The translations under genes and the position numbers were made by a program. A model generated the notes under the pieces. The model had not been told where the DNA came from and did no database searches. It saw only the letters and a program-made list of their open reading frames with translations. 64,000 nt of DNA from Clavelina lepadiformis (taxonomy: Eukaryota; Chordata; Ascidiacea; Aplousobranchia; Clavelinidae): positions 1,798,001 to 1,862,000 of the forward strand of contig NC_135244.1 in NCBI RefSeq assembly GCF_947623445.1, given 5' to 3'. Shown here piece after piece: positions 1-64,000 of the stretch (position 1 is the stretch's first letter; every line of letters starts with the position of its first letter).

Positions 1-1099
1 GAATGAGAACTCATATCATCGATGCAGAAGTAAAACAAGTTATCAACCATCAATCGTCCTCACTCATATTCTAACAATTACCGCCAGTGTACGCGGTCTT
101 TATGACAGATGAGTTTGTTGTGTAATACTTCACACGAGTAATGCACAAACGAATTAAAATTTGTCGTAAGACGTTTAGTATGTTGACAGTATACTGTGTA
201 TATATGTCAAAGCAGTTTTTTCTGTGTATATTTACTTATGTATGTTGTTTGTATATTTTACTGTGTTTGTGTGCAGTATGTTTGCTGTATGTGTACATTT
301 ACGGTAGGCCTATATGTATGTCAAAGCAGATTTTTAAAAAAAATTCACTTGAAATTTTAATTAAAAGCAAAAGGAATTCATCTGCTACCTACCTAAGCGA
401 AATCCTTACAATCCAATGCCCGGAACGCTTGCAATTTTAAAAAGAGTCAAAGTGGGGCAACAATTTGTTAAGAATAGTCGATCGAAAAATCGTTACCACT
501 TAGACCGTAATCCAGAAAAGGCCTTTTCGGGCAATACGATTAAAAAAACTAATAAAAATGTCTGACAATCCGAACTTGCACAAAAGTTAGCTCGGTATGC
601 AGGGTTTGATCGATGAGAATTCATCGCCGGTTTTAAGAAACTGTTAGTGTTCTAAGATTTTCCTCAGTCCGAAGATAAAGATCCCTTCCAACTTCCAATC
701 TTGATTGTTGCCAATTTAAGAGAATCTTAGGGAAACACATTTTTTGATTTCAGCCTTTAAGCCCTTTCAGCTTTTTCATGATTTTCGTGTCTCCTGTGAA
801 CTGGGCTATTGGAAAGTTTGCTTTCGGACGTTTGAGTGCGCCAGATAAATGCCTGTTACCGTTTTACAAATTTTTTCAACTTCGGTATACGTACGCCAAT
901 GAAATAATCATTTTGTCACATGTATTAGGCTATAAGTCGACATGAGTTGTGTCAAGTTCGCTGTAAAATGATAAGTGTTGTGTGTGTTTCGACCCAGTTT
1001 TCGACCTAGGTTGTAGGCCTATATTGTAAGTATTTTGTTGGCGTAATGCCATATTTGGCTTTGCATTTATTGGCCGTATTGAAACTAAACTTTTCAATA

Positions 1100-1340
1100 G
1101 GCCATATAGTGGAAAGTGTGGCACCTGCACGCACAAGGTTTATCAACGACAACGTGTACGCCAAAAGTTCTTTATTTCCATGCCGATTTATACTAAATAA
1201 ACAATAATAAACTGGTTGTTTGAACCAAATTTATAATAAAGAAACAAAGAATTAAGCCTGTAGTGCACACCATCACGTCAAGCTCTGCGTCTTTGCGTGC
1301 ACGATTTCTTGTGAAGCTCCTTTCCATTGAGGCCAATAAG
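1100..1340. repeat. Dispersed repeat, copy a
   Basis: The stretch contains GTGTGGCACCTGCACGCA, then a segment running 'ctggttgtttgaacc...tttataataaa', then 'ctttgcgtgcacgattt'. The same order of words, diverged, recurs at 20570-20790 and, for the second half, at 1965-2105. It looks like an old non-autonomous interspersed repeat; ends and target duplication are not resolved. Confidence 0.5.
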
Positions 1341-1964
1341 GGAGTGTGGCCGTTTTAAGCAAGATCTTATTTGCGCCAAACCAATTAATATAACAAGTGC
1401 TGGTGCACAAAGATGCTCAGATGCAATGGAAGTGCTTAGTTAGGTACAATTACACAGTTTGACCAATTAAATCTCTAAATCAATGAAAACTTCAGAGTGC
1501 AAAAGTTCTGTTCAAGTTATTAGGTGCAAAGTTATGCTGCTTATGGAAAACAGTATTGACAGATTGAGTGTGCCTGTGCTATGCCAAACTCTGCAGTCGA
1601 GGCTGTTGGCATAAACTGTTTCTGCAGCTGTCCAGACTGCAAAGTATGATAGTTTTCATTAAAATCTTGGGGTTGCAGAAGCAAAGTCGCTTAATAAAAC
1701 AAAACCTGTTAGATTGCAGGCATACATGAAACTTTATGAGGCTATGCGCCACTGGTGCATAAGTAGCCTATGTGGCTCGAGGTCGTAACTGTTGTTGATA
1801 ATCAGGCTGCCTCTGGCAAGAATGTGCTGTTGCTGCACACTTACCTCACCAATTTTCAGTGTTATCACCATCATAACCTTCTCCCCCAAATTCATCAAAA
1901 CGTTAACTTTTAATGTAAATAAATGGTAAGAATTCTTTGTTGCCAGAGGATTTATGATAACAAA

Positions 1965-2105
1965 GAAAACTTGGTTGCTTGAACGCAAATTTATTATAAA
2001 TAAACCAAAAACTGAGGCTTCAGTTCATCACACCAAAAGTTGCTTATTTGTACGCACGAGTTCTCATCAAAAACATTCCAGTCAGGTGCCTTGTTGACAC
2101 TTAAT
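1965..2105. repeat. Dispersed repeat, copy b (partial)
   Basis: This matches the second half of copy a: 'aacttggttgcttgaacgc', 'atttattataaataaacc' and 'tttgtacgcacgagttctc' appear in the same order. It is too diverged to define ends. Confidence 0.45.
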
Positions 2106-2556
2106 GTTGGTTACGATTAATTTTTATTCTGCTTTGAAAAAAGCAAGTGGTGGAAAGTCACTAAACATGTAAGAATAGATAGCACACATATATATAACAT
2201 ACACTCTACAAATAGAAAAAATCGTTTTATAGGAAATATGCATTCACTACAAGCAGTGGATACCAACGACCTGGAGCGCGAATTTAAGCTGACATGTTCG
2301 CACACCACCAGGGCAAATGACAGTGCAATCATTTCAAAGCGTAACTCGATAGCTTATGCAAGTCCAGGTGCTTATTTTGACAGTTTAGAAATTCCTTTTC
2401 ATGAATCAAAATCAATCTAACCCCAGTTACTGCCAATGGAGTTTTTTAGTAGTTGTTGTTTTGTTACCGTTTGTAGGTTACTAGGTCATTTATGAGTCTT
2501 TAGAATAAGCAAGTGGTTTCGGAATACTTTGCATCGACTGACTGCTGTGGCCTGGC

Positions 2557-17471
<14,915 letters not shown>

Positions 17472-17721
17472 TCGTTGAACACTTGCCAACTTCTTAAGAT
17501 ATTTCAAACAAACCGCTTTGCTGCTTGTCAACGTTGTGCGTCATAAAACATTGTACAAATGTCTCTTTCAATTGTATGCAGTCTGGGATATTGTGCTTTG
17601 CACGAGGATAGCGCCATTTATTATAATGCTACGTCACTACCGGCTTCTAACCTCTATCTAGTTTGGATTTGCGTAAACTCATATTTGAGTGACAGCATCA
17701 ATCTGCATGTTTGTCTTTGTC

Positions 17722-17727
17722 AATAAA
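17722..17727 (+). terminator. Polyadenylation signal AATAAA for SMARCA4
   Basis: Canonical AATAAA about 250 bases after the SMARCA4 stop codon, followed by a GT-rich stretch. It is the first such hexamer downstream. Confidence 0.6.
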
Positions 17728-19814
17728 GTATGTACTGGTCAGTGCGTCGTTAGTTATCTATTTTACGTTGAACAGGGTAAATTATTTTGATTAACATAAC
17801 TTCGGAATGGCGTAAGTATCATTCTGGAACGTAGACCGAATCTGCAACTAACAGCTCTATTTCGTCATTGAAGTAGGATCCGTCAATACACCAGAAGGCG
17901 TGTTTCTTCGTTTTTGCTTGGGTGCGTGATATACGTTTCACCTATTAACGCATCACACATACAGAGAACAAATAGATATTTACAGATAAGTTTATGACGT
18001 GTTTAGGTCTGTGCTTGGTCGTGTTGCTAGTTGCTGCTTGTGGTTTTTGTTCCTGCTTAAGCGTAGTAGGAAGAATGAATGTGGCATTTTCTTCATGGGG
18101 TGACCTAGTCCTCAGCGAGTCTAGTATACAAGTGCGCAATTACAGGATGCCTTTGTATGCCAGGCCCCAGCTTCTCAAATTGTGACGTCTTCTGTTTGTG
18201 TACAATACCCTCCTCGGCTTGTGGGCTAAGCCGCTTTTAGCTTTACTGCTGCAAAGTCTAAAATTAATACATGCTTGCCAAGCCTGGTAACGTCACAAAC
18301 GTGCATTGTAAGTGCTTGCCGGCAAATCGCTGGTTGCAGCAATTCCAACATTTACCAATTTTTATCACCAAAAGAACCTTTCTGTTATATTCTGATAACG
18401 CCTGTTTCACGTCTACCATGGAAATGACGTCAGACTTGATTTGTGGTTTTATTGCACAGACCTTAACCTTGTTTTGCAAGCGTAGGCTACCGGTACTTTG
18501 ATGCATCGCTCTGCCATAAAAAGGTATTAAACCTAAATGATTTTATGACCTTATTTTGTAACATTTAAATAGCGATTGCATAAGACAATCTGATTCTGAA
18601 TTTAGAAACAACGTCTTAAATTTAACAATCAATGAGCAAGTTTTTGAACGAAGACTTTATCCTCATTGGCTAACAGCAAACATCGCAATCTAATCACGCT
18701 TTTATTAGCCTACACTATTTTCTGCGAGTAATTTATAATTTTTATATCCAGCAAAACATTTATTTGTTTCTTTATGTTCACGCACCTGCATATAGGCTAA
18801 AACCCGTGTAAAAAATAACAAAACAGACCTCAGCTTTGGGAATGGAGCCCGGGCGTCTAGGAAATGGCAAAACATGTGTCTAATGGAAGTTGTTCATAGG
18901 GTAGTTAAGTGTCTATAAAGTATGCATAGATTGTTTTGGAAAACATAGCCTATGTGGCATGGTAGGGAAAAATAGATTATATGCGAGTGTCTATGGGTCG
19001 GTTACCAAATGTCTCCCAGAAATTCGTAGAACGTTTTGTGAAGAAAATGTTAGAAAATAGACTTTATTTGAGATGTTGCTGTTATTTCTTGCAAGTTATA
19101 AGCTCGGCAATGATTTCTTGCTGTCCAAGCATTGGTTATAGAGCTTCTCGTGGTGGAAGTTTCAATGGACACACACACACACACTGCATCGGTTGAAAAA
19201 CACTGCATCACCTACAACAGTATGACTTGCAAAACGACAAAGTCAAAATTTGTCAAAATTTTGCATAAGCCGTTTAAATTTCGGAAAAAATCTACAGCAA
19301 TTTACTTTCGTTTGGTAAATCATGTAAAGTTATAAACAAACGTTAATTAATGTCTAAGCCTTAAGGGCTTCAAAATGTAAAATTAAAGTACTTCTTTCTC
19401 TTTGCATTTTGTGTTGTTCTTTTGTTGAACTATAGACTGATGATAGAATACCTACTAATAACTAGTGTTACTTTAATAACTCGTACTAATAATAATAAAA
19501 ACAAGTACTAATCTTGTTTTTGGATTTCTATATCTGAACACCAACACTTAAAACCATAGACATAATAATAAAGCATTTATGTTTTCAATAATTTTAGTTA
19601 CTGAGAAAAATAGTTGACAACTTCACTATTTATGAGTGTAATTTTGTTAGTTTTAGATGCATTCTAGGCTACACCATTCTAGAGGTTGTAAATTCAAAAT
19701 CATACTATTACTGTATGTCTGCGTATGTAGCCTATGGGCCAGTACCCATAGCGTATACTGCTATAGGCTGCCGCTTTTTCATCTGAAAAAAATCGTACGT
19801 TCGATTGGTTCTGA

Positions 19815-20330
19815 GCTATTTTTACAGTTAGTTGTTAATCCAACTCCAACTTAAGTATTTTAACAAAGTAACCTAACCTTAAAATACCTTCTAATCTAAA
19901 TCTAACTTCAATTAAACCTTAAATATATTAAATCGACTTTTTGCATCAAAGCCTTAGCCTATAGGTACCAATTCGTCTAACCGCATATCTTTAACAACGG
20001 GCAGGGTGACCTACACTTTCAGGGAAATAGGCTAGTCACTTGGTAGCGTATATGCGCGGGTGACGCTGAATCACCGGTTACCCATGCTCACTAATCATTG
20101 AGACATTGACAGTATTTTAGTGTATTACTTCCTGCCTAGAACAGCCTACATTGCATTTAGGCAGCCACTATTTCACTGGAAATAAGTACCGGTACGTTTA
20201 AAGCAATTTTTCACAGTTCCTTGTTAACCTAACTTGAATTTTATAACATAGTAACCTAAATCTAACTCCAATAGAACCTTCATTAGCTAAAACCAACTTT
20301 TGCCTAGTGCTTCTCTTAACCTAACCGTCT
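19815..20330. repeat. Pair of diverged direct repeats
   Basis: Segments at about 19815-19980 and 20205-20330 share an ordered series of words: an 'attttt(c)acagtt' start, 'gttaa(c/t)c', 'aaagtaacctaa', 'aatctaactcc/ttc' and 'aaaccttc/aaacctt'. They are probably two copies of one old interspersed repeat. Confidence 0.4.
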
Positions 20331-20569
20331 ATCTCAACACACTGCGTGACACACATATTGTGGAATAATCACTCTGGTGCATTTATTACAAATCAGATGT
20401 GACTTATCAAAAAATCCTATAGGTTATAACTTATAGTATACTCATTGTCATTGAGAGGTTATTCCTGTATTCACTCTTGGATCGCTCGAATAAAGTTTTC
20501 ACAACGGAAAGAACGTCACGGACCAAAATAGTTTAAGAAGCCGGGCTGAAAATGTATGCCAAGCCACAG

Positions 20570-20790
20570 TGAAAAGTGTGGTACCTGCACGCAGAAGATT
20601 TGTCAACATGCATGCCAAACTTATATATCTTCAAGCCGTATTAGCATAGGCTATAGTAAACAAACAAGCTGATTGTTTAAACATCAATTTATAATGAATA
20701 AACAAAAAATTGTGGATTAAGTGCCACAATTCGCCAAAGTTTGAGCATCTTTGCGCACTTGATTTCTCTTCAAAAACTCCCATTTTTCAG
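20570..20790. repeat. Dispersed repeat, copy c
   Basis: This contains GTGTGGTACCTGCACGCAG, 'ctgattgtttaaacatcaa', 'tttataatgaataaac' and 'tttgcgcacttgatttctc' in the same order as copy a near 1100-1340. It lies shortly upstream of ARL5. Confidence 0.5.
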
Positions 20791-21135
20791 TAGCGATGTC
20801 AGGAGCATCCACCAAGCTAAACTCGTTCCCCTTACTACTGATATAATCAGGATGTGTTTGATCAAATCTGGTTGTTTTAAAAAAGAATCTGTACAATTTT
20901 TAAACTTGATTTGTTGTTGGTATTTTTACAGAGCTATGAATCTATTGGAAAACGATTGATTTATTATTCGTTAACCATACACCAACTATAAACAAAGCTG
21001 GGTTTCAGAGCTGATCAAACACTGGGGTAAAAGTAGCTTATTACCATCCTAGTTTGTACCAGTTTGCTTGGTACTCAAGAGCCAACCACTGCAAAGTGGT
21101 GGTCACGGCTGCTTTGCCAGCTCTACATACTTGTT

Positions 21136-23294
21136 ATGGGGGTGTTGTTTTCAAAGCTGATGCGACTGTTCAGCAATGCAGGTGTGTGAACTCGCTTTTT
21201 ATAAACAGAAATTTTTCTTTGTCTGTCATATTTGGTGTACAGACCCTTAATCACGCAACATTTAATCACGCGACACTTAATCACCGACACATTATCACTT
21301 GGACAGTTAATCACACATTTACAGTATCGAAATTTGCAAGTTTACACATGGGAAATGTTAGGGTTAGGTTAGTAAGTGATTATGTGTCGCCTGATTAAAT
21401 GTCCAAGTGATTAAGTGTCACCAAACCGTCATATTTAGTTTATTTTGGGTTACATAATTTCAAGCTTAAATCAACAGTTTGTTGCTGTCTTTGTTGCAGA
21501 GCACAAGGTGATCATTGTCGGACTTGATAATGCTGGGAAGACAACCATTTTATATCAGTTGTAAGATACATTTGTTGGCGAGAAGTTTTGTTAAATAATT
21601 AATTTAATCGGACATTCATTGCATTTAGTTTTGCTTCTTAGCTTTGTAGCCATTTGCATCATAATTAAGCTACTTAGACTGAATACCTGTATTTGGGTAA
21701 AAATTTTATAAATCTGTATGAAGACCACTTAAATTTTTTATTTGCTTACCATATTACTTTCATTATAAATGTAGGCAGCTGTCCTCAGTTTCATAATAAC
21801 TTATCATTCTAAATAATTCTCTACTATTATTCACTTAAGACATGTACAATGTTCAAATAGTTTAGCTTTTAGTTCATTTCTATTTTTAAATGCTTTTACA
21901 AGTTTAATGGATGAAGTCGTCCACACATCGCCAACAATTGGCAGCAATGTTGAAGAGATTGTTTGCAAGAAATCTCGCTTTGTAATGTGGGATATTGGAG
22001 GTCAAGAATCGTTACGGTCCTCGTGGGCCACTTATTATGCAAACTCAGATGTACGGTTTAGTTTCCAATATTATGGCATACTGCAAACCAAAATTCTAAA
22101 TTAATTTTGCTAAATGGTATTGTGAGATTTAGATAATCTCAAATCGCAACAAGCATGATCAATCGTTTCTTAAGCCTAAACCTATAAAATAACTGAATTT
22201 GGCAAAAAGTGGTGTATCTATTTATCGTTTAACAGAAAAAATATGATTAGGAACGAACTGTTTTTCACTAAAGGTGATTCATCAAAAGAAGTCATTTTTC
22301 AACATGAGAGTGTATGTTTCTTAAGAAAACAAATTATTAAGCGATTATGTTATGTTGCAATCCTTTTAGACTAACATGTTGATGATATACTGTACTTTCA
22401 TGTGACACTAAGCTGGTGTCTAATACACCTTTGCAATGCAATTGGCACTAACACTAAAAGATTCGGGTTTGTGTCGGGAGTCTTGACATTTTTGTAAATT
22501 TGATCCAAACAATTTTGTTGTTGTTGTTGAACAGTCTTGGCACGTTCCCAAAACCTGTTGGTATTTGGACAAATTTCTGACTTAAATGTTTTTATTATTT
22601 CAGTTCGTCATTCTTGTTGTGGATAGCACAGACAGAGAAAGACTTCACATTTCAAAAGAGGAATTATACACAATGCTGCAGCATGAAGTAGGTCTTGTAT
22701 TTTAAGCTTATATGTCTCCTATACATAATAATGCAAGTGTTACAGTTGCGTGCAACTCTAAGTGTGTAATTCTTACTTCGCACGCCGGCACTCAACATGA
22801 AAGACTGTTTTGCAGGATCTGAAGAGAGCTAAATTACTTGTATTTGCCAACAAACAAGATGTGAAAGGCAGAATGTCCGCAGCGGAGATATCGGAGCAAT
22901 TGAAACTTACCTCGCTTAAAGATCACACATGGCAGATCCAAGCATGCTGTGCACTCACTGGAGAAGGGTGAGTGCATACTCTCAGTCTTGTCAGTGGTAA
23001 AACAGATTTGAATAGTTAGAAATGGGGTAGGCGTCCTCAAATTTGTTGTTATTTAATTCTGGTATATGTCATGCAATCAAGTACATATATTCTTTTCCAT
23101 TAAATAGGCAACGTATTGTATATATTATAACACACACACATATATATATAGCCTACGACCCATAATAGTGAAAACTTGTACGAGCAAAAAGCAGTTGTTT
23201 TTTACTTCAACAAGTTGTCCATTACTTTTAATATTTTTTTGCTATCAGACTCCAGCAAGGCCTGGAATGGTTGATATCTCAGACTGGAAGATAG
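21136..23294 (+). CDS. ARL5: ARL5 family small GTPase, six exons
   Basis: ARL5 is an ARF-like GTPase of the trans-Golgi network; in other animals it recruits the GARP tethering complex for retrograde traffic. Exons: 21136-21181, 21500-21560, 21903-22050, 22604-22687, 22816-22967, 23249-23294. Phases join cleanly to give 178 residues, about the usual family length (roughly 179). The first exon encodes [15 protein letters not shown], with Gly2 available for N-myristoylation and an amphipathic helix. GTPase motifs are GLDNAGKT (P loop), WDIGGQE (switch II) and NKQD. The stretches [15 protein letters not shown] and [14 protein letters not shown] are typical of ARL5 rather than other ARLs. All residues needed for GTP binding are present. 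Intron 1 contains a miniature transposon. The assignment to A, B or C paralogue is not possible. Confidence 0.95.
21234..21427. mobile_element. Miniature inverted-repeat transposon with 9-bp target duplication, in ARL5 intron 1
   Basis: A 9-bp direct repeat GTCATATTT at 21225-21233 and 21428-21436 flanks a 194-bp element. Its ends are imperfectly inverted: GGTGTACAGACCCTTAATCAC on the left and the complement of 'GGTTTGGTGACACTTAATCAC' on the right, followed by further iterations of CACTTAATCA and GTCCAAGTGATTA. No coding capacity. A 9-bp duplication suits the Mutator-like group; this is inference. Confidence 0.75.
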
Positions 23295-25434
23295 CAAATG
23301 GCCTCAGTGTCGCACCCGGGCATGTTGGTATAGTTACGAGCGCTTCTCACTGCCTTCGTCAAAAATTGCTTCAAGTGCATCAAGAGTTCTTCTGTTGTTT
23401 GCAATGAACGAAGTTAAGTGGTCACAAGTGCAAAGCAATACGGGCACAATCTACTGATGCGTGGTGTATATGACCAACTGTAGCTAAGTACTGTCATTGT
23501 TCACTTTTTCATTTGAATTGATGTTGTCTCCTATATAAACATCATGTTCTTTGCATCTGCATGTTGTTATGAGCGTTGTTCTTTCGCTTGTAACTAAGTT
23601 GTAGGAATATTTCTGCCAGATCCACTTTTAGTGATCAGAAATTCCTGGTCCATTACTATTTTGATTAAGATTACATTAATTAAAAATTAACAAAAACAAT
23701 TAACTTTCGTGGATTTCCACTATTTTTATTTATTGTGGTTTTAGACTTTATATATTCAGCAATTCACATGCGTTTGGTTATTGCGTTAGAACAAAAACAT
23801 GTATTTAAATGACTTTCCTACAAAACGTTGGATTTAATTGGCCGAGAAACAAATACGCCTTTGATTCTTGCCAGAAAACAGCCATATTTTTGTTATTAAA
23901 ACGAATGATACATCTTCCACATCCAGGTATTCTGTGATACATTCCCATCAAGAAATTGAATTGCAAATGTGTAGGACTGTAGGGTGTGCAATTGTCAATT
24001 TATTTGTGTGTTGTATAGCATGGGTATCCCAAGTAAGTTGATGAATATCTATGCTAAGATGCTTCCAACCCAGGCCACTAATTTGACATAAAATCAAAAT
24101 ATATCTTCCTTCCTTGAGGTTTGTGTCTTTATACCACTTAAATATTAAAGAAATAGCAAATCATTGTTCAACATTGGATAACTACTGTGTGTTACATATC
24201 TATCATGTTTCACGTTGGAAATGTCGTGTGCCCTGGCCTATGTGTGTGGCAACTTTTGATTCAGACTGCGAAGTAACACGAATTATACTAGTTCTGGTGT
24301 GTCTTGAAGTTTGCTTTGCTAGCGTCACGTCTCAGTATTGTGTGATACTATACGGTTCGACATATTTGTTCGCCGCTTTTCGTACGTTATTGATTGCGCA
24401 ATACCTATGTTACCTATATTGTGTTATGGATGACTCGTCATTAAGTCTAGAAGATCTTTTACTTTTGCGTAGATGCAGTTTACTCTACATTATTTGATTT
24501 TGTCCGGTTTGTAAATTCCCACCCACGCCGCCTCTGCCAGCAAACCCTCTAAAGAAGTTCATAAAGTGTGTATAGTTACGTCATAATGTGTGCTGTGTCT
24601 GGTCAGTAACTTTTCTTCGTTTGTTTAGTTGGGCAAACTTTTTATCGATAATTTTTTTTCGTATTATGGCGATGACAGGCTTATTGGGCTGTCTCCGTCG
24701 ACAATGGGACCCATAGTGACGCGTCTTAGTGGATCTAGTGACTCTATTTAAACTACATTGACACCTAGACTTCCAAACTTGGAGTTTGATGCTATTATTA
24801 TAAGACATTGATGTAAGAAATAAGAATCAGGGCTTGGCAAAAAATATTTCTAATGGTTACACACTTTTCAAACGCAAAACATTTTCATAAATTGAAAGAG
24901 TGATTCGTACAAACCTCGGACTGAATTAACGCATCACGGTGGGAAGGACGCCAAGACACAAAACGCAGTGAATGTACAACGCCCTACGGCAACAAATTCG
25001 TAAAACAGCAGCTATAGGCTTACACACGAGAAAAAATCAATAACTTTCCACTGCGGACTAAAATATGAGCTCTAATTCTGGATTTAAGATTCAGAGATAT
25101 TCGGTAAAACTTTAGTACGTCATGCAGACCATTCGTAAAAATAGGCGGTTTGGTTAGAAAAATGGGTATAATTTACAAAAACTTGATTTCTGTAAGATTT
25201 ATTCCGGCGCAATAATGATGGCCAGAATAAAGCCTTTCTTGTAGGCCCATATGTTAATTCCTGTTGTAATATCATCAGCACCGTAAGTTATAATTCTGAC
25301 GCCATTTGCAATGGGTTCTAAATCAAAAAGCGGGAATTATCAGGCTGTTTGGCGTTACAGTCATGCAGTATTGTGCAATACAAAAACTGCATTAAAATGA
25401 TCACAACGGTTCGTGAAAACTTGGCGGGGAAAAT
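23295..25434. other. Intergenic region between ARL5 and the folate-receptor-like gene
   Basis: This is the 3' flank of ARL5 and the 3' flank of the convergent folate-receptor-like gene. It includes the reverse-strand AATAAA at 25198-25203 that probably serves the latter gene. The open frames at 24114-24497 and 24581-24808 lack ATG starts or recognisable motifs. Nothing else is seen. Confidence 0.55.
25198..25203 (-). terminator. Polyadenylation signal for the folate-receptor-like gene
   Basis: TTTATT on the plus strand reads AATAAA on the minus strand, about 230 bases past the stop codon of the folate-receptor-like gene. Confidence 0.5.
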
Positions 25435-28152
25435 TCAAGCTTCTTCTACGTCACTTTGGTCACGTGTGTTCGGAGGGGTGTCCGGGTTTTCTCTCGTTGG
25501 TTGGCTGGTGGCTACATAGAAATAACATAATATTTACAAGGATAACAACCAGGCCGACAAATTTTCTTTACACAAGCACGGATTTATAGGTTGACTTACT
25601 CCTTAGCGTTGTCATTTCCTCCGTCTTCGGTTGATCCTTCTTGGAAGGTTGATCTAAATTATAGAACGGTTAGAAACTTTGACTCTAAAAAACAACGAAT
25701 GAGTTAAATCGGATTCGTTTAACCTATAGTTGACTTTGAGTTGACTTAATCGCAATTGACTTGTTTCGGTGCAGGAATTCACACATCATCCCACTTACCA
25801 TTGGCTTTTTTCCTTTGCATGAAATAATAAACCCCTGCTGCGATGAGGAATAGGCCAGCCAACACACCAAACACTATTCCAACGATCACGCCAGCATCAG
25901 TGTATGAGACTATAAAACATAATTGTGGTGTTTATGCATGACTGATATTTTGATGTCTATGTGAAATCATGTGCTTTGGACGTTATGCCTTGTGCTAACG
26001 TTCATCATTATTATTGGTGAAGTGCATTGGAAATAGATATCTATTTGCCGTTAAAAATTATACCAGTTTTAAAATAAGCTGCAGCTGCAGATTTTTGGCC
26101 ATGACACCATAACGTTTCGTGGATAGACATGAAATGCATTTTATCAGGTTCGTAGATTATCTGGTTTTAACGTGAAACTGTTTGTGTGCCAGTAAGAAAT
26201 AATTTGTGTTATCTTAAATTTTCTCTGTGGCTATTATTCAAGATGTCTATGAACGTACAAGCGCACAGCGTTTTCTATCTTTTACCTGGTGTCACGGTGC
26301 AATCATTGACTTCGTAGCTTGGGTTCAGGCTTTTTACAAAATCCAGATTATGTTTTATGTCTGATGGGTCGACACAGTGTTCTTCGTCGGTGGTGTATTT
26401 GAAGAGATCGCCCCATACTGTGTTGCATAGTTTTTCTCCGCTTCCGTAGACCTGAGGTTGAAAAATTAACTTTGACATTCGTTCAAATCCAATCATAACC
26501 ATCTTAAGGTTGTTATCATAACAATCAATCCATGCTTATCATTTCCGCTTAACAATGCAATCCATACCTGAGTATAGTTTCGGCAAGACACACCTCCTTT
26601 GCATGGATTTTTTGCAGTCCCGTCTTCATTAAAACCTTTATCTAATCCAGTTAACCAGTTTCCCTCACCTGCAACGCAGGTGTAGTCGGCCTGCAAATGA
26701 AAACCACAAAATTTTTTGTAAAACTTTACATTAAATCTTTAAGGTATGTGAGTAAAAGCAAGCAGTACAAAGTGTAAACTCAAACAAATAGCGCTAGTTA
26801 AACATATAGGCCTATAAGTGTATCTTCAACAGTTGTTCATCGGGCATTTACCGCGCATAGGTTGAACCAGTTGTCACAGAATTTAGCGCAGATTGGGATG
26901 TTGTGTAATTTTTTTAAGGGTCCAATCCATGGGAACAAGTTTGGCGAACATTGGTAAAAGCATTCGATGTAAGTCCATTCATCTGAACATCTGATGATTA
27001 TAAAGAATTTGTTATTTTCTGGACACTTTTGCAAAGTGAAACTCTTGAAAGTGCTTAAATTGTTTATTTGAAAGCTCTGCATCAATACAGTAGTTAAAAT
27101 ATAGGCCAAAGCTTATAGACTAGAAAACTGCTCGTAAATGCATAAAATAGCTGTATATAAGTTATAATTATAAGACAGGGTCGCCCATGTGAATGAGATT
27201 CGAATAAGATTTGTCTCAATGGACCTGAAATTTCTCCCACTTCCAATAAAATGAAATATAATACAACATTTTGGTCGGAAAAGTTGTTATGATTCCTTTG
27301 TCCTTTTTGCCTTACATGAATAAGAATTATTATTGTTTCATGAAAGAAACTAAGTAGCTCTAACATCAAAAAGTGGGAATATTTCGAGAGTTTAATCATT
27401 ATGTGTGCATACGTCATGGGATTTGAATCATGGTCATGAATCTTTATAGGCTATAAGCCTGATGTGATTAAAAATTCCCATCGATAAGGTGGGAAATTCT
27501 GTGCTAGGCTGGGATGATGCGGTTACAAACTTTTATTCCACAAAAAGAGCGCCATGGACAACCCTGGTATAGGCCTAATAGTGTCCCATCATTCAATGGA
27601 TAAACTTAACGTTATCCTATCACAAGCTGTCAAGGCTGTCACGTATTTCACACTCGACTTACGCTCCACTGAGGGGGTGGTGCTTCTCCGAGCATTGATC
27701 CATGTTGACGTTACCGATTTGCTGTAGGGGGACCTGGGCTAGTTCCATGGTAATGTTTTCTCCACAGCAACTTTGACATTGGTACTGTTTACAGGCGTAA
27801 AGATTCTCTTCTTTCGATGGCTCGTCCTGCGCGGAAAACAATACCGCTTTATTACGTAATACACAGCGTGCTACTTGCCGAACAAGTGGAAACATAATTG
27901 CAGCTAATGAAGCAGCAAACCAAGTTGCCTATTCACCACGTATAGCTTGGAGCTTGACGGTAAAGTTATCAACAATGTAATGGAACTGTAGGATCGGGCA
28001 AACTATTTCCGTAAGCTTACCTTGCCGTAGTTGGTTTTAGGGCAGGTGGGGCTCGTGTACCGATCGGCTGTCGGCGTCGTAAAACGGGACTGGGTATTCA
28101 CCAGCCAACAAAATGACAGAAATACGACAAAGAAACTTAAACTTTTCCCCAT
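25435..28152 (-). CDS. Folate-receptor-like cysteine-rich protein with C-terminal transmembrane segment, eight exons
   Basis: Exons, read on the minus strand: 28152-28021, 27826-27663, 26990-26852, 26690-26568, 26451-26286, 25909-25799, 25653-25600, 25511-25435. Phases join to about 321 residues. The start has a signal peptide (MGKSLSFFVVFLSFCWLV). The cysteine-rich body matches the folate receptor/riboflavin-binding family: CQSCCGENIT, ECFYQCSPNLFPWIG (vertebrate receptors have ECSPNLGPW) and CAKFCDNWFNLC. The sixth exon encodes a hydrophobic helix (VIVGIVFGVLAGLFLIAAGV) followed by basic QRKK, so the protein is predicted to be type I membrane-anchored. Vertebrate folate receptors are usually GPI-linked or secreted. 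The last two exons give a short cytoplasmic tail. If the final intron is retained, an alternative stop follows soon after exon 7. The ligand cannot be assigned from sequence. Family call is strong; the last exon is less sure. Confidence 0.88.
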
Positions 28153-30285
28153 TGTTTACAGTTATATAATACTTCAGTTATCGATGCCACCTAATGAGAG
28201 ACTAAACAATAGTTTAATTTCGTTCTTAGGTCTCGTCCGTTCAAGTCAAATAAAATTCTTTAACCACTCTGTAGAAGAATATTCTCATCAAAACTTCGCT
28301 CAGATGCATATTGTATGAACTTTCGCTCCAAATTGTTGGTACAATCTTAAACGGAACTTTCATGACATGTTCGTAGCTTTTGCTAATCTGGTGACCCCAT
28401 ACACGAAAGAGTAAAGTGCTCGTCATTTCAATCAGGTCAGAAACTTAATCAAATGAGAGAGTTACTGCATGTTAAAATGTTCCGCCTACGTCATTTTTGT
28501 CGGAGTGGCGAGCTGCTATAAGAAGAACTTTTGATTTGGCCTTTTTCTCGAGAAAGATGAATGCTTGCCCGGTAGATAGAAACAACTGTAGCTTACTAAG
28601 TTCATGAAAAGTTTTTACCAAGAATCGTTAACTCAGCTATCGATATTTACCCATTGATGACAAAACATTGCTATAAATTTTCAGTTGGTTTCAAAACAGT
28701 TGGTGTCCCCAGCACATGCACATAACTGCTTCCAGTGTAAACTGTTTTTCAGTCTACAAATGTTTAAAACATTAATGGTTCGAATTTGATCCTGACTCTT
28801 CAAGGTTTTGACACCCGTTTCAATCCACTAATTAGTCGTAGTCTACATGTAGACCAATTTTCCCTGCAACCTTCGATTTCAGCGCATCAAAGGGTCTAAA
28901 AATTATCAAAGTTCCTCGTTGTTTTGGTCCTGAACCGCACGTTCTCTCGCCGTCTTTGCTAAATGTTATCAGAGTCTTAGACGCGTTTACGAAGTTTGAA
29001 TTAGGAAGAGTTGACAAAAGTTCGCCGACTATTTGAATCTGACTCAACAACGTTTTACAAGGATGTTCGGCCCGGTTTTTAGGAACGAGCAAATGAAACT
29101 AACACTTTCGGAAATTTTTTTTTGCCAAACCACCATTCAGTTCGAACAAACGAAAAAAATTAGTCAATACGTCCACACTTTCTAACGATTACTTACCAGA
29201 CAACGAAGGTACCGTGTTTTCACCCGACGTTTGTAGCCTGGTGATGTTCTGACATCGTTTCGAGTTGATTAATTACGTTAATCATTTATCGGATATGCTA
29301 AAGGCGCGACGCGGACAACGACGGTTGAATGTTGGTTTAAGCAACGACACAGTAAACTTGATTGGGGGGGAACACGATGACGTGTTTGAATTTTAACAGA
29401 CCCGCTTCGACCTCAAATGTGAACCAAGCAGACAGTGCTAATAAAAGATATCTTATCGCTTGCATAAGAAGAATCAATGCTGTCGTGCCGTCATTAATCA
29501 AGTTTGTTATAAGCAGTAGAAAGACTTCATCGGTAATACTACCAAAAAAGCTTTGAAAAAGTTCCCGTATCATATTGTTGAATATGACTTAATACGACGT
29601 ATTGTAACCTTCAAAGTACTAATGTTACACGTCCAATAAAATGTATTTACCAGCCCTATACTTTGACTGGATATTAGCAAACAAAATTTGACGCTAATGT
29701 GTTGGCTAGCTATAAAGCGTTTGTTTTGCCTTGTGATGAACAACATGCGATGGCATTAAATCAGAAAATTAACTTAGTCCAATAGTGATTCAAGTAAATC
29801 TATAAGGCTAATTTTCTTAAAGTTTTTGTTGTTAAAATTATTGCTTCCTGGTCCTGGAAAATGCTTCCCAATTGCATTATGCCTGTTGTTTATTACGAAA
29901 TTAACTAACTGTAACTACTAACTCTGCACTACTATCAATCAAACCGTCAATCTATTTCACGGCCTTGTACTGTAGGTTTCACAAATGTAGGATGATCTTC
30001 TCTTAACTGTGTTACAGTTTCAGGTCTTGCCAGACACGCCCGTTCCTCGAATCTTTTCTGAAATATGACATCATATACAAAGATGGTATAAAAAAAGGCG
30101 GCAAACATGTTTGCCATCAACTGAAGTTAAAAATTAACCCCATTGTAAATAGCCTGAACCCACGCAACGTGCTTGTACTTAAAAAGCGTCTCCAGTTTAT
30201 CTCTTACACGCTTGCTATATTGGCAAACAGACTGAGTTTCTCCTCACGCGCTGTGCTCATTAAATGTGTGGGAACAACCTTAACA
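28153..30285. other. Region between the folate-receptor-like gene and the large transposon
   Basis: This contains the promoter side of the folate-receptor-like gene, a weak candidate for a small secreted protein on the minus strand (28832-29197, listed separately) and a G run at 29365-29371. Other open frames (29337-29573 and the overlapping opposite frame) are mutually exclusive shadows with no motif. Confidence 0.5.
28832..29197 (-). CDS. Possible exons of a small unrecognised protein
   Basis: Two minus-strand open segments join in phase. A short segment ending at 29197 before a consensus donor (GTAAGT) is followed by 29098-28832, preceded by an acceptor-like TTAG and ending in TAA. The second exon encodes about 88 residues, with the cysteine contexts EHPCKTLL and DGERTCGSG. 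The pattern of a hydrophobic strand, then K-D-G-x-x-x-C, faintly recalls a chemokine fold, but the usual cysteine pair is not visible. The upstream exon with the initiator Met was not found. This is weak evidence. Confidence 0.2.
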
Positions 30286-30826
30286 ACGGTAGCCTGTAAA
30301 GGCCACAACAATTATAATTTGGGTTCCGCAAAATATTTATGATCACCACAAAAATATTTCACGTTAGCGCAAAATATTTATGATCACCACAAAATATATA
30401 TTTTTCTCAGCAAAATATTTTAGAAATTCACAATATATATTTTGTCTCCCTCTAAAATTATTTTGTGCTTTCAAATTATTTTGTGCCTTGAAAAAATATT
30501 GCGACTTCGAAATATTTTGCGAAGTCGAAATATATTTCGCTGTGAAACTTCCACTACCGCAACAAATATAAATTCGCCGCACAATATTTTAGAATCGCCG
30601 CACAATATTTTAGAATCGCCGCACAATATTTTAGAATCTCATCGCAACATTTCAAAATGTGTGCTTACCGCATGGTAGGCGTAGTTGATGAGGTCTTCGG
30701 GAAAGGAATAAGGTTACCGGTCACAGCCACAAATAGTGAGAGATAGTAAGCTTTTGCAAGCCTTAACAAGCTTAGGTCTAGGCTACATTGTAAGGTCTTT
30801 TGCAAGTTCAGTATGCTAACAAACTT
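30286..30826 (+). repeat. Left inverted terminal repeat, 541 bp
   Basis: This matches the reverse complement of 39119-39659 at all but three positions. It is rich in AAATATTT-type words. It holds three tandem 21-bp units (core CGCACAATATTTTAGAAT) at 30576-30638 and a hairpin with CGACTTCG (30502-30509) against CGAAGTCG (30520-30527). The iterated units and hairpin are candidates for transposase binding. Confidence 0.93.
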
Positions 30827-31632
30827 GTAAAGAAAATGTTGAAGGCTTTTGTCTTGATTACTATTAGGTATATAGGCCAAAGCTGGGTGGAACATTATAA
30901 AAAGTTACCTGGAACAGGACCAAACGCTATAGACACGTTTCAACCAAAAGTTAAAAATATTGTAGCCTTCCCAAATTAATAAGGGTGTAGTATACAACCT
31001 TGCAGTTGACGACATAGTTTGAGTAGTTGGGTTTCATTTTACAAAGGCATCATGTGGCTGTGCACATATATACTAAACCCACATAATATATGATTGTCAC
31101 TTTTTTTAAGTGCAGTTGTGTAATTTCTGTCACCAATTCTCCAAAATAGCTGTGTGCTCAGCTTCCCTTTCCCAGCTTCTTCTTATATCTCTTCGACACG
31201 ATTGAGTATTTTTATCAAGTTTTTTGAACATGTTTTGTTAAATATTCTTGCAAATGTGACATCAGCAAACATCCTTAAAATAGCAGTGGGCTATACTGGG
31301 GTGATTTTGACTTTTTTCAAGTAACACAACAGAACTGGAGTTTAAAAGGTGCCTATGGACATACCTAGGAACGTGCAAAAAAATTTTTTTGATTTTGTTC
31401 AAATTCCGGATGGAGCCCGGACTTTATATGAAAAATTCAAGATGGCCGCCATACAAATTGACGAATCTGCAATAAATTTACTTCCAGTCAAGCTTTTGGG
31501 CTGATTTTGGTGTCAAAAGAAGAAGAAAATTGAGCCTGTTACTTTAAAACAGCAACAAAAAGCCCAGTATGCTTGAAAGTTCCCTAAAACATTGAAACTA
31601 TTATATTTTGGTCATTATTTTTCATAGTTTTT
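30827..31632. other. Transposon interior, left side, no gene seen
   Basis: This stretch between the left inverted repeat and the broken third frame contains poly-A/T tracts and no supported coding sequence. It could hold the 3' untranslated region of the minus-strand frame. Confidence 0.5.
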
Positions 31633-32415
31633 TCATTTTTGTTGGTGCAACTTGAGATTACTGGTCGCATCCAAGAATAATGATGACAATTTCAACACTA
31701 TATACAAATAACTTGTTACCGGTATATGAAATTCACATAAAATGTCATGAAATACACTAGAGATTTGAGAAACATTTATACACTTTAGTAACGACACAAT
31801 GGTCGTCACACCTTGGAACACCCATTCAGTCTCTACTGTGACAGGGGCGATTTGAACAGGAATAACATCCTGAATGCCATCTCTTTTTGGTCTCCTCCAC
31901 ATGGTATTGTTGTTATCGTTAACCCGCTGGTATTGGTCACATTGTACAGTGCCATCATTGTTTAAATGGCAGACCCTTGCCAAAAACTACTGACGTTGAT
32001 TGTTTTCTCCGTCCCACACCACAGCCACATTCGTTCCTATAGGGTATTCTTCATGGAGTTCAGGAATTGCTGCCGCAATACACATTTTCACTGATTGATC
32101 TGTGTCACCAGAGGAAGCTGCAGCAGCAGAGGTTAAGATGGCATATACCTCATCTTCTGTTGGGAAGATGGTCCCAACATCCTCATCCTCAGTTCCAAGA
32201 ATCACAGCTAGGTTCACCAGCATGGTATCTACATTCAAGCTGTTTACTTTGTAGAGGCTAGGATTTGCCTGGCTGTCGTGTGGATGAATCATCCCTTGGT
32301 ACTGGATCTCCATGCGGACGATTTTTCAGCGTGGATGATGATGCTGTTGGCAGAGCTCGGAGCTCTTCTACTTTTGTAATTGGGCCCCCATGTCCCTTAC
32401 ATTGATCCACCAGGT
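31633..32415 (-). pseudogene. Broken third reading frame inside the transposon
   Basis: On the minus strand an open frame from ATG at 32313 runs to an in-frame TAG at 31987-31989, then continues in the same frame for over 100 codons to 31633. Just upstream (about 32415-32327) a different frame reads as coding, with HLVDQCKGHGGPITKVEEL; it falls into register with the ATG frame through a one-base shift in or near the A run at 32322-32326. After the stop come an acidic and aromatic stretch and WRRPKRDGIQDVIPVQIAP. The whole looks like one ancestral protein of 250 or more residues broken by a nonsense change (perhaps TGG to TAG) and a frameshift. I do not recognise the family. The V-A-V-V-W-D segment and the basic/aromatic C terminus could form a small beta-barrel reader, which is inference. 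It may be a third transposon gene or a remnant of a nested element. Confidence 0.5.
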
Positions 32416-33243
32416 GGTTATATCCTTAGTTATAAAACAGGATTGTACTTGCGTATAATTTGTAGCCAGTATAAGCTATTTAGTCCAGTGGTTATGAAAT
32501 TGGAGTGCACGTAAGGTTCTTAAGGTGGCACGAAAAATTCTCTTTGAGCTATGACGACGACAGCTGGATTTTTTTCACTGGATGGTTTCGCTACTGGGTT
32601 GATTATTTCACAACCAAGTTCAATTGCTGTCGGTTGGCAATGGTTTGTTTTCCAAATTGCAGTCCAATGATGAAAGTTACACGCACATAACTTGTTGTTT
32701 TGTTTTATTTTGCAATAGGATAGAGACACAAGTTTTTTGGCACCATTTCTAAGAGTTTAAGAACCCCTAATTTCGTATTTTTGACTTGAACTATTTAAAG
32801 ATGACCTAAATATGAAGAACTATGTTAACTTTCCACGTTATTTCACAAATACTATTATTGCTATCATGCATGTTTTAAGCTCTCAAAGTTTGACACTTTT
32901 TCCTGCTCATTAAATGTTAGTGACCATTGTGTTTTATTGTGCTATAACTGTAATAGTTAGCATCGTAACTATGGCACAGCACAACTATTGGCGAAAAATA
33001 AACAATGCAATTGTAGCGATAAGTCCAGCTGCTACACAGCAGTAATTACAATGATACATCACAATAATTATGATGAAGTAGATGTTTGTTTGTGTATTTA
33101 GTGACGTTACCCGTTTGTTCATTATTTAACTATAGTTACACTATAATCGTCAGTTTACTTATATAAAAAAGTGCTCATAGTCAGTTTCACTTGTTGACAA
33201 ATTGTCAGATTCCAGTACATTAGAATATTTAATGATCTGCACA
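32416..33243. other. Transposon interior before the HECT gene
   Basis: No supported gene. This is probably the promoter and 5' untranslated region of the plus-strand HECT gene. The short frames here (32505, 32520) lack motifs. Confidence 0.45.
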
Positions 33244-36200
33244 ATGTATTGCACAAACTGTGAAATAGTACTCTCTTCAACACATTTATTTTGCGGCTTT
33301 TGTGGGCAAGGTAAGTTCAGTTTAATCTTAGATACATTATACCATGTGACAGGTCTATGCAATACATGGAATAAGTATAAAGTTTTTTGTAACATATTAC
33401 TTATGATAAACAGAATTATTGATTGATTGGATGATTCAATTAAACTGTAAGCTGTGAATCATATTACCATAAAAAGGTTTCTGAACGCATGTTTGATTGT
33501 CACTATTAAAGTAAAAGATGCCAGTCAAATTGGCTCGTTCAGATAATTGGAAACTAAGGGTATAATTGCAACCAAAATTTTCCTTAGCCAGGAATCTTCC
33601 CGCCTTAACGGCTAGTCACTCAGCCGGTTTTGCCTTGTTAGCGTTTAATGGCATTTTATTTCATAAAAACATCCACCTTACTCTAAAACCAAAACGTAAC
33701 TACCGACAACCGTCGCCCAGCCGAGCACAGCACTACACCAAACAAATTCCACGCGATAAAGGAATCAATGTGGAATGTAAAACACGATACTAATTAGGCC
33801 TTTGGGGTAACTACGTCAGACGTCACAAGAAATTTGATAAAAACAGGTGTACAAGAACAAGTAATAGAACATAAACAAGTAAAATATGGCAGACAGTGAA
33901 CATGCATGAAAACAACACAATGCAAAGAAAAGACGGTGTATAATGTGGTGTCTACAAAACAGGTGCATAAAAATAATCCCGTGACATAATGCTTTATTTT
34001 AACATCAGTCATCTGGTAATGATTCAAAGTTAATAAATTAGTGACATTTTTGTATATCAATTAATTTAATACATATGTAATTATACATTTTTGACAGGTA
34101 AGGTTTTTGGCAGGTTTGAACAAATGCTGGGGAAATTTACTTAATTTAATTTACATTTTGTTAATTTGAGAAACGCTAAAGATAAACACCTTACCAATTT
34201 TTGAAGAATGTGGGATTTACTTGCGCAGAACATTTGCAATCTACCAGTTTAAGATACGGTATTGATTAGCCCTGTTGCAAAGTTTAGAACTAAAAAATGT
34301 TGCTGTGCATGTTTCTGGTTTTGTTTCAGTTATGGCTTTTTTTAGAGAAACCTCATTCCAGTATTGAGACACAGAACTTCTGTGATGAGACTAGTTCAAA
34401 GGAAAACAGAAGTAACTGCCATGACAACTTGATGGACAACAAATCAAATGGTTTGAAAGTTTAAAGTTATTTAATTGTGTGTAATTATTTTACATTAGAT
34501 TTCTAATTGGGTATAAGTTGATAGCGAAATCGGGTGGAAGTTACAGACAGTCTATAGTGCAGTGGTTCCCAAACTTCATCTACTCGCGTACCATTTTTTT
34601 GGTTTATGCAGCGTTCTTGTACCACCTACATTGCAGGACTATAAAAACTAACTTCAAGGATTTATTACCTAGTAATAAATGACGTTCTATTTCGTCACAA
34701 AGAAACGCTTGTTTCATGATCCAATGTGTCAATACCTTAAGGAATTAGTATTCAGTAGGGAATAAAGCATGAAATTTGCTCATACTCTACCTAATTTATG
34801 TGAATTAAAATATTGCCGACCATAATAAAAGATCATTTGCGATCCGTTTGGTGTAAACTTGATAAGTTGCTGGCGTACCACAAGTGGTACGTGTACCATA
34901 GTTTGGGAACCACTGCTATAGTGGTATTGTAACGATTTGTTAGAGGTTAAAAGCACTTCATCTTCAAGAAAATGTAGCCCTTTACATATGTTTTGTTACA
35001 GTGCTTACCAGTGCAAATTTTTTTCTTTTTTGCAGTTTTGTCTATTTCTATTTGAAATAACTTACATATGCAGCATCTTTTTGGGACAATGAGAAATTGT
35101 TTATCTGGTCATAATGCTAATTGATGCAACATATAACTGAAGAGTTTATTAAAAAAAAACTTTGAACAGCAAAATATACAAAATTGTTAAGCAAGTGTTT
35201 TAAGGCGCCATTTATGCTTGCAAAAAGGCCGAATTTCTTTGTTTATTTTTTTATAAAGCCAAATTACTAAAATGCAACAAATCAAAGTTCCGTATGATAG
35301 CATGATAGTAATAAATACTAATTTATATTGACAGATACACATTCTTTGAAGCGAAAAAGTGATGTCATGTCATTCGGACAATACAAAGCTGTGAAGGGAT
35401 CTCAATGGAAAGAAAGGGTAACAAAAAAGTCAAAACCAAATGAAGTAGGAGTTCAAATAGGAATGCTGGAAAGAGGTGGAAAAGATTTTGAATTAAAGCC
35501 TATTAGAAACCAAACAATTTTACTAAACATTGGCAAAACAGAATCTGTTGACTCAATTTTGGAAAAAGCAGTTAAAAAATACTTACAATTTTATCCAAAA
35601 AGTCATGATGATGGGGCAAGTTATTATCTTGCATTCAGAGATGGTCGTATTATTGATCTATTGCCGGGAACTGATGAACCATTTACCATAATTAAGTACA
35701 AAGAAAACATTGGAAAAGATTACAGTAGAATTTTCCTGTATCTTGTTAAAGAAGAAAAAGAAGATGCAGCAGAACATCAGGAAGATGACTTGCTTCCCGA
35801 TTTTCCCTTGACCACACTTTTTAGTGACCCACATAATTTTATTGATTGCTTTAGCATCGATGAACTTCAAAAGACTGCTAATAAAGAATGTGACAGTTCA
35901 CAAAAGAATGAGTCTCAAATTAAAAAATATGAAAACATAAGTGAAGTCCTGTCTGATTTGAACAAAAACATTGATGATGCAGAACAACTGTACATTATTG
36001 TGAGAAGAAGTGCACCTGTTGCGAGATACCTTGCCCTTTGGCAAAGGGAGGTGAACACTAAAGGTTCGGCAAATAAAAGAGTGGTTGTTAAATTTCAAGG
36101 TGAAAATGGTATCGATTCAGGTGCAATGGCAAAAGAATTCTTCGCCATTGTAGTTCGCTTAATTCGTGAACATTTTTGTCCTGATGGTAGTCCAGTTGAT

Positions 36201-37100
36201 TCCATGCTTTATGTGCAGAATGGTTATTTTAAAGCATGCGGTGAAATAATTGCTGCAAGTTTAGTGCAAGGTGGGCCCGCTCCATTTTGTTTTCACTCCA
36301 ATGTGTTCAAAATGTTAACAGCAATAAACTCTATTGACATTAGAAAGCTTGATCTTCACATTCACTTCACAGAATCCGAAAAGCAACTTATACAACGTAT
36401 TTCAGATGATCCGTCAAATCCATCTTATAGTGACACTATTCTAGAACATGGGTACACTGGTTTAGTGTCTGCTGATCATACTACTGACATAACTCGCACA
36501 CTCATGGTCAGCATCACTAACAGGCGGTTGTGTTATCTTAAAGAATTTTTATCTGGATTGGAATTGTTTGGAATATTTGAAGCATTACAAAGGAATCCAT
36601 TGCTTTTTGAACCTCTTTTTATCACATCGTCTGAGCGTGCTGTTGATGCAAATTATGTTGCAAGTCTGTTAATTCCCAATCACTCTGATGAAAATTCCTC
36701 GAAAAGAATTGTGGAAGAAAAAATAATGGATAACTTTGTGGATTTTTTAATGCATTTAGAGGACAATAAGGTAAATGTAACTGGACATGAAATCTTGGCT
36801 AACGACGAGAATGATTGTCATTTAATTTCATGTACTCCTCCTGACTTGACACCTGCAGGTGTGTTGGGTTGGCTAACAGGCCAGAAACACAGGCCTATAT
36901 TTGGGAACGACCTTCAAATTTCGGTGCAGTTCGATCACTACTGTTTGGAAAATAATCCAAAACACAGTATTTGCTACCCTGTAGTTGGAGCATGCGGCAG
37001 GGTTGTTACACTACCAGCAAAGCACATGGAGAAAGAAAACGATTTTAGGTCTATCTTTTTAACGGCAATATGTAATGCTCAAGCATTTGGACTGCATTAA
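33244..37100 (+). CDS. Transposon-borne HECT-type E3 ubiquitin ligase with N-terminal zinc ribbon, three exons
   Basis: Exons: 33244-33310, 34346-34450, 35335-37100, giving about 645 residues. An in-frame ATG at 33232 would add four residues. Phase decides the second exon border: the earlier AG at 34328 gives a rapid stop, the one at 34344 stays open. Exon 1 encodes a zinc ribbon (CTNC, ten residues, CGFC). The middle is charged. The HECT domain spans about 280-645: N lobe with GENGIDSGAMAKEFF, C lobe with the thioester cysteine at about 611 in GACGRVVTLP, ending AQAFGL. The catalytic cysteine, the following LP and the terminal FGL are all kept, so activity is plausible. HECT ligases take ubiquitin from an E2 onto this cysteine and pass it to a substrate; the closest remembered relatives are G2E3-like proteins. 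Substrate is unknown. Intron 1 contains an LTR-like repeat and intron 2 a hAT miniature element. AATAAA at 37469-37474 may end the transcript. Confidence 0.85.
33555..34000. repeat. LTR-like dispersed repeat, copy 1 (in HECT intron 1)
   Basis: It shares many words in order with 48020-48475: 'ccaggaatcttcccgc', 'taacggctagtca', 'caaattccacgc', 'ggggtaac' and 'gacgtcacaaga'. On the minus strand both copies start near TGACGT and end near GTTGCAA/GTTACAA. That is suggestive of a solo LTR, but no internal genes are present. Diverged. Confidence 0.5.
34560..34915. mobile_element. hAT miniature element with 8-bp target duplication, nested in HECT intron 2
   Basis: Terminal inverted repeats are CAGTGGTTCCCAAACT and AGTTTGGGAACCACTG, the widespread hAT end type. 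The perfect 8-bp duplication CTATAGTG lies at 34552-34559 and 34916-34923. Length 356 bp, no coding capacity. It inserted after the larger transposon was assembled. Confidence 0.93.
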
Positions 37101-37468
37101 AATTTTATATTTTACATTAGTTTAGTTGTTGAACCTATTTCACTTGCCTTCAATGTGTAATGACCACTGTTTAATGTTTATAAACAAAGCTTGCCAAACT
37201 GAGTTTTTCCTGTAATTAGTAATTTTTTGTGTGTTTAGCAGTATTTATGTTGCATGCTTGTTGTGGTACAGTAGATATATTTCTGTGAGATTTTCAGTAT
37301 TCTTTTCAAGTGTAATGTTTCTGTGAGCTACAGTTGTATTTCTTCAAGTGTATCTGCTAAAATTTCGATACATAGTTTTTCAGTGTAATAGAATCGTGCT
37401 TATGATGAATGCAATACAAAAGTAATACAAAACACGACATTTATGTTGATAGACTTAAAATGATAGGC

Positions 37469-37474
37469 AATAAA
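37469..37474 (+). terminator. Candidate polyadenylation signal for the HECT gene
   Basis: AATAAA about 370 bases after the HECT stop and 40 bases before the convergent integrase stop. Confidence 0.4.
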
Positions 37475-37513
37475 CTTTACATTACTTGCTCACACAGAAA
37501 TAAATAGTTCCGT

Positions 37514-38956
37514 TTATCGGTCTCTGGCTACATTCATAAGCATTTTATACAGATCTAAGGCTTCAGTGCAACAAGATGGCACTCCTTGTCCAAGTTCAGA
37601 TGTAGCATAATCAAAATATTCTTGATAGTCTTCAGTTTCAGTTGGTTGTGATATTTCAGCCAATACCAAACTAATGTTGTGTGGTGCAACGTTTTTTAAT
37701 AAGCCAGAAATTCCTCCATATCTTTCTGGCATGGAATATAGTAAATCTGGCCGTCCTGCAATTACATTATGTCGAGATTTTCTTATTCGGTGAGTATTCC
37801 AGTGGTCCTTGAAAAAATCTAAGTCATTTTGAATTAAACATGAAAAGCAATACCACAAGCATTCTTTGCTGAGTGTTTGGGAGAAATCCACAATACCTCG
37901 AAACTCAAGGTCACTAAAAAAGTTGCGCCACCAACAGGCACGAAACCTGGAGAATATTGACCACCAGCTTTCTATCCGCTGATTTCGGGGTGATGGTACA
38001 TAACGATGCGAGTTAATGTTATCTCGAAAAAAGCACTGCGCTGCTGCCAACAATCCATTTTCTGTACCCAAATCTGATACTACTTCAATCGGACAGCCTT
38101 GGAAGTGAGTGACAGCTTTAATATACATATTAGCGACAACATGTGGACATTTGTTTGATCGTGTAACATTAAGCCACAGCACTTTTCGACTAAATCCATC
38201 AATTGCACCATGTATAGAAAATCCGAATGGTTTCAGCTTGTCGTAACCATCTGTGTGCCATGCATAATTTGGCCCAGGGTTGTGATACTCTCTTCGCCTT
38301 AAACGGTGAGCTCTTCGAGCCTCGCACCCTTTCGGATCAATATTACGTAGTACATCAGCTACATACAACCTTGGTACTCTTAAACCTTCCATTTGTAATG
38401 TGTGCCAAACTGACCGATATCCACCAAAAGAAGAGGGTCCATCTAACAACTCCTCGATACGTTTTTCTGCCTGAAATAAAACGGTGATGTCTTTTTTCCA
38501 GCCACATTTTCTTCGCAGTCCAATTTTGTGCAATCGTCTCTTTAAAGTTCTCATACTGATTGCGTAGTTATGACGACTGTGTAGCAATTGTAAAATTTCT
38601 CCATACTCATATCCTGAATGGAAATATTCAGATATTATTTGATCTTGATCCAAAGTAGTAGCTGCAAAACATAAAAACAACATGTGGACTTTTGAGACAT
38701 GACTTGGCACGTTGTATGATATATTTTTTACTAAATAATAATTCGTTATTAATAATAATACACAGACACACAGTCGATTTAGGTAAAACATTTCTTGTTG
38801 GTGTAAAAAAGAAAACAAAAAATATGTTAGTCTACAGCCAAATTTTCATTAAAATATTTATATCTTCACTTGAAAGGTACGCTACTCACCGTGACCACAG
38901 TGTGAACATATCACAAAAATGTCAGGTATTTCATTATGGCACTCAACACAATTCAT
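37514..38956 (-). CDS. Integrase-core DDE transposase with N-terminal zinc ribbon, two exons
   Basis: Exons on the minus strand: 38956-38890 (67 nt) and 38661-37514, joined in phase 1 across a 228-bp intron with GTGAGT and TTTTGCAG borders; about 404 residues. Exon 1 encodes MNCVECHNEIPDIFVICSHC, a C-x2-C-x10-C-x2-C zinc ribbon. It is followed by a helix-turn-helix-like basic region (SMRTLKRRLHKIGLRRK). The integrase core follows with Asp in HTDGYDKL, Asp in VSDLGTENG, then 33 residues to Glu in NQRIESWW. All three acidic residues of the DDE triad are present and the frame is open, so this may be an active transposase. A single longer open frame from 38818 exists but begins in what I take to be the intron. 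Its 3' end faces that of the HECT gene, 413 bp away. Confidence 0.87.
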
Positions 38957-39118
38957 TGCAATGAAGATCAGTTTTCACACTAAGAAGGTACACTTCATTT
39001 TATAAAACAAATTTCTGAAAAAGTCAGTTAAAATTTATGCTGTTATGAACAGCTTTGGTCTTCGAGACAAAAAAAACAACATAGCCTATAGGCCTAACCT
39101 ATACAGCCAAGCCCTAGA

Positions 39119-39659
39119 AAGTTTGTTAGCATACTGAACTTGCAAAAGACCTTACAATGTAGCCTAGACCTAAGCTTGTTAAGGCTTGCAAAAGCTTACT
39201 ATCTCTCACTATTTGTGGCTGTGACCGGTAACCTTATTCCTTTCCCGAAGACCTCATCAACTACGCCTACCATGCGGTAAGCACACATTTTGAAATGTTG
39301 CGATGAGATTCTAAAATATTGTGCGGCGATTCTAAAATATTGTGCGGCGATTCTAAAATATTGTGCGGCGAATTTATATTTGTTGCGGTAGTGGAAGTTT
39401 CACAGCGAAATATATTTCGACTTCGCAAAATATTTCGAAGTCGCAATATTTTTTCAAGGCACAAAATAATTTGAAAGCACAAAATAATTTTAGAGGGAGA
39501 CAAAATATATATTGTAAATTTCTAAAATATTTTGCTGAGAAAAATATATATTTTGTGGTGATCATAAATATTTTGTGCTAACGTGAAATATTTTTGTGGT
39601 GATCATAAATTTTTTGCGGAACCCAAATTATAATTGTTGTGGCCTTTACAGGCTACCGT
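39119..39659 (-). repeat. Right inverted terminal repeat, 541 bp
   Basis: Reverse complement of 30286-30826 with three substitutions. The three 21-bp iterons fall at about 39307-39369. The integrase start codon lies about 160 bp inside this arm, so the arm probably includes or abuts the transposase promoter. Confidence 0.93.
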
Positions 39660-40106
39660 AGAATTGGGATCAGTACGGCACAATTTAAAGCAACTACAAA
39701 ATGTACGACTTAGTTTCGTATCGGTGAAACATGTTGGCAACCTTCGTTTTAAAACTTATAACTGATAAATTACAATTTTTTATCCCGCTGTTATACGTTG
39801 GGCTGTTTTGAATTTGCTAGCTTGACCAGATTTTAGTGAGAATAATCTCTCCCAAAGCTCTCTCTTAGGCGAGTTAAGTGTACGGCAATCAAACAAGTAC
39901 AGCCAAATGTAGCCTATAAGATAGAGAGCGTGCTGTCGACTATATGAGGCACTGCTTGTTTTACTTCACAATCGAACCATTGTCGCTTGTTTTAAGTGAG
40001 CACAGATTACAACAATCAACTAAAAAGTCAACAAAATACGACAGAAAATATATTTATGATTTCATGATCAATTTTTCGCTTTTTTACTTTGTTTCGCATC
40101 GAACAT
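39660..40106. other. Short gap between the transposon and the VMAT gene 3' end
   Basis: About 450 bp, AT-rich, probably the 3' untranslated region and terminator of the minus-strand transporter gene. No minus-strand AATAAA was found here. Confidence 0.5.
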
Positions 40107-43100
40107 CTAATCGCTATGGACCATGCTTCCGTTCTTTGCTTCGTGGAAGACGTCGTCGCCGTTTTCACAATCACTGTTCTTAGCGTGATACAGGATCGGC
40201 TGAAACAAAAAACATTGTCTAAATATAAGTCAAAAACAAGTTGTTGACGAAGCAAAATGCAACAACACTGGGTGCAGATGAGCTTAATCAATAGTCGGTA
40301 GTTTCCATCATTGATAAATTGTCACATAAAGGGTTTTTCCACAAAACAATTTGTTTTGTTGGACACGAACAAATACCCTGGTTGCATGGCTGGCGATAAA
40401 ACCCGATATCTTCTTAACATAACATAACATGCAGATAAAATTTTTATATCTTTCGCAAAGGAAATTGTTAACAAGCAATAAAACAGGATGCAGATATGTG
40501 AGCTTTACGATTTCTATAAATTGTTTCTTTTGCAAAGTTGATTGTACTGTATATTACACTATACCGTCCCAGACGTCATGGGTTTTGATTAGCCACCGCT
40601 AGATGTCGCAACATACTCACAATTTTTTCCTCAGATTGTGACGTCGGCTTCCTGAGAAAGAAAACCAATGGAGTGAAAAGAAAGGTCACCATGGCAACGA
40701 TCCACATCAGCCATTCGAATCCGATTGTGCTGACAACCAGGCCGGCACATAGTGGACCTAAATATCGATGAAAAGATGCGTTTAAGAAAGCGGTTACTTC
40801 ATCGGCAAATTGCATCGCCTAAAATAAAGGTAATATAGCACCAGACTATTTTTTTTTTAAATCACTTGCAGTAAGGTCACATTGTATTACGCTGCTTTTA
40901 ATTAGTTTTTTAAACCACCACAACATTTGAATTGCTCTGTGATTGCAACTCGCTTTGCAATAGCAAGGGCACTAACTTTTCCCTTCAACGTAGCTTTTCG
41001 TTTAACTCACCCACTATAAACGCAACACAGAACGCGACGTCCGCGATCGCATATACGCTCCCATAAACCGGTTTGTGTCTTTGGTCGACCAAGGTCGCCA
41101 TCACTGGGAACATGCTGGTGTCCACCAAACCAACCGCTGAACCAATCACCAAGCCAGGAACAATTAGTTCCGGTAACCTGGGAAGTTTATTAATCTTTGC
41201 ATAAAAACATTCTGACCTGTTAAAGATTTGAGTTTTTCTCTAATTCATGGCCTTGTTCTTATTAATATTAACTAATAATCATACTAAGTAATAACTTAAT
41301 GGTGATAATAATTAATTAATCATTGTTAGTAATTAAGCTTGCATGTTGCGTTACTGGATGAAACTTTTCAAAAAAATGCCCGGACACGTGACCTATGTTT
41401 AGTTAGCAGTTTGTTTCAGCACTAACTTTGTTGCAAAGGGCAGCCCTACACATCCAGCTGTGATGAAATAAAGTCCGATGACGCAAATCAACCAACGAGG
41501 GTAGGATTGGCACAACAGCGCCACCACGTAGGTCATCAGCATGTAGGAGACACTTTCGGGCAGAAAGGCGACACCTAAGGATGACAGATATTCCAATGAG
41601 CATCGATTTCTATGGACGCATCTGCTTGCAACTGCCTTAAAACACTTTCATTGTTCGTTGATTCAAAAACGTATATGACGTAAATCTATTTTCAGTAAAA
41701 TAAGATCCAACGCTGCATAAAATGAGTGACGTTGCCGTTATGAATGTTGTGGCGCCACTTGACTTGTGACCTGATAACGACTGAGACAAAAGCCTCGATA
41801 ATTGTTAGATATCAAAGCAATTGGAGTAGGAGAAACCTCTTCGGATGGGTCGATAAAAATTAAGTCTTCTCATACAGCTTTTATCACACATGACGCCGGG
41901 AATGTCTATGCATAGGAAACCAGTACAAGGCGTTGTGCCAAAATCCAGCCGCAAAATCGATACAATGCTGTCATGAAGGATTTGCTAAGGTTAATGTTAA
42001 CATTAAAATTAAGGTTTGATAAGTTAATAATAGAAGAAAACGCTTTTCTATTCTTAACAACTTTGTCAGCGTGTATTCTGTTTGAACAAAAACAGAAGTC
42101 GTCCTGGTGAGTTATAATATACTGATGGCTGATGCCGCAAAAGTTGAAATTGCTAATTCCTTTCCGAGCAAAAGAAAACTAAAATTTAAAGAAAATAACT
42201 TGCAACATCACTTTTTAGTGCACACAGTCTAATTAACAGCACTTGTTCCTATTGAAATATAAACCCATGAGCACACGACCAAACGCGTTCACGTCCCTAC
42301 TTGCAGGTATGACATGGTTGTATGTATCTTGCTGCTGTCTTTATTTATATCCTAAACTACCCACCCAACGCCCATTTCGGCGCGCACATGTTGATCATCA
42401 TCCAGATTGGTTGGCCCGTCTCCAACACTCCAATGCACATGTTACCCAGCATTATCGCGCAGGCGCAGATCACTATGTACGGATCACGTAGTAAGGTAGC
42501 AAGGGAAGTCCCTTCTTCACCCTATAAAGACATTGACGTCATGGCTCACAAAATGGCTTGGAAATAATTGATAAGATTCCGCAATAAGTTTTAACTTATC
42601 ATAAAAAATCAAAAATGTTTTAAACTTACGGGCTGCCGTCGTTCGACGTTCAGTCGATATATGGAGAGCTGGGTGACTGCCAGAAACAAAGCCATTATGG
42701 CCAGTACGAGGAAAACCCACTCTTTCCCAGCAAGCTCATATACCACGCTTCCGAAAACAGGACCAACTGAAAACAATGGACTAGTTTTGGGTATTACCCT
42801 AAGCAAAAACTACATCATTTGTTTATTTTATGTCGATGTTGCGCAGAAGCAGAATAGGAGGAGTATAATTTTTCTTATACTTAAAATTCCCATCGCCAGT
42901 CCGCCAAGAGCGATCCCTAAAGCTCTTCCGCGTTTTTCTTCATCGCTGTAACGATCCGCCAACATTCCCATCCCTGCGGTTGAGGCACAGGCGGATCCAA
43001 TTCCCTGGATGGCCCGAGCCACCAACAACATCGAATAGTTCTTCCCAAAGGCAAACACTGAGGAAGAAGGTTATTGTTTCAACAAAAATTGCTTATTCGG

Positions 43101-44080
43101 AGTCACAAGGCTAATTGTTACGCGACAAATGAATTACAAACAAATTATTTTATGTTTTTAACGCAGCCTTAGTACTGTACTTACACACAGCCGAGAAACA
43201 CATTATGACGTAACCAGTAAACATTGGGACATCGAAACCAATGTAGTCAGATATAGGACCGACCGCGGCATTGGCGACAATTTGAACAATCGGCTTCGAT
43301 GCAAATAGAATCCCGATGTACAAGTTCTCGTCTGACAGGAAAGCCAGCTCTTGATTCATGTTACAATCACTGTCTGGTTCAATCGTAACGTTTGCTGTTG
43401 ATGACGTCGTTGACGGAATAGGGGGAGTTTCGGTCGTGTTCGGGTCGTGTCGAAGGGACGACATGTTGGAAGGTGCCTCCGCGAGATGTTGTCTAAAGAA
43501 GTATTCGGGTAGAACCGGAACTGGAAGAAATAAATTTCGAAGTTTAAGCAAAGATTCAAAGGGAAATACAAAATTTAACGCTACGCTAACACAATTTATT
43601 GTTGTGTTCTCTGTCCATGCATTTTCGCTCTTATCGGGGTAGTTAAAGATAACCCCCGAATTTGGTGGTAAAGTCAGGCATCTTCAAACGTTACTGTTTA
43701 CACTGGATGTATGAAGCGAGCTAAAATATGTATGTACCGGCTATACTGTACTTATAAAAAATCACTCCAACACGTTCTGTTAGTATACAGTAGTTTAGCT
43801 GGATTACCGTATCATGAAGATAGTATTATGAGACAGAATTTTAAGTCATACATCATATCCGTTAAAGCCCTAGCTGTACTAATGAAGAGTGCAATGGTTC
43901 TGCACAAATTAATCTTAACTGATGAAAACTTTTTTAGTTGGGAATTACCCTAATTAACAACCAAGACTTACCAACCGCAGTTAGAAGCATGTTATCGAGC
44001 ATTAGTGTGGCGTAAACAATCGCCATTGCCATTCCGTTGGACGCACGGAGGCGTTCCAAGCGTTCCTTCACAAAACCCAT
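40107..44080 (-). CDS. VMAT: Vesicular monoamine transporter (SLC18 family), nine exons
   Basis: This is a proton antiporter that loads monoamines into synaptic or secretory vesicles. Exons on the minus strand: 44080-43972, 43520-43185, 43057-42881, 42766-42630, 42521-42365, 41574-41427, 41177-41011, 40757-40621, 40199-40107. All phases agree and give about 486 residues, close to VMAT length (about 515). TM1 has [12 protein letters not shown], with the conserved Asp. A long luminal loop with N-glycosylation sequons (NMS, NTT, NVT) follows. The motifs [74 protein letters not shown] and [13 protein letters not shown] match the SLC18 pattern. 'LDNMLLT' favours VMAT over the acetylcholine transporter. 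The tail starts EEKI and is acidic. The last splice joins EEKI to an acidic 30-residue exon and is well supported by phase. An unspliced reading would stop 17 codons later. Confidence 0.93.
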
Positions 44081-47000
44081 TTTGATATGTGCTGTAGTTC
44101 TTCAAGAGACCGCGCAATTATCTCCACATTTTCGATGTCTATGTAACCTTTTTAACGCCTTCTTATAGAAATATAAATGCAGCTGAGTGTTCAAAGTGTG
44201 TATGGCATTTGCTCAAACCCGGTGGTTATTGCAGCATTAACAAGCTTAATCTCTGCTAGTTCTTGCGTTGCTATTCAAATCACATGCTTGCCGTCTCGTG
44301 TTATTTAACGTTCTCCGTGCAATGCTGAAGGAACTTAGCTGTATAGATACTAGAACATAACACCTCAACAAACACCGGGACTGTTTCCTCTACACCTATG
44401 TTTGTGATGAAAACTTTAACAATGTTGCTCAAATCCACTAAACGCTGTATACAGTAGATTATACTTCACAGAATATTGACAAAGTGACTGCAACAAATCG
44501 AGAAAGTTGCAAGTCTGAGGTCATTTTTATGTTTCAAAAAAGCATCTCTAAAATGTCCAACTTTTCTAATAAATTCGAATACATATAAAAATTCTTCAGC
44601 CTTTCCGCTGAATGTTTTGTAAACGGCGGATATGGCACCCGTCTTCCGCGCTACCTACTATATATCTATTTTCCTATTTTACATACTTTAATTAAAAATC
44701 AATAACCGAGCATCTGGTATTCGCGCCACTCATTTTACTTCATACGATAATATGACGTCACAATAGCCGATCAAACGACAGATAAGGAAAAAAATCACAA
44801 ACAATACGAGATATCTGTAGGCACAACTCTTTAAAATGAAGCTTTTTGGCATCAGTTTTATAATGTCCTGTTAAAAACTTCAAGCAGTCACAAACGCTTG
44901 CAACTCAGTCATAAGAGCTCATGACAGGTCTACATATAGGGTTATAACTCCCTATTTTCACGAGATTAAATTTCATACAATTTCATCATATTCACAAACG
45001 TACAGATATAGCTTTACAAAAACTGCCGTACTTGTCATTTTATATAACTTTCAAACGCAAATATAATGGCAAGTTGACAACATGTTCAAAACATGAACAA
45101 CAATAATTGTTACAAACGTTAGTATTTCCACTGATCTCTTATTTCATGTAGAGCAAGAATAACTACTTTGGCTTCTTGGTCGATAACAAGATCTAACTGA
45201 AATATTTGCTGGTGATAACCCACATTGCTTGTGAGTAATTTGTGCTAAGGGAAAGAAACGATCGTTTTTCTAATGCTCTCAAAATTTTTAACAAAATTGT
45301 GGGTATGTCTGGGTATGGCACGTCAAAATCCGGTTACGTATACAGCTGCCTTAAGGCTACCTCGACTTATCTTAGCCTACACGATCTAATTTAGCCCAGC
45401 AAGTCGATTGGTGCTAATTAGTTAAAACTTTGATCACAATTTTTGTTTCATTTTGGTAGGGAAATCAAATTTTTCGTACTGAATTTTTGTTCCCAATTCG
45501 ACGGTCGCCTTGCATGTAACACCCCAAGCACTTTGCTGTTGTCTGTTGGCCACCTTGCTCACTCACAGGTATGCCGTGTGCGTATTACGTGTGTATATAC
45601 CCGCCATAGTGTTCTGAAGGTCGAGGCACTGGAAGCAGTGGGAGGAGCCATTCTGTGTACCTAATAGACAAATATTGAGATTATTTCATAAAACCTCAAT
45701 TTTAGCCAAACCATTAAAGATTTTCCCACTTTTCAGCAAAGCGCCGTCTCTTGAAAAAATATTTGAACTCAATGCACATTGCCAATAGATTTACCCTTGC
45801 GTCAGTCGTGACGTCACCCAAGTGTGAAGAGGAAATCCTCCATGTTGTTGTTTGTCGAGGTAAAACGCGAAATATTGAGAAAACAAATGACATCGCGTTG
45901 CAGAATGAAGGTTGGAGACACAGATTATAACCGCGATTATGAAGAGAAAAAGATCCCGACACTGTGCCAACACTTTGCTCCGATCTAAAGCCAAATTAGT
46001 TTTAAAATGTCTTTTCTGAGGCTGCGGTTTTCATAACAAAGTTGGTTTCGGCCATCATCACTGTCTCGTGATAAGGAAGTGATAGCGTTCAATCCCATGA
46101 AATAGTTTGTAAAGATATTCTGACGTAAACAAAGGCCTTCAGTTTTACAATTACAACTTACAAAGACACGGAAGTTTTATTGGCATCGCCACAGCGAAAT
46201 TTTATTATTGATGAGATATTTTACAAAAGACGTGGGCAACGTTGAAAGTCGGCCAGACGCCCTAAGCGCATGAATCACTACAGACCTGCTCTATGATCAA
46301 TTTAATTTATTTTTCAGAAGTACTGTTGGTAGCACGTATTGCTTGATTGACAATTTCTGGCTTAAAGAGGGCTGGATTTATGAACTTGTTCAACCGTTTA
46401 TCAATTAATTATTTATTCAACTAAAAATATTTGTTCCAAGCCCGAAGATCTAGCAATGATGCACACATTACTGAGAGCATTGTGATTGGATAATGCTTGT
46501 TTACTAAAACACTGCTATTGTGAAAAGCGCGAAATAACCTGCAAAGCGTCTTAGTCAATCGACGAATATGGCGTCGTTTGCAAAATAACCGCACGAAGTT
46601 TTCAAAACTTCCGGCCCTGACTGAAAGAGACTACTGAGTTTAGTGATGCTTTTCGTTATAAGCGTGCAGTGAATTGTTATTCTTTTAATCTATTGACGAA
46701 AAATTGCATCTTCTGAGTCGGTGCTGTGTTAGAAGTGGAAGAAAATACCAACGCAGTCAGGACTGTGCATGTTAAGCACAGTGCAACTTAGAGTTATGTT
46801 TATGTTTCATAATTAAGCAGCAACATAGATAGACAATTACGTTTGAAATTACAGTTTGTTAATTGACGCTCTGAGTAAATTATCGTGCAGCTTACACAGA
46901 CTTTCGCAATTAGGTCGTTTTGCAAATAATCTTAATATGTCGAATAACGACGCCGTGTACATGCTTTGGTAAATTATGAAATCTACCACCGGTATTTTAA

Positions 47001-49246
47001 GCAGTATATGCAAATATTTTTCAATTTTACTAGCTGAAGGATTTTTACGATTGAACAATATATTTTCTCGGTCATTTAAAAAGTTTTAAATATTGTATTT
47101 TACGTTTGTGTGCAAAGAAACTTTTACAAACGGAAGCAGCTTTACATGTACTTGTTATAAACTGTTGAGGAGATATTTTCACTCATAGAAATATTGTTTT
47201 GGTAAAAATATTTGTGCGTTGATCAAGTTGCCAAAACCTCCTCGAGCAGGAAATGTCTCTCATACTGCTGATGCGGACCTAGACCTGAAACCTTTATTTT
47301 TAGACGCAAGAATTTATTTGCGTTTAATATCGCCTTTACAAAAATAACGATTATTAGAAGCACGTGGTACTTGAGGACCATCGCGTAAGCAAAACTTTCC
47401 AAACCCAATTTAGTTTAAAAACAAGGAGCCTGAGGCCAGGGCAGCAGTAACAGTTATAAAGAGAACGAGCGTTATAAGCGGAGGCAAGAGTTATGTGGCT
47501 TCATTCATTGTACTTGCTGCAGACAGGAAGGTTTACGTTTCAAGGCAATAACTATCGTCTTACGCATCAGTAACAGCGGCGTTATGTGTAACTTAGGCTG
47601 AAATGAAGATAGTACTTCAAAGGTTGAAAAGTGTGGATAAAGTCTTAATAATTGTCTAGCAAGCTAATAAATACCGCGTTAGAAACACCCAGCGTATGCT
47701 CCTTGACCTCAACTCAATTAAACCTCGAACCAAAATTTTGGGTGACTTTGCTGGTTCCGACAGAATGCTGCAAGATCTTGATAAATTTGATCAAGTTCGG
47801 ACAACCCGAAGATATGGGGTTTTCCTGCATTGAGTAAATGGTTGTTTGTTGTATGGACCCTACCTGTAGTGGTCAGGCAAAGTAGTTTATTTCGGAAAAG
47901 AAAAAGTTATTCTTCAACTACAGTATTTTAACATAACTGAGAAAATGCTGTAGTTTGCCAGTGAAAATGATAAAGCTATCTGATATTACAATTGGTTTGC
48001 AAAATCGCGTGTCATTCGTCACTATAGTTGTAACCAAACTTTCTTTGACCAGGAATCTTCCCGCTTAACGGCTAGTCAATTAGCTCTGTCTTCTTTATTC
48101 ACATTTAATGGCATATCTCTTAGGTAAAAACATACGTCCTTCTGTTATCTCACCCAAACGTTACTGAAACACCACTCTATACCCGAGCGAAACACCATAC
48201 CAAAACAAATTCCACGCAATCATAGAATCAGCGTGGGACGCTAAACACAGTACTGATTGGGCCCTCGGGGTAACGTCACAAGAGATAGAATAAAAACATG
48301 TGGACCCATGAACAAGTAAAACACAGCAGCACGTGAACATGTACAAAGAGACAATACAACGCGGATAAATCGATGTATAAAACGTGACGGTGAAAATGCG
48401 AACAACGTGATGATGCGAATAAAAACGAATAAAACGTGACGGATATAAAAATACTTCTCGTGACATAGTAATTGCTGGAAATTTTCTCATCGTTAACATT
48501 ACGGAAACGACGCATGATGTGGGCGTTTGCCAACTATTATAATAGAAACCAAACGGCAAGCTGGACTAAGCTCTACTGGTGAGCAAAGCGTGTGATTGTG
48601 AGCAAAGCGCGTGATTGTCGTAAAAACGCATTTTGGCGGTTAAGCGCTTCACCGCATTCTTATAAGTTTTGACGGGAACAAAGTTGAGCTTTAAGTTGTG
48701 GTTATTTGTTGTGAGAAACACGCGTAACACATTAGTTACAAACAAACTGTATAAATTTGCACTTTAAATGTTTTCACCTCTGACGCTCTACTTCCGTTCA
48801 TTGCCTTTGCTGAAAGATGCTGTGTCAGCATGATGTCAGCATATTCGCAGATTGCCATCTCAAACGGGATTTTTTTTTTCGCCAATGACGTAATTGCTGT
48901 TGCGCTTCACAGCATGTAAAATCCCATAATGACGTCACCTTTTCGTTTTAGTGGTTTGATCAATGGCGACAATTAAACATCTGCAACTTTTACAACTGGG
49001 TTATTAATTCAGAGTACAGTCGAAGATTAAGAAGAACAAAAAGATTTTAACGAGCTTAAAGTTATCGTGGATCATCTTTCACAGCTGAGCAAAATTAAAG
49101 TACACTTGACGTAAAATACCTGCTTTAAGTGTTTATGATAAGTCGTGCATATAAACTTAAGAAAGGAAAAATTGAAAGGAGAAAGGAAAATTTTTCCAGA
49201 ACAATGTTTAACTGTTGAGAATTTTCTTTCAGCACCAATCGCAGAA
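44081..49246. other. Long intergenic region between the VMAT and LDLa-receptor genes
   Basis: About 5 kb containing the divergent upstream regions of both genes. It holds an LTR-like repeat copy at 48020-48475. No other frame shows motif support; frames near 45443, 46849, 47223 and 48161 are random or lie within repeats. Confidence 0.6.
48020..48475. repeat. LTR-like dispersed repeat, copy 2
   Basis: Diverged partner of 33555-34000. On the minus strand it reads TGACGTTACCCCGAGGG, then AATAAA (48099-48094), then CGGGAAGATTCCTGG and GTTACAA, the arrangement expected of an LTR with its polyadenylation signal. No internal retroelement genes flank it. Confidence 0.5.
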
Positions 49247-52200
49247 ATGAAAAGTATCGTCGTAGGCTTGTGTATGTTAATGCTGGTTAGTAGTCAAAGG
49301 CCACAAAGACAGCTGGATTCCTGTAAGCAAAACTTCGCATACTTTATTAAGTATTTAAAATGGCCGTTATAACACATGCTTATGAAGTGATATTTTTGGT
49401 TTCATCGCTTGCTCGAATTCAATTTTAGAAAAAACATTTATACCCTGTATCAACATATGATTTTTGTGCTATTTTTCCAAACATGTTAATACGACTAGCT
49501 TTCCATGAAGCCCATGCCTAAAACCGTTTTTGTTCAGCTTATTGCCATTACCACGACTTCTTGACGACCTGTCCCGATGATGAATTTAATTGCAATTGCG
49601 AGAAAGAAAACTCATTTGAACTTCCACCAGCGTGTATCTCCCGTACGTGGGTATGCGACGGCCAGAACGACTGTCCAGATGGGTCAGACGAATGGGGCTG
49701 CATTTGTCAGCCAGGAGAATTCCAGTGTGGTTGTGATGAAGCGGGAGGGACGTGTCCCCATCTATACCAGTGCATAGGGTCGGACAAGGTCTGTGACGGG
49801 AAACCCGATTGCGCGAGTCTCCGAGACGAATACGACGTCCAGTGCCCGAACCAAACCGGAGAAACTTGCACCAATGGGGGTTATATAGACTCCGCTTTTA
49901 GGTGCAACGGAATAGAAATATGCGGAGACGGAAGTGACGAAAGAGATTGTCCTCCCGCTTGTGGCCCCTTCGAGAATCGATGTGATTGTTTCAGTGAAGA
50001 TGGGAATAATTGCAAACTAAACCCGTGCTATGCGATTTACGGTAAGTATTGTTTAGCGACCATGGAAGATGGATCGTTTGATTTTATTGAGGTAAAAATC
50101 ACTGCATTTCACTTCGGGAAAGTAAAGTGTGTAAAAGTACGTTAAAATAACCTGGACGCAAACGCATTGACACGACTACAAATAGTTATTTATCTGCACC
50201 TATAATGACGACATTGTTTCACGAAACAGAACGATGCGATGGAGTCGCTAACTGCGAAGACGGAACAGATGAACGGGATTGTGACTGTGCAGCTAACAAC
50301 CTGACGCATTGCGATTGTCACCAGATCGGCAATTACACTTGCGAGACAGTCGGCGTAGTTTGTTACAATTTCAGTCGAGGTAATTCCCCCATGTTTGTTA
50401 GTTGCTTGCTCGCCTTTTGAGGCTTTCCTGTCCTTATCCTGTTTGACAAGTTGCATCCTACTACTAATGACATATTCACTTAAAATAATACAATAGCCGA
50501 CGTCATTCATGCATTAAACGTAATTACACCAAATTTTTGTTGATGACGTCAGATCGGTGCGACGGAAATTTGGATTGCGTTGACTCTTCTGACGAGTTCA
50601 ACTGCTCGTGCCCTGAAGAAAGAGCGACACCATGCGACTGTAATCAACCCGGAAACTACACCTGCAGAAAAGAGGGCGCCGAGAAAATCTGCTATTCACA
50701 AAGCGCAGGTATTTATGGTTGTGTAAGAAAAGCAAATCGGTGAAATGTTGAATTCATATTTTAACATTGAACTAATTTTGAGTAATCAAGGAATAGCGCA
50801 GTGACACTGACACGCACACTGACCGGTTTGTAATAACATTTAATTGTGGCGTAGCCAGATTATCAGATTCTTCCACTTAAGAAAAATGTGGCCTTAAAAA
50901 TGGGTCTGAGACTTTGTCATGCATCAACGCATTTACAATAAGCATCGAAATGTTCTTCACAGAAACCTGCGACCAATACTCGGAGTGCACCGACGGTACA
51001 GATGAGAAGGACTGTGTCTGCCCTCAAGATCATTTTACCTGCAACTGCTTCACAGAAACCGACCCCTCTTGCACGAGGAATGTTGGCTGCATCCCAATAA
51101 ATCGCGTCAACGACGGGATGTTTGATTGTCCGGACAAGGAAGACGAAGATTTCGTGAAATCGCTGCACATCGATCAGTGTGATGGGGTCCGGATCGAGCT
51201 CTTTCGATTCGACGACGCGGCCTTCTGCTCCCCCGACTTCTGCAACATCGCCACATGCAGCAGGGCCCTCGCGTTTGGGTGCGATCTCCCGGATTGCGTC
51301 ACGTATGACGTGCTTTGTACGTCATCGGGTGTAGGTAGCAAGGAAATTACAGACAGGGGTCAAAATTGCACAAAGTTTTTCCAATGTCAAGATCAAAGTT
51401 TGTTACTGAGTCATAGATTTTGCAACGGAAAAGTGGAATGCGGCGACGGAAGTGACGAAAGAATCGACCGCCCCGGCTTTAAATGTTCGTCGAACGTATC
51501 GCCCAACGTCTGTGTTCTTCCCCAGTGGAATCTCTACGACGACGTGGCCCAGTGCCAGGACCAATCCGACCTCTGTTTCGGGGAGGATGGTTCCTTCCAC
51601 TGCTTCCAGTGCCTCGACAAGCGTCTCATCGTGTCCGCGTCACAGGTCTGTGATGACGTCATTGATTGCTACGATCTGTCGGACGAGTGTCTGTGCGCGA
51701 ATACCGACCTGACAATCTGTTCCACTGTGTTGGCACAAGTCGATTCCTCCACTCTCCAGTGCCGAAAAAATGAATCGGCGTGTTTCACCGGTATTACGTC
51801 ATTGCAGCTTTCTGACGCAATATGCAATGACGTCAGTCAGTGCGTGGGGAACATCGACGAGAGCAACTGCGCTTTAGGCGAGCCTTCGACCCTGTGTGAG
51901 ACCAAATTCGGAAAAGTTTTTGCGAAACATTGCGACGGAAGACCGGAATGCATGGACTTCAGCGACGAGTGCGTGGGATGTCCGAACCCTCCTGCCTTCT
52001 GTAACGACAGTTGCCACAGCTTTTACTCACTCGGCGATCGATATTGTGATGGGTACGTCGACCAAGCCTGGTTTTATATCAACGACTCTAACTGTCCCCG
52101 CGGGTTCGACGAAGAAAATTGTCCGCAGAGATTCCGGTGCCCTTCAAAGGACCAAATCAGTATAGATTCTATGCAGGTGTGCGACGGTGTTCGAGATTGC

Positions 52201-53520
52201 GACGACGGCACCGACGAGGATGAGGAGAGGTGTCCAACTCGACATTACTGCGATACGGAGGTGGGCGGAAAAATTTCCATTCCGCAGAAATTCGTGCTTG
52301 ACGGAAAACGCGATTGCAGGGACGGATCTGATGAATTCCGTCCAGGAATTTTTTCCTCGCGCTATAACCTCATTGGCAACATCGGCCTCTACGTTTGGTT
52401 TTGGATCGTTGCCATTGTGACGTTAAGCGGAAACATTTACGTCATAATTTTGACAGCGCTTCAATTACGTAAGAATGAAATGAACCACGGCTTGAAATGC
52501 AACCACGTGTTGATTTTACATCTCGCACTCTCCGATTTCCTCATGGGCGTCTACCTCATAATCGTCGTCTCGAAAACGGCCGAGTTTTCAGGAGTTTACT
52601 CAGCTTACGATTATTCGTGGAGGAGTGGAGCTCTTTGCGCAGCTGCTGGGAGTCTTAGCTTGATTTCAAGTCAGACTTCTGTCTTCATGATGGCCATCCT
52701 TACGGCCTTTCGTCTCTTCTCTCTCCTCCGACCGTTTCACGCCCAGCAGGCTTCGACCAGGGCGTGGAAGATTGTCGCCGTGTGCGCTTGGGTCGTCTCT
52801 CTAATGCTCGTCATCTTATCGAACACTCTGCGCTACTTCAAACCGATCGTCCTCTTTCCTACGCTCTTCTCCGACGTTGATCACGTCTCCGATGAATACG
52901 TCATCGATTTTGCTTGCCGTGTGGCAGGCCTCACTAATTCAACGGTTCCGGCTTCCGGGAATAGGTGGGAATATGCAAATCGGGTTTTGGCCGAACAATC
53001 GTCACAGTTACCGACGCCGGGCGACATCGGCTACTACGGCACCACGAGTGTGTGCTTGCCGAGCTTCTACGTCACAGCTAAAGACAGATACTCGGGTTTT
53101 TCTATGACGATCATCACAATTGATTTGTTGGCTTTCCTCTTTGTACTTGCTGGTTACGCGACGATCTGGAGACGGACAACTAAGCGACCGACCACCCAAG
53201 ACCCGGCTTTGAACCAGATCCGCAAGACACAGAACCGCATCGCGCGTCTCATCGTGACCGATTTCTGCTGCTGGATGCCGATCTGCATCTTGGTTTATCT
53301 CAACTTCGGTGGGGTGAAGGTCTCTCCTGAAGCTGACATCATAACGGCGGGCTTGCTCCTCCCCATAAATAGCGCGCTGAATCCCATCCTCTACTCCCCA
53401 TTCGTCGAGAGTTTTTTCGAAACCTTGACGAGAAGAGTGAAGGAGCGAAGCAGACGCACCAAGTCCGTCACCACCGACAACATCTCGATGCACACCGCCA
53501 CCACACCTGGTGGCCAATGA
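49247..53520 (+). CDS. Receptor with about 15 LDLa modules and a rhodopsin-type seven-helix domain, five exons
   Basis: Exons: 49247-49322, 49538-50041, 50230-50379, 50553-50708, 50963-53520; phases agree, about 1147 residues. The first exon is a signal peptide (MKSIVVGLCMLMLVSS). Residues about 30-755 are cysteine-rich, with about 15 LDL-receptor class A modules recognised by the calcium-box pattern C-D-x4-D-C-x-D-x-S/T-D-E (for example VCDGQNDCPDGSDEWGC and RCDGVANCEDGTDERDC). Some modules are degenerate. Helices run from about 765 to 1110: GNIYVIILTALQL in TM1, LALSDFLMGVYL in TM2, NSALNPILY in TM7. The TM2 and TM7 text is close to the LGR/relaxin-receptor group. The usual E/DRY after TM3 reads AFRLF, so the Arg is kept but the acid is not. 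No leucine-rich repeats lie between the LDLa array and TM1, unlike RXFP1/2 and snail GRL101. Ligand unknown. Inner modules are split by phase-1 introns, as expected for LDLa exons. Confidence 0.9.
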
Positions 53521-54101
53521 GAGCAAAGGTAGCGTTTGTGACGTTGGCTTTGCCTCAATTTGTATCTTTTTTTTCTGCACAAACATTCTTGCATTTTTTC
53601 TGCTAAATTATCGTTAGTCGTTGCATGGTTCATTGTACTCGTGAGTATTCAGTCTTATAACTGATTACGTTGTTTGTAAACAGAACGTTACATAATTTGC
53701 AAATATTCAACATATTGGCTTGTGATCGTTATAGCCTAGATATTAACCTACAGTATTTTAACCACCTTGCCAGAAAAAAATCATATGCAGATAACTCCAT
53801 TTATGCGTTTTACGGCTTTTAAAGCAAAATACTTTGACTTTGAGCGCGAAACCTCTCACGTGAGACAACACGCTCTGTTGATTGTCATTTATTGACGTAA
53901 TTTTCAACTTTCACGTTTCATTTCTGATTGGTTGAACACCGCGGACAGCTTGTTGTTGTGCGTTCTATTTTAAAACGTTAGAGATTTTTACGAAACTGGC
54001 AGGTTCAGATTCCGAAGAAGCTTTGTAATAAACTTACATTATTATCATTGTCACGTATAAAAAAATCGTTCGGGAAATAAGACCAGCACGAAGATTTTAT
54101 T
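53521..54101. other. Gap between convergent LDLa-receptor and CCP genes
   Basis: A plus-strand AATAAA at 54027-54032 may end the receptor transcript. The minus-strand AATAAA at 54101-54096 directly follows the CCP gene stop. Nothing else is seen. Confidence 0.5.
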
Positions 54102-55805
54102 TCAACAAACGCGATAAACAGAAATACAGTTTATTTTATTCATGGTTTTGACAGATCTTGATTGTTCTTCCCTCATCCGCTGCCTTCTGCGACGGGCCTG
54201 TTCCAATATTTTTATTGCTTTACTACGTGTTACGATCCTTGTTTTTTAAGCTCACAGTTAAGTTTGAAGTAAATACTTACGCGCATGTTGGAGGATTCGC
54301 GAAAGAGCTTGCCGCCTCACACGTCACAGTTGCGTTACCGACCAACTCGAAGCCCTCATTGCAACCGTAAGTGACGGCATTGCCTTTATTCCACGTCAGT
54401 CGCTTTGATGGACGAATTGTACCGTTGCCTGGGGCAACCGGGTCGTCACATAGGGACACTAAAAGCAAGAACAAATTAATTGACATTTTTTTGGAGAAAA
54501 AATGTGAAGCGATGATCGAAACTTAGTTAAAATTCATTCCTTATTTCACGTCTCAAAGTGACTGACATTAACAGCAAGATGTTGCCAACTTAAGAATCGG
54601 ATAACGACCAACAGGTATCAACGAAATACTGAATACAACGATCTAAATCAGACGTGTTACTCACGCAGACAGGTGGGAGAGGTTCCTGACCAATGCCCGA
54701 AGTAACAAAACTGAGACACCGGAGCGGTGCTGCCGGATGTGCTCCGCTGCTTATAAGGAGAAATGCAAGTCCAGTAAATTCTCTCAAACTCTTCGTAGCT
54801 GTCTTGGCGCGGTGTGTAGTCGGCGTTGCTCCATTGAAATGGTCGCTTGCATGCCCCTGTAAGAAAGCACATTGTTGTTGCCCTCGTAAGTTGGACACTA
54901 GAACCAAACAAAATGACCAAAGAAACAGACAAAAATCATTTTACATTCTTTAATCTTTGTTTGTCCATACTGGATAACAAGGCAACGAATTTGAGCTAAA
55001 TCCGGATGTAGTTGACAACGACACTTTAAAAGTTAATCGAGATAAATTTTTACTCACTTTTGCAGCCACTTTTCCTGCTGGTGCCACTTCTGACGTAAGT
55101 AGAGCAGCTATCGCGAAAGTAAGATCTCTTGCCATCCCCGGAGTAACCAGACTTGCATTGGCAAGTGTACCTGCCCAAACCTAAACTAATGCATTCAGCA
55201 GTGTAATCACATGGACGTCTCCTGTTTTGGCAGGGGTCTTCCCCTAACGTGAGAAATAAAAGAATAATTTTATTTGGTATCGCATAAAGCCAGCATTCGT
55301 GCTTATATAAGACAAAGAGAGCGTACAACGCAGCACTCACGTTCACAAATCGGTGCCGGGTTGACCCATCTTCTGTTAGAACAGGTGTTGTAGGGCAAAC
55401 CGCGAGTCATCTTGAAGCAATCGTTGCATTCATAGGAGGCTGTTCTCGCGTAGGACGACCCGAGGAGTTTGTAGCGGCCGTTGATTGGTCTTGGAGGCAG
55501 ACCAAAGCATTCTACATAGAAATCAAAAAGTTTAAAAAGTAATTTATTTTTACATAAACTGTAGCCTACTATATAGGTACCAGTTTTTATAGAATTATCG
55601 TATTTATTTTGATGTGAAAGCCACAGTAACTATTTTGTGAAAGCATTTTATGCGGCTTGTGATCATAGGCGACCTAATCAAGGAAATAAGGTAACGGCAG
55701 TTTCTTCTATTGTTCTAAAAACTTACGATTTCGGGTTAAAATATCCAAAAATGATTGCGCAGACGTAGAGACGACGAACAACCCGAAGAAAACTATTTTC
55801 AACAT
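54102..55805 (-). CDS. Small secreted CCP-EGF-CCP-CCP protein, six exons
   Basis: Exons on the minus strand: 55805-55727, 55511-55341, 55243-55058, 54856-54665, 54458-54281, 54186-54102; about 296 residues. Exon 1 encodes a signal peptide (MLKIVFFGLFVVSTSAQS). Exon 2 is a CCP/sushi module (GLPPRPINGRY ... RRWVNPAPICE). Exon 3 is an EGF module (DPCQNRRRPCDYTAEC, then YTCQCKSGYSGDGK). Exon 4 is a CCP-like module ending FGHWSGTSPTC. Exon 5 is a clear CCP module (CDDPVAPGNGTIRPS ... CNEGFELVGNATVTC). The first four introns are all phase 1, as usual for shuffled extracellular modules. The last exon gives a short basic tail and is uncertain because its stop lies among AATAAA signals. Such proteins act in adhesion or complement-like recognition; no lectin or protease domain is present, so a specific role cannot be given. 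Confidence 0.8.
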
Positions 55806-58571
55806 TTTGAAAATCTTTGAAGAGCAAAAACGAATTTTTCGGGACAATCGCGGCTTTTATACTGGAAAAGGCGAAAAACACGCCGCTTGGGGGGATTATT
55901 GCGGTCGGAAAAACTTCTTGCCAAAAATGTCTTTTGAGCGATCTGTTTTGCACAAAGTGCTTAGTCATCGGACCGGTTTGTCACGTTTTCATTTTTGCAG
56001 CGGCTTTCAAGTGAAACTCATTGTTTTGTAACAAAGCGACGACATTTCCCAACATTAAGATTGAGCAACCATCAAGTAGCGGTAAACAGCTTGTCGACAG
56101 TAGACATATTACATGACGTCATGTTGGACGATCGTCAACAACAATATGACGTAATGTGTCCACAAAAACCTTAAATCATTTCAACTGATGACGTTTTCCA
56201 ATGTTTTTAATCATATCATATAGCGTGGTTATGTAGTTGTTTTATATCATGCGCTCCAATAGTTGTGAAAAGTATAATTTAACAACTTATGATCAGGAGA
56301 AACTCATTTAAGGTGAAAAACAAATATATTATATAGCTGTTACCTCTTTTTAAACTTTAGTATTTCTTGATTGATCTTTTACTCAAGCTCAGAAGATTTT
56401 GTACCAGTTGCTGAACTTTACACTTTAATATTTTCTAAATAAATACTAAGATATCTTCCGTTGTTAAGTTTATTCTAAATCCCACGGAAATACATAAATT
56501 ACCGTACTGACGTCATACATTGTACTCTATGCGTCACTGTAGAAAGTCTCAACAACATAGGTCGTTGACCCCAGTTTGTTTCGCAACATACCTGCTCTAC
56601 CAACCGTGAAATGTACGCATTCTGTTAGCAGGCAACGTACGTGTCTGTTTTCTTCGTGCCTATGACCTGCCCAGGGTTTACTCAATTAATTCAGTGATTT
56701 ATGAAAGGTTAAAAAGTGCGGCATTTCTTGAAATCATACGAAAAAGCTGGAGTTAAGAAAAGATGGCTCTGCTTGTGTCAACTCTGGATTCTATCGTCGC
56801 AAAAACGACATATTGAGCAAAACCTCAACCTCTCATGACCGTCGTAAACATGTATGTGTACAGTAGAACGACTTAAAGTATCGATCTTCGTCGTTGCTAT
56901 GTTAGGCAAACACTTCATGTTTTTATGAGCGAGTATTCTTTTCTCTACGGAAGGCGCGTGTCATTTACGCTTGTAAGCTCGCAAAAAGATCTTGGCGTGT
57001 TTGATGAACATTTGCCTAACACCTTTGCTGAAAACTTGTTTCCATTTCGAAAACATAATTATAATTTATAAAGTGTGTTGCATTGCTTTTGCCTGATTTA
57101 CCTTTTGATATTACAATATAATTGTTGTATTATAATATACTTTGTGGTGTTAAGGGCAGTATCTTTCTCAACACCAGTATTTCAGAGGAACTTTCAAGCA
57201 GTGCCCGGGGGTATTTTGACCTCTGACCAGACATCGTTCTTTCTATTTTGTCATGAACAAGCAGTTGCGGACGTGATATTATCAATCATGAAGGAAAAAC
57301 AAGACCTTGATGTCGATTGTTGCTAATTTAAGAGCGGGGATTTTTTGTCACTTTCGGGCTGAGTTTCGTTCCTACGTATTTCAATGTTTCATAAAAAGTT
57401 CTCAATAACTCGGCGATTTATGACGTCGTTGCATGTGACGTGCAAAAAACTTGATTTTCTCCTTAATCATGTTTAATTTTGAGCGAAGTCCTTTGAAAAG
57501 AGAACGCATTTGTTTAACTTTACTCAAACCAGTAATAACAGATCAAAAATCGCTGAAATCTTTTTACATTTAACGCGCTTAAGCATTGCGGCTCTAATTA
57601 AAGCAAGTATGACTTTTATGAAGAATGTTCTAATATTTCAATAAGATAAAGAAATCTGGCAATAACTTGACCTTGCTCATTACAATCAAACCTTTCTTGA
57701 CTTGCCAAGTGTCTCCGGGGACGGGGATTACCCAACCTTTCAAGTTACTTTGAAATACTGTGGGACGTGTTATTCATTTTCAGCGCTTCTTGTTTTGTTT
57801 ACACAGATTGCTGTTGTCTTGTTTAATTGCAGATGGAGAAGAGAAGGAAAAAATTTGATTTCTCGGTGAACTCGCATATACCTGGATGAACTTGCTTTGA
57901 AAAAGACTCAGTGCAACAAAGTCAGGAATTAACGTTTAACTTTGCGCATGATGGTGATTGTGATGTTCATTTCACGCTTCATTTGATTTATTTCATGTGA
58001 TGCTTTATTCAAATAAAGTTTAATTTTCCTGGTCAGTTTTAGCTCACACAGGAATTAGTCCACATGTGAGTTCCGTGATAGATTTTCACTAAGATTTATT
58101 TCTTGGATCATTCCATTTGATCTCGATACATTTGAACTGGAGAGCTGCAAATCATTTGATATTTAGTTTGATAAAATTATGACAAGAGCTTTTTCTAAAG
58201 TTCGAAAAGTTTATATATTTTGTTTAATAAATTGTTTCAAAGATAATCCATTAGCTGAAAGTTGGTTGGATCTGTGTTCCTTGGATTTTTATTTGGTTGA
58301 GCTGGTACGTTATTCAAGTTTTTACTTGACACGAAAAGATATGTGTCATCGGCATGTACAACATTGAGTCACAGAATTTTAAACTTTAGGTCATTTACAT
58401 GAATTAGAAACAACAGCTAATCTCAAAATTGATTCCTGGCGAACCTCTGTTCTAATTGTGCATTCAGATTCATTGAGAAGTTTTCAAATGAAAGGTTTAA
58501 ACAGAGCGAATGGACAACAAGAGAGTATGTTTGGGCTCCCCTGGGTATTTCCCTGGTTTGTGTGTAATTAA
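55806..58571. other. Intergenic region, no supported gene
   Basis: Upstream of the CCP gene. An open frame at 57150-57326 (ending ADVILSIMKEKQDLDVDCC) and an acceptor-like TTGCAG before ATG at 57835 might be exons of an unseen gene, but they do not join into anything recognisable. The remainder is AT-rich, non-coding sequence. Confidence 0.45.
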
Positions 58572-59873
58572 CACTAGAAGGACGGCAATTTTCGTATACC
58601 TAGAAGGACGGAGTGCGTCAATTGACGCAAAAGGTCAAAACGGCGCAAATCTAACGTTTTTTGTTGAGAAAACTGTGCTGTTGCTCCGAAAAAACTACTT
58701 CTATCGCATGTCCGCTTTGTGCATTTTAATTAACAAAAGCAATCGCATTGAAAATACAAGCACTCGTGCCTAAACACTTCTGTTTCACGGAACTCCTTTT
58801 TCTTCTTGCACTCTTCCGGGACTTCTCTCCTGTTGTGGCGCATTGTCCCTACGAGGCTGCACTTCTTTTCCGCAAGTCGCAACGCCAGGTCAAGTGAGGT
58901 GAAAAAATTATCGCAAGTGACGTTGTAACCTCCTTGAAAAAGCGGAGCCATGAGTTTCAGTACAACATCGGTGGGCACACTCACGTGGGGGCTCCTTGCG
59001 TCATCTTTTCCAACGTAAGGAAAACCGTTGAATAAATATTTGTTTTCAACGTCAACTGCCAGCCAGAACTTTAAACCAAACTTGTCTGGTTTATTGGCCA
59101 TATATTGGATGAACTTGCAGCGTGCCTTACACGGCAATAGTTGCTCATCCACAGTTATCTTCCACTGTGGAATGAATACTTTTTGGCAGTTTGATATAAA
59201 ACTGTTCCAAAGTTGTGAAGCGAGTGCAAATTTATCATGCAATAGATTCCTACGCCTTTCCGTCTTCAGGTCGAAGCGAAGGAATCGTATGAGCTCCAGA
59301 AACCTGTCTCTTGCCATGGTTTGGGAAAACATCGGACATCCCCACGACCTCCCCCACAAACTCTTCACAGGGAAGTTGCGCCCTCCTATCACGCCACGAG
59401 CAACCACCAAGCCGACGAATTTATCTAACTAAGAAACTCTTACTACACTTACACTTCGATAAACTTCAAAAATTCCGAAATTAGGCTGCGCTTGTGACGA
59501 AACTACTCTGTTTTGCGGAAAAGTCGACTTGCATAGTTTGTCGACACGTTTGTCACACCTCTGTGTTAGCAGCTGTGACCTAATTCGATAAACCTGTAAT
59601 TATCAGCAGAAAGAAAACAATGCTCTCTATCGCGAGAACTGGTTTTTGTACTGTGAAGTAACAATGCGTCAATTGACGCACCCCGTCCTTCTAGGTAGTG
59701 ACCACGTTAATTATCTCTACCGGTAAAATAAAAACTTCATATTCATGGGTTAGTTACCTAACACTAATGTAGGAAAAGTCAGGAAATATCACGGTTTTGC
59801 GATGCACCGCTTAAAAGTTATAGATGCACTTAGGTTGAAAATGCGTCAATTGACGCGCCCCGTCCTTCTAGTG
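58572..59873. mobile_element. piggyBac-type transposon, internally deleted
   Basis: The 1302-bp element is flanked by TTAA at 58568-58571 and 59874-59877, the piggyBac target. Ends are the 14-bp inverted repeats CACTAGAAGGACGG and CCGTCCTTCTAGTG. A second inverted pair lies just inside: TACCTAGAAGGACGG at 58597-58611 and CCGTCCTTCTAGGTA at 59683-59697. The palindrome GCGTCAATTGACGC occurs beside the inner ends and beside the right outer end. The interior holds a partial transposase frame on the minus strand. Confidence 0.93.
58730..59410 (-). pseudogene. piggyBac transposase fragment
   Basis: A 226-codon open frame matches the DDE_Tnp_1_7 (piggyBac) fold. The first catalytic Asp lies in TVDEQLLPCKARCKF, followed by ANKPDKFGLKFW, and the second in VTCDNFFTS. 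The family is normally 500-600 residues. The N-terminal region, the third catalytic Asp and the C-terminal cysteine-rich domain are missing, and the left terminus of the element follows within 160 bp. The copy therefore cannot encode a working transposase on its own. A near-complete antisense frame at 59028-59432 is a shadow. Confidence 0.88.
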
Positions 59874-60236
59874 TTAATAAGTTCCGATGCCTACTGATCT
59901 TGGCGTGATGAAATGACGTGAATAGTTCGTGATATGATCAGATATTTAGTTGGGCCAAGTCTGTTAGAGTCTGGGCCAAGTAAAGTTTAAAAAACATTTT
60001 TGTAATTTGTTAATTTTTGTTTTTGAAGTTCCTGCCGACTTGGAATTGGTAGATGAGCTTAAACAGCTTCAGTTTTTACACCTAAAGTCGATGAAAATTA
60101 CCCACCGCCGCATGATCCAAATCTTTTATTTGTGTTTACTTTTTTTCACCACGTCAGACAAAAACCTTCACACTTTCCTAACCACACTCACAACGTCGAA
60201 TAAAGAGCTGCCAACGTCATCATGTAACGTTTAAAC
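59874..60236. other. Gap between piggyBac and hAT elements
   Basis: About 360 bp with no supported gene. The open frame beginning near 60007 has no motif. Confidence 0.45.
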
Positions 60237-60722
60237 CAGGGGTGGGCAAACTTTTCGTACTGCGGGCCGCATTAGAAAAAATGTTGCAGCCGGCGGGCCG
60301 CACACTCTCATTACAAAGTAGGCAAATTTACCCGGTGTGTAAATAAACGCATATTCATATTAAACACAATTTTTGCATTTCACACTCAGTTACGTTTAAA
60401 GCTACGCAATCTTCATCACAAAGGCCTACGGTAGCCGCTACCGTATTTGAATTTTATGATCAAACAATTGAATCAAACAATGCGTGAGAAATGTACGGCT
60501 AGTTGCTAAAAGCATGTTGCAATACATGCGCGACTGACGTGTGTGTGTTTACGCATTGAAAGTGAAGAGAAAAACACACTCGTAAAGGGTAATATTTTGT
60601 CATGTAACCTGTTTAATTAAAACAATAAGTGATGAGTAGGAGTTTCTGCAAGTGCCGGCGGGCCGCATAAAATGGGACCGCGGGCCGCATGCGGCCCGCG
60701 GGCCGTAGTTTGCCCACCCCTG
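60237..60722. mobile_element. hAT non-autonomous element, 486 bp
   Basis: Ends are CAGGGGTGGGCAAACTTTT and the complementary AGTTTGCCCACCCCTG, a common hAT terminus. The 8-bp target duplication GTTTAAAC lies at 60229-60236 and 60723-60730. The right end has a GC-rich foldback (GGGCCGCATGCGGCCCGCGG). No transposase frame. Confidence 0.93.
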
Positions 60723-60730
60723 GTTTAAAC

Positions 60731-61536
60731 CATAGACATAAACATAATAATGATGATAGAATAAAAGACATTTTGATGGGAATCCTCATACGCACGTATA
60801 ACGTGGTCAACTTGGATCTCTTGTCGGCCAGGCTGTTGTTGATTTCTCTTCCCTCTGCAAAGCGTTTTGTCTTCTGTATAATATTTATGGTCAAGTCGTA
60901 TCATTTTGTGTATACAAAAGAACATCAAATAGCAAAAAAGTAAAAATGTTGGCATAGCTATGTATGGATGTACAGCTGTGTATATAATAGCATATACATA
61001 TACGTAATGGCTGCCTGCTACACATAAATGTCAACTAACATCGTTAAAATGGTAGTTTATGAAAAATTTTTGTAGCTTGAAAGGGTCAAATGTTTAAAAT
61101 GAAGATAAACAGTTTTAAACAAAGTTTGGGCTTATAATACCAAACAACCTTGCCTTTCAAAATTATTGTGGTTTAACAAAATTTTATGAATTGGTTTGAA
61201 GTCTTAGGTTTAAATGAGGTCAGAAGTACGATGGGTCTACATGAACAACTAGTACCTTATAAAGCAAACTATTTAAACCCGAAAGAAGCAATCCTCGAGA
61301 AACTCCATTATATGCTACCAGCTGCCAGATGAGGTTGATTTTAAATATTCGTTGTCGTTAGTCCCGTCACCATTGTCCAAAACTCCTGCAGTCATAGATA
61401 TGCATTCAGCATATTTATTTTGGATAGAACTTTGGTGCTACAAAAAACTTATAAGTTGACAAAAAAGGATTCTGTGCTCCATATTTATAAATTTAGACCC
61501 TCCACTTGGTTCATTTCACTTGACAGTTTTGAAAGG
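60731..61536. other. Gap between two hAT elements
   Basis: About 800 bp, AT-rich, no supported gene or repeat. Confidence 0.45.
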
Positions 61537-61544
61537 CCCTATAC

Positions 61545-61885
61545 CAGGGGCGGGCAACTTCTTCGGTCGGCGGGCCTGATATGAGAAAATGAAGTACTTG
61601 GCGGGCCGGATTCCTGAATAGATTGGAACGCAGCTTTGTCTTATTAATGTTCATGGTCGAAAATGTTTGCTCATAAATGTATGTAGACCCGAACAGAACA
61701 AGTAGATTTATGGCCATCTTTCTCAGGTTGGCAAACTTGGACTTATTCAGTGACGCAATACAGGGATTGCGGCAGAATGTGGCCGCAGGCCATATTATCA
61801 TGTAAGACCGGAAACTGTCTGCGGGCCGCTCAAAATCCCGTCGCGGGCCGGATCCGGCCCGCGGGCCGTATGTTGCCCACCCCTG
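61545..61885. mobile_element. hAT element, 341 bp, retaining a transposase C-terminal piece
   Basis: Ends CAGGGGCGGGCAACTT and TGTTGCCCACCCCTG are related to those of the element at 60237. The 8-bp duplication CCCTATAC lies at 61537-61544 and 61886-61893. On the minus strand the interior reads LRKMAINLLVLFGSTYIYEQ then FSTMNINKTKLRS, the hAT family dimerisation domain at the transposase C terminus. It is a deletion derivative of an autonomous hAT element. Confidence 0.93.
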
Positions 61886-62278
61886 CCCTATACCCACCTA
61901 TTAGCCTGTACATGTGTTTTATAGGTTATGGAGAGGACACTAATATAACTTGAGAGTAGAAAATCAATTACAGATAAAAAAAACATTAAATGAAAAGAAA
62001 ATCTAAATAAAGAAACGAAAGTTTGACTGTAAGGAAAATGTAACGGATACTGTATGATTTCAATGTTATAATGCTTTGATTTTTAAGTTTTGTCGACCTT
62101 TCAAAACCTGTCGCCCCTGGATAAATCCAGGATATCCAGATGGCTGCTACGACACTGCCAACGTGACAAATACATTGGCAACGACGGCTGAGAACACACA
62201 GAAACAAATTACAGGTCGATCACGCTTAATCGGACCATTTTTGTGGGTATAACTATATAACGACAACAACACACACAA

Positions 62279-62530
62279 CATGGCAGCAACACTTGTTTAG
62301 CAAAGTATATTGAGGAAAAGTTCTCTATAATTGTGTGTTATCTGATGCCTGGCACCAACAGAAGTTGAAGATATGTGAGTGTAAGTTTATACATTTGAGC
62401 CAAGAAATTCAATCGTTTTGATAAAAGGATTCTTGCTGGTGATTTATGACTCATTTTCATCCACAGACTGGCGGCTTGACCAAGGTTTTCCCTCGAGACC
62501 GCAGCAAAGCGAATTGAAAATTCCACTAAC
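62279..62530 (+). repeat. Duplicated segment, copy 1
   Basis: It shares with 63095-63355 'taattgtgtgttatctgatg', 'tggcaccaacag', 'gtaagtttatacatt', 'caatcgttttgataaaagga', 'gatttatgactcattttcat' and 'gagaccgcagcaaa'. One plus-strand frame is open through both copies (DSFSSTxWRL), but the start and family are unclear. Confidence 0.85.
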
Positions 62531-63094
62531 GGATCACAATTGCTTTGAGAAATTTTATTGGAATTTTGTATCATCTTTTCACTCTAAACAGGTAGAAGTG
62601 TTATTATTGATAAAAGCACAAACCTGTTCCAACTTTGGTGTAATTTATGACGTAAAACAAAATTAATCATGTCGTCATAACCACTCAAGTAATTGGGTGA
62701 ACTACTTAAACAAATGACGGAACTTCAAAAATTTTACAGCGGGCGATATTCTGTTATTGGGAAAAGATATCAAGTGTACTGGAAGAGGCTTGAACACACT
62801 CTTGAAACTTTTCTGAAACAATTTGACGAGTAAATTCAGTCCTTGACAGTTGTTCAAACTTAGTTTTGTAAACGACGCTTTGTAGTTATAATGTGAATTG
62901 ACGTCAATTATTCCACCTAAGTTGTCTTTCTTGTTTTACAAAAAACCTATCTTACTTAGGTTTTCCAAATTTGCCTACAGTTCGTTTATTGTGTATATAT
63001 ATTCTATATTTATAGTCTATACTGTACGTGTAACTTTGTTGTAATGTGTTGTTTTAATAAGAGCTCCTTTTTGAAAGTTAAAATAGCTTTACAT

Positions 63095-63355
63095 GACGGC
63101 GGCAACACATTTTTAGAAAAGTGAAAGTAGGCCTATATTGCGGAAAATTTCTCTATAATTGTGTGTTATCTGATGTCTGGCACCAACAGCAGTTGAAGAT
63201 ATGTTAGTGTAAGTTTATACATTCGAGCCACGAAACTCAATCGTTTTGATAAAAGGATTCTTGCTTGCGATTTATGACTCATTTTCATCCACAGGCTGGC
63301 GGCTTAAGCAAAATTTTCCCTTGAGACCGCAGCAAAACGAATGGAAAATTCCACA
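63095..63355 (+). repeat. Duplicated segment, copy 2
   Basis: Direct, mildly diverged copy of 62279-62530. It ends about 160 bp before the start codon of the collagen-like gene, so it may carry promoter or 5' untranslated sequence of that gene and mark an upstream duplicated gene start. Confidence 0.85.
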
Positions 63356-63514
63356 AGCAGCATTTTGCAGAAACCTCTTGAGTCTTGACTTGGAAGCAGC
63401 AGAATTAGCAAATTTGATTTGGAACCAAAGAAACTTTCAACGAGCAAGTTTTAAAGCAATTTTATACAACGAATAATCGTCAGAAATTCAGCATCTTTAT
63501 CTGAGGCATTTATC

Positions 63515-63782
63515 ATGAAATTAGCTTTTCTTTTCTTATCGTTTACTTGTTACGTCATAGTGACGTATTCACAAGAGTGTCGTCAGGTGATGATGACAGT
63601 GTGTGATGACGATGGAATGACGTCGAGGAGTGAGAAGGGGGAGAAAGGTGAGGTCGGATTACCAGGTAAAGCAGGAAGAGCAGGGATGAAAGGATCTAAA
63701 GGAGATCCTGGTAGAGTCGGGCGGAAGGGAAAATCGTGCGATTTGGGATCGCTAGGTGGCGACATCATGAGGAAACTCGAAG
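63515..63782 (+). CDS. First exon of a secreted collagen-like protein (continues beyond the window)
   Basis: ATG at 63515 begins a signal peptide (MKLAFLFLSFTCYVIVTYS). A short cysteine-containing segment (ECRQVMMTVCDDDG) follows, then about a dozen Gly-X-Y triplets (GEKGEVGLPGKAGRAG, GSKGDPGRVGRKG) and the start of a helical neck (GGDIMRKLE). A consensus donor GTGAGT follows 63782, leaving phase 1. A signal peptide, N-terminal cysteines and a short collagen stalk suit oligomeric pattern-recognition proteins (ficolin, collectin, intelectin or C1q-like types), but the deciding C-terminal head lies outside the window. Confidence 0.8.
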
Positions 63783-64000
63783 GTGAGTTGAACAAATCAA
63801 ACTTGATTGAAAATTATAAATAGAAATCATTTAACGATGATTTTATCGCTACCATGGTTTTTATATAGCAGTGCACGTATTCTATGTATGCTTGTAAACG
63901 TTTACTTTGGAAACATAAACAGCATGACATAGTTTATGCTGTTGCTTGCCAAGATATTTACTTGCAGAAACAATTAACTAGCAGTAGAAGGAAAAATACT
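63783..64000. other. Intron 1 of the collagen-like gene (partial)
   Basis: No acceptor joining to an open frame in the required phase is seen before the window ends. The TTGCAG at 63962-63967 leads into a stop within four codons. Confidence 0.5.

Follow-up and report, generated by a model that had tools for sequence, protein, structure and literature searches.

A predicted HECT ubiquitin ligase gene within an IS3EU-type transposon of the ascidian Clavelina lepadiformis

Gene content of the transposon copy

The window analyzed here, a 64,000-nucleotide stretch of the Clavelina lepadiformis genome, contains one IS3EU-type transposon copy of 9,376 bp (30285..39660, no strand assigned), delimited by its inverted arms and by the ends of other copies. 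The left terminal inverted repeat (30285..30826, +) contains subterminal tandem repeats with units of 18 and 20-21 bp and pairs with the right terminal inverted repeat (39119..39660, -). Inverted-repeat comparison in the window recovers arms of 541 nt each that are 99% complementary (30286-30826 and 39119-39659). The inverted 541-bp arms described in an earlier note on this DNA are thus borne out, with the ends lying one base further out.

Two genes converge between the arms. The HECT gene comprises exon 1 (33232..33310, +), encoding a CxxC..CxxC zinc ribbon; exon 2 (34346..34450, +); and exon 3 (35335..37100, +), which lies in an open frame of 592 aa (35322-37100, +) and encodes an N-terminal mixed alpha/beta domain and a full HECT domain with the catalytic cysteine. 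Spliced against the public Clavelina protein P0001, it yields a 649-aa product that is identical to P0001 at 648 of 649 residues, the sole difference being residue 11 (G in P0001, E in the window). The integrase gene comprises exon 1 (38890..38956, -), also encoding a CxxC..CxxC zinc ribbon, and exon 2 (37514..38661, -), which encodes the DDE transposase within an open frame of 443 aa (37514-38845, -). Its spliced 404-aa product matches the public Clavelina protein P0057 at 403 of 404 residues and differs at residue 242. With both frames open, convergent, and matched by public proteins once spliced, the two spliced genes of the earlier note stand; its four introns become three, all GT-AG, from three HECT and two integrase exons.

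The integrase identification relies on a Pfam rva_4 match (E about 1.6e-30 to 2.5e-30), conservation of the catalytic triad, and a fold match. The triad (D160, D219, and E253 of the 404-aa protein) is conserved in relatives, in agreement with the intact D, D, E core first proposed. The fold matches IstA, TnsB, and retroviral integrases, a likeness in the core fold (model residues about 149-343), which alone is well tested; a PDB profile search with the integrase alignment returned nothing at E 0.01. Pfam lists no HHCC zinc model for the protein and lists the CxxC..CxxC ribbon instead. We know of no ligase partner for IS21 IstA, Tn7-like TnsB, or retroviral integrases.

The HECT protein has the two-lobed HECT fold, and its catalytic cysteine (C615) lies within the motif GACGRVVTLP of the C-lobe. 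This residue is retained in 53 of the 54 relatives that reach the column (83 aligned). The claim of a complete HECT domain with this cysteine is therefore upheld, its thioester function being predicted from sequence, and the protein is probably an active ligase. It is also divergent: the window frame scores below the Pfam cut-off for HECT (E 0.0045), and a Pfam HECT search of the C. lepadiformis genome gave 68 matches from which the window gene, being too divergent, is absent. A PDB profile search with the HECT alignment found E6AP and, weakly, RSP5, and a BFVD search gave two matches at E <= 0.001, a Fadolivirus HECT E3 ligase and an uncharacterized Megavirus protein. We set the two viral proteins aside as relatives and take them to share the fold only. 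Identity to the cellular ligases HUWE1, UBR5, Smurf, and E6AP is 12-18% in structural alignments; unlike them, the window protein carries an N-terminal zinc ribbon and a mixed alpha/beta domain of its own.

Both window proteins thus begin with a CxxC..CxxC motif, each on its own first exon. An N-terminal motif of this kind occurs in 6 of 83 HECT relatives and in 3 of 120 integrases (120 of the 1840 matches listed), and in no shuffled sequences of either set. The counts may be low because metagenome-source relatives could miss a small first exon; among annotated or transcript-source proteins, a subset that we picked by hand, the ribbon is present in 6 of 9 HECT proteins and 3 of 5 integrases. 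Pfam Zn_Ribbon_1 matches P0001 at E 0.0074 and P0057 at E 0.0011, scores that fall under the Pfam cut-off, as they do in each of the five proteins scanned; the model of the integrase is also of poor quality at the ribbon (pLDDT under 50, residues 1-24). The occurrence of a zinc ribbon in both ligase and transposase suggests that the two share a site or a partner.

Besides the HECT and integrase frames, no frame in the element exceeds 120 aa. Two adjoining ORFs (31633..32325, -) fall outside this core system. The upstream one (31987-32325) matches 12 genomic loci, some of which contain longer frames, and is apparently another repeat nested in some element copies. We rejected the region as a third element gene, as its upstream half is a separate repeat and the stretch is missing from another copy (L032) in which both genes are complete.

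Copies and insertion sites in the genome

Searching the left arm against the C. lepadiformis genome (209 Mb assembly, in which the window lies on C5) gave 43 matching rows, or about 41 arms, as two arms are split over two rows. Many of these matches occur as +/- pairs, so the arms reflect neither chance nor the mis-join that the earlier note had allowed for. Other copies start with TACGGTAGCC and end with CTACCGTA, which places the window element at 30285-39660, one base beyond each arm end. The first base of the window copy (30285) is A and that of the other copies is T; its left end accordingly reads AACGG.

We surveyed ends and target site duplications (TSDs) in 15 paired copies, comprising the window copy and 14 others, along with three stretches holding one arm or part of one; the other arm matches on C1 were left out. 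TACGG..CCGTA termini are present in 14 of the 15 (for L030 and L031, the right end was read by eye), the exception being the left end of the window copy. Exact 6-bp TSDs flank nine (eight by script, L030 by eye): AAAAAC (L029), CCATCG (L032), CCATGG (L033), GCTTTC (L034), TAATAG (L035), CAACCA (L036), TATATG (L039), CATTTA (L037/L038), and CTTACA (L030). Among the 15, none was seen at the window copy, L031, L041, L042 (the last two with inverted flanks), L043, or L044. Aligning several copies, as the earlier note had suggested, thus fixed both the TA..TA ends and the target duplications.

Some sites are compound. L032 (C2:7237113-7246698) features a second transposon end 117 bp beyond its main left arm, an arrangement resembling partial duplication or nesting of the terminus; the TSD of this copy fits the outer end, 117 bp outside the arm match, and the inner left end has no duplication. 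L030 is inserted within the right inverted repeat of L031 (C5:19000984-19015947), with CTTACA as its target duplication. Derivatives of 2.3-2.6 kb (L041-L044) are clustered at C1:1.4-3.6 Mb; the flanks of two of them are inverted, a pattern resembling the spread of a larger palindromic repeat through the region.

Coding capacity varies across these copies. The window copy, L032, and L035 retain all five exons at full length and gap-free, and the window copy matches L035 at 98.8% over all but its first base. L029, L030, and L039 share one common internal deletion that removes most of HECT and keeps the integrase frame. Both genes are broken in L031, L034, and L036 and incomplete in L037/L038, and L033 and L041-L044 are short derivatives. 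Pairwise comparison of the three complete copies shows 0 to 6 HECT codons with an amino-acid change and 1 to 5 with a silent one, too few differences for a selection test to be informative.

A HECT search of the same genome returned 25 rows, which we grouped by hand into 16 places, and integrase sequence is also present at 13 of the 16 in the stretches examined. For the remaining three, L057 and L064 were covered for 1.5 kb on each side and C4:24870695 was left out. The HECT gene is very probably a gene of the element, because copies at different sites repeatedly contain it and because it shares 13 of its 16 places with integrase sequence; the claim that the ligase belongs to the element is supported on the same grounds. 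The earlier note had named a joint observation that would count against that claim: arms without HECT, together with HECT as a single-copy host gene elsewhere. As to the first half, some copies do lack an intact HECT, but these are internally deleted versions of the element; as to the second, the places examined (13 of the 16 HECT places, and L057 and L064 in part) showed no HECT gene of the window's family standing alone.

At L064 (C4:21790864), the HECT end is 66-67% identical and the element segments are 80-84% identical. This locus is probably an older sister subfamily.

Classification and relatives

IS3EU elements feature TA..TA termini, 6-bp target duplications, and an integrase-like DDE transposase without an HHCC motif, as set out in parts of PMC10045372 and PMC12730594; the fungal ends are given as TAYGG..CCRTA in part of the latter. 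The window's family shares the TA..TA termini, 6-bp TSDs, and HHCC-free DDE transposase, and its TACGG..CCGTA fits the fungal consensus. On the basis of ends, target size, and integrase, we assign the element with great confidence, on sequence grounds, to the IS3EU/GingerRoot superfamily of DNA transposons. The earlier note was right to caution that a known superfamily might include it. With its two convergent genes, the window element is potentially autonomous. The target size also differs from those of Ginger1 and Ginger2, for which parts of PMC10045372 give duplications of 4 bp and of 4 to 5 bp, respectively.

Polinton/Maverick elements encode a protein-primed DNA polymerase, an ATPase, and a capsid. 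We rejected this class for the window element, whose other frames, at most 120 aa, are too short for such a polymerase (four ORFs were Pfam-scanned).

Relative to the IS3EU elements in those portions of the two papers, the window element differs in its HECT ligase gene and in the zinc ribbon at the transposase N-terminus, and the words HECT and ubiquitin are absent from the papers' main text. TET/JBP and alpha-kinase genes are present in fungal IS3EU elements, where the TET/JBP enzymes, in the authors' view, likely aid transposon escape from methylation (PMC12730594, in part); such cargo shows that the superfamily acquires helper enzymes. The TET-positive IS3EU elements of rust fungi, from the same passages, pair the transposase with an oppositely oriented second enzyme gene, as in the window, but that gene encodes an alpha-kinase rather than a HECT ligase. 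Literature searches found no DNA transposon with a HECT gene, which weakly supports its absence from print; one candidate paper (PMC4284660) was dropped, as the matching text there is a personal name. As far as these searches go, the HECT partner and the zinc ribbon common to both proteins are new here.

Outside Clavelina, the named sources of HECT relatives are Dendronephthya, Xenia, Oculina, Stylophora, and the fish Dallia (the last at 30% identity over half of the query), and those of integrase relatives include Dendronephthya and Paramuricea (among the 120 of 1840 matches listed). When the longest contigs of 55 of the 56 HECT matches were compared with those of 120 of the 1840 integrases, four HECT/integrase pairs among the 55 x 120 comparisons were identically sized (192101, 14204, 31883, and 6344); a fifth (35566) was recognized by eye. 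In a jitter control, the mean number of such pairs was 0.36, or 0.003 for contigs longer than 10 kb; taken by itself, the 6344 pair could be a coincidence. From these equal sizes, HECT and integrase appear to lie on shared metagenome contigs. In Dendronephthya, the HECT proteins (P0035 and P0182) and the integrase (P0151) are on contigs of different sizes. With relatives of both enzymes in a soft coral and seemingly on shared fragments of environmental DNA, the transposase-ligase pair looks like a lasting partnership. Profile scans of viral contigs gave 45 HECT and 68 integrase pattern matches, with no confirmed relative among them.

Possible roles of the ligase

To our knowledge, few transposons bring their own ubiquitin machinery. 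We lean, with modest confidence, toward an explanation in which an IS3EU element with two convergent genes supplies its own ligase, acting at the transposase complex or at a chromatin site. The helical N-terminal region of the transposase, perhaps together with the zinc ribbon, would bind the subterminal repeats, and the transposase would pair the ends and transpose. The ligase, which begins with a zinc ribbon of its own, would be recruited to this complex or chromatin location, where it would ubiquitinate either the transposase or a bound host factor. Its preferred substrate might be the transposase-DNA complex after strand transfer, the removal of which would free the joint for repair and limit the dose of transposase. 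Internally deleted copies would be mobilized in trans. The lack of a TSD and the changed first base of the window copy count against this explanation, as do the dispensability of HECT in cis in L029, L030, and L039, the low counts and sub-threshold scores of the zinc ribbon, and the differing contig sizes in Dendronephthya.

Which target the ligase would act on is a more tentative matter. Because the zinc ribbon is common to both proteins, we prefer the transposase or its complex, a possibility to which we give only tentative credence, and a host target is just as likely. In the latter case, the ligase would be a counter-defense or host-modifying factor that clears a host protein involved in silencing or repair from transposon chromatin, leaving the transposase untouched. 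The TET/JBP and alpha-kinase genes of fungal IS3EU elements, with the likely role of TET/JBP in methylation escape (PMC12730594, in part), speak for this reading, as do the extra N-terminal domains of the ligase and a ubiquitin-binding-like motif present in 41 of 83 HECT relatives, though absent from the window protein. The deletion derivatives L029, L030, and L039 have their own TSDs, which indicates that HECT is not needed in cis; more generally, derivatives that moved without an intact HECT imply that it is supplied in trans or is dispensable, and its loss from mobile copies fits a trans-acting factor. The common ribbon, in contrast, speaks for a site or partner shared with the transposase.

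That several derivative groups lost HECT and still moved would also suit a passenger gene captured from the host that brings the element no benefit. We consider this reading improbable given the near-universal retention of the catalytic cysteine, the existence of coral relatives and of others on metagenome contigs whose sizes suggest that they carry integrase too, and the failure to see a stand-alone gene of the family in the places examined. A mis-join, or a chance neighborhood of two unrelated genes, could account for the missing target duplication of the window copy but is scarcely credible, as the same order and ends recur on the chromosomes at several sites whose flanks differ and whose TSDs are exact, and copies L032 and L035 contradict it.

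A more specific proposal, which we regard as speculative and rather unlikely, returns to the transposase as target. ClpX acts on MuA in transpososome disassembly; by analogy, an animal IS3EU lineage might be defined by a ribbon-sharing transposase-HECT pair in which the ligase is a built-in factor for disassembly, ubiquitinating the transposase within the strand-transfer complex as a eukaryotic counterpart of ClpX-MuA. A conserved transposase-ligase pair, if true, would provide a handle on the disassembly of eukaryotic integrase-type transpososomes or on the element's handling of host control. The clear catalytic cysteine and the natural HECT-deleted derivatives make the role of the ligase testable.

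Finally, two features lie outside the element. The region beside it (40576-43683, -) likely holds exons of a major-facilitator transporter, which we take to resemble vesicular amine transporters; of three pieces scanned, one matches MFS_1 (E 9.9e-06, below the cut-off) and two match nothing. Further along, at 49522-53520 (+), inspection by eye indicates long frames rich in LDL-receptor-like cysteine repeats, with a part resembling a seven-helix receptor after them.
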